Shown piece after piece: positions 1 through 37,987 of a DNA stretch of 37,987 bases. Each line of letters opens with the position of its first letter. Positions within the stretch are counted from its first letter, which is position 1. The notes beneath the pieces were generated by a model. The model was not told the DNA's origin. It saw only the letters and a list, made by a program, of their open reading frames with translations, and made no database searches. Position numbers and translations under genes: made by a program. Location: positions 1 to 37,987 of the forward strand of contig NZ_NFIU01000017.1 of the NCBI RefSeq assembly GCF_002159535.1, written 5' to 3'. The stretch comes from Olsenella sp. An290 (lineage in GTDB: Bacteria > Actinomycetota > Coriobacteriia > Coriobacteriales > Atopobiaceae).

Positions 1-39
1 GCCGGGCACTCCCCGGCCCCGCGCCCCCCGTCCTGGCGC

Positions 40-68
40 AAAACAAAACCGGCCGGGGAGTGCCCGGC
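40..68 (-). terminator. Rho-independent terminator of the UPF0210 gene
   Basis: Read on the minus strand, a 6-bp stem GCCGGG/CCCGGC with a 5-nt loop is followed by CGG and the T-rich tail TTTTGTTTTG. It lies about 30 bases past the UPF0210 stop codon. The same 18 bases also recur inverted at 1-18, so a longer 18-bp perfect stem round a 32-nt loop is possible. A similar tail (TTTGTTTTG) is used by the terminator at 23375. Confidence 0.75.
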
Positions 69-99
69 CGGCGTGGGTCCTGCTTCCTGGGCGGAGGCC

Positions 100-1464
100 C
101 TAGTTCTTGAGCGAGTTGAGCGGTGCCGGGAAGCGACCGCCGCGGTGCGCGAACACCGAGCCGGCAAAGCGGTTCACCGGCATGACCGGCGCGGAGCCGA
201 AGAGGCCGCCAAACTCGAGCATGTCGCCCTCCTCGCGACCGATGGCCGGGATGAGGCGCACCGCCGTGGTCTTGGTGTTGATCACGCCGATGGCCATCTC
301 GTCGGCGATGATGCCGGCGATCGTCTCCGCGCTCGTGTCCCCGGGGACGGCGATCATGTCCAGGCCCACCGAGCACACGCAGGTCATGGCCTCGAGCTTC
401 TCCAGGCTGAGCGCGCCGTCAACGGCCGCCCGGATCATGCCCGCGTCCTCGGAGACCGGAATGAACGCGCCGGACAGGCCGCCCACGCTGGAGGAGGCCA
501 TGACGCCGCCCTTCTTCACGGCGTCGTTCAAAAGCGCGAGCGCGCAGGTGGTGCCAGGGCCGCCGCACTCGCCCACGCCGATGATCTCGAGGATCTGGGC
601 CACGGAGTCGCCCGCGGCCGGCGTCGGTGCCAGCGACAGGTCCACGATGCCCTTCTCGACCCCAAGCCGGCGCGACGCCTCGCGGCTCATGAGCTCGCCC
701 GCGCGCGTGATCTTGAAGGCGGTCTGCTTGATCTTCTCGGCCACGTCCATGAGGCTCGCGGACTCCGGGAGCTCCGCCAGCGCCGCGGCCATGACGCCCG
801 GGCCGGAGACGCCCACGTTGATGACGGCGTCGGCCTCGCCGGAGCCGTGTACGGCGCCTGCCATGAACGGCGAGTCCTCAACCATGTTGGCAAAGACCAC
901 GAACTTTGCGGCGCCATAGCAGTCAATGTCAACGGTGCGGCGCGCGCACTCGAGGATGGTCTCGGCCGAGAGCAGCACGGCGTCCATGTTGATGCCCGCG
1001 CGCGTGGACGCGATGTTGAGCGAGGAGCACACGCGCTCGGTGGTGGCCAGCGCCTCGGGGATGCTCGCGATGAGGCGGCGGTCCGTGGCGCCCATGCCCT
1101 TCTGGACGAGCGCGGAGAAGCCGCCCATGAAGTCGATGCCCAGGGCCTCGGCGGCGCGGTCCATGGCGTGCGCGAGCGGGGAGAGGTCCTCGTCGGCGCA
1201 GCCCGCCGCGATCTGCGCGATGGGCGTCACCGAGACGCGCTTGTTGGCGATGGGGATGCCGTACTCGGCCTCGAGGTCGTCGGCGGTCTCGACGAGGTGC
1301 TCGGCCGTGCGCGTGATGCGGTCGTAGACCTTGTCGCACATGCGGCCCATGTCCTCGTCCGCGCAGCCCGCGAGCGAGATGCCCATCGTGATGGTTCGAA
1401 GGTCGAGGTTCTGCTCGGAGACCATCGAGAGGGTCTCGGCCACTTCCTGCGGGGTGATGTCCAC
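100..1464 (-). CDS. UPF0210 / PFL (DUF711) family protein
   Basis: A 454-residue protein that matches the UPF0210/DUF711 family along its whole length, including the glycine-rich stretches [12 protein letters not shown] and [17 protein letters not shown]. The family is common in anaerobes and distantly resembles pyruvate formate-lyase-type folds, but its reaction is not established. The start is a GTG at 1464, chosen because AAAGG sits about 8 bases upstream; the protein then begins V/M-D-I-T-P-Q. A -10-like TATAAT lies at 1503-1508. In many genomes a small ACT-domain gene directly precedes this family; here the upstream neighbour is instead an OPT transporter, so the usual partner is missing or elsewhere. 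The family call is firm, the function unknown. Confidence 0.9.
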
Positions 1465-1502
1465 GGCGCCGCCTTTCGTCGTTTGGGTGCGTGCGACCTT
1501 TC

Positions 1503-1541
1503 ATTATACGTCCCGGGCAACGATACGTCCCAGGCAACGAA
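1503..1541 (-). promoter_or_regulatory. Promoter region with two 17-bp direct repeats upstream of the UPF0210 gene
   Basis: On the minus strand a -10 hexamer TATAAT (1508-1503) sits about 40 bases upstream of the GTG start. Two tandem near-identical 17-bp units occupy 1508-1524 and 1525-1541, each beginning ACGTCCC on the plus strand and differing at two positions. They overlap the place where the -35 box and an activator or repressor site would be. No consensus -35 is obvious. The role as an operator is inference. Confidence 0.4.
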
Positions 1542-1573
1542 CGGGGTCCCGCGCGCCGGGCAAGAAGAACGAC

Positions 1574-1603
1574 GGCCCCGGCACGCCTACCGGCCCCGGG
1601 GCC
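1574..1603 (-). terminator. Possible terminator after the OPT transporter gene
   Basis: Just past the OPT stop codon, GGCCCCGG and CCGGGGCC can pair (1603-1596 with 1581-1574 on the minus strand). They are followed by GTCGTTCTTCTTGCC, a pyrimidine-rich but not pure T tail. That tail is a variant of the GTTCTTCTCGCC motif repeated elsewhere in this window. It is a weak terminator by sequence alone. Confidence 0.35.
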
Positions 1604-1606
1604 CCG

Positions 1607-3280
1607 CTACCCGGCGACCCCTCCCGTCGCAACGCTCACGAGCGCGATCACCACGCCCACGATCGACTCGCCGCCCAGGATGCCCGACGCCACGACGGTG
1701 CCGTTCTCCTCGGCGTTTTCGGCATGCCCGCGCGCGGCGCACACGCGCCCGTACGCCCACTTGGCAAGCCCGCCGAGCGACGCCGTGAGCGACATGTAGA
1801 TCGGCAGGTAGACGCCCAGGCCAAACATCATGGCAGGCAGTCCCGTCCAGTAGAGCGCGATGCCGGCGAGAAGCCCCACCACAAAGCCCGGGATGCTCGG
1901 GATGCCGGAGACCATCGTGGCCACGACGCTCGCCTGGGTGGACACGAACATCTTCCCGGCGCCGAAGGCGTCGGTGCCGTAGGCGCTCGCAAGCGTCACC
2001 AGCACGGCCACGGCGACGACGGTGCCCAGGAGCGCGCCCACCGCCTGGCCGACCCACATGGCGCGCGGGCTCGACCCGATGATCTTGCCGGTCTTGAAGT
2101 CGCTCATCACGTCGCCCGCGAGGCCGCAGGCCACGGCCACCACGCCTGCCACGTAGAAGAGCTGCACCTGCGTGGCGTCGGAGAACGCCGCCACGGCCAG
2201 AAGCACGATGAGCCCGAAGATCTCCATCGGGTCGATGCCGGTCTGTCCCACGGACTGCGCGCTCATGACCGTGGTCACAAAGGCGAGAAGCACAACCACC
2301 ACGGTCACGGCCGGCCCGAGGCCAAGCCCGATGCACACGAGAAGCGCCGCGGCGGCGACCATGAGCGCGAGCGCGCCAAAGTCACGCCTGGACCGGAGGT
2401 CCCCCGCGTCGTCCTTCTCGCCCTCCGCCTCACCTGCGAACGCGCCGCGCCCTCGAAGGAGCGCCGCCGCATGCGGGAGGATGTCCTTGAGCACCACGCC
2501 GAGGCCCGACCCCATCATGAGGCCCATGCCCAGGCTGGAGACGATGCCCTGCGCCGTGGTCACGTCCCAGAGGCCGGCCGCCGAGCCGCCCACGACGAGC
2601 CCGAAGTTGCCAAAAATCGCGCCGGCAAACCAGAAGAGAACGCCGATGCCGCCCGCGAGGTAGCCCATGGAGAGCATCTGCGGGGAGTTGTAGATCGCAA
2701 AGCTCACGCCTGGGATGGGAAGCTGCAGGAAGAGCGAAGGCATCCAGCCGAGCGCGTCGCGCGCCACGCACCACAGGCCCGCCAGTCCCATCGAGCCGAA
2801 GAGCCTCCGGCCCATGGCGCCGCCGGTCCTGGTGGCGATGAGCGTCTCGGCCGCGGCGGTGCCGATGGGGTACTCGAGGCCGGACTCCTCGACGAACCGG
2901 CGTCGGATGAGCGCCGTGCACACAAGTCCCAGCAGCGTGCCGGCCAGCGCCACGACGAGCATCTCGACCCAGCTGACCTCGTCGGCAAGGCCGAGCATCC
3001 AGATGCCGGGGATGGTGAAGGCGAGGCCTCCGGCCACCATGGAGCCGGCCGACATCACGATCTGCGTGACGTTGGCCTCGTTGAGGCTGCGGTGCCCGAA
3101 GGCGCGCAGCAGGAAGAGGGCGACGATGGAGGTGAAGATGGTGGGCCACGGCAGGGCGCCCAGCTTGAGGGCGGTGTAGACCGAGGACGCCGTGATGACG
3201 ATGCAGCCAAGGCACCCGATGGCAATGCCCACGGGGCTCAGCTGGGCGCGCCACGAGGCGCGCGAGCTGCTCTTGCTCAT
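1607..3280 (-). CDS. OPT/YSL family oligopeptide or metal-chelate transporter
   Basis: A 557-residue polytopic membrane protein with roughly a dozen or more hydrophobic segments, typical of the OPT (oligopeptide transporter/yellow stripe-like) family. The early segment GCLGCIVITASSVYTALKLG and the later GLVVGGSAAGLWDVTTAQG resemble the glycine-rich helices of that family. OPT proteins import small peptides or metal chelates by proton coupling; the substrate cannot be read from the sequence. The ATG at 3280 is preceded by GAAGGAGA, so the upstream in-frame codons (to 3430) are not used. The divergent coaX gene shares the 137-base upstream region, which holds a -10-like TATACT (3345-3340) and a CTCCCC/GGGGAG hairpin in the OPT leader (3301-3317). 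Confidence 0.85.
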   Translation of the reverse strand: MSKSSSRASWRAQLSPVGIAIGCLGCIVITASSVYTALKLGALPWPTIFTSIVALFLLRAFGHRSLNEANVTQIVMSAGSMVAGGLAFTIPGIWMLGLADEVSWVEMLVVALAGTLLGLVCTALIRRRFVEESGLEYPIGTAAAETLIATRTGGAMGRRLFGSMGLAGLWCVARDALGWMPSLFLQLPIPGVSFAIYNSPQMLSMGYLAGGIGVLFWFAGAIFGNFGLVVGGSAAGLWDVTTAQGIVSSLGMGLMMGSGLGVVLKDILPHAAALLRGRGAFAGEAEGEKDDAGDLRSRRDFGALALMVAAAALLVCIGLGLGPAVTVVVVLLAFVTTVMSAQSVGQTGIDPMEIFGLIVLLAVAAFSDATQVQLFYVAGVVAVACGLAGDVMSDFKTGKIIGSSPRAMWVGQAVGALLGTVVAVAVLVTLASAYGTDAFGAGKMFVSTQASVVATMVSGIPSIPGFVVGLLAGIALYWTGLPAMMFGLGVYLPIYMSLTASLGGLAKWAYGRVCAARGHAENAEENGTVVASGILGGESIVGVVIALVSVATGGVAG

Positions 3281-3417
3281 ATGTCTCCTTCGAATATCCG
3301 CTCCCCCGTGCGGGGAGTCGGGTTTCTGCGGACTGCTACAGTATACGGGCAGCAATTGGTTTTTGCTCGGGGCTTCTGGGCCGTTCGGGGGCCCGGCCGG
3401 GCGAAGTTGGAGGACGC

Positions 3418-4218
3418 ATGGGCATGGCACACGGCACGAGGGACGCGCGCGAGAAGAACGTGCTGACGGTGGACGTGGGCAACACTCACACGCGCCTCGG
3501 GCTCTTCCGGGCGGGGGAGCTCGTTGGGACCTGCGAGCTCACGACGCCCGAGCGGCTCTCTGTTGACGAGGCGCGCATGCAGCTGGGCTCGGCCCTTGCG
3601 ATGATGGGGGAGCTTGCGCCCGAGGACGCCATCCTTGCGTGCGTGGTGCCCACGCATGCCGACGTCTGGCGCCGCGCGCTTGTCGCAAGCTGCTCCGGGC
3701 GCGCCTATGTGGTGGGCCCGGGCCTCAGGACGGGCCTCAAGATGCGCTACGACGACCCCTCCGAGGTGGGCGCCGACCGCGTGGCCGACGTCGTGGCCGC
3801 ACGGGCTGACTATGGGGCGCCCGTGGTGGTGGTTGACCTGGGCACGACGACGAACTTCGAGGTCGTGGATGCCGACGGGGCGTTTGCGGGCGGGATCATC
3901 GCCCCGGGCGTGGCGCTGGGCGCTCGCTCGCTCTCCGAGGCGGCGGCGCGGCTGCCCATGATCGAGCTGCGCGCACCGGCGTCCGTGGTTGGGCGCAACA
4001 CGCGCGCGGCGATGCAGTCGGGCGTGGTCCTGGGGGAGGTCGCGCGCATCGACGGGCTGCTCGACGCGGTGATGGGCGAGCTCGGTGCCGAGGCGCCCGT
4101 GGTGATGACCGGCGTCGGCGCCCAGGACATGGCCGCCCTCCTGCGCCGTGACGTCCGCGTGGACGATACCCTCACGCTGCGCGGCCTCTGGCACCTCTGG
4201 CGCGCGAACGCCCGGTAG
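3418..4218 (+). CDS. coaX: Type III pantothenate kinase
   Basis: Catalyses the first step of coenzyme A synthesis, phosphorylation of pantothenate, in the cytoplasm. The 266-residue length suits the family. The ASKHA phosphate-binding motif VDVGNTHTRLGLF is near residue 18, the pantothenate-site motif GADRVADVVAA near residue 119, and the second phosphate motif DLGTTTNFEVV near residue 140. A good ribosome site (GGAGG) precedes the ATG at 3418. A second in-frame ATG two codons later is possible. The first dozen residues (to REKN) are a non-conserved extension, so translation could in principle start later, but no better ribosome site is seen. The gene stands alone, divergent from the OPT gene. 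Type III kinases are insensitive to CoA feedback in the characterised examples. Confidence 0.95.
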   Translation: MGMAHGTRDAREKNVLTVDVGNTHTRLGLFRAGELVGTCELTTPERLSVDEARMQLGSALAMMGELAPEDAILACVVPTHADVWRRALVASCSGRAYVVGPGLRTGLKMRYDDPSEVGADRVADVVAARADYGAPVVVVDLGTTTNFEVVDADGAFAGGIIAPGVALGARSLSEAAARLPMIELRAPASVVGRNTRAAMQSGVVLGEVARIDGLLDAVMGELGAEAPVVMTGVGAQDMAALLRRDVRVDDTLTLRGLWHLWRANAR

Positions 4219-4249
4219 CGCCGCGCCCGGGCGCGGGCGCGGTGTGGGC

Positions 4250-4267
4250 CGCGAGGTTCTTCTCGCC
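4250..4267. repeat. Left copy of an 18-bp inverted repeat bounding the DUF559 module
   Basis: CGCGAGGTTCTTCTCGCC here is the exact reverse complement of GGCGAGAAGAACCTCGCG at 5984-6001. The pair encloses both TACGTA arrays and the DUF559 gene. It lies 30 bases past the coaX stop codon and after a GC-rich stretch, so it could also act as the tail of a coaX terminator. Confidence 0.6.
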
Positions 4268-4282
4268 CGTCGCGCGCCCCCT

Positions 4283-4478
4283 CTTTCCGGTTACGTACAC
4301 CTTGGCGGGTTACGTACAATCCGGCCGGTTACGTACACGGAAAACGGCCCTAAAATTGGTTGCGTTTCATATTAATGCTGGTAAGAGCTTTAGGGCTGAG
4401 TGTACGTAACCGACCGGAGTGTACGTAACCGGAGAAAACGTACGTAGCCCGCCAAGGCGTACGTAACCGGAAAGGCAC
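4283..4478. repeat. TACGTA repeat array A: large imperfect palindrome with 19-bp period
   Basis: The nine bases TTACGTACA occur at 4291, 4310 and 4329, exactly 19 bp apart. Four copies in the opposite orientation (TGTACGTAA and close variants) occur at 4401, 4420, 4439 and 4458, again exactly 19 bp apart. The flanks of the units also match across the centre (CCTTGGCGGG with CCCGCCAAGG, CTTTCCGG with CCGGAAAG, GCCCTAAA with TTTAGGGC), so the whole element is one long imperfect inverted repeat round a 63-bp AT-rich spacer (4338-4400). Each unit is itself nearly self-complementary. No protein-coding sense is visible. Possible roles are binding sites for a multimeric protein, iterons, or ends of a mobile element. 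Confidence 0.85.
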
Positions 4479-4572
4479 GTGGGGAGCGTTTCCGCGTCCG
4501 GAGGGTACCTGGACCGTGCGACGTCGGACGCGGCCCGGGCGCGCCGCGCGCCACCTTGCCCGGGCCCTCGCG

Positions 4573-5520
4573 CTACACGCGCATGAGCTCGTTGACGAGG
4601 CTGCGACGGAGCAGGATGAAGTCGTCGTCATGGGGGAGGGAGCGTCCAAAGCGCGCCGCGACCCGGTCGGTGAGCAGCCTGAGCGCCGCGTCGTCCTCGA
4701 GCAGCCCGTCGGTCACCGAGCGGACCATCCACCCCAGGTCGCGCAGGCCCTCGGAGCGGCTCGCGTCGCTGTCCAGCGCACGCGGCGCGGTGTGCCAGCG
4801 GTAGCTGTCGTACTCGAGGATGGTTCGGGTTCCTGGCCAGCAGATGTCAACGGTGACGTAGGGCTTCCCCAGCGCCAGCTGCAGCTCGGGCGGAATCTCG
4901 ACGCGCTGGTTGAGGGCGGGAAGGGGCAGGCCGCACCCGCCCAGCTCGACGGGCAGGACGAGGGCGAGCACAAGGACGGTCTCCATGGGCGAGCGCGACC
5001 CGTCGACCACGTAGGGCAGCGCCTCGCGGACCCGCCCGGCCCCGTAGCCGCGCGCTGCGTCAAAGTATGTGCGCAGGTCACGGGCGGTATCGAGCGGCGC
5101 GCGCCGGAAAAAGCCCTCAGGGGACCGGGGCGAGCGAGCATAGGTGCCGCAGATTTCCGTTGCGATGGAGGCAGTGCGCGCAAGGCTTGAGCGCGGCGCC
5201 ATCTGCTGCAGGCAAAAGCGCGGCGAGGCAAGAAGGACCTCGGGCGTGAGCTGGTAGAGCGCACCGGCAGGGAGCGGCGTCGACCAGATGTGGTTGCGCA
5301 GCACGGGCGTCCGGATGCGCCGGTCTTCCGCGCAGACGAGGATGTGGAGCGGCCGGGCGGGAGTCGCCTCGAGGCGAGCGGCGCGCAGGACGGACTCGTC
5401 AAGGGAGCTGGCGCACGGGAGCGACCAGCCCTCGGGCTGCTCGAGGGGCGGTCCCAGGCGGCGCGCGAGGTCCTTCTCGGCCCACCGGGAGAGGGCGGAT
5501 ATGTCGCAGACGGTGATCAT
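4573..5520 (-). CDS. AbiEi-like / DUF559 domain protein with a predicted PD-(D/E)XK nuclease-like C-terminus
   Basis: A 315-residue protein. The first half (to about residue 130) resembles the central part of the AbiEi-type proteins common in Coriobacteriia (the segment around LHILVCAEDRR and HIWSTPLPAGALYQLT). The last third looks like the Vsr/DUF559 nuclease fold: PYVTVDICWPG, then LEYDSYRWH, then R-x(3)-LRDLGWMVRSVT. In that fold the D and E residues with later basic residues would bind metal, but the classic E-x-K is not obvious, so activity is uncertain. I prefer the ATG at 5520; a TTG at 5529 is the only further start and neither has a strong ribosome site. The gene is alone, boxed by two inverted copies of a TACGTA array, which suggests a self-contained unit. 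No partner AbiEii toxin is adjacent. Confidence 0.7.
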   Translation of the reverse strand: MITVCDISALSRWAEKDLARRLGPPLEQPEGWSLPCASSLDESVLRAARLEATPARPLHILVCAEDRRIRTPVLRNHIWSTPLPAGALYQLTPEVLLASPRFCLQQMAPRSSLARTASIATEICGTYARSPRSPEGFFRRAPLDTARDLRTYFDAARGYGAGRVREALPYVVDGSRSPMETVLVLALVLPVELGGCGLPLPALNQRVEIPPELQLALGKPYVTVDICWPGTRTILEYDSYRWHTAPRALDSDASRSEGLRDLGWMVRSVTDGLLEDDAALRLLTDRVAARFGRSLPHDDDFILLRRSLVNELMRV

Positions 5521-5747
5521 GATGGCCAAGTGTAGCGGTAGGCACTTACACGAATCTGCCGTCTATCTGGCAGTTATATATCAAATTAGAAAGAATTGCG
5601 AGGTAGTCGACCCGTCGGGTCAAACGGCCGGGTCGAAGCCTTTCACGATATCCCCACATTTCTGTCCGCAGGTCCTTCTCGCCCGGCCCGCAGATTGGCG
5701 TTTGGCCTCAATTTGCCCGCCGAGCCTTGCCGAGCCTCGACGGGCCT
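5521..5747. promoter_or_regulatory. AT-richer leader and promoter region of the DUF559 gene
   Basis: This gap contains the likely promoter of the minus-strand gene, including TATATA near 5576-5581. A hairpin CTGCC/GGCAG lies at 5557-5574, and nested copies of GACCC/GGGTC at 5608-5640 could form alternative stems. At 5670-5685 the sequence GGTCCTTCTCGCCCGG is a one-mismatch inverted partner of CCGGGCGAGAAGAACC at 5967-5982, so array B has its own flanking inverted repeat. No further gene is seen. Confidence 0.4.
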
Positions 5748-5937
5748 CCGGGTACGTACATTCCGAACGGTTACGTACACGCTTTTCGGTTACGTACACT
5801 CCGGCCGGGTACGTACACTCACCTGCGCGCTCTCTACCAGCAAAAATATAAGTAGAAACCAAAAAGCGAGCTGTCCGGCGTGTACGTAACCGGCCAGAGT
5901 GTACGTAACCGGCGAAAGTGTACGTACCCGGGCGCGG
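5748..5937. repeat. TACGTA repeat array B: inverted copy of array A
   Basis: Four units (GTACGTACA or TTACGTACA) start at 5752, 5771, 5790 and 5809, exactly 19 bp apart. Three inverted units start at 5881, 5900 and 5919, again 19 bp apart. The central spacer (5818-5880) is 63 bp, the same as in array A. Reverse-complemented, this array has the 3-plus-4 layout of array A, and the two spacers line up without gaps, sharing TTGGTT, TGCTGGTA and the final TGAG in register. Arrays A and B are therefore diverged inverted copies of one element on either side of the DUF559 gene. Confidence 0.85.
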
Positions 5938-5966
5938 GACGAGGCGGGAGGCCCTCGGCCTGCGCC

Positions 5967-6001
5967 CGGGCGAGAAGAACCTTGGCGAGAAGAACCTCGC
6001 G
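5967..6001. repeat. Two tandem copies of the GGCGAGAAGAACC motif; right end of the DUF559 module
   Basis: GGGCGAGAAGAACC (from 5969) and GGCGAGAAGAACCTCGCG (5984-6001) follow each other directly. The second is the exact inverted partner of 4250-4267. Fifteen bases of it (TTGGCGAGAAGAACC, 5982-5996) recur exactly at 23446-23460. Other copies of the core lie at 14281 and 19977. Confidence 0.6.
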
Positions 6002-6115
6002 CCGCAGGCCCGTGCCGCCCCGTCCTTGCGCTGCTGCCCGCGTCTGTCCCGGTGCGGCCGCGCCTGGTTACGACCCCGTGGAGAACTTGTGCCACGCCTG
6101 GCGACGCGGGCTTTC

Positions 6116-6130
6116 TGCACAGGTTGTGCA
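6116..6130. promoter_or_regulatory. Palindrome TGCACA-GGT-TGTGCA, likely TetR operator
   Basis: A perfect 6-bp inverted repeat with a 3-bp centre lies about 95 bases upstream of the tetR start, within the likely promoter (TTGTGC and AATACT hexamer-like elements overlap it). TetR-family repressors usually bind palindromes of this size next to their own gene, so autoregulation of the tetR-activase operon is a reasonable inference. No second copy was seen in the window. Confidence 0.45.
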
Positions 6131-6225
6131 ATACTACGCAGGCTGTGAAATAACGGGGGCATCCGGCGACCCGGCACCCGCCCGGCGACCCGGCACCCGC
6201 CCCCCGGACACGACGAAGGGACCCC

Positions 6226-6903
6226 ATGCAGGAGTGCGTGCTCAGCACGGACCGGCGCAGCGTTCGGACAAGAACCGCCCTGCGCCATGCCCTTGCCCGT
6301 GAGATCGACGCCACGGGCGACCTCTCCCGCGTCACCGTCACCGCGGTGACCGAGCGCGCCGGCGTCACGCGGCGCACCTTCTACTCCCACTTCCGCGACA
6401 TCCCCGACCTCGTTCGCCAGATCGAGGACGAGACCCTCGCCGAGCTCCACGCCCCGCTCGCGCGCCTGGCCGCCTGTCACCTCAACGACCTGCGTGCCGC
6501 CCTCGACCGCGGCGAGCCCGCGCCCGGTGCGCAGGAGCTGCTCGCCTGCGTGCGCGAGCGCGGCGACTACCTGCGGCCGCTCCTCGGCAACGGGGGAGAC
6601 CCGGCCTTCGCCGAGCGCATCAAGGCGCTCGCGCACGAGGTGATCGGCCTGCGGGCGCTCGACGGGCTCGACCTGCGCGCCCTGGGCCCGCTCTTCGACT
6701 ACTACCTCACCTTTGCCATCTCGGCCGAGGTGGGCGTGCTGCTGCGCTGGCTTGACGCCGGCTGTCGCGAGAGCGTGCCCACGATGGCCCGCCTCATGAC
6801 CGCGCTCATGTTCGTGCGCCCCGGCGACCTCTATGACAACCCCATCGACCTCGACATCCCGAGCTTTGCGCTTGCCGTCATGTGCTCCAAGGAGGACAAC
6901 TAA
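6226..6903 (+). CDS. TetR/AcrR family transcriptional regulator
   Basis: A 225-residue regulator. The N-terminal helix-turn-helix is at about residues 33-62 (RVTVTAVTERAGVTRRTFYSHF), with the family's typical Y-x-H-F ending. The C-terminal ligand and dimerisation domain is of the TetR_C_8-like helical type, with no recognisable ligand signature. The ATG at 6226 is preceded by AAGGGA. Its stop codon overlaps the start of the giant activase gene by one base (TAATG), so the two are translationally coupled and probably form one operon under the palindrome at 6116-6130. Control of the activase by an acyl-CoA or related metabolite is inference. Confidence 0.9.
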   Translation: MQECVLSTDRRSVRTRTALRHALAREIDATGDLSRVTVTAVTERAGVTRRTFYSHFRDIPDLVRQIEDETLAELHAPLARLAACHLNDLRAALDRGEPAPGAQELLACVRERGDYLRPLLGNGGDPAFAERIKALAHEVIGLRALDGLDLRALGPLFDYYLTFAISAEVGVLLRWLDAGCRESVPTMARLMTALMFVRPGDLYDNPIDLDIPSFALAVMCSKEDN

Positions 6904-9900
6904 TGAGTAAGACCGCCGATTCCATCCAGGCCGAGAAGGCCGCCCGCCGCCCGCTCGAGCTCAGGCAGAACGGCGCCGAGCTCGCCCCGGCCCACCCCGC
7001 CGACTTCTCCCACGCGCGCCTGCGCCTGGGCATCGACGTGGGCTCCACCACGGTCAAGCTCGCCGTCATCGACGACAACGACAACCTCGTCTACGCCAAC
7101 TACGAGCGCCACCACACCGACATTCGCGCCACGGCCAAGGAGCTCTTCGCCGGCGCGCGCAAGGTGGTCGGCGACGCCCCCATGCGCGTCTCCATCACCG
7201 GCTCCGGCGGCATGCTGCTCGCCAACTGGCTTGGCCTCGAGTTCGTCCAGGAGGTCATCGCCTCCAAGCGCGCCGTCGAGGCGCTCATCCCCCAGACCGA
7301 CTGCGCCATCGAGCTCGGCGGCGAGGACGCCAAGATCATCTACTTCGACAACGGCATCGAGCAGCGCATGAACGGCACCTGCGCCGGCGGCACGGGCGCC
7401 TTCATCGACCAGATGGCCTCGCTGCTGCACACCGACGCCGCGGGCCTCAACGAGCTCGCCAAGGGCGCCACGCAGATCCACCCGATCGCCTCGCGCTGCG
7501 GCGTCTTTGCCAAGTCCGACGTCCAGCCGCTCCTGAACGAGGGCGCGCGCCCCGAGGACATCGCCGCCTCCATCTTCCAGGCGGTGGCCAACCAGACGGT
7601 CTCCGGCCTCGCGTGCGGCCACCCCATCCGCGGCTACGTCGCCTTCCTCGGAGGCCCGCTCCAGTACCTCTCCGAGCTCCGCCACCGCTTCTACGAGACG
7701 CTCGACCTCGACGAGGAGCACCGGATCGTGCCCGAGAACGCCCACCTCTTCGTGGCCACGGGCGCGGCCCTTGCCGGGGAGTCCGACAAGCGCGTCACCT
7801 TTGACGAGATCATCGGCCTGCTCGCCGAGCTCAAGGACACCCAGGGCTCCGAGGTCGCGCGCCTCGAGCCGCTCTTCGCGGGCGAGAAGGACTACGAGGA
7901 GTTCAAGGAGCGCCACGACCAGCAGGTGGTCCCCAAGGGCGACCTCGCCAGCTACCAGGGGCGTGTGTTCATCGGCATCGACGCCGGCTCCACCACGATG
8001 AAGTGCGCCGTGGTGGGCGAGTCCGGCGAGCTCCTCTACACCTGGTACGGCAACAACAACGGCGACGTCCTCGGCACCGCGCGCCGCATCATGGACGACA
8101 TCTACGACCGCCTGCCCGCGGGCTGCGCGATCGGCCACGTGACCACCACCGGCTACGGCGAGCAGATCCTCATCGAGGCCCTGCGCGCGGACTCCGGGGA
8201 GATCGAGACCGTCGCGCACCTGCGCGGCGCCAAGGCCTTTGTCCCGGACGTGCAGTTCATCCTGGACATCGGCGGCCAGGACATGAAGTGCCTCCAGGTC
8301 AAGGACGGCGTCATCGAGCACATCATGCTCAACGAGGCGTGCTCGTCGGGCTGCGGCTCCTTCATCGAGAGCTTCGCCGTGTCCATGAACATGACCGTGC
8401 AGGACTTCGCGCAGGCGGCCGTCACCGCCAAGAGCCCCGTGGACCTGGGCTCCCGCTGCACCGTCTTCATGAACTCCCGCGTCAAGCAGGCGCAGAAGGA
8501 GGGCGCGACCATCGGCGACGTGGCGGCCGGCCTTTCCTACTCCGTCATCAAGAACGCCCTCTTCAAGGTCATCAAGCTGCGCGACTTCGACGAGATCGGC
8601 CAGTGGTGCGTGGTCCAGGGCGGCACCTTCATGTCCGACGCCACCCTGCGCGCCTTCGAGAAGCTCACCGGCCGCAACGTCATCCGCCCGGACATCGCCG
8701 GCTGCATGGGCGCCTATGGCGCGGCCCTTCTCGCCCGCGACCGCGCCGGCGCCGCGGGCACCTCGCAGATCCTCTCCCGTGAGGACATCGACAGCCTCAA
8801 GGTCAAGCACACCAACGTCCACTGCGGCCGCTGCTCCAACAACTGCCTGCTCACCATCAACGACTTTGGCGGCGGCCGTCGCTTCATCACGGGCAACCGC
8901 TGCGAGAAGGGCGCCGGCGGCTCCCGCGCCAAGAAGAGCGACGCGCCCAACCTCTTTGAGTTCAAGAACAAGCTGCTCTTTGACCGGCCCGTGCTCGACC
9001 CCGAGAGCGCGCCGCGCGGCACCGTGGGCATCCCGCGCGCCCTCAACATGTACGAGAACTACCCCTTCTGGCACGCGTTCTTCACCAAGCTCGGCTTCTC
9101 GGTGGTGCTCTCCGACCAGACCTCGGCGGCCACCTATGACGCTGGCATCGAGTCCATGCCCTCCGAGTCCGTGTGCTACCCGGCCAAGCTCTCCCACGGT
9201 CACCTCATGAACCTCCTCAAGAAGGACCCGGACTTCATCTGGATGCCCTGCATCCGCTGGGAGCGCAAGGAGGACGACGGCGCGACCAACCACTACAACT
9301 GCCCGATCGTCATGAGCTACCCGCAGGCGCTGGGCCTGAACGTCGACGAGCTCGCCACGGGCAACGTCGAGTTCCTCTCGCCCTTCATCCCCTACGACAA
9401 GAAGCGCGAGCTCAAGCGTCGCCTCTACGAGCTCGTCAGCGTCCAGCGCGAGAAGGACGCCGCCGAGGGCCGCGGCCGCGTGCGGGGCGAGCGCATCACC
9501 CGCTCCGAGATCGACGCGGCGGTGAACTACGCCTGGCAGGCCGACCTCGACTTCAAGGACGCCATGCACCGCGCAGGCGACGACGCGCTGCGCTGGATCG
9601 AGGCCCACGACGGCCACGGCATCGTGCTCGCCGGCCGCCCCTACCACAACGACCCCGAGATCAACCATGCCATTCCCGAGCTCGTGCACTCCTTCGGCTT
9701 TGCCGTGCTCACGGAGGACTCCGTCGCGCACAAGATGAGGCCCGAGCGCCCCATCCGCGTGGTCGACCAGTGGATGTTCCACAGCCGCCTCTACCGCGCC
9801 GCGCGCTTCGTCGCCTCCAGGAACGACCTCGACCTCATCCAGCTCTTCTCGTTTGGCTGCGGCCTTGACGCCCTCACCACCGACCAGGTCCAGGAGATCC

Positions 9901-11525
9901 TCGAGGCCTCGGGCAAGATCTACACGGTCCTCAAGATCGACCAGGTGTCCAACCTGGGTGCGGCGCGCATCCGCATCCGCTCGCTCATGGCCGCGCTCGC
10001 CGAGCAGCGCGAGGGCCTGCGCCGCGCGGCGAGCCAGGGCGCGATCCGCGAGGTCGAGCCCATCGACGTGCTCCAGGCCGACGGCTCGCTCGAGCGCTCC
10101 CGCACCACGCCGGAGGGCCGCGTGCCGGTCTACCGCAAGGCGGAGAGCGCGGCGTTCGAGAAGGTCCGCTACACCGAGGACATGCAGAGGAAGGGCTACA
10201 CCATCCTCGTCCCGCAGATGGCGCCCATCCACTTTGACCTGCTCGAGGTTCTTCTCAAGAGCGCGGGCTACAACGTGGTGCTGCTGCCGTCGGTGGACCA
10301 GGGCGCCGTCGAGGCCGGCCTCAAGTACGTCAACAACGACATCTGCTACCCCTCGATCCTGGTCACGGGCCAGATCATGGAGGCGGTGCTCTCCGGGAAG
10401 TACGACCTCTCGCGCCTGGCGGTCATCATCACCCAGACCGGCGGCGGCTGCCGCGCGACCAACTACATCGCGCTCATCCGCAAGGCCCTCAAGGACTCCG
10501 GCCACCCGGAGATCCCGGTGATCTCCCTCACCGCGGCGTCCGGTCTTGACGAGGACAACCCCGGCTTCAGCATCTTCAAGCCCGAGATCCTCTCCAAGGC
10601 GGTCTTTGCGCTGCTCTACGGCGACCTCATCATGCAGCTGCTCTACCGCTGCCGCCCCTACGAGGCCGAGCCGGGAGCTGCCGACGCGCTCTACGAGCGC
10701 ATGATGGCCGACGCCAAGGCGCTCATCGCGTCCGCGTCGCCCTCGCGCAAGCGCTTCTACGAGCTCTGCCAGCGCACGGTGGACGCCTTCGAGGCGCTGC
10801 CGCTCGTGAACGACCGCTCCAAGCCGCGCGTGGGCGTGGTGGGCGAGATTCTCGTCAAGTTCCACCCCACGGCCAACAACCAGGTGGTCAAGGTCATTGA
10901 GCAGGAGGGGTGCGAGGCCAACGTGCCGGGGCTCGTGGACTTCTTCCTCTTTGGCATGACCAACGCGATCAACATGAAGGACGAGCTCGGGACCAAGGCC
11001 ACGAGCCGCCTCACGCACATGGCGGGCATCAAGCTCATCGAGGGCTTCCGCGAGCCCATCAACAAGATGCTCGAGAAGTCCACGCGCTTCCAGCCGTACC
11101 CCGACATCTTCGAGCTGGCCGCCAAGGCCGAGCAGGTGCTGTCGCTCTGCAACACGATGGGCGAGGGGTGGCTCCTCACGGCCGAGATGGTCGACCTCAT
11201 CGAGTGCGGCACGCCCAACATCGTGTGCTGCTCGCCGTTTGCGTGCCTGCCCAACCACGTGGTCGGCAAGTCCGTGATCAAGCGCCTGCGCCAGATGCAC
11301 CCCGAGAGCAACATCGTGGCCGTGGACTACGACCCCGGCGCCTCCGAGGTGAACCAGCTCAACCGCATCAAGCTCATGATCTCGGTGGCCAAGGAGAACT
11401 ACCGCGAGAACCGCGAGGGGGGCTTCCGCCTGGAGAACCCCACGGACCCCACGCGCACCGGCGAGGACTTTGGCCCCATCCACCTGAGCGACGAGCAGCT
11501 TGCGCAGCTGAACAGCCTCAAGTAG
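6903..11525 (+). CDS. Giant 2-hydroxyacyl-CoA dehydratase activase / DUF2229 fusion protein
   Basis: A 1540-residue protein with two BcrAD/BadF-type ASKHA ATPase domains: the first begins LGIDVGSTTVKLAVID (about residue 42) and carries CAGGTGAFID, the second begins FIGIDAGSTTMKCAVV (about residue 356) and carries CSSGCGSFIE. The Cys residues in these loops are where activators of 2-hydroxyglutaryl-CoA dehydratase bind a shared [4Fe-4S] cluster. A small Cys motif (HCGRCSNNC) follows near residue 640, then a DUF2229 region (VCYPAKLSHGH) and a C-terminal half resembling dehydratase subunits (NNDICYPSILVTGQ). Such fusions are widespread in anaerobic clostridia and Coriobacteriia but their substrate is not known. 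The ATG at 6903 has AAGGAGG upstream; the earlier in-frame ATG at 6882 lacks one. Complete, ending in a strong terminator. Confidence 0.9.
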   Translation: MSKTADSIQAEKAARRPLELRQNGAELAPAHPADFSHARLRLGIDVGSTTVKLAVIDDNDNLVYANYERHHTDIRATAKELFAGARKVVGDAPMRVSITGSGGMLLANWLGLEFVQEVIASKRAVEALIPQTDCAIELGGEDAKIIYFDNGIEQRMNGTCAGGTGAFIDQMASLLHTDAAGLNELAKGATQIHPIASRCGVFAKSDVQPLLNEGARPEDIAASIFQAVANQTVSGLACGHPIRGYVAFLGGPLQYLSELRHRFYETLDLDEEHRIVPENAHLFVATGAALAGESDKRVTFDEIIGLLAELKDTQGSEVARLEPLFAGEKDYEEFKERHDQQVVPKGDLASYQGRVFIGIDAGSTTMKCAVVGESGELLYTWYGNNNGDVLGTARRIMDDIYDRLPAGCAIGHVTTTGYGEQILIEALRADSGEIETVAHLRGAKAFVPDVQFILDIGGQDMKCLQVKDGVIEHIMLNEACSSGCGSFIESFAVSMNMTVQDFAQAAVTAKSPVDLGSRCTVFMNSRVKQAQKEGATIGDVAAGLSYSVIKNALFKVIKLRDFDEIGQWCVVQGGTFMSDATLRAFEKLTGRNVIRPDIAGCMGAYGAALLARDRAGAAGTSQILSREDIDSLKVKHTNVHCGRCSNNCLLTINDFGGGRRFITGNRCEKGAGGSRAKKSDAPNLFEFKNKLLFDRPVLDPESAPRGTVGIPRALNMYENYPFWHAFFTKLGFSVVLSDQTSAATYDAGIESMPSESVCYPAKLSHGHLMNLLKKDPDFIWMPCIRWERKEDDGATNHYNCPIVMSYPQALGLNVDELATGNVEFLSPFIPYDKKRELKRRLYELVSVQREKDAAEGRGRVRGERITRSEIDAAVNYAWQADLDFKDAMHRAGDDALRWIEAHDGHGIVLAGRPYHNDPEINHAIPELVHSFGFAVLTEDSVAHKMRPERPIRVVDQWMFHSRLYRAARFVASRNDLDLIQLFSFGCGLDALTTDQVQEILEASGKIYTVLKIDQVSNLGAARIRIRSLMAALAEQREGLRRAASQGAIREVEPIDVLQADGSLERSRTTPEGRVPVYRKAESAAFEKVRYTEDMQRKGYTILVPQMAPIHFDLLEVLLKSAGYNVVLLPSVDQGAVEAGLKYVNNDICYPSILVTGQIMEAVLSGKYDLSRLAVIITQTGGGCRATNYIALIRKALKDSGHPEIPVISLTAASGLDEDNPGFSIFKPEILSKAVFALLYGDLIMQLLYRCRPYEAEPGAADALYERMMADAKALIASASPSRKRFYELCQRTVDAFEALPLVNDRSKPRVGVVGEILVKFHPTANNQVVKVIEQEGCEANVPGLVDFFLFGMTNAINMKDELGTKATSRLTHMAGIKLIEGFREPINKMLEKSTRFQPYPDIFELAAKAEQVLSLCNTMGEGWLLTAEMVDLIECGTPNIVCCSPFACLPNHVVGKSVIKRLRQMHPESNIVAVDYDPGASEVNQLNRIKLMISVAKENYRENREGGFRLENPTDPTRTGEDFGPIHLSDEQLAQLNSLK

Positions 11526-11528
11526 CTA

Positions 11529-11568
11529 AGCGGGGAGGGCGGCACAGCCGCCCTCCCCGCTTCTTTCT
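11529..11568 (+). terminator. Strong Rho-independent terminator after the activase gene
   Basis: A perfect 15-bp stem (11529-11543 with 11547-11561) and a 3-base ACA loop are followed by TCTTTCT. It starts four bases after the activase stop codon and closes the tetR-activase operon. Confidence 0.95.
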
Positions 11569-11593
11569 GCAAAATCGACCTTCAGTCCATATT

Positions 11594-11722
11594 GTGGCTG
11601 CGGGCGACGGCGTGGCAATGGGCAACTCGTCACTCGAGGTCAAGGCAGCCGCCGACCACGTCGCCCCGCCGTGCGACGAGGCCGACGTGGCGCGCTACCT
11701 GGAGCCGATGCTGCGAGGGTGA
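11594..11722 (+). pseudogene. C-terminal fragment of a Cof-type HAD hydrolase
   Basis: The frame from 11594 to a TGA at 11720 reads AAGDGVAMGNSSLEVKAAAD, then HVAPPCDEADVARYL, which is the characteristic end of Cof/HAD-IIB sugar phosphatases. The complete paralogue at 18595-19431 ends with the parallel AAGDGVAMANACAATLAAAD and HVTASCDESGVGRYL. Only about 42 residues survive; the catalytic DxD part is absent and the preceding bases are a terminator, so this is a remnant left by a deletion or recombination. No start codon or ribosome site suggests expression. Confidence 0.8.
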
Positions 11723-11735
11723 GCCTCTCTGGCCT

Positions 11736-12341
11736 CTAGAGCATCACCCAGGGCAGGCGCGACTCGGGCACCATGATGCCCAAGAGGACGATGAGCGTGA
11801 CGGCGATGATCGCGCCGAGCACGAACTGCATGATGACGTTGCCGGTGTTGCGTCCGGCCTTGCGCTTGATGACGAAGGCGGTCTGGGAGCCGTCGGCCGC
11901 TTCGAGCGCGTCGCGGAACGCCTTGGCGCGCTGCGCGCGCGGGCCGCGGCGCTGCCAGACGAGGGCGAGCAGCCCCACGATCAGGACGGCCTCGGTGACG
12001 CGGATGGCGATCTGCAGCGCGTCCGGGTCGGTGTGGGAGAGGGCAATGAGGACGAGGGCGCAGGCGGCGGTCACGACGGAGACGACGCCCATGACGGCCG
12101 TCTCGTAGGTCTCGGTCCCCTCGATGACCTTGACCATGAGCTCCTCGTCCTTCTCGATGAGGCGCGGAATCTTGACCTTGAGGGCCATGGCGAGCGAGAG
12201 CAGCTGCTCCTGACCGGGGAACTCCTGGCCGCTCTCCCACGCGGCGACGGTCTCCTGGCTCACGCCTGCCTTCTCCGCCAGCTTGGCCTGCGACCAGCCG
12301 TGCCCCTCGCGCAGCTTGGTGACCGTGGACCCAAACTCCAT
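11736..12341 (-). CDS. XRE-family HTH protein with membrane-spanning C-terminus
   Basis: A 201-residue protein with an N-terminal Cro/C1-type helix-turn-helix (about residues 5-58; WSQAKLAEKAGVSQETVAAWE is the core). Three hydrophobic segments follow at about 80-100, 107-127 and 166-190. Such membrane-anchored XRE proteins are common in Firmicutes and Actinobacteria; most are uncharacterised, and a role in sensing envelope state is only a guess. The ATG has AGGAG upstream. It stands alone, converging on the HAD remnant. Confidence 0.85.
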   Translation of the reverse strand: MEFGSTVTKLREGHGWSQAKLAEKAGVSQETVAAWESGQEFPGQEQLLSLAMALKVKIPRLIEKDEELMVKVIEGTETYETAVMGVVSVVTAACALVLIALSHTDPDALQIAIRVTEAVLIVGLLALVWQRRGPRAQRAKAFRDALEAADGSQTAFVIKRKAGRNTGNVIMQFVLGAIIAVTLIVLLGIMVPESRLPWVML

Positions 12342-12742
12342 GCCAGCTCCTGTCGTAGGGGGCCTGTGTTGGGCACATTCTTGCGCATAAGTATGGAGAA
12401 AAAATGAAGAATAGAATCAGATATTCAGATAATATTCAGAAAAGGAAAAAGAATATGCAAACAAAAATGAGACTCAAGTAGTGATACTTCGGAACAAATC
12501 TGCCGTATCGTTTCAGGTTGAGCTTATCACAGGATTACAAATTGAGTAATGAGATGCTGCTCAATATGGGCGATTTACGAAAACCACAGATAAACGGGCC
12601 GTCTCATCAAGAGCTGCCTTCGTGCCGACCTGAATTCCTCTGACGGTCTCGATATGCAAAAATTGTGAAGTAAGGCCAAATTTTGAAAACATAATATGCA
12701 GACCTAGAATCTCACCAACGGAATCGGACAGAGGAGGCAGGT
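12342..12742. promoter_or_regulatory. AT-rich control region upstream of the aldolase-PTS operon
   Basis: A 400-base gap much richer in A and T than its surroundings, with no convincing gene. It must hold promoters for both divergent units. Visible elements are a hairpin ATTGAG/CTCAAT (12541-12565), and near the operon start an ATATGC-flanked stretch (12653-12700) with -10-like TAATAT at 12692-12697 and a possible imperfect palindrome CAAAAATT/AAATTTTG. No -35 at standard spacing is clear. The AGAGGAGG ribosome site of the aldolase is at its right end. Catabolite or specific regulator sites are likely but cannot be named. Confidence 0.4.
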
Positions 12743-13363
12743 ATGTGCGAGCTCGTTCTTCCCAAGGTGACCGTCATTCTCCGCGGCTATGAGACCAAGC
12801 AGGTCCTCACCGTCGTGGAGCAGCTCGTCGGCACCAAGGTCAACTCCATCGAGGTGGCCAGCAACTCCCCGCACGCGATGGAGTCGATCGCGGCGGCGCG
12901 CAAGGAGTTTGGCGCCGAGGTCCACGTGGGTGCCGGCACGGTGAAGAACGCCGAGCTCGCCCGCCAGGCCATCGCCGCCGGGGCCGAGTTCATGCTCTCG
13001 CCGATCATGTTCACCCAGGAGATCTTCGACCTCGCCAAGGAGGCCGGCGTCATCACCGTCCCCGCCGCCTTCAGCCCCACCGAGATCCAGAAGATGATCG
13101 ACATGGGCGCCGACATTGTGAAGGTCTTCCCGGCCGGCCAGCTCGGTCCGGACTACCTCAAGGCCGTCCAGGCGCCGCTCGGCAAGCTGCCGCTCATGGT
13201 CGTCGGCGGCGTGAACGTCGCGAACGTCCAGTCCTACTTCGACAAGGGAGCCACCTACGCGGGCATCGGCTCCGGCATCTTCGATCCCGCCGACATCGAG
13301 GCGTGCGACGCCCCCAAGCTCGCCGCGTCGATCAAGAAGCTCGAGGAGAGCGTCGTCTGGTAA
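12743..13363 (+). CDS. KDPG/KHG-type aldolase (2-dehydro-3-deoxy-6-phosphogluconate aldolase family)
   Basis: A 206-residue (beta/alpha)8 aldolase of the Eda family, which splits 2-keto-3-deoxy-6-phospho-sugar acids into pyruvate and glyceraldehyde 3-phosphate. The Schiff-base lysine is K127 in DIVKVFPA, the catalytic glutamate E37 in NSIEVAS, and the phosphate/carboxylate arginine R14 in VILRGY. Two usual signatures differ: where Eda normally has SPG the protein has SPIM (residues 86-89), and VPG is VPA (106-108). The substrate may thus be a stereoisomer of KDPG. It is the first gene of a five-gene operon with a galactitol-type PTS and an IlvD/Edd-type dehydratase; ribosome site AGAGGAGG. 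Confidence 0.88.
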   Translation: MCELVLPKVTVILRGYETKQVLTVVEQLVGTKVNSIEVASNSPHAMESIAAARKEFGAEVHVGAGTVKNAELARQAIAAGAEFMLSPIMFTQEIFDLAKEAGVITVPAAFSPTEIQKMIDMGADIVKVFPAGQLGPDYLKAVQAPLGKLPLMVVGGVNVANVQSYFDKGATYAGIGSGIFDPADIEACDAPKLAASIKKLEESVVW

Positions 13364-13405
13364 CGGGTCGCGCACGCGGCCCCCAAAACAGAGAAGGAGA
13401 AGAGC

Positions 13406-13870
13406 ATGGCAGATCTGAGCTTTGACAGCTCCCTCGTTGTCCGCATCGACGAGGAGGGCCTCAGCTGCGAGGACGTGGAGCGCCGCCTGGCGGGCGTCCT
13501 CGAGGAGCAGGGCTACGTAAAGGACACCTACGCCCAGGCGATCGTCGACCGCGAGGCGAACTTCCCGACCGCGCTCGACATGGGCGGCCTCAACGTCGCC
13601 ATCCCGCACTGCGACGTCGTGAACGTCAACAAGGCGGCCATGTGCATGGGCGTCCTGGCCAACCCCGTCGACTGGCACAAGATGGACGAGCCCGACGAGA
13701 CCTGCAAGGTCTCCGTCGTGTGCATGCTGGCCCTCACCGAGGCCCACGCCCACCTCGAGATGCTCCAGAAGGTCATCGCCTTCGTCCAGGACCAGGAGCT
13801 CGTCGGCAAGGTCATCGCGGCACAGGACGCCGACGAGGTCTTCTCGCTCGCCGGCTCGCTGCTCGTCTAG
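13406..13870 (+). CDS. PTS sugar transporter subunit IIA (fructose/galactitol-type, GatA-like)
   Basis: A 154-residue EIIA domain of the mannitol-fructose superfamily, closest in shape to GatA. The phosphorylated histidine is H68 in NVAIPHCD, and the region after it (KAAMCMGVLANPVDW) is typical. It takes phosphate from HPr and passes it to the IIB protein at 13947. The ATG at 13406 has AGAAGGAGAAG upstream. It is separated from the aldolase by 42 bases and from IIB by a hairpin-containing gap. Confidence 0.92.
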   Translation: MADLSFDSSLVVRIDEEGLSCEDVERRLAGVLEEQGYVKDTYAQAIVDREANFPTALDMGGLNVAIPHCDVVNVNKAAMCMGVLANPVDWHKMDEPDETCKVSVVCMLALTEAHAHLEMLQKVIAFVQDQELVGKVIAAQDADEVFSLAGSLLV

Positions 13871-13894
13871 CGGCCCGTCCCGCCATCAGGTAAG

Positions 13895-13917
13895 AGGCGC
13901 ACCACAGGGGTGCGCTC
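13895..13917 (+). promoter_or_regulatory. Intercistronic hairpin between PTS IIA and IIB
   Basis: GCGCACC (13897-13903) pairs with GGTGCGC (13909-13915) round ACAGG, extended by flanking A-G/C-T pairs. A smaller CTCT/AGAG stem follows before the IIB ribosome site. There is no T tract, so it is more likely an RNA-processing or stability element than a terminator. Confidence 0.5.
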
Positions 13918-13946
13918 AAGGCTCTCTTTGAGAGAAAGGAACGAAA

Positions 13947-14231
13947 ATGGCAAAGCGTGTTCTCGTGGCCTGCGGAAACGGCGTCGCCACCTCCACCGTC
14001 GTCGCCGCCAAGATCAAGGACTACTGCGCCGACCACGGCGTGGCGATCCAGGTCACCCAGTGCAAGATGCTCGAGCTCCACGACAAGGCCAACGACTACG
14101 ACCTCGTGGTCACCTCCGGCAAGTTCAAGGACGCCGACGTCAAGACCCCGATCATCATGGCCATCGCCCTGCTCACCGGCATCAACGAGCAGGCCACGCT
14201 CGACAAGATCGTCGAGGCGCTCAAGGACTAG
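13947..14231 (+). CDS. PTS sugar transporter subunit IIB (galactitol-type, GatB-like)
   Basis: A 94-residue EIIB protein. The phosphorylated cysteine is C9 in VLVACGNGVATST, the P-loop-like signature of lactose/galactitol-type IIB proteins. It accepts phosphate from IIA and transfers it to the sugar bound by the IIC membrane component. Its own ribosome site GAAAGGAACG precedes the ATG. The separate single-domain IIA, IIB and IIC arrangement is that of gat-type systems. Confidence 0.92.
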   Translation: MAKRVLVACGNGVATSTVVAAKIKDYCADHGVAIQVTQCKMLELHDKANDYDLVVTSGKFKDADVKTPIIMAIALLTGINEQATLDKIVEALKD

Positions 14232-14234
14232 CTG

Positions 14235-14262
14235 ACGCCCCGCGGACACGTCCGCTGGCGTG
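14235..14262 (+). promoter_or_regulatory. Intercistronic hairpin between PTS IIB and IIC, with a GTTCTTCTCG motif downstream
   Basis: GCGGACACGTCCGC (14242-14255) is self-complementary and is extended by CGCC/GGCG on either side. The repeated motif GTTCTTCTCG follows at 14281-14290, then the IIC ribosome site GAAAGGAAAGG. As with the IIA/IIB hairpin, no T tract follows directly. Partial termination or processing that sets subunit ratios is inference. Confidence 0.45.
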
Positions 14263-14318
14263 CGGGTCCCGTCGCCCCGCGTTCTTCTCGACCGTCCTCA
14301 ATGTGAGAAAGGAAAGGC

Positions 14319-15701
14319 ATGGACGCATTCCTTGAGACAGTCAGAACTGTCTTCCAGGCGCTCATCGACGCCGGCGCCTACGTCATGCTGCCGATCATCA
14401 TCACGATCATCGGCCTCGTCTTCCGCATGAACATCGGCAAGGCGTTCAAGAGCGGCATCACCATCACCTGCGGCTTCGTGGGCATCAACCTGCTCGTGAA
14501 CCTGCTCAAGTCCGCGGTCTCCCCGGCCGCGAGCGCGATGGTCGCCAACTTTGGCCTCAACCTCGACGTCACCGACGTCGGCTGGGGCGCCATCTCCTCG
14601 GTCACCTGGGCCTCTCCCATCGTGGCCTTCCTGGTCTTTGAGATCCTGGGCATCAACATCCTCATGCTGGTCCTCAAGCTCACCAAGACCATGGACGTCG
14701 ACATCTGGAACTACCACCACATGATGATCGCCGGCATCCTCGTCTTCTTTGTGACGAACAACATCGTCTGGGCCCTCATTGCCACGGCCTTCACCGCCGT
14801 CATGACGCTCAAGTTCGCCGACTGGACCTCGCCGCTGATCGAGCACTTCTTCGGGATTCCCGACGTCACGCTCCCGACGATCTCCTACACGTCGTCGATC
14901 ATCGTCGCTGCCCCGCTCAACTGGGTCATCGACCGCATCCCCGGCCTCAACAAGGTCAACGTCTCCATCCGCAACGTCCAGAAGTACCTCGGCATCTTCG
15001 GCGACCCGATGATGCTGGGCCTCATCCTGGGCTGCGCCATGGGCGCCCTGGCCCTGATGCCGATTGACCAGATCTTCCTCACGGGCGTCAACGTCGCCGC
15101 CGTCATGGTCCTCATGCCCAAGATGACCGCCATGTTCGTCGAGGGCCTCATGCCCATCTCCGACGGCGCCCAGAAGTTCACGACCAAGCACTTCGGCGGC
15201 CAGTCGCTCTCCATCGGCCTCGACGCCGCGGTCGTCGTGGGCAACCCCGAGGTCATCACCACGGCCCTCATCATGATCCCGGTCACGATCTTCCTGGCCT
15301 TCGTCCTCCCGGGCAACCGCATGATGCCGCTGGCCGACCTCTCCGTCGTCACGTTCCGCGTCGCCCTCGTCGTCGCGCTCTGCCGCGGCAACGTGTTCCG
15401 CTCCATCCTCATCTCCATCCCGGTGATGGCCGCCATCCTGTACGCCGGCACCTTCGCCGCCCCGTACCTCACGGACCTGGCCACCTCCACCGGCCTGTCC
15501 TTCGATGGCCAGATCGCGTCCATGGCCGGCCCGTCGCTCACGCAGACCGCCATCGTCTTCTGGACCTGCATCTCCGAGAACGCGATCATCCTCGTTCCGG
15601 TCGCCATCGTCGTCTTCGTCGCCGTCTGGTTCCTCGTCGAGAAGAAGATCGGCATGGACAAGATCGAGGCCTACGCCGCCGAGTATGAGGAGATGGAGTA
15701 G
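14319..15701 (+). CDS. PTS sugar transporter subunit IIC (galactitol-type, GatC-like)
   Basis: A 460-residue polytopic membrane permease of the galactitol PTS family (PTS-GatC/EIIC-Gat). It has roughly ten or more hydrophobic segments and the family features FRMNIGKAFKSGITITCGFVG near the N-terminus and FGGQSLSIGLDAAVVVGNPEV in the middle. It binds and translocates the substrate, which becomes phosphorylated by IIB. GatC-type permeases carry various alditols and related compounds, so the name does not fix the substrate; the neighbouring dehydratase and aldolase point to a sugar acid or something converted to one. Confidence 0.92.
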   Translation: MDAFLETVRTVFQALIDAGAYVMLPIIITIIGLVFRMNIGKAFKSGITITCGFVGINLLVNLLKSAVSPAASAMVANFGLNLDVTDVGWGAISSVTWASPIVAFLVFEILGINILMLVLKLTKTMDVDIWNYHHMMIAGILVFFVTNNIVWALIATAFTAVMTLKFADWTSPLIEHFFGIPDVTLPTISYTSSIIVAAPLNWVIDRIPGLNKVNVSIRNVQKYLGIFGDPMMLGLILGCAMGALALMPIDQIFLTGVNVAAVMVLMPKMTAMFVEGLMPISDGAQKFTTKHFGGQSLSIGLDAAVVVGNPEVITTALIMIPVTIFLAFVLPGNRMMPLADLSVVTFRVALVVALCRGNVFRSILISIPVMAAILYAGTFAAPYLTDLATSTGLSFDGQIASMAGPSLTQTAIVFWTCISENAIILVPVAIVVFVAVWFLVEKKIGMDKIEAYAAEYEEME

Positions 15702-15773
15702 TCACCCATCTCATTTGAGGTGGCGGGTGCCGCCGGTTGGGTGGCGCCCGCCACGTACCCAGAGGGGGAAACC

Positions 15774-17417
15774 ATGGAACGTGCAATCGACAAGCTGGAG
15801 CCCTTCCAGCGAGCTATCTCAAAGGCCCACCTGGCCGCAGCCGGCGTCGCCGTGGACTCGCTTGAGAACCCCGACAAGCCCCTCATCGCGATCGCGAACA
15901 GCTGGAACGAGGTGTGCCCGGGCCACGAGCCGCTCAGGAAGCTGGCCGAGGAGGTCAAGAAGGGCGTGCTCGAGGCCGGCGGAGAGCCGATCGAGTTCAA
16001 CACCATCGGCATGTGCGACGGTATCGCCCAGGGCCACGCGGGCATGCGCTACTGCCTGCCCCACCGCGAGATCATCGCGGACTCCTGCGAGGCCATGATC
16101 GTGGGTGAGGGCTGCTTCGACGGCGTGGTCTACCTCGGCAGCTGCGACAAGATCATCCCCGCCATGCTCATGGCCGCCGCCCGCATCGACCTGCCCTCGG
16201 CGCTCGTGACCTGCGGGCCGTGCTACGACGAGATCAAGCCGTCCGAGTCCAAGGCCCTGCGCGCGCGCTTCCTGGCCGGCGAGGCCACCGAGCGCGACGT
16301 CATCGAGGGCACCCTGCGCTACTACACCGGCCCCGGCGTCTGCCCCTTCCTGGGCACCGCCAACACCATGGGCTGCCTGACCGAGGGCCTCGGCATGATG
16401 CTGCCCAACGGCGCGCTGTGGCCGTCGTCCACGAGCCAGCGGCGCTTCTCGGCCCGCCAGACCGGCGCGGCCGTCGTCGACCTCGTCCGTCGCGGCATCA
16501 AGCCGTCCGACATCATGACGCAGGAGGCGATCGACAACACCGTCAAGCTGCTCGCCTCCATCGGCGGCTCGCTCAACGCCCTCATCCACCTGCCCGCCCT
16601 CGCCGCCGAGCTCGGCCTGGAGTGCACGTGGACCCAGGTGGCGGAGATCACCTCCAAGACGCCCGTCATCTGCAACGTCGTGCCCAACGGCGACATCTCC
16701 TGCGTGAACCTCTACAAGGCCGGCGGCATCCCCGCCGTCCTCGAGACCATCGCGGGCGACCTCGACACGTCGGTCATGACGGTCACGGGCAAGACGCTCG
16801 CCGAGAACCTCGAGACCTCGGTGCTGCGCTGCGACCGCTCGGTCATCCGCACCCAGGACGACCCCGCCTCCGTCGCCAACGGCATCCAGGTGCTCTACGG
16901 CAACCTCGCGCCCGAGGGCGCCCTGGTCAAGACGAGCGCCGTCCCCGCCGACCAGCACGTCTGGAGCGGCACCGCGATGGTGTTCAACTCCGAGGAGGAG
17001 GCCTTCGAGGCCTACAACGCCCACGCGATCAAGCCGGGCACGGGCGTCATCATCCGCTACGAGGGCCCCAAGGGCGGTCCCGGCATGAAGGAGCTCCACC
17101 GCGTCACGGAGATCATGAAGGGCATCCCCGACTCCGCCGTCATCACCGACGGGCGCTTCTCCGGCGCCTCCGGCGGCCTCTCGGTGGGCTACCTCTGCCC
17201 CGAGGCCTTCGACGGCGCGCCGATCGCGCTCGTCGAGAACGGCGACAAGATCAACATCGACCTAACCAAGAACCTCATCGAGGTCGAGGTCAGCGACGAG
17301 GAGTTCGCTCGCCGCAAGCAGGGCTGGAAGCCCGTCATCCACGAGAACGGCGGCCACCTGCTGGCCCGCTACGCTCGCCAGGTGAGCTCCGCCAAGACGG
17401 GCGCCGTCATCGGATAG
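15774..17417 (+). CDS. IlvD/Edd family dehydratase (probable sugar-acid dehydratase)
   Basis: A 547-residue Fe-S dehydratase of the IlvD/Edd superfamily. Cluster-ligand cysteines are visible in NEVCPGH (near residue 43), LGSCDKI (near 124) and TANTMGC (near 197). The catalytic serine region is SGASGGLSVGYLCPEA near the C-terminus. Automated annotation would probably call it dihydroxy-acid dehydratase. The operon with a KDPG-type aldolase and PTS argues instead for dehydration of a phosphorylated sugar acid, as Edd does with 6-phosphogluconate, although it is shorter than classical Edd (about 600 residues). The start is the ATG at 15774 with GAGGGGG upstream, not the in-frame codons before it. 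A strong terminator follows. Confidence 0.85.
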   Translation: MERAIDKLEPFQRAISKAHLAAAGVAVDSLENPDKPLIAIANSWNEVCPGHEPLRKLAEEVKKGVLEAGGEPIEFNTIGMCDGIAQGHAGMRYCLPHREIIADSCEAMIVGEGCFDGVVYLGSCDKIIPAMLMAAARIDLPSALVTCGPCYDEIKPSESKALRARFLAGEATERDVIEGTLRYYTGPGVCPFLGTANTMGCLTEGLGMMLPNGALWPSSTSQRRFSARQTGAAVVDLVRRGIKPSDIMTQEAIDNTVKLLASIGGSLNALIHLPALAAELGLECTWTQVAEITSKTPVICNVVPNGDISCVNLYKAGGIPAVLETIAGDLDTSVMTVTGKTLAENLETSVLRCDRSVIRTQDDPASVANGIQVLYGNLAPEGALVKTSAVPADQHVWSGTAMVFNSEEEAFEAYNAHAIKPGTGVIIRYEGPKGGPGMKELHRVTEIMKGIPDSAVITDGRFSGASGGLSVGYLCPEAFDGAPIALVENGDKINIDLTKNLIEVEVSDEEFARRKQGWKPVIHENGGHLLARYARQVSSAKTGAVIG

Positions 17418-17436
17418 GCACGTCTGTCTGCCATGC

Positions 17437-17485
17437 GGGGCCGCCCGGTGCCAGGGGAGATGGCGCCGGGCGGCCCCCTCCTTTG
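17437..17485 (+). terminator. Terminator of the aldolase-PTS-dehydratase operon
   Basis: A 16-bp stem with one G-U pair (17437-17452 with 17462-17477) and a 9-base loop is followed by CTCCTTTGTG. It begins 20 bases after the dehydratase stop codon. Confidence 0.85.
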
Positions 17486-17584
17486 TGTGGGCTGCCGGGA
17501 CTTCTGCCGCGCCCGCGTCCGCATGGCGCCGCTCAGGGGGTAAAATACCCTCCGAACAGCGCGCATTATGGGAAGGGGCACGAC

Positions 17585-18565
17585 GTGTCGAATTCGTTTG
17601 CGGTCGCGTCGTGTGCGGCGACGTTTGGCATCTTTGACACCAGCGCGGTCGAGCGGCTCGAGGCCGCGGGCTGCACGGTGCGCGTCAACCCCTACGGCCG
17701 CCCGCTTACCGGGGGCGAGATCGTCGAGCACGCCCGCGGCTGCGACGCCATCGTGCTCGGCAACGACTACCTGGACGCCGCCACCATGGACAAGCTCCCC
17801 ACGCTGCGTCTCATCGCGCGCCACGGCGCGGGCTTCGACGGCATCGACTTCGCCGAGGCGGTCCGCCGCGGCATCACGATCACCAACACGCCCGGCGCCA
17901 ATCGCGAGGAGACGGCCGACCTCACCTTCGCGCTGATCCTCGACCTCGCTCGCATGATCACCCAGACCGTGGTGCAGCTCAAGTCCGGCGTCTGGAACAA
18001 GATCCCGGGCAGGAGCCTCTACGGCAAGACCATCGGCATCATCGGTGTGGGCGCCATCGGCATGTCCGTCGCGGCGCGCGCCATGGGCTTCGGGATGGAC
18101 ATCCTGGGCTACGACATCGTCCAGCGCCCCGAGGCCTCCCACTACGGGCTGCTCTACACGGGCCTCGACGAGCTGCTCGAGAAGTCCGACGTGGTGACGA
18201 TCCACGCTCCGCTCACCTCCGCCACGCGCAACCTCCTCGGCGCGCGCGAGTTCCGTCGCATGAAGGAGGGGACGCTGCTGATCAACACGGCGCGCGCCGG
18301 CATCGTGCGGGAGTCGGCGCTCGGGCGGGCGCTGCTCTCGGGGCACCTGGGCGGCTACGCGGTGGACGTCTACGAGCGCGAGCCGCCCACGCTGCCCAAG
18401 TTCTACGAGCTTCCCAACGTGCTCACGACCCCGCACATCGGCTCGGCGACGCTCGAGGCCAACCGGCGCATGGGCGACGTCGTGGCGGACAACATCATCG
18501 CCTTCAAGGACGGCAAGGAGCCGCCCAACCGAGTGACGTACGCGGACCGCGTCCGCTTCTCGTAG
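17585..18565 (+). CDS. D-isomer-specific 2-hydroxyacid dehydrogenase
   Basis: A 326-residue NAD(P)-dependent oxidoreductase of the phosphoglycerate dehydrogenase-like family. The dinucleotide fold is GIIGVGAIGMSVA (near residue 155), and the catalytic triad is Arg in INTARAGIV, Glu in VYEREPP and His in TTPHIGSAT. It interconverts 2-keto and D-2-hydroxy acids; the exact substrate is not evident. The start is the GTG at 17585, with GGGAAGGGG upstream. A -10-like TAAAAT lies at 17541-17546 inside a GGGTA/TACCC palindrome, so it has its own promoter after the operon terminator. Reduction of a 2-keto acid made by the upstream operon is possible but not shown. Confidence 0.88.
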   Translation: MSNSFAVASCAATFGIFDTSAVERLEAAGCTVRVNPYGRPLTGGEIVEHARGCDAIVLGNDYLDAATMDKLPTLRLIARHGAGFDGIDFAEAVRRGITITNTPGANREETADLTFALILDLARMITQTVVQLKSGVWNKIPGRSLYGKTIGIIGVGAIGMSVAARAMGFGMDILGYDIVQRPEASHYGLLYTGLDELLEKSDVVTIHAPLTSATRNLLGAREFRRMKEGTLLINTARAGIVRESALGRALLSGHLGGYAVDVYEREPPTLPKFYELPNVLTTPHIGSATLEANRRMGDVVADNIIAFKDGKEPPNRVTYADRVRFS

Positions 18566-18594
18566 CACGCGCCGCGCTCCGATAGGGGGACCCT

Positions 18595-19431
18595 GTGGTC
18601 AAGCTCGTCTTTGTTGACATGGACGGTACCTTCCTCGACTCGTCGAAGGCCGTCACGCCCGAGAACGCCGCCGCGCTCGACGCCGCGGCCGCCCTCGGGG
18701 TCCAGTTTGTCCCCTGCACCGGCCGCAACGTCGCCGGCCTGCCGCGGGAGCTCCTCGAGCACCCGTGCGTGCGGTATGCCGTCTGCGCCAACGGCGCCAT
18801 CGTGGCCGAGGTCGCCGGCGGGCGCACCCTGCGCGAGGTCAGCATCGAGAAGGACCTGGTGCTCGACCTCTACCGCCGGGTACGCGACCTCCCGATTACC
18901 TTTGACATCTTCGCGGACTCCACCGTCTATACCGAGCGCGAGCGCTTCTCGCTGATCGACGGGCTCGACCTCGGCGACGCCACCAAGGACTTCGTCCGCA
19001 GCGTGCGCACCGTCTACGACGGGAGCTTCGAGGACCAGCTCGCCCGCGTCGGGAACGTGTGCCGCCTGAACGTCTTCTACCGTCGTCCCGAGGACCGCGA
19101 CGCGGTCTGCGCGCTGATCGACGACGTCCCCACGCTGCGGCACACCTCGTCGCTGCCGTGCAACATCGAGGTCACCGACAGTTCCGCCCACAAGGGCGCG
19201 GGCCTGCGCTGGCTCTGCGACTACCTGGGCGTCTCGCCCGCGGACTGCATCGCCTTCGGTGACGGGGACAACGACCGCACGATGCTCGAGGCCGCCGGCG
19301 ACGGCGTGGCGATGGCCAACGCCTGCGCCGCCACGCTCGCGGCCGCCGACCACGTGACCGCCTCCTGCGACGAGTCGGGTGTGGGACGCTACCTGGCGCC
19401 GATCTTCTCGGCCATGGCGCCCGCGCGCTGA
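18595..19431 (+). CDS. Cof-type HAD-IIB family hydrolase
   Basis: A 278-residue HAD phosphatase. Motif I is FVDMDGTFLD (D8 nucleophile, D10 acid/base), motif II is PCTGRN, the Lys motif is SSAHKG and motif IV is FGDGDNDRTML. The cap is of the C2 (Cof) type. These enzymes usually dephosphorylate sugar phosphates or similar small metabolites. The start is the GTG at 18595, 29 bases after the dehydrogenase stop, with GATAGGGGGA upstream; the two probably share a transcript. A remnant of a close paralogue lies at 11594-11722. Confidence 0.9.
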   Translation: MVKLVFVDMDGTFLDSSKAVTPENAAALDAAAALGVQFVPCTGRNVAGLPRELLEHPCVRYAVCANGAIVAEVAGGRTLREVSIEKDLVLDLYRRVRDLPITFDIFADSTVYTERERFSLIDGLDLGDATKDFVRSVRTVYDGSFEDQLARVGNVCRLNVFYRRPEDRDAVCALIDDVPTLRHTSSLPCNIEVTDSSAHKGAGLRWLCDYLGVSPADCIAFGDGDNDRTMLEAAGDGVAMANACAATLAAADHVTASCDESGVGRYLAPIFSAMAPAR

Positions 19432-19444
19432 GGGCCGCGGAGCG

Positions 19445-19882
19445 CTATCCGCTCGTGGCGAGCGCGGAGATGGCGTTTCTGACCTCGTCCGCGCCGGCGG
19501 GGGAGTCGGCGGCCACGAACACCGTGTCGTGGCCCGCGACGGTGCCGAGCACGTGGGGGAGCCGCGCCTCGTCGATGACGCGTGCCACGCTTTGGGCGGT
19601 CTCGGGCTGGGTGAGCACCACCACGAGGGCCTGCCCCGGGGCGCTTCTCGTCTCCACCACAAACTCCGAGAGCACGAGCTGCAGGTTGAGGTCCTCCTCG
19701 AGGACGTAGAACCCGCCCGCGAGCTTGCGGAGGTGCATCTCCGAGACGTCGCGCGAGACCGTGGCCTGCGTGCAGCTGAAGCCCTGCTCCCCGAGGGCGG
19801 CGACGAGCTCGTTCTGCGTGCGGATGGACTGCGCGCGGACGATGCCGCGAATCGCCTCCTGCCTGCCGTTGCTGCGCTTCAT
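19445..19882 (-). CDS. argR: Arginine repressor ArgR
   Basis: A 145-residue transcription factor that controls arginine synthesis and catabolism as an arginine-bound hexamer. The N-terminal winged helix (about residues 4-60) has the recognition region CTQATVSRDVSEMHLRKL. The C-terminal oligomerisation domain ends GTVAGHDTVFVAADSP. In characterised ArgR proteins the arginine-binding motif is GDD; here the first Asp is His (GHD), which may alter ligand use. The start is the ATG at 19882 with AAGGAGGGAG upstream. It converges with the HAD gene (13 bases apart) and diverges from pepT. No arginine genes are adjacent. Confidence 0.92.
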   Translation of the reverse strand: MKRSNGRQEAIRGIVRAQSIRTQNELVAALGEQGFSCTQATVSRDVSEMHLRKLAGGFYVLEEDLNLQLVLSEFVVETRSAPGQALVVVLTQPETAQSVARVIDEARLPHVLGTVAGHDTVFVAADSPAGADEVRNAISALATSG

Positions 19883-20006
19883 GGCTCCCTCCTTCACGGC
19901 ACCATTGTAGCCCTGCGGCGCGCGTCCCTCTGACCTTCGGCTGACACTCGTCGCCGCGCCCTGCGCTAGACTAGCAGGCGAGAAGAACAGGCAAAGGAGG
20001 CACCCC
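19883..20006. promoter_or_regulatory. Divergent argR-pepT promoter region
   Basis: On the pepT side a -10-like TAGACT (19967-19972) lies 20 bases after CTGACA (19941-19946), a rather long spacing. The repeated motif GGCGAGAAGAAC (19977-19988) falls between that -10 and the pepT ribosome site, that is in the 5' leader. No clear ARG box was found. Confidence 0.35.
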
Positions 20007-21263
20007 ATGTCCGACGTCCTCGAGCGGTTCCTGCGCTATGTGCAGGTTGACTCCCCATCAGACCCCGACCACATGGACGTGACGCCGTCCACGCCCTGCC
20101 AGCATGAGATGGCACGCGTCCTTGGCGAGGACCTGCGGGCCATTGGCTGCCAGGACGTCGTGGTGGACGAGCACGCCTACGTGACGGGCACCCTGCCCGC
20201 ATCTCCCGGGGCCGAGGGGCTTCCCGCGCTCATGCTCTGCGCGCACATCGACGCCTCCCCGGACGCGCCCGCCCACGGCGTGCGCCCGCACCTCGTTCGC
20301 TACGAGGGCGGCCCGCTCGTCGCGGGCGTCGTCGACGGCGAGCCCGTCCAGACCACGCCCGAGCAGGTTCCCGACCTCGAGCGCTTTGTGGGTCAGGACA
20401 TCGTCTGCACCGACGGGACCACGCTCCTCTCGGCCGACGACAAGGCGGGGGTCGCCGAGATCATGGCCCTTCTCGCCCGGCTCTCGGCCCACCCCGAGCT
20501 CCCGCACCCCACAATCAAGGCCGCCTTTGTCCCGGACGAGGAGATCGGCCACGGCGCGGGCCTGCTCGACGTCGAGGCGCTCGGTGCCCGATGGGGCTAT
20601 ACCGTGGACGGCGAGGCGCTCGGCGAGTTCAACTACGAGTGCTTCTCGGCCAGCGAGGCCACGGTCCGCGTGCGCGGCGTGATGGTGCACCCGGGCAGCG
20701 CCAAGAACGTCATGGTCAACGCCATAACGGTGGCCGCGGAGTTCCAGCAGATGATTCCCGCCGCGGAGCGCCCGGAGCACACGGAGGGGCGCGAGGGCTT
20801 CTATCACCCCACCGACATCGAGGGCACGGCCTCCGAGGTCACCCTCACCTACATCCTGCGCGACTTTGACGCCGACGCCTTCGCCCGTCGCGAGAAGTGC
20901 CTGCGCGACGTTGCCGCCTTCCTGAACGCGCGCTACGGCGAGGGTACCGTCACCGTGACCGTTCGCGAGCAGTACCGCAACATGGCCGAGCGCCTGCGCG
21001 GCATGGACTTCCTCGTGGACCACGCGCTCGCCGCCAACCGCGAGGTGGGGATCGACCCCGTGGTGGTGCCCGCCCGCGGCGGCACCGACGGCGCCCAGCT
21101 CACCTTCCGCGGCCTGCCGTGCCCCAACATCGCCACGGGCGGCTACAACGCCCACTCCGTGCGCGAGTTCATCCCGGTCTCGAGCCTCGAGGTGACCGTT
21201 GACCTGCTGGAGCGTCTGGTGGCCCGCTTTGCCGTGCCGCAGGACGAGAGCCAGGGGGCGTAG
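20007..21263 (+). CDS. pepT: Peptidase T (tripeptide aminopeptidase)
   Basis: A 418-residue dinuclear zinc M20B peptidase that removes N-terminal residues from tripeptides in the cytoplasm. Metal and catalytic residues are in LCAHIDASPD (His, Asp), LLSADDKAGV (Asp), VPDEEIGHGA (Glu pair) and the C-terminal NIATGGYNAHSVREF (His). The dimerisation domain lies between. The ATG at 20007 has CAAAGGAGG upstream. A short membrane-protein gene follows four bases after the stop codon and is probably cotranscribed. Confidence 0.95.
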   Translation: MSDVLERFLRYVQVDSPSDPDHMDVTPSTPCQHEMARVLGEDLRAIGCQDVVVDEHAYVTGTLPASPGAEGLPALMLCAHIDASPDAPAHGVRPHLVRYEGGPLVAGVVDGEPVQTTPEQVPDLERFVGQDIVCTDGTTLLSADDKAGVAEIMALLARLSAHPELPHPTIKAAFVPDEEIGHGAGLLDVEALGARWGYTVDGEALGEFNYECFSASEATVRVRGVMVHPGSAKNVMVNAITVAAEFQQMIPAAERPEHTEGREGFYHPTDIEGTASEVTLTYILRDFDADAFARREKCLRDVAAFLNARYGEGTVTVTVREQYRNMAERLRGMDFLVDHALAANREVGIDPVVVPARGGTDGAQLTFRGLPCPNIATGGYNAHSVREFIPVSSLEVTVDLLERLVARFAVPQDESQGA

Positions 21264-21267
21264 CGCC

Positions 21268-21801
21268 ATGCCCGTCGAGCCCCTCATGGCGGTGTGCGTG
21301 CTCGCGCCCGTGGCGGCCTTCGTCCTGGAGCGGGTGGGCAGCGCGCGCATCTCCGAGCGCCACCACAGCCATCACGACACCTATGTCGTGCCGGCCACGT
21401 ACACCCGCGCGCTCGTGCTCATGATCGCGTTCATGGGCTTCATGGGGGTCGTCCTTGGGGGGTTCAGCCTTCAGGGCGTGCTCAGCGCGTCCGCGCCGGC
21501 GGTGCTCGGGTTCTTTGGCGGCTTCGTGCTGACCTCGTTCGTTCTGTGGTGGGTGACGTGCCGCTACAAGGTCTCGACCTTCGACGACCGCATGGAGGTG
21601 ACGCCGTTCGTGGGCGCCCCCATCACGGTTCGCTACGAGGACATCGAGCGGATGGAGTGGTGCGGGCTGCGCAAGGGGTCGGGCTATCGCGACCTGGCCG
21701 TCTGGGTTGGCGGCCGGCGCGTGGTGCGGCTCAACGGCATCGTGGACGTTGAGCAGATCATCATGTGCATCGACCGCTTCGACGCGCTCCCGCCGGTGTA
21801 G
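21268..21801 (+). CDS. Small membrane protein of unknown function
   Basis: A 177-residue protein not recognised by name. It has an N-terminal hydrophobic segment (about 4-22), a His-rich loop (SERHHSHHD), two further membrane segments (about 46-68 and 72-94) and a cytoplasmic-looking C-terminal half (YKVSTFDDRMEVTPF, ITVRYEDIERMEWC) that resembles bacterial PH-like domains. The ATG at 21268 starts four bases after pepT, with the GGGGG at the end of pepT as ribosome site, so the two are coupled. A link to peptide use is only positional. Confidence 0.75.
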   Translation: MPVEPLMAVCVLAPVAAFVLERVGSARISERHHSHHDTYVVPATYTRALVLMIAFMGFMGVVLGGFSLQGVLSASAPAVLGFFGGFVLTSFVLWWVTCRYKVSTFDDRMEVTPFVGAPITVRYEDIERMEWCGLRKGSGYRDLAVWVGGRRVVRLNGIVDVEQIIMCIDRFDALPPV

Positions 21802-21871
21802 GGCAGGGCGCGGCGCCCCTGCCGGCGCGGCCGCGTCCGTCGCGCTTACCGAGAAAAACGTCCCGCTCCCC

Positions 21872-21896
21872 AATTGCCATTATGTTACTGGCAATT
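21872..21896. promoter_or_regulatory. Inverted repeat AATTGCCA-N9-TGGCAATT in the NADH oxidase promoter
   Basis: A perfect 8-bp inverted repeat with a 9-bp centre. Its left arm contains TTGCCA, a fair -35, and TAAATG or TTAAAT follows its right arm near -10 distance; TACAAT at 21915-21920 is an alternative -10. An operator overlapping the promoter is the simplest reading. It does not match the Rex consensus. Confidence 0.5.
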
Positions 21897-21982
21897 AAAT
21901 GCCATCTGAAAAGTTACAATTCGAGCGTCTGCGCGTGGCCCGGAGAGCGGTCCCGCGCCTGTCACGTCTCGAGAGGAGCGTC

Positions 21983-23317
21983 ATGAACGTCGTCATCGTA
22001 GGTGCCAACCACGCCGGCATCGCCGCCGCCAACACGCTGCTGGACAACTACCCCGAGGTCAACGTCACCATGGTCGACCGCAACAGCAACCTGAGCTACC
22101 TGGGATGCGGCACGGCGCTGTGGGTGGGCCGCCAGATCGACTCCTACCAGAAGCTCTTCTACACCAACAAGGAGGCCTTCGAGGCCAAGGGCGCCACGAT
22201 CCACATGGAGACGAGCGTCACCGGCATCGACTTTGCCGGCCACGTGGTCCACTGCGCCGGGGCGGACGGGTCCGTCTTCGACGTCTCCTACGACAAGCTG
22301 ATCCTGGCCACGGGCTCGCTGCCCATCTCTCCCAAGCTTCCGGGCGCCGATCTCGAGGGCATCAGCTTCCTCAAGCTCTTCCAGGAGGGCCAGGAGGTGG
22401 ACCGCCAGGTCTCCGACGAGTCCGTGCGCTCCATCGCCGTGATCGGCGCCGGCTACATTGGCGTGGAGATCGCCGAGGCCGCCAAGCGTCGCGGCAAGGA
22501 GGTGCGCCTCTTTGACATCGCGCCCACCTCGCTTGCGAGCTACTACGACCCCGAGTTCGCGCACCTCATGGACGAGCGCCTGGCCGAGGGCGGCGTCGAG
22601 TGCCACTTCGGCGAGGCCGTCACTGCCTACGAGGGCGACGAGGCCGGCCACGTGCGCGCCGTCACCACCTCCTCGGGCAGCTACCCGGCCGATCTTGTGG
22701 TGAACGCCATCGGCTTCGTACCCAACGTGGAGCTCGGTCGCGAGCACCTGGAGCTCGGCGCCAAGGGCGCCTACCGCGTGGACTCCCACCAGCGGACGAG
22801 CGACCCAGACGTCTATGCCATCGGCGACTGCGCGACGATCTGGTCCAACGCGCTGCGCGAGGAGACCTACATCGCCCTTGCCACCAATGCCGTGCGCACG
22901 GGAATCGTGGCCGGCCACAACGTGGGCGGCACCCCGCTCGAGGGGATCGGGGTCCAGGGCTCCAACGCCATCTCCGTCTTTGGGCTCAACCTCTGCTCCA
23001 CCGGCCTCTCCGTGGCGGCGGCCGAGCGCGCCGGGATGGACGTTGCCTTCTCCGACTTCGCCGACCTCCAGCGCCCGGGCTTCATGCGCGAGAACGCCGA
23101 GGTGAAGATCCGCATCGTCTACGAGAAGGACAGCCGTCGCGTGGTGGGCGCCCAGCTCGCGAGCACCATGGACGTGTCCATGGCCATCCACATGTTCTCG
23201 CTCGCCATCGAGGAGGGCGTGAGCATCGACCGGCTCAAGCTGCTCGACATCTTCTTCCTGCCGCACTTCAACCAGCCGTACAACTACATCACTATGTGCG
23301 CCCTCGGCGCGAAGTAG
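21983..23317 (+). CDS. FAD-dependent NADH oxidase / peroxidase-type (CoA-disulfide reductase family)
   Basis: A 444-residue flavoprotein of the NADH oxidase/NADH peroxidase group, which oxidises NADH with oxygen or peroxide and so protects an anaerobe and regenerates NAD. FAD-binding VGANHAGIAAA is at the N-terminus, with His10. The single redox-active cysteine is C42 in LSYLGCG. The NADH-binding fold is VIGAGYIGVEIAEAA, and the second FAD motif is YAIGDCA. His10 and Cys42 match the numbering of characterised enterococcal enzymes. Whether it makes water or peroxide, or reduces a disulfide, cannot be read off. The ATG at 21983 has GAGAGGAG upstream. It is monocistronic with a terminator at 23375. 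Confidence 0.92.
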   Translation: MNVVIVGANHAGIAAANTLLDNYPEVNVTMVDRNSNLSYLGCGTALWVGRQIDSYQKLFYTNKEAFEAKGATIHMETSVTGIDFAGHVVHCAGADGSVFDVSYDKLILATGSLPISPKLPGADLEGISFLKLFQEGQEVDRQVSDESVRSIAVIGAGYIGVEIAEAAKRRGKEVRLFDIAPTSLASYYDPEFAHLMDERLAEGGVECHFGEAVTAYEGDEAGHVRAVTTSSGSYPADLVVNAIGFVPNVELGREHLELGAKGAYRVDSHQRTSDPDVYAIGDCATIWSNALREETYIALATNAVRTGIVAGHNVGGTPLEGIGVQGSNAISVFGLNLCSTGLSVAAAERAGMDVAFSDFADLQRPGFMRENAEVKIRIVYEKDSRRVVGAQLASTMDVSMAIHMFSLAIEEGVSIDRLKLLDIFFLPHFNQPYNYITMCALGAK

Positions 23318-23374
23318 GGAGGAGCGCGCCGCGTGGCACGGCGCCGGGCTGGGGCCAGGGCGTGCTCCAGCCCG

Positions 23375-23400
23375 GCCGCCGGCCCCGCGGCTTTGTTTTG
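23375..23400 (+). terminator. Terminator after the NADH oxidase gene
   Basis: GCCGC (23375-23379) pairs with GCGGC (23387-23391), followed by TTTGTTTTG. Larger upstream pairings (GGGCTGG with CCAGCCC) add stability. The tail matches that of the terminator at 40-68. Confidence 0.75.
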
Positions 23401-23406
23401 CGCGCT

Positions 23407-23480
23407 TAGCATACACAAATTTGGTTGCAATCCACATATCCGCAGTTGGCGAGAAGAACCGCGTCCAAAAATGTATGCTA
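23407..23480. repeat. Inverted repeat enclosing a TTGGCGAGAAGAACC motif
   Basis: TAGCATACA (23407-23415) is matched by TGTATGCTA (23472-23480), with further partial pairing of TTTGG and CCAAA inside. The enclosed 56 bases contain TTGGCGAGAAGAACC (23446-23460), identical to 5982-5996. No gene is seen here. It may be an extragenic element or the scar of one. Confidence 0.55.
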
Positions 23481-23557
23481 TTCGCTGAGGCCGAGCCCGT
23501 CGGCCCCGCGTCCCCGGCCACCCTTCTGTGGAGAACTCTTCACAATCGAGAAAAACC

Positions 23558-23586
23558 TTGCGTTCCGTGGCATGGGTGCGTATAGT
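23558..23586 (+). promoter_or_regulatory. Promoter of the initiator tRNA gene
   Basis: TTGCGT (23558-23563), a 17-bp spacer and TATAGT (23581-23586) give a near-consensus sigma-70 promoter. Transcription would start about 20 bases before the tRNA. Confidence 0.8.
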
Positions 23587-23614
23587 TATTTCCTGCACAC
23601 AAGGTGCACCGCAT

Positions 23615-23691
<77 letters not shown>

Positions 23692-23702
23692 TAAACTTGC
23701 AG

Positions 23703-23732
23703 CCCGGAGGTCATGTGGCCTCCGGGTTTTTT
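23703..23732 (+). terminator. Terminator of the tRNA gene
   Basis: An 8-bp stem CCCGGAGG/CCTCCGGG with an 8-base loop is followed by six T residues, 11 bases past the tRNA CCA end. Confidence 0.9.
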
Positions 23733-23743
23733 GTTTCGGGTCC

Positions 23744-23765
23744 TACGCTGGTACTACGTTGGTAC
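23744..23765. repeat. Two tandem 11-bp repeats just past the tRNA (TACGYTGGTAC)
   Basis: TACGCTGGTAC (23744-23754) is followed directly by TACGTTGGTAC (23755-23765), and TAC begins a third unit. Short direct repeats beside a tRNA are typical of integrase arm-binding sites at the end of an integrated element. No second copy of the tRNA 3' end was found in the window. Confidence 0.5.
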
Positions 23766-23860
23766 TACCGATTATGTACCTCAATTTGGGAGCAGCTCCT
23801 CCAATCGAGGTCAGCGATTCGTTGACATTTAGGTCAGTGTTTGGCAGCGGGCGAACGTGG

Positions 23861-23985
23861 TAGAATCAATCTAAGAAGCCGACTTGGGTGGAACAAAGCT
23901 GGGTCCCCGAATGGGGGTAGGCGTCTCTGGACTGCTTAGAATTCCCTTGCTCCTGGGGTCGGCTTTCTTACTGACTAGAGTTTTT
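23861..23985 (+). ncRNA. Possible structured RNA or attenuator-like element
   Basis: A -10-like TAGAAT (23861-23866) precedes a 100-base segment whose ends pair: TAAGAAGCCGAC (23872-23883) with GTCGGCTTTCTTA (23958-23970), one bulge. Inside are a CCCC-GAAT-GGGG hairpin and a TCTAAG/CTTAGA pair that competes with the long stem. TTTTT follows at 23981-23985, ten bases past the stem. The right arm overlaps the last codons and stop of the minus-strand DUF3644 gene, so the same stem may instead end that transcript. No known RNA family was recognised. The -35 is weak. Confidence 0.3.
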
Positions 23986-24978
23986 CCTTACCTTCCTCTT
24001 TGCGAGTTCCCCGCGCATTCCGTCGATAACGTGTTCGGGATCACGTCGGATTTCCTGCAACATAAGGTCGATAGCTTGCTGCGAGTATCCCCAGCTGGGC
24101 TGTTCTCCACCAAGCGAGAGATTGTACGAGTAGGCGTCGTTCCCTTTCATATTGTAGAAATCCACAAACACGTTGAAATGAAAGACATTGAATTCCTTCG
24201 GCTCGCCCTTAACTCTGAGGATAACACCCTCCTTGTTGAGCTTGCGTCGAATGAAGTCGGCCCCGCGCTTTGCACGATAGGTGTACTTGTTGATGGGGTC
24301 GGTGAGCGAATGCAGTATTGAGACGGCGGTATCCGAGTCGCTTGCAATCCGAACAGGGATGCCCTCACCCTTCTTCTTCGTGAGACGAAACTCGGTAGCG
24401 TATCCGATTCCGAAACCTTCAGGCCTGCTCGCGACTATCGAGGAGCCAAGCTCCAGCATCTTCTCCACCACCTCACGCGGATAGCGAGCCTTTATAACGT
24501 CGAAATCAACGTCTCCGCGTCTCACGGACAGAGCAAGGTAGTTCTCAGGTATCCGGTCGCTAATTTCGATTCCATGCAACTCGCGCAGCTTCTCCTCGTA
24601 GAACTTCACACACTCTTGCAGGATTGGACCGTAGAACAGCTCATACTCATCAGTCACAAAATGCGTGCTCGTGTTACGGAGCTCACAAACCACATCCATA
24701 TTTAGGCGGAGCGGATCGTTTTCGTTGGTGAATACCTTCTTGAGACAGTCGGAGAGCGAAAGGGTCCGGTCGCTGCCTGGGTAGTAGACAGACTCGTAGC
24801 CAATCTGACGGATAATATGCGCCTTGAGCATGAGCTCCCATGCGTTACAGAGGAAGAAACAGCAACCTTCGGCGTGATATCGAATGGTCGGTCGATTGTA
24901 GAGTTCAATGGCAAGAAGAAAGGCTTCCTGAGACTTATCAAGGAGACGTTCATAGGTAGCAGATTCGACTTCATTCAT
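23968..24978 (-). CDS. DUF3644-like HEPN-fold protein
   Basis: A 336-residue protein resembling DUF3644 proteins, which often sit in defence islands near restriction systems. The N-terminal helical part contains RNTSTH (R101-H106), the R-x4-H signature of HEPN RNases, preceded by the family-like CNAWELMLKAHII. The C-terminal half is unfamiliar. HEPN proteins with intact R-x4-H commonly cleave RNA in response to phage; activity here is inference. The ATG at 24978 has GTGGGGA upstream. Base composition is well below that of the core region. It follows the MmeI operon on the same strand after a gap of about 140 bases, so it may be a separate unit. Confidence 0.7.
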   Translation of the reverse strand: MNEVESATYERLLDKSQEAFLLAIELYNRPTIRYHAEGCCFFLCNAWELMLKAHIIRQIGYESVYYPGSDRTLSLSDCLKKVFTNENDPLRLNMDVVCELRNTSTHFVTDEYELFYGPILQECVKFYEEKLRELHGIEISDRIPENYLALSVRRGDVDFDVIKARYPREVVEKMLELGSSIVASRPEGFGIGYATEFRLTKKKGEGIPVRIASDSDTAVSILHSLTDPINKYTYRAKRGADFIRRKLNKEGVILRVKGEPKEFNVFHFNVFVDFYNMKGNDAYSYNLSLGGEQPSWGYSQQAIDLMLQEIRRDPEHVIDGMRGELAKRKVRKNSSQ

Positions 24979-25117
24979 GCTGTCCCCACAATTCTGCCTT
25001 CTCGGCGTAGAGCGTAAAGTGGTATGGGTGACGACGCTCTCTCCATCATCTCAATGAACCATCTCATGGACCTTTCGGCTATCTGGCCCAAATGAACTCT
25101 CGTTCCAGTATAACCGC

Positions 25118-25657
25118 CTATATATTGCCCCCTATATCCTTAGCAGCATCGGCGATTCCGCGCACATCCTGAGCGCTGGGCAGCTTCACGTTGACCCCGA
25201 GCACGGTGGCGGCAATGGCAGCAATGCCAAGCACAACTCCTCCGCCGATTTTAAGCACGTTGAAAATGAAGTCCTTGTTCCTCTTGTCGACCTCCGCAAC
25301 GAGCTTGGCAAGCTCCACCATTCGGTCGGCAGTCCTCTCTCGCTCCTCCTCACTCACGTCCTCGCGATTCAGCAAGCTGCTCAGGCTGTTAATCGCCGCG
25401 TTTATCGAGGCTATAGTCTCCCGAGAGACCTTCCCACCCTCCTCCAACGCCTTTCCGACGTTCTCCTTCCAATTCCTCGCGGAGTCTAGGAGGATGTTGG
25501 CGAACTGGGGATACTGCTCGAGGACCGCCTTCGCAACCGAAGGGTCAACTCGGTCGAGCATGGAAACGAGCTGGACCGCCTTCTCCTTGGTCATATGCCT
25601 GAAGTCCGGGATGTCAAGCATCTTGAGCGCCTTGCGCTCGTCAATCGTTCTGGACAT
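25118..25657 (-). CDS. Hypothetical helical protein with one C-terminal membrane segment
   Basis: A 179-residue protein that I do not recognise. Most of it is charged and helical (MTKEKAVQLVSMLDRVDPSV, then REDVSEEERERTADRMVEL), possibly coiled coil. One hydrophobic segment lies at about 132-152 (VLKIGGGVVLGIAAIAATVLG), leaving a short tail. The ATG at 25657 has AAGGAGAAGAA upstream. It is the last gene of a four-gene minus-strand run, 30 bases after the zinc-ribbon protein, and so belongs with the MmeI-like enzyme by position. Confidence 0.75.
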   Translation of the reverse strand: MSRTIDERKALKMLDIPDFRHMTKEKAVQLVSMLDRVDPSVAKAVLEQYPQFANILLDSARNWKENVGKALEEGGKVSRETIASINAAINSLSSLLNREDVSEEERERTADRMVELAKLVAEVDKRNKDFIFNVLKIGGGVVLGIAAIAATVLGVNVKLPSAQDVRGIADAAKDIGGNI

Positions 25658-25687
25658 TTCTTCTCCTTGCCACAGATAAGAGCTTCG

Positions 25688-26455
25688 CTACACCAGCATG
25701 CCAACAAGGGCGAGGACAGCAATGACGAACCCCATCAAGAGTAATAGAAAGGCGTTGCGGGCCTTCTCGTCACTCATGACGGATTGTCCGGAGTTGTCCC
25801 TACGGCTCCTCTTCGCGTTATCCCTCTCGCCATCCTTTAGCGGACGTCCACACTCCGGACAAACAGGCAGGTCCGCTTGGACAAGGACCCCGCAGCTTGG
25901 ACAGGGCACGAATTCGATGGGAGGCTCTTCGGGTGCAGGCTCTTGCCGCGCGACCCTTCCAACTTTAGAGATGATGGCGGAACTAATCCTGTCCCCTACG
26001 ACCTTAGGAATAACCGAGTCGTCGTTCTCGCTTGTAATCCAGTAGGAGCCCGTAAGACGCCCCCAGTCGTTGAAGTCGAGCCGGAACGTCCACTCGGTCA
26101 GCTTGCTCTGCGACCTAACCACGCCTGTTACGGTGGAGCCTGTGCACGAGATGGAGATCAGTCTCTTGATGCCCTTCCTTGATTCGGCGACTATTCGCGA
26201 GAACTCCTCCCTGCTCAGGTCGTCATAGAACCGGAACGCGGTTCTTTTCCTGAGCGCGTTTCTCTTTCGACGCTCCTCAAGCTCTCGGAGCCAGGCCTCA
26301 TGCTCCTCCCTATCCCTTCGCAGCTCCTCTTCGATTCTCCTACGAGTCCTCTCTGCTTCTTCGTTTTCCTCGCGTCGGGCCCTCCTTGTCTTCCGCACAG
26401 AGTTGGCCATCGCGCCCAAGAAAACCGCCGATGCCACATAGGATAGGAAGCCCAT
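25688..26455 (-). CDS. Membrane-anchored coiled-coil and zinc-ribbon protein
   Basis: A 255-residue protein of unknown function. It has an N-terminal hydrophobic segment (FLSYVASAVFLGAMA), a strongly charged coiled coil at about 22-72 rich in R and E, a globular part (to about 175), a zinc ribbon CPSCGVLVQADLPVCPECG at about 188-206, and a C-terminal membrane segment (LLLLMGFVIAVLALVGMLV). Its ATG overlaps the MmeI stop codon by one base (TAATG), so translation is coupled. Both ends appear to be in the membrane, unusual for a partner of a restriction enzyme. Confidence 0.75.
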   Translation of the reverse strand: MGFLSYVASAVFLGAMANSVRKTRRARREENEEAERTRRRIEEELRRDREEHEAWLRELEERRKRNALRKRTAFRFYDDLSREEFSRIVAESRKGIKRLISISCTGSTVTGVVRSQSKLTEWTFRLDFNDWGRLTGSYWITSENDDSVIPKVVGDRISSAIISKVGRVARQEPAPEEPPIEFVPCPSCGVLVQADLPVCPECGRPLKDGERDNAKRSRRDNSGQSVMSDEKARNAFLLLLMGFVIAVLALVGMLV

Positions 26456-29262
26456 TAGGCTATATCACCACCAGCCGTCTTATCGGCATAGAGCTTGAAG
26501 AGGTGCTCAATGATTTTCTCTTCATCGCGCGAGAAATCGACCCCATACGCCCGTTCAACGGAGGCATCGAGCAGCATATGTGCACCAATTAGACTTGGGA
26601 ACATGAACTCGTTCTTAGGGTCATACATTTGCGCAAGGGTGGCATAGGAGTGTTTCGCCCTTTCGTCGAGTACCCTTTGGGCAGCATGAACAACCAGCTC
26701 TCTCTCGTGCTGACCACACTCGGGCCAGACGAAGCAGTTGTATACGATTTCCTTGGAGTAGCGATAGCGACTCTCCAAACGACCCGCCACCGCCCTCATC
26801 CAAGCATTGTGGAACTGGGACTGGAGGACGCCAAACATGAATAGGTCAGCGTTCGGTATTACGAATGCTGCATTACTCGCAACGACCGTTTTGTCCATAT
26901 AGCCGATTGGGATATAGCTCCTTCGCTCCGAGGATGTCATTGGTATAAGAAGGAAGTCACACCCCTGTTTTTGGGGTCTCTGAGCGAAGAGTGCCGGGGT
27001 CTTTGCATATCCGTTGGTCGTCTTCGCCTTGGATGCCATACGGAATTCAAATACATTACGGACGCGCTCGGAAAGCACCTTGCTCGCGGCTATATCAGCC
27101 GTCGACGCGCCCTCAAGCCAGAGACAGTACCGCTTCTTCCCCTTGATAAACTCATCCGACCCGACGTAGGGGCGAATCCAGCGTTCAAGAGAAGGCTCGA
27201 GGCTCAGAACCTCGTCCCTCTCTTCGGCTGAAAGGATGAGGTTGCCTCCGTCGCGCGGCTGGTTTCCGTTCGCCATTTCTGGGACGCTGGAGATAGGCTT
27301 CTTTCGGTCCATAACGAAGACGTCGGGAGCGGGCATCAGGTAGGGGTTAATGTGCCTAACCTTCTGCGGCTCTATTCCCTCCTCAAAGAGGGTCTTCTGG
27401 CCCGTTGAATTCCCCTTCTTTGAGAAGCCGACTATCACACAGTGGACGTGAGCCTTCTCAGCCGCCTCATTGTCCCAGACGAACGTTCTCCATGCGAAGT
27501 CAATCTGAGCGCCGCGCACCTCAATGAGATAGTGCCAGAGGTCACCGACCTCCGCCCCCTGACAAATCGAGTTGGTTGACACCAGCGCAGCTCTGAGCTG
27601 TCGAGAGCCATCCATGAGGTCGAGGGCCTTGATATACCAACCAGTCACATAATCGAGGTCGTGGGCATTCCGCACATCTTTCGCAAGGACCTTTATTTCC
27701 GCCTTCTGTGCCTTGTCCATATTTCTTGCCCCGAGGAACGGCGGATTGCCCACGAGATAGGTGAGGTCTTCTGGGAACACCTCGGCCCAGTCCGTTGTGA
27801 GAGCATTCCCCTCCACGAGGTTCGAGAGGCTTTTCAGCGGGAGGAAGTCGAAGTCGTAGTGGGGCAGTATCTCCTGAGTCTTGCGGAGCATCTGCTCCTC
27901 GGTAATCCAGAGCGCCGTCTTGGCAACCGAAACTGCGAAGTCGTTTATCTCGATACCATAGAACTGGTCGAGAGACACCCTGACCGGGTTGTCCATCGCG
28001 GCGAAGAGCGCGGTCTGGTCTCCCAGCTCGTCCTCAATGATGCGGTTCTCTATGGTCCTGAGCTGGCGGTACGCCTCGGTGAGGAAGTTCCCCGAGCCAC
28101 AAGCCGGGTCGCCTATGGTAATGCCCGCAATCTTGTTATGGAGGCGGTCGAGCAGCTGTCTGCGCTTCGCTGCGCTCCTCTCCCCCTCCGCCGCGTGGAG
28201 CTCGTCCCAGAGGGCGTCAAGAAACAGGGGCTTAAGGCACCTGTCTATATTCTCGACGCTCGTGTAGTGCATTCCCCCCGCATGACGGGTCTCCGGGTTG
28301 AGCGTTCCCTCGAAGACGGCACCGAAGATAACACCCGAAATATCCTTCCAATCGAAGCCCTCGGAGGCGTCAGCGATGACCGCCGCGATCTCCTCGGTCA
28401 TCTGGGGAACGACAATCGACGAGTCGGAGAATAGCCCGCCGTTGATGTAGGGGAAGGCGGAAAGGTCCTCGTCGAGGTATTCGTCTCGCCGGTCGTATGG
28501 CGTGTCCACGACCTCGAAAAGCTCAACGAGCTTGCCGCGCAGCTTCCTCGGGTCCCCTTGGCAGTATCGCCCGAACGCCCGATGGGACTGGAGGAGCCCC
28601 GCGTCCTCGGCGTAGAGCATGAATATGACGCGGGTAATAAGGACGTTGAGCGACCTCTGCTCCTCGGCGTCCGTGTCGATGTGGTGATACTGCTTCGCCA
28701 GCGCGTCGTACAGCTTGGAAACGTAGGTGCCCGCCTCGACGGAGAGCTGCTGCTCCTTGTGGAGACGGCTCGTCTCCTGAGAGGTGAGAAACGACAGTAG
28801 GTACGCATGGTTCGGAAGCTCGTCGAGGGAGAACTCCTGAAACCCCTCCTCAGGGCGCTCGTCATCTAGGTCGTAGAGGCGGAACGTCTCGAAGTTGCAC
28901 GTCATGACCCAGCGGGGGCGCTCCGAGTACGGAAGGTTCTGGGCGTACCACATCGCCTGCTGGAAGGGCGTCACGAAGGTCTTGTTCCTGAGCTCTGGTT
29001 CGTCGAGGTTCACCCCCACGGACTTCTGCTCACAGAGAAAATGGTGGTCGCTCACGAATACGTCGATGCGACGTCCCCTCACCTTGCGCTCGAAGTCCAC
29101 GAACCCCGCAATCTCGCCCGACGGGATTCCGAGGACGCTCTCCAAGAGGTCAATCCAGAACTTCTGGGTGTCCTGCTGCTCGTTGCTCTTCCCCTCGGGG
29201 ACGGCGGCGATGATGCTCTTCCAACGCTCGACGAACGCCTTTGCCTCAGCAGTTCGTTCCAT
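26455..29262 (-). CDS. MmeI-like type IIL/IIG restriction-modification enzyme
   Basis: A 935-residue single-chain enzyme that should both methylate and cut DNA. The nuclease part at the N-terminus carries D67 and E78-Q-K80 (IDVFVSDHHFLCEQKS), a PD-(D/E)xK site. Residues 100-380 fit the MmeI helical spacer. The adenine N6-methyltransferase has motif I DPACGSGNF (385-393) and catalytic NPPF (506-509). A target-recognition region follows (about 620-860) and a C-terminal helical part ends the protein. Length is typical of the family. I prefer the ATG at 29262 (AGGAGG four bases upstream) to the GTG at 29265. It overlaps both neighbours by one base. The recognition sequence cannot be predicted by eye. 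Confidence 0.9.
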   Translation of the reverse strand: MERTAEAKAFVERWKSIIAAVPEGKSNEQQDTQKFWIDLLESVLGIPSGEIAGFVDFERKVRGRRIDVFVSDHHFLCEQKSVGVNLDEPELRNKTFVTPFQQAMWYAQNLPYSERPRWVMTCNFETFRLYDLDDERPEEGFQEFSLDELPNHAYLLSFLTSQETSRLHKEQQLSVEAGTYVSKLYDALAKQYHHIDTDAEEQRSLNVLITRVIFMLYAEDAGLLQSHRAFGRYCQGDPRKLRGKLVELFEVVDTPYDRRDEYLDEDLSAFPYINGGLFSDSSIVVPQMTEEIAAVIADASEGFDWKDISGVIFGAVFEGTLNPETRHAGGMHYTSVENIDRCLKPLFLDALWDELHAAEGERSAAKRRQLLDRLHNKIAGITIGDPACGSGNFLTEAYRQLRTIENRIIEDELGDQTALFAAMDNPVRVSLDQFYGIEINDFAVSVAKTALWITEEQMLRKTQEILPHYDFDFLPLKSLSNLVEGNALTTDWAEVFPEDLTYLVGNPPFLGARNMDKAQKAEIKVLAKDVRNAHDLDYVTGWYIKALDLMDGSRQLRAALVSTNSICQGAEVGDLWHYLIEVRGAQIDFAWRTFVWDNEAAEKAHVHCVIVGFSKKGNSTGQKTLFEEGIEPQKVRHINPYLMPAPDVFVMDRKKPISSVPEMANGNQPRDGGNLILSAEERDEVLSLEPSLERWIRPYVGSDEFIKGKKRYCLWLEGASTADIAASKVLSERVRNVFEFRMASKAKTTNGYAKTPALFAQRPQKQGCDFLLIPMTSSERRSYIPIGYMDKTVVASNAAFVIPNADLFMFGVLQSQFHNAWMRAVAGRLESRYRYSKEIVYNCFVWPECGQHERELVVHAAQRVLDERAKHSYATLAQMYDPKNEFMFPSLIGAHMLLDASVERAYGVDFSRDEEKIIEHLFKLYADKTAGGDIA

Positions 29263-30461
29263 CACGCCTCCTCCGTGCCGCTACCCAACAGCCCATGTCG
29301 TCTCTTCCATGTGGTTCGGCAGGCATCGCTACAGAATCTTCGGGAAGGCCCTTGGTTCGTTGAGAAGACGGTCCTCTGGCAGTTCTCGCAAGTTGACAGG
29401 TAGTGCGAGGGGTGGTCTCGAACCAGCCCCCATAGTGCGGTAGGAAGGTCATAGGAGCAAACCGAGACCTCCTCCATCATCTTGCCGCTGTACGAGAGGT
29501 GGGGTCTGTAGAGCTGAGAGTCGAGGGCGTTCAAGAGCACGTCCGCGAGCTCCCCCTGCCCAACGCCCTCCCTGTTCTCGATGACGAGGTACATCCACTT
29601 TGCCTCTTTCGGCCTGTTTTTACGTGGCTTGAAAGGGCCACGGGCGGCCTCCGCCTGTGACCCCGTTGCAAACTTAATAACGTTACAGCCTCGCAAGACT
29701 CCTATTGACGCACCAAAAAGCCCCATCCTGACTTCGGCAATGCGCCCATAAAGGGGGCACGTTGCGTCGGCGTTATAAGCGAGGTCGTTTCCCGTCACGC
29801 TGCCAGGTCGGAAAAACGGATTGAACATCACGGGAATGGCATAACCGGGCGAGTCGATTACCAGTTTCGAGCTAAAGGTCCTTCTCCCCACTCTAGAGAA
29901 GCCGGCGTCCTCGAGAAGGGTGCCGGAGCTCCTGGCCTCCTCTCTCAGAAGCGCGCCAACTCTCAGAGTGACTGAAAGCAGGTTCCTCAGAAGTACCCAG
30001 TCCTGCAGAGGCTCAACGATAAGGGGCGCCCTTCCCTCGCCGCTTGAGACGTTAGGGTACTTCGAGCAGAAGTCTCGATTCTCCACCGCTCGCGAAACGG
30101 CAAGACGGGCAGTGTTGCCAGACCGCTCAAACGCCCATGGGTCATCATCCGACCGCTTCGCGTAGGGGTCGAAGAAACACTCTGCCAAGAGATCGTCAGG
30201 GGAGCTGACGAGCGCGCGAAAGTCGTTCCTATCCAAGGTGCGCAAGCGGAGACTATTGCCCCTGAGAAACATGGGCCCCAGCTGCTCCGCTGCGTCAGCC
30301 AAGGACTCGACGTTCTTCGCCATGAGCAGATCATTCACCGAGTTGATTGACGGGTTGCACGGAGAGTCGGGCATGCCCGCACTCGGCGCCACTCGAACAA
30401 ACGAGTGCATCCCAGACCTCTGGTCCTTTGCAATGTAGAGGCCTTTTTGCGGACCGCCCAT
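29262..30461 (-). CDS. CGNR-type zinc-finger protein of unknown function
   Basis: A 399-residue protein, first gene of the MmeI operon. The C-terminus has a treble-clef-like finger, C-x2-C-x15-C-x3-C (from CENCQRT to RRFCSDAC, about residues 360-385) followed by basic WKRRHG, like the CGNR fingers of ABATE-family proteins. The N-terminal 340 residues are unfamiliar and longer than the usual ABATE domain. A nucleic-acid-binding or regulatory role is a guess from the finger. The start is the ATG at 30461, with GGGGGG upstream; the in-frame ATG at 30479 lacks a ribosome site. A TATTCT -10 lies on the minus strand at 30513-30508. Its stop overlaps the MmeI start (TGATG). Confidence 0.7.
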   Translation of the reverse strand: MGGPQKGLYIAKDQRSGMHSFVRVAPSAGMPDSPCNPSINSVNDLLMAKNVESLADAAEQLGPMFLRGNSLRLRTLDRNDFRALVSSPDDLLAECFFDPYAKRSDDDPWAFERSGNTARLAVSRAVENRDFCSKYPNVSSGEGRAPLIVEPLQDWVLLRNLLSVTLRVGALLREEARSSGTLLEDAGFSRVGRRTFSSKLVIDSPGYAIPVMFNPFFRPGSVTGNDLAYNADATCPLYGRIAEVRMGLFGASIGVLRGCNVIKFATGSQAEAARGPFKPRKNRPKEAKWMYLVIENREGVGQGELADVLLNALDSQLYRPHLSYSGKMMEEVSVCSYDLPTALWGLVRDHPSHYLSTCENCQRTVFSTNQGPSRRFCSDACRTTWKRRHGLLGSGTEEA

Positions 30462-30523
30462 TCTGCCCCCCGTCTGCATGAAGAATAAACGTACAGCTTT
30501 CTCAGATAGAATACCTGATTTTC

Positions 30524-30553
30524 TTGACTCGTTTGCCCTGATGCTGATATAGT
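30524..30553 (+). promoter_or_regulatory. Promoter of the excisionase-like gene
   Basis: TTGACT (30524-30529), an 18-bp spacer and TATAGT (30548-30553) match sigma-70 well and lie about 55 bases upstream of the HTH gene at 30610. A divergent -10 (TATTCT) for the MmeI operon lies next to it at 30508-30513, so the two units may be controlled together. Confidence 0.65.
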
Positions 30554-30609
30554 CAGATTTGTTCAGGCTTTAGGCGGATTAACCCTATGCTTTTTGAAGG
30601 GAGACGGGG

Positions 30610-30813
30610 ATGGACGCAAAGACGATGGGCACGCCAAGCGGCACTAAGGGCATCCGGCCGTGGAGGACCCACGAGGCGGCAAAGTGGTGCGGGATGAGCG
30701 AGCGCAGGCTCCTCGAGTTCGCGCGCGAGGGAGTCATTCCCGCGCGCAAGATCGGCGGGGTTTGGTACTTTTCTCCCCAGAGGCTCGCCGCCTTCTTCGA
30801 CGTCTCCCTCTAG
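30610..30813 (+). CDS. Excisionase-family (HTH_17/MerR-like) DNA-binding protein
   Basis: A 67-residue protein whose core, PWRTHEAAKWCGMSERRLLE to GGVWYFSPQRLAAFF, is the winged helix of excisionase-type DNA-binding domains. Such proteins act as Xis in integrated elements or as regulators of plasmid replication genes. The ATG at 30610 has GAAGGGAGACGGGG upstream. A CGCAC-AA-GTGCG hairpin follows the stop. The following gene lies 27 bases downstream and is probably cotranscribed. Confidence 0.85.
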   Translation: MDAKTMGTPSGTKGIRPWRTHEAAKWCGMSERRLLEFAREGVIPARKIGGVWYFSPQRLAAFFDVSL

Positions 30814-30840
30814 CGCACAAGTGCGATTTGGGTTATTCCA

Positions 30841-32037
30841 ATGCCATCCGACTATCAGGGCATACTTGACGACGTGGAGATTGAGGAGGAGCCCGGCTCC
30901 TTCATGCCCGTACTCACGCCCGAGATGAGCGACTGGCTGTTCGATGCCTCAGTCTCACTCGGCAACGCCTTCGGGGGAGGGCGCATCAAAAGGAAGACGT
31001 ATCGGACAATCCAGAAGATCGTCAACGCGGTCGCGCTCTTCACGCCCAGTGACATCGTCCTGTCGGACGGCAGGCAGCGTGCCACCTTCTCATATCGCCA
31101 GATGGCCGCCGCCATCGGGCTCAGCCCCAAATCCACACGTACCGTTCAACAGGTACTGCGGGTCCTTTGCCTCGAGACCAAAAGCACGGACGCGGCAACG
31201 TACCGTAAGGCATACAAGCTGCTGTACGAGGAGCGAGGTGGAAGACCCCTGCTCTCTTCCCGCTTCAGGAGCGATTCACGGAAGCTCGCCTCGGCTTGGA
31301 AACTCTGCGGCATTCGTCCGAGGGCCTGCGCTCCCGTGGAACGGAGTACCGTTGCGCCGCGAGAGCCCCATCCAACCGTGCCCCAAACGCGCCCAACCGT
31401 TGTTACAGGCGAAGAAATCGTAGCCAAAAGCGCCTCGACCGTAGTCGACCCCGTAGACATCGACCCCACTACGGTTGCCGGTCGAAGCCCAGGCCTTAAT
31501 GCGGCTAACGAGGCTGCCACCAGCGACTTCGAGGCCCGCCATCGCCCAAATGCCGAAGGAACCGTAGTCGATTCTTCCGAGTCAGACGGTCCCGTAGCGA
31601 CCACGCTTAACACTAGTTCCCTTATTGCTCACTCCTCCGAAGACCCCGAGGGCTGGTTCTCCAGGCTAACCCGTCTCTTCCAGTACCCTCCCGGCAGGAG
31701 GGAGGCTGACACGAGAGAGGCCTTCAATAGGCTTACGGGCATGGGTTATTCGCCAAGGGCCCTCTACGACGGGGCCGCGGCCTACGTGACGAGGACTCCC
31801 AAGAGCGAGCAAATGCGGTTTCCGCTCAAGTTCCTTGAGGATGTCAGCCTCGTCCGCAGCTGGTGCAAGGCCCCGCCCAGGACCCTTGATCCATCCAGGC
31901 TTTGCAAGGTGGAGTCGCACTGGGCATACTCCTTCAAGGCCGGGCTAGAGTTTGTTGTATGCCCTCCTACCGCGACCAGGGAGGAAGCTTTTGACGCCGT
32001 CCGTCGCATGGTCGCCGAGTACGGCAGGGAGCCCTGA
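30841..32037 (+). CDS. Hypothetical protein with predicted winged-helix region; possible replication or element-maintenance protein
   Basis: A 398-residue protein not recognised with confidence. The N-terminal 140 residues look like a DNA-binding unit (FSYRQMAAAIGLSPKSTRTV, a helix-turn-helix-like stretch at about 84-103). The middle (about 165-270) is low-complexity and rich in P, T, S and V, a likely linker. The C-terminal 120 residues form a second helical domain (about 278-395). A replication-initiator-like layout and the excisionase-like gene just before it fit a mobile element, but no initiator motif was identified. The ATG at 30841 has no strong ribosome site; ATG at 30904 is an alternative. 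Confidence 0.55.
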   Translation: MPSDYQGILDDVEIEEEPGSFMPVLTPEMSDWLFDASVSLGNAFGGGRIKRKTYRTIQKIVNAVALFTPSDIVLSDGRQRATFSYRQMAAAIGLSPKSTRTVQQVLRVLCLETKSTDAATYRKAYKLLYEERGGRPLLSSRFRSDSRKLASAWKLCGIRPRACAPVERSTVAPREPHPTVPQTRPTVVTGEEIVAKSASTVVDPVDIDPTTVAGRSPGLNAANEAATSDFEARHRPNAEGTVVDSSESDGPVATTLNTSSLIAHSSEDPEGWFSRLTRLFQYPPGRREADTREAFNRLTGMGYSPRALYDGAAAYVTRTPKSEQMRFPLKFLEDVSLVRSWCKAPPRTLDPSRLCKVESHWAYSFKAGLEFVVCPPTATREEAFDAVRRMVAEYGREP

Positions 32038-32211
32038 TGAAACGGGAGGGGTCGAAAGCCCATCGCCCCGATTGGCGGCAGCGCGCCACCTCAATCCGTG
32101 GGGACTGTCATCCTCGCACGGTGACGGCCCGCGTGAAGTCCCCGATAGGCTCATGAGCTACCCCACGAAGAGCATCCAGCGTCCACCAATATGAGGCTGT
32201 AGGGCCTCTGT

Positions 32212-32538
32212 TTACTCACTTCCCTGTCTCAGATATTCAATGAACTCTTTAATCGATTCCTCTCGCTTCTCCGCCGTAAGCGCTCGGCTCTCGCTGAGTT
32301 TATCTTTTCTTCTCTTCAAGAAGGCAGAGATAAAATCAGAGTACCTTTCTGCCTTGGCCCTATTATTGCCATCTAGCGTTTCGTCGACCTCAAAGTCAGA
32401 CTCATCAATCTGGACCCTCTCATCTGGCGATGTCAGCCAAAGGAGAAGGTCCGCGTATTGATCGGAGGCGGATAGGTCGAAGGATTCCCCCTCTTCCAGT
32501 TGCACTATGACCTTTCCGTCAGTTCCGCACGTTATCAT
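32212..32538 (-). CDS. Small acidic protein overlapping the PHP-ATPase gene
   Basis: A 108-residue protein of unknown function, strongly charged, with a helical C-terminal half (AERYSDFISAFLKRRKDKLS). Its ATG overlaps the stop of the PHP-ATPase by four bases (ATGA), so the two are translationally coupled and probably act together. No cysteine-rich, membrane or catalytic signature is visible. A partner or regulator of the ATPase is the natural inference. Confidence 0.75.
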   Translation of the reverse strand: MITCGTDGKVIVQLEEGESFDLSASDQYADLLLWLTSPDERVQIDESDFEVDETLDGNNRAKAERYSDFISAFLKRRKDKLSESRALTAEKREESIKEFIEYLRQGSE

Positions 32539-35132
32539 GAGTGATCACCCACCTGGAAATTGTACTTGTTCAAACGCATCTTCAGATACCGCTCTCCACC
32601 GTCTAGCACATCGGCTATTGATTGCTTGATTGACTTCTCGTTCATCGGGCCGGAAACGTAGCTGATGCCGTTGTCGTCATTGTTGCAGACGATAACAGTG
32701 CGAGCGTCCCCGTTCACTATGACCGGCGCGGAGTGGCTGACTACGAAGAACTGCACATTAAGTTTGAGCTGCTTCAGACGGTCGATGAGAAAATCTTTGA
32801 TAGTTGCCACATCGAGGTTGTCCTCCGGCTGATCAATGATAACGTACGCCCATCTCCCAGATGCGACGCTGTCGTTCAGGAAGAGCTTCAACAGCGCTTG
32901 CGCCTTCGTTCCCGGCGACATGTCATCTATAGGTTTCTCATCGATTTTTATCTGGGTTTTTAGGCACCCCGCAGCGCATATCGTTGTTTTGGCTAATTCG
33001 AAGTACTTCTTGTAATGAGACCCCAGATCCCTCGAGGAGCACGATTTAAATTTCCTCCCATCGAATAGCCTGTGCATGCGTCTTCTGTCCGCTTGGCGCA
33101 GGAAGGCTTCGGCCAAGGCCTGCAGGTCCTTGCTGGACGATGCCCCCAGCAGGTTCGCGCGCTTGTCATCGTACGTCGAGTCGTCTTCGTAAAAGAGGGA
33201 GACCTCGATCGGCTCGTCGCCGTTCTGCAGCGGCACCGGATCAATCGGCTTGTGCATACGCTCGTATGCCGTTTGCGCTTCCTCATCTACGTGCTTCAAT
33301 GAAATGCGGAGCGAGAGCAGGTCGTCTAGGAATGTAGCGGTAGCTTTAGTTTGTTTCTGGTATTGGGCAAGCATTGTGGAGCCACTCGCGTTGTTAGCTG
33401 TATTCAATGTTTCAGAGAACAAGGATACGAGCTCTTCGCGACGCGAAAACCAAGATGGGTCAACTTTCCCCAACCCGTCCGAGAATCTCTCGATTCGCTT
33501 GATGACTGCTTCCACGTCATTTTGGATGGCACGCGTCTCCGCTTCAAGCGCTTCAAATAGCGTGTTGTCCTCGGGGTAGGAAGCATTGAACTCGATAGAG
33601 CCGATGGCTTCCGATGCGGCTTTGAGCTTGTCATCTATAACGTTAAGCGAATCCTTGGCTTTTGCTACCTGCGACGCATCCCCTGCGGGCAGCGGCGGCT
33701 CTTCTATCGTGATGCCCGAAGGCACCGCAGCGTCGAGGTGATTGATGCGCTGTAGACCGCTGGGATATTTCGCACAAAATGCCTCGAGCAGCCGTTCTCC
33801 AAGATTCAGCCAAGTTTCCAGCCTGTCCGCAGCTTCTCCTGAACCTTTCTTCGCTCTCTCTTTCAATGGGGAAATATGCTCGTCCAGAAAGGGTATCTGT
33901 TCGTACTTCCCACTCCTGTAGATCTCCTCAAGCTCCCCTTGGCCGAGGTAAAGGCACTTAGGGCGATTGCTTGTTGAAACGCCGTCCTGCATCTTGAACT
34001 TCACGCTGTCCGCATCTACGAACCTCGAGTAAGTATCGACTCCCTTATTCGCGAGGAGGCATGCAAGCATCGATTTCCCGCTACCCCTTGACCCTACGAT
34101 GCCGTTATAGCCCGGCGAGAAATAAAGCGTGACCGGACGGTCGTCGTCCGTAGTGCCGTTAACACGGGTATTGAAGGACACTGACTCCAGAAAAGACCCA
34201 GTATTTGTCTGCGGCAGCTCCGGATATTCGTCCGACGTCTTGATACGGCTTTCGGGGTCGCTGATAGCGAGCAGCAGCGATTCAAGGTCGCCGTCAAAGT
34301 CTATCCATGTGAAGCGAGAGCCGATCTCCTCAGTCGTCTTGGCGTCGCTGAAAAATAGCGCCGCGACCGTAGTCTCAAGCTCTTCAGCCATCCCAGTCGA
34401 AATGCTTTTTCTGCTTTTAGAGCCGCCTTCAACCGCCATGGCGTGACTGTAGTAGAAAAGACGATCTTTGTAGTCGAGATTCGCCTGGCAGTTGTTCGGG
34501 AGGTAGGAGGACAGGCTCCTGTCCTTGTTCTCGTGGGGAATGAAGAAATGAGGTATTGCGGCGGCCTCTTTCTGGAACTCTTCGAGGAAGATTGCCTTGC
34601 CCTCGGTCATCTTAGAGAAAGACTTCGGCGATTGCGGCTGAATGGCCGGTTTGCCGTCGCTAGGTGCACCCTTCTCGGCGAGCAGGCGTTTCTCGAATAG
34701 GTGGGTGACCACCTGCGCCATTGCCTCTGCATCCTCCATCGAGAACCAGACTATGGCATGGAAGTACTCGCCTTTCGAACCCTTTCCTAGCGTTAGGTTA
34801 TATTGCTTTATTGTGTCGGGATGGAGCTTGACGTTTAGCTCAACCCCGCCAATCAACGTTTTGTTCTCTTTCGCCAGCACGCCCTGCAGCTCCGACAGCA
34901 GCTTGACATCCACGCTGTTGTGGTCCGTTACGGCAACCACATCGAGGTCACCGCCTGTCAAGGCGTCAAAGAACTCGGACTTTTCGTAGTCCCTGCTGTA
35001 GCAGGAACTCGAGTGAATGTGCATGTCACATTTTTTGAATGTGCCTGCAGACAGCCTCTTCGTCGTTTCAACCACGACCTTCTGTAGCAGAACGCAACGC
35101 TTTGTCACATTAATTCTCTCATTGGGGAACAT
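32535..35132 (-). CDS. PHP-domain plus SMC/ABC-like ATPase protein (TrlF-like)
   Basis: An 865-residue fusion. The N-terminal PHP phosphoesterase domain has H38-I-H40 (CDMHIHSSS), D70-H71 (VAVTDHNS) and later HFFIPHEN near residue 198, a plausible metal site. An SMC/RecF-like ATPase follows: Walker A GSRGSGKS (347-354), coiled-coil insertion (about 480-640), signature-like MSPGTKAQALL, Walker B VIIDQPEDNLD and the switch His in FFVVSHSA. PHP-ATPase fusions, some named TrlF, occur in defence islands; their action is thought to be nucleolytic but this is not shown here. I prefer the ATG at 35132; no start has a strong ribosome site, and a TTG at 35144 and a GTG at 35111 are alternatives. Confidence 0.85.
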   Translation of the reverse strand: MFPNERINVTKRCVLLQKVVVETTKRLSAGTFKKCDMHIHSSSCYSRDYEKSEFFDALTGGDLDVVAVTDHNSVDVKLLSELQGVLAKENKTLIGGVELNVKLHPDTIKQYNLTLGKGSKGEYFHAIVWFSMEDAEAMAQVVTHLFEKRLLAEKGAPSDGKPAIQPQSPKSFSKMTEGKAIFLEEFQKEAAAIPHFFIPHENKDRSLSSYLPNNCQANLDYKDRLFYYSHAMAVEGGSKSRKSISTGMAEELETTVAALFFSDAKTTEEIGSRFTWIDFDGDLESLLLAISDPESRIKTSDEYPELPQTNTGSFLESVSFNTRVNGTTDDDRPVTLYFSPGYNGIVGSRGSGKSMLACLLANKGVDTYSRFVDADSVKFKMQDGVSTSNRPKCLYLGQGELEEIYRSGKYEQIPFLDEHISPLKERAKKGSGEAADRLETWLNLGERLLEAFCAKYPSGLQRINHLDAAVPSGITIEEPPLPAGDASQVAKAKDSLNVIDDKLKAASEAIGSIEFNASYPEDNTLFEALEAETRAIQNDVEAVIKRIERFSDGLGKVDPSWFSRREELVSLFSETLNTANNASGSTMLAQYQKQTKATATFLDDLLSLRISLKHVDEEAQTAYERMHKPIDPVPLQNGDEPIEVSLFYEDDSTYDDKRANLLGASSSKDLQALAEAFLRQADRRRMHRLFDGRKFKSCSSRDLGSHYKKYFELAKTTICAAGCLKTQIKIDEKPIDDMSPGTKAQALLKLFLNDSVASGRWAYVIIDQPEDNLDVATIKDFLIDRLKQLKLNVQFFVVSHSAPVIVNGDARTVIVCNNDDNGISYVSGPMNEKSIKQSIADVLDGGERYLKMRLNKYNFQVGDHS

Positions 35133-35236
35133 TGCCCGCAACAAACGCTGACGCGCAACACATCTTGTAACGAGCTAGTGGTCCGTTATCCACCTGATAA
35201 GTGCCGGCTTTTCCCACCATACGGAAAGGGCGGGCC

Positions 35237-35452
35237 ATGAGCGATATGCAAGACAAGGTAAAACTGACCAGCGGGGACACGGCACAGGAGCCGCAGAGCA
35301 CATTGGAGCGGATGAGCGTTGGCGTAAGCACAGCTGTAGACGGTATGGGCGACGCGTTGATTGTCCTTACCGCTGATGAGGACAACACTGGACGCACGCA
35401 ACAGAAAGTAAGGGACATCGGCTCGATATTTCGTAATCGAAATATCCTCTGA
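35237..35452 (+). CDS. Possible small protein, 71 residues
   Basis: An open frame starting MSDMQDKVKLTSGDTAQEPQ with AAAGGGCGGG eight bases upstream, divergent from the PHP-ATPase. The composition is acidic and polar with no membrane segment or recognised domain. The ribosome site and position support it, but the short length and lack of any known relative keep confidence low. Confidence 0.35.
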   Translation: MSDMQDKVKLTSGDTAQEPQSTLERMSVGVSTAVDGMGDALIVLTADEDNTGRTQQKVRDIGSIFRNRNIL

Positions 35453-35869
35453 AATCTACCATCACGCTGCGAGGGACGATGCCCTCTTGTATGAAGCCAG
35501 CCGGGCCACCAAGTTACCAGCACTCCCCGCATTATGTGGCGGAGCTATAGTCCACTCATTTGCGGTTGTCTTACCGCAACTTCCTCATAGTGAAATCCCT
35601 GGTTTCGTCCATCTCCCTCAGTTACATTAGGGACAACTATGTCCTAGCGGTAGCCACAGTCAACCTGGCACAACAGAATGCTTGACGCACATGCCCCCGA
35701 GGGCAGACAAGCACGGCCACCCTTACCCACTGGAGAACGCCTTCGTCTGTTACAACACGAGAGACCACCCCATCACCCGCGAAAACGATATTAGGGCATC
35801 GGACAGCTAGGATAATCTCCTGGAGGAGGAGGCGCAGCCCCCCAGCACCTGACGAGAGAGGAAAGCGCT
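35453..35869. other. 417-base gap without a recognisable gene
   Basis: No convincing open frame is present on either strand. Visible structure is a hairpin TTGCGGT/ACCGCAA (35559-35578), a small GGACA/TGTCC stem near 35632-35645, and the AGAGGAAAG ribosome site of the next gene. No clear sigma-70 promoter was found. It may hold decayed coding sequence. Confidence 0.4.
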
Positions 35870-36682
35870 GTGTCCAAGGCACCCGCACTGACCGTAGCCC
35901 AGGCGGAGCAGATCTGCAGGGTTATCGGCGATACGCACAACGGCCTCACCGGATCCGAGATCGGCAGAATGCTCGCCGAGCTAGGGATTGCAGACGTGGA
36001 CCCGGCCAATACGAAATGGAAGAGGCTGTACAATGCGCTCGCCAGCAGGACGAACGGCGCCAGAAATACCAATGCCGTGTACGACCTTATATTTTATTGC
36101 TTCAACCCCGCCCGGGGCATCAACGACGGCGCGCGATACAGGTGGATGATGGACGAGGTGAATCGGATCCTCATGCTCTCCGGTATCGAGGTGCGTGACG
36201 ACGGAAAGCTCCATAAGGTTCAGGCGGCAGAGACGCTAGATGAGATTGAGCGCCGAACCAGAAGTCTCAGGAACGCACTCATTGGGGCCGGCGCTCATCC
36301 CGAGGTCATGAAGTGCTGCCAAAAGGAGCTCCTCGTTGACGACTACTTCCATGCCGTCCATGAGGCAGCTAAGGGACTCTGCGACCGAGTGAGAGAAATG
36401 TCCGGGCTAAGCCTCGACGGAACGAGGCTGTTTGACGCGGCACTGAGCGTCAAGGATCCCTACATCGCTTTGACCACCTTGCAGACCGAATCTGAACGCA
36501 ACCAGCAGAATGGCCTCAGGGAGCTGCTCAACGGCGTGATACATCTGGTTCGCAACCCGACGGCACACCAGCTTAGAATCCATTGGAACGTCAACGAAAC
36601 GGACGCCGTCGAGGTTCTCGGTCTGATCTCCTATCTTCACAAGCTGCTCGATAACTGCGCCGTTGTACCGCGACTCTCCTAG
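35870..36682 (+). CDS. TIGR02391 family (HEPN-like) protein
   Basis: A 270-residue protein. The C-terminal half matches the TIGR02391/Ymh family seen in phages, plasmids and defence islands: DDYFHAVHEAAKGLCDRV, then the conserved GLRELLNGVIHLVRNPTAH. RNPTAH (R228-H233) fits the R-x4-H signature of HEPN RNases. The N-terminal third (about 1-110) is a separate helical unit. The start is a GTG at 35870 with AGAGGAAAG upstream. It stands alone. An abortive-infection or RNA-cleaving role is inference from the fold. Confidence 0.85.
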   Translation: MSKAPALTVAQAEQICRVIGDTHNGLTGSEIGRMLAELGIADVDPANTKWKRLYNALASRTNGARNTNAVYDLIFYCFNPARGINDGARYRWMMDEVNRILMLSGIEVRDDGKLHKVQAAETLDEIERRTRSLRNALIGAGAHPEVMKCCQKELLVDDYFHAVHEAAKGLCDRVREMSGLSLDGTRLFDAALSVKDPYIALTTLQTESERNQQNGLRELLNGVIHLVRNPTAHQLRIHWNVNETDAVEVLGLISYLHKLLDNCAVVPRLS

Positions 36683-36722
36683 AGCGCCTTCGCATCACAG
36701 GAGTCCCTCTATCGATAATCCT

Positions 36723-36762
36723 CGCACGCTGTCTGCGCAGACAGCGTGCGGACATTTCTTTT
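36723..36762 (+). terminator. 28-bp perfect palindrome with T-rich tail
   Basis: Positions 36723-36750 are a perfect inverted repeat with no spacer (arms CGCACGCTGTCTGC and its complement). GACATTTCTTTTC follows. It lies 40 bases after the TIGR02391 stop and probably ends that transcript. A spacer-free palindrome of this length could alternatively be a protein-binding or resolution site. Confidence 0.6.
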
Positions 36763-37352
36763 CGGCCACGCTGCGTGGAGGGGCATCTTCGAAGGGAAAT
36801 GAGTCCAGCATGTGCGTGACAGGAGCGAGCTCAACGGCGGCCCACCCCACGGGAAGAAATGATTGTCGTCACCCAGCCCGGCAAGAAATGCCATCGGCCC
36901 AGATACCGAACACCAAGCAGACCGAGGAACGCCTCAACAGCCTCGCACTTCAAAGCGAGGGCATGGCCTTGTCCCACACGGTGCCCGCAATCCCCAGGGA
37001 GGACGGCAACCGAAACGATTGCCGACCGCGTTAAACAAGAGGAGTGCCGCTGCCGCAGGAATCGCGAGGAGCGGGTCTCACGACGCTCCCTTCAATCTCG
37101 TAGAGGCCGATGCGCGCGACAGAGACCAGCCAATCGAGGCGGAGCCTATAGCGCCGTTGACGGGACCGTTGTAGCCGGATGAGGGCAGGGGAACGATAGG
37201 TAACATCTCATGCTTTTCAAAAGAGGATGGCTCTGCACCCCTCCCCCTCAGAAAGCCCTCGCAACGACGTCTTTGCCCGAAAGCTTGATGACAACACCCC
37301 CTCCATCAGTGACAAACAGATTGCTTCCCATGACAGCGCGACGGCAAATCTA
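36763..37352. other. 590-base stretch with no intact gene; possible decayed coding sequence
   Basis: No open frame here has a good start and a plausible protein. Two stretches look gene-like but lie in different plus frames: one near 36900-37015 reads TKQTEERLNSLALQSEGMAL, another from about 37020 to 37174 reads APFNLVEADARDRDQPIEAE. A frameshifted remnant would explain this. The right end (37200-37352) is the non-coding flank of the XRE gene. Confidence in any gene identity is nil. Confidence 0.3.
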
Positions 37353-37622
37353 CTAGAGGGCCGCTCCGTCAGCCTCGGATGGCTGCAGAGGCTTCCCGCC
37401 AAACAGCTCCGAGTCGAAGAACTCCCTGAGCGAGACCCCGAGGCCGCGCGCGATGCGGTCGACGTTCTCGATGGAGACGTTCCGCCTGCCGACCTCGACC
37501 TCCGCGAGGTAGGTGCGCGACATCTCGATGGAGTAGGCGAAGGACTCCTGGCTCACGCCCAGCTCCCCCCTCAGCTCCTTTATGCGCAGGCCCACCCTCA
37601 TGGGGGCGTTTAGCTCAGTCAT
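37353..37622 (-). CDS. Small XRE-family HTH repressor
   Basis: An 89-residue Cro/C1-type regulator. The helix-turn-helix is LGVSQESFAYSIEMSRTYLAEVE (about residues 21-43) followed by the family-typical IENVDRIARGLGVSLREFF. It resembles phage or element repressors and controller proteins of restriction systems. The ATG at 37622 has GAGGGG upstream; the in-frame extension to 37733 contains the promoter and is not used. It is divergent from the small membrane-protein gene at 37745, and repeated sites lie between them. Confidence 0.88.
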   Translation of the reverse strand: MTELNAPMRVGLRIKELRGELGVSQESFAYSIEMSRTYLAEVEVGRRNVSIENVDRIARGLGVSLREFFDSELFGGKPLQPSEADGAAL

Positions 37623-37662
37623 CGGCACCCCTCGCTCTCGAGCACCAATGTTTTGGCTTCGA

Positions 37663-37699
37663 CCTATATGAGTCACCCCTATATAAGTGACAATATGAG
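37663..37699. promoter_or_regulatory. XRE promoter with tandem 14-bp operator-like repeats
   Basis: CCTATATGAGTCAC (37663-37676) and CCTATATAAGTGAC (37678-37691) are direct repeats 15 bp apart, and AATATGAG at 37692 begins a weaker third. On the minus strand TTGTCA (37693-37688), 17 bp and CATATA (37670-37665) form a promoter for the XRE gene that the repeats overlap, as expected for an autoregulated repressor. Confidence 0.6.
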
Positions 37700-37744
37700 A
37701 TAGACTAGGGGTACGGGGACACGGTCTCGTCAAGGAGGTCGCAC

Positions 37745-37984
37745 ATGGGCGCTTCGAGGGGGTACATCCCGCGCACCTTCCTGCGGAAGCTCGGCGCGGA
37801 CGGGGCTCGCCCGGCGTGGTTCGTACTGTTCCTCGCCGCGGCGGCGACGGCCGCGGCCTGGGCGGGGGCGCTCGTGCTGCTGTGTTTAGTCAAGTCTCAC
37901 TTGCGGAAAAGAGCGCGCCCTTCTTTCGGGTTTCAGCACGCAAGTTTTTCGGTTTCCGGCGCCGGCACGCCCCTAGCTTCCTGA
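37745..37984 (+). CDS. Short membrane protein, possibly truncated or chimeric
   Basis: A 79-residue frame with a strong ribosome site (AAGGAGGT) before its ATG. One hydrophobic segment lies at about 24-49 (WFVLFLAAAATAAAWAG, LVLLCLV), then a basic tail. From about residue 52 the DNA is a terminator-like stem (ACTTGCG at 37899, CGCAAGT at 37939, then TTTTT), and the base composition changes. The last third is therefore probably not original coding sequence; the gene may have been cut off by an insertion or by the end of the island near 37890. The reading frame itself is complete within the window. Function unknown. Confidence 0.5.
   Translation: MGASRGYIPRTFLRKLGADGARPAWFVLFLAAAATAAAWAGALVLLCLVKSHLRKRARPSFGFQHASFSVSGAGTPLAS
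37899..37949 (+). terminator. Terminator-like stem within the last frame of the window
   Basis: ACTTGCG (37899-37905) pairs with CGCAAGT (37939-37945), followed by TTTTTC. The loop is long (33 bases) and itself contains a CCC/GGG pair. Its place inside an open frame suggests the frame continues by chance past the true gene. Confidence 0.4.
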
Positions 37985-37987
37985 CTT

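Follow-up and report, generated by a model that had tools for sequence, protein, structure and literature searches.

Pairs of repeats that flank one or more genes are familiar from LTR and solo-LTR pairs and from composite transposons, and a homing endonuclease gene interrupts its own recognition site. Dispersed repeats with a partner gene are known from the RAYT/REPIN systems, in which REP-associated tyrosine transposases go together with dispersed palindromic repeats, as outlined in PMC3116915. In the present study we analysed a locus at which a gene for a predicted endonuclease lies between two arrays of short repeat units. It is contained in a stretch of 37,987 nucleotides from Olsenella sp. 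An290, referred to here as the window. A comparable nuclease-repeat system was not found in the open-access literature searched.

Results

Architecture of the block

An earlier note on this DNA had described a nuclease-like gene between two repeat arrays, the second being an inverted copy of the first with the same three-plus-four layout of units. The block is real, and the positions of the units and the central segments, exactly 61 bp in both arrays, bear out the inverted layout (Table 1): read on the forward strand, array B consists of four units, the centre and three units. Allowing up to two mismatches, the unit GGTTACGTACAC has 14 matches in the window, 13 of them within arrays A and B; 100 shuffles averaged 0.85 matches and never exceeded 5. 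Over a wider region that includes the units, arrays A and B are 75% identical. Their centres agree at 31 of 61 positions, which ranks 92nd among the 153 centre pairs of the genome, and are thus no close copies of one another.

Table 1. Positions of the block, its arrays and nearby motif copies in the window
Feature	Position	Strand	Description
Motif GGCGAGAAGAACC	4255..4267	-	outward from array A; left arm of 18-bp repeat
Array A	4289..4468	+	3 units, 61-bp centre, 4 inverted units
Array A units	4289, 4308, 4327 (+); 4400, 4419, 4438 (3 mismatches), 4457 (-)
Centre of array A	4339..4399	+	61 bp, core GCTGGTAAGAG
Predicted Vsr/DUF559-type (PD-(D/E)XK) endonuclease gene	4573..5520	-	ORF, 315 aa, ATG at 5520
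Motif copy GGCGAGAAGGACC	5671..5683	-	inside box, between gene start and array B
Array B	5750..5929	-	array A element in opposite orientation
Array B units	5750 (2 mismatches), 5769, 5788, 5807 (+); 5880, 5899, 5918 (-)
Centre of array B	5819..5879	-	61 bp, core GCTGGTAGAGAG (read on -)
Motif GGCGAGAAGAACC	5969..5981	+	outward from array B
Motif GGCGAGAAGAACC	5984..5996	+	right arm of 18-bp repeat

The block had also been thought to be enclosed by an 18-bp inverted repeat (4250-4267 and 5984-6001). The repeat is exact, but its core GGCGAGAAGAACC occurs at 471 places in the genome with at most one mismatch, where the reversed control occurs at 18, and GGCGAGAAGRACC is present in all 31 genomes of the genus, with 210 occurrences in this genome. 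The 18-bp repeat therefore pairs copies of a genome-wide motif and marks no boundary of the block; for the same reason its arms were rejected as transposon ends. Within 150 bp of the 18 arrays of this genome, 15 of 16 motifs point outward in a count that is not deduplicated, and the 29 motif sites collected came from loci picked around arrays and paralogues.

The boxed gene encodes a predicted nuclease

In a Pfam scan up to E 1 the window protein matched the MTES_1575 REase family alone and below threshold (E 0.008, 16.7 bits against a cut-off of 38.2). Six orthologues returned MTES_1575, DUF559 or nothing, and the best MTES_1575 score among nine homologues was 26.3. One paralogue, L220, exceeds the DUF559 cut-off (22.7 against 20.6), and one of eight paralogue pieces scanned by profile gave sub-threshold matches. 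The motifs SRSPMET, D..W, EY.SY..H and D..R.EGLRD.GWMVR are invariant in all 21 intact orthologues, as is the acidic/His pattern of the C-terminal domain, namely the E of SRSPMET, the D of D..W, the E of EY.SY, the H and the D, residues which we take to be catalytic. Based on the sub-threshold profile matches and this reading of the motifs, the protein is predicted to be a Vsr/DUF559-type endonuclease.

No tyrosine-transposase (Y1/HUH) match was obtained for the protein or the six orthologues in Pfam up to E 1, and no AbiEi domain was matched in Pfam or NCBIfam scans of the protein and its homologues. A PDB profile search returned no relative, the NCBIfam, PADLOC and PHROGs scans were uninformative for the boxed protein, and AlphaFold2 run on the single sequence gave a useless model (pLDDT 36). 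A phage or plasmid origin was rejected, since array A had no blastn match in phage and plasmid collections and viral contigs yielded no relative of the protein. The neighbours of the boxed gene in the window are presumably coaX and TetR genes; this and the other names used (hisS, aroA, aroB, rpmB, comF, HicAB and "AbiEi-like") are our own assumptions, based on the look of the sequences.

Intact orthologues in the genus are boxed

We identified 21 intact orthologue loci in 19 of the 31 genus genomes, at 8 chromosomal places, with proteins 54-62% identical. In all 21 the gene is flanked by arrays on both sides, 19 with script support and 2 by eye, the latter through the upstream arrays of L208 and L213. 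The box detector gives hits in other places as well, with 17 in 86,649 shuffled bases and some within genes; its hits were hand-sorted, and at L216 and L217 the upstream inverted words that it gave sit beside the unit. These loci support the view of the earlier note that the gene and its two flanking arrays form one unit; the gene standing without arrays in close relatives, which would have spoken against it, was seen at none of them.

The similarity of the flanks was also measured. The two 900-bp flanks of an orthologue share a median of 53 11-mers, compared to 1.5, 3 and 5 for the control genes coaX, tetR and aroA, and 18 of the 21 loci exceed the control maximum of 21, with L208, L213 and L217 falling within the control range. 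In a comparison of 19 loci with hand-picked coordinates, leaving out L208 and L213, the two arrays of a locus were on average 86% identical, and the best match of an upstream array among the 19 downstream box arrays was its own partner in 15 cases. Orientation was assigned at 19 loci; the pair is direct at 13 of them and inverted at 6, that of the window included, which gives no support to inversion as an essential feature. At rpmB the block has kept its place in four genomes, among which no fewer than three unit types can be clearly told apart (G019, G028, G029/G021).

The presence of gene and arrays could be compared in the aroB-aroA interval, where 6 of 30 loci are boxed, 2 hold a solo array, 21 hold neither and 1 is undetermined. 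A solo locus (G010) and a boxed locus (G027) share both outer flanks, as judged by eye. In the same by-eye comparison no target-site duplication was recognised, and the relatives are too divergent to give a base-exact empty site. The series of neither, solo array and array-gene-array may be read by analogy with LTRs and solo LTRs.

The array is a dispersed intergenic element

The array element consists of about three units, a 61-bp centre with a GCAGGTA-like core and about four inverted units, with a 19-bp period. This genome has 18 copies, each with a directional centre of exactly 61 bp and none overlapping a predicted gene. GGTA occupies centre positions 42-45 in all 18, and the core contains GTAG in 13 and GTAA in 5; the REP tag of RAYT/REPIN is GTAG or CGTC. 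Sixteen of the copies lie away from the boxed gene, and the 99% complete genome G017 has arrays without an orthologue, so that arrays without the gene, named beforehand as evidence against the link, do occur. No orthologue was found in 10 of the 31 genomes, some of them with arrays; G013, G010, G024, G006, G008 and G030 have a few weaker array matches and no orthologue, the completeness of G010, G024 and G030 being 76-89%.

A model, R1, built from the units of this genome's 18 arrays matched in 26 of the 31 genus genomes, its own included; matches elsewhere are biased to similar units because of this origin, E-values are rough and both strands are counted. Gene-bearing genomes have more matches (19 versus 12 genomes, p 0.006, or p 0.008 when this genome is left out), yet G004 has a boxed gene and no R1 match, and G019 a boxed gene with one match and an array unit of the GCATCGTGTACAC type. 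Unit sequence varies among lineages. Within a genome, the solo units correspond to the box units in 11 of 18 cases and differ from them in 7, the solo units coming from one array only in 14 of the 18. In six genomes where arrays were located individually, we found 5 to 24 per genome as lower bounds. Of 68 arrays, 67 overlap a predicted gene by at most 20 bp. Arrays prefer convergent gaps, with a convergent to divergent ratio of 23:7 against 11:21 for array-free gaps (p 0.001, two arrays in one gap counted twice and orthologous positions included).

Other identities of the array were considered. A known RNA was rejected, as an Rfam scan of arrays from five sources gave no match, and a regulon defined by common neighbour genes was rejected because the neighbours differ. 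The array at L042 adjoins a phage integrase; an attP site of an integrase was set aside only by the look of the neighbours of the other arrays of this genome.

Discussion

Together the results suggest that the block is probably a two-part element, selfish or in part domesticated, in the copy that carries the gene, and that this element functions in the manner of RAYT/REPIN with another enzyme. The gene is boxed at several chromosomal places, the flanking arrays of a locus are alike while units are lineage-specific, boxed, solo and neither states occur at one site, and arrays are dispersed between genes. We infer that the boxed protein binds DNA, cleaves it and confers mobility. The predicted endonuclease would recognise its own inverted arrays, with the regularly spaced units as its binding sites, and would likely act at the GCAGGTA core within the centre. 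The two flanking arrays would be the ends of the gene-bearing element, and the 16 other arrays gene-less copies that arose by independent array spread or by gene loss, the latter through recombination between flanking arrays as in solo LTR formation. Copying of arrays may be driven by the nuclease through break repair or gene conversion. Several observations weigh against this reading: genomes with arrays and no orthologue, three boxed loci within the control range of shared 11-mers, the dissimilar centres of arrays A and B, solo and box units that differ in 7 genomes, array pairs around other genes, the lack of a recognised target-site duplication or base-exact empty site, and the weak family matches of the protein. 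Of the mobile or selfish unit proposed earlier, the link between gene and arrays is upheld by the boxing of all 21 loci, and mobility is a matter of interpretation.

The alternative that survives best, although we consider it unlikely, is that the protein is an AbiEi-like DNA-binding autoregulator, with the flanking arrays as operators and the dispersed arrays as a regulon or as sites of chromosome organisation. AbiEi and Rv2827c bind sets of 23-bp inverted repeats in their own promoters according to PMC7319586. The distance from the end of the upstream array to the gene is about 190-320 bp at the 19 loci with assigned coordinates, and many solo array positions are common to G011, G017 and G022. 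Operators are harder to reconcile with an array past the 3' end of the gene at all 21 loci and with the avoidance of divergent gaps. Furthermore, the neighbours of different arrays in this genome are almost never related (one locus pair, at 35% identity), and the presumed catalytic residues are strictly conserved.

An addiction or defence role is very unlikely in our view. Here the arrays would soak up the nuclease and so prevent harm, and array loss or invading DNA would free it. A genome with many presumed cognate sites for a predicted nuclease would suit such a role, and Vsr-type REase domains (MTES_1575) are found in multidomain proteins for which a part in defence has been proposed, as stated in PMC3710099. 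However, PADLOC had no match for the window protein and three orthologues, and some of the genomes in which no orthologue was found bear arrays.

We give a still slighter chance to the gene being a passenger, caught between two copies of an ordinary miniature element of an unrelated transposase. Array pairs a few kb apart do surround other genes, as at L163 and L167 in G029 and at L188 in G022, and an array pair around other genes is also seen at L055. In G021 a sugar (PTS) operon lies between arrays, and its homology to G013 breaks off no more than about 30 bp from either of them. The PTS stretches of G013 and G028 showed units at one end only and share the flank beyond the array, so transfer of an array-bounded operon stays a hint. 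Boxing at all 21 loci and 8 places, with alike flanking arrays and lineage-varying units, is unexpected for a passenger, and among array neighbours in six genomes the nuclease-like gene alone was found with an array immediately on both sides in two or more genomes. Finally, that two unrelated dispersed repeats flank the gene by chance is hardly credible: this genome does have 18 arrays, including two further close pairs with no predicted gene between (C1, C42), but the boxed orthologues and the control gene sets already refute it.

Some paralogues, a few of them in other genera, lie between repeats of their own; of five homologue loci inspected outside the genus, four (G045, G058, G034, G051) have repeats on both sides. 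We tentatively suggest that these belong to an undescribed class of selfish elements widespread in Coriobacteriia: an expanded Vsr/DUF559-type paralogue family, many members owning a dispersed inverted-repeat family, with several independent pairs per genome, repeat copying driven by the nuclease and not a transposase, and GGCGAGAAGRACC as the shared repeat core. Since unit and protein differ among sister species while the layout is fixed, these loci provide a ready-made series for the evolution of DNA specificity. The set also bears on how bacterial repeats without a gene of their own are maintained and multiply.

The block shares features with several known systems. A gene for a small, presumably DNA-binding protein with spaced inverted repeats next to it recalls the AbiEi type IV antitoxins described in PMC7319586, whereas here there is no AbiEi match in Pfam or NCBIfam and arrays lie on both gene sides and are dispersed. 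A solo Vsr-fold-like nuclease gene at several sites of related genomes resembles EDxHD/Vsr-type homing endonucleases, but both flanking arrays are complete, with both arms each, and the array would be the recognition site. LTRs, solo LTRs and composite transposons are matched in the neither, solo and boxed states at one site and in flanking copies that are mostly direct and alike; they differ in that the repeats here are arrays of about 100-240 bp with inverted arms, without a reverse transcriptase or DDE transposase match and without a target-site duplication seen.

The closest counterpart is RAYT/REPIN. The system is not a member, because it has no tyrosine-transposase match; its protein is a predicted PD-(D/E)XK nuclease, its repeat an array of short units around a centre of fixed length, the gene has a complete array on either side, and arrays number at least 5 to 24 in each of six genomes, not hundreds. 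As in RAYT/REPIN, a gene is flanked by a dispersed extragenic palindromic repeat. The two also share gene-less repeats in intergenic DNA besides copies next to the gene, a lineage-specific repeat, more than one gene-repeat pair per genome and inverted organisation. If our reading is true, a resident enzyme coexists with a whole population of short repeats that belong to it, and the role of RAYT/REPIN would have been invented a second, unrelated time with a nuclease replacing the transposase.

Results

Anatomy and dispersal of the arrays

The window corresponds to contig C9 in a 42-contig genome of 2.15 Mb. Its arrays A and B are copies of a single element, in which left units are followed by a centre of exactly 61 bp and by inverted right units, with a unit period of 19 bp. 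Fourteen unit matches (at most two mismatches) were counted in the window against a mean of 0.85 and a maximum of 5 in shuffles, which excludes chance. The earlier claim that two related arrays flank one gene is borne out. The centres of A and B agree at 31 of 61 positions (rank 92 of 153 pairs of centres in this genome). A is the best centre partner of B, and the word CTTCTCG, found in 12 of 18 centres, is missing from both. Since these centres are not close copies, the box of the window is either an old arrangement or one put together from two arrays.

Features of the window and of three further loci
Feature	Sequence	Position	Strand	Remark
Array A	window	4289-4468		
Boxed gene	window	5520 to 4573	minus	between arrays A and B
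Array B	window	5750-5929		
GGCGAGAAGRACC motif	window	4255, 5671, 5969, 5984, 23448		
Palindromic element	window	23400-23490		separate family; arms AGCATACA / TGTATGCT, centre ATCCGCAGTTGGCGAGAAGAACC
Array pair	L055 (genome G021)	3880-4002 and 9982-10104		flanks a PTS/beta-glucosidase operon
Palindrome ACATACATTCCACGCGGTTCTTCTCG	L030 (own paralogue)	~1226-1300 and 2084-2160		both sides; unlike the window's array
CGTTTACGTATCC / GGATGCGTAAACG elements	L028 (own paralogue)	~700-810 and 2240-2370		box the gene

Across the genome the unit occurs in 73 exact copies, or 121 with at most one mismatch, against 2 for the reversed control. Chaining of units gave 18 arrays in 15 places, three of which hold two arrays; the pairs on contigs C1 and C42 enclose no predicted gene. 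All 18 arrays have an inner gap of 61 bp and keep T34, C40 and GGTA (42-45) of the centre, which is directional, with GAAAAAGGTCCTTCTCG by the left units and then TTTTnCATTTCTGCAGGTAGAnGGCTTG by the right units. Three left and four right units form the commonest layout (7/18; ranges 2-5 and 3-7).

The exact unit pair was found in 3 of 120 genomes, whereas R1, a sequence-only model built from the 18 arrays, had a hit with an E-value of 0.01 or less in 26 of the 31 genomes of the genus (own genome included in both counts). The exact-unit search alone would suggest a local oddity, a view that the R1 result changes. Fifty arrays were fetched from five relatives, and the 40 of them that were read follow the same plan, with units mostly of the GGGTACGTACAC type spaced by about 21 bp (e.g. 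at locus L200), an inner gap of about 80 bp and a core such as TTTCCGCAGGTAGA, often with CTTCTCGCC / GGCGAGAAG around it. Overlap with a predicted gene does not exceed 20 bp in 67 of 68 arrays. These 68 occupy 23 convergent, 7 divergent and 38 tandem gaps, against 11, 21 and 50 array-free gaps at the same loci, and are thus enriched in convergent and depleted in divergent gaps (convergent vs divergent p 0.001). Many positions are common to genomes G011, G017 and G022; vertical inheritance of the elements thus occurs as well.

Other repeats were seen alongside. The GGCGAGAAGRACC motif is present in 31/31 genus genomes, at 16-449 copies per genome against 0-2 for the reversed control, and 27 of 29 sites read fall outside predicted genes; it lies in many array centres and also beside arrays, pointing outward. 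The palindromic element of the window is possibly the property of another nuclease paralogue. The operon of L055 recurs in G013 and G028 as 90-94% identical DNA with different neighbours and one array, whose centre is inverted relative to one G021 copy. Genes other than this nuclease are also enclosed by array pairs, with 2.4 to 3.8 kb between the two arrays, at L163 and L167 (both G029) and at L188 (G022).

Boxing of the gene in orthologues

Orthologues (54-62% identity, at least 350 bits) are separated by a clear gap from paralogues (39-43%, at most 221 bits). Intact orthologue loci number 21, in 19 of 31 genus genomes; in addition, G026 has a copy with a stop codon and G015 a partial match. 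Boxing, an array on each side of the gene, surfaced without targeted search in four genomes. The flanks of the orthologue loci were read and scanned with a detector that looks for inverted words on either side of the core, and its matches were hand-sorted to separate array cores from others. The array core was matched on both sides at 19 of 21 loci, and the degenerate upstream arrays of L208 and L213 were taken as arrays by eye; the gene-array link, placed earlier from position, is thereby upheld. At L201 a small ORF stands between the gene and the downstream array, which is some 700 bp away, and L218, a broken gene copy, has units on one side only. The L201 ORF adjoins the boxed gene and has a HicB-like look; at L206 and L207 sequence resembling it is followed by a third array.

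As a control, 11-mers common to the upstream and downstream 900 bp of each locus were counted. The median was 53 for orthologues, against 1.5 for coaX, 3 for tetR and 5 for aroA (26, 26 and 30 loci), and 18 of 21 orthologue loci exceeded the control maximum of 21 (exceptions L208, L213 and L217). Judged by its flanks, the gene belongs to the arrays.

Unit turnover under a fixed layout

Box units include GGTTACGTAC, GGGTACGTAC, GGGTATGTAC, CATCGTGTAC, CGTTGTGTAC and AGGTTATGCG, and further GGTTATGTAC, GGTTATGCGC, GGTTGTGCGC, GGGTGTGTAC and GGTATGCGCA. The two arrays of one locus share a mean identity of 86%, and among 19 downstream box arrays the best match of an upstream array is its own partner at 15 of 19 loci (ranks 2, 2, 2 and 4 at the other four). 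Four genomes keep the gene in its place beside rpmB, where three clearly distinct types of unit occur; G029 and G021 have similar ones. The commonest unit of solo arrays, which lack the gene, equals the genome's own box unit in 11 of 18 genomes and is another unit in 7, a comparison that in 14 of the 18 uses one solo picked by a model favouring the window genome's unit. Where several solos were read, the box unit was clearly matched in G000 (72/95 unit counts), G029 (96/103), G011 (27/28) and G022 (13/14), and G021 was mixed (5/12). Units vary under a constant layout.

Chromosomal places and movement

The block occupies eight places in the chromosome. In the window it lies between coaX and tetR; elsewhere it lies between aroB and aroA, next to hisS, rpmB, comF or a tRNA gene, and at two other places (the gene names are those we assign to its neighbours). 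In other genomes, 29 coaX and 29 tetR loci were fetched with flanks of 1.5 kb, in which the protein was not found, and 11 coaX-tetR stretches read whole carry in its stead another gene, unrelated and about 320-345 aa long. For aroB-aroA, with aroA in 31 genomes and 30 loci fetched, 6 were boxed, 2 solo (G024, G010) and 21 neither (gaps 12-124 bp); at the G006 aroA locus neither aroB nor the nuclease gene was found. G010 (solo) and G027 (boxed) have both outer flanks in common. The simplest reading of six boxed and two solo loci at one place is that the gene was lost from between its arrays, in the manner of solo LTRs.

Array B is an inverted copy of A, as proposed earlier for the window, but inversion is not the typical layout, since 13 of 19 box pairs are direct and 6 inverted. 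No target-site duplication was recognised.

The protein and its homologues

Pfam gave a sub-threshold match to the Vsr-type REase MTES_1575 and nothing else; PMC3710099 describes this domain as a Vsr-family REase. One paralogue, L220, passes the DUF559 cut-off. SRSPMET, D..W, EY.SY..H and D..R.EGLRD.GWMVR are invariant in 21/21 orthologues, and we take them to be the active site of a Vsr-type PD-(D/E)XK enzyme.

When 59 genomes from other genera and families were searched with a profile built from nine orthologues, 41 of them yielded homologues (E 1e-25). Of five such loci read by eye, repeats lie on both sides in G045, G058, G034 and G051 and on one side in G087; G058 carries two perfect 129-bp inverted copies with core CCGCAGGTCAGCG. 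The control maximum of 21 common 11-mers was exceeded at 10/25 outside loci, 3/7 genus paralogues and 2/8 own paralogues; a cut of 8 was passed by 14/25, 4/7 and 4/8, and also by 1/26, 6/26 and 11/30 controls. G045 does not score high in this count. L266, a homologue from another family, has an inverted array of TGCAAATGTAACAAAACGCGAAGTTTT units in its downstream flank.

Discussion

Our best reading, which we consider somewhat probable, is that the block represents a RAYT/REPIN-like partnership with a predicted Vsr-type nuclease. The genomes display the layout, its conservation and dispersal, the series of units, and the neither, solo and boxed states; the protein would bind the arrays, cut, and drive their copying. 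Several observations weigh against this partnership. Arrays occur without the gene in some genomes, G017 foremost. In addition, array pairs enclose other genes, the family match of the protein is weak, and the relatives compared offered no base-exact empty site. Because the tyrosine transposase that defines RAYT/REPIN is absent, the block is not a member of that system.
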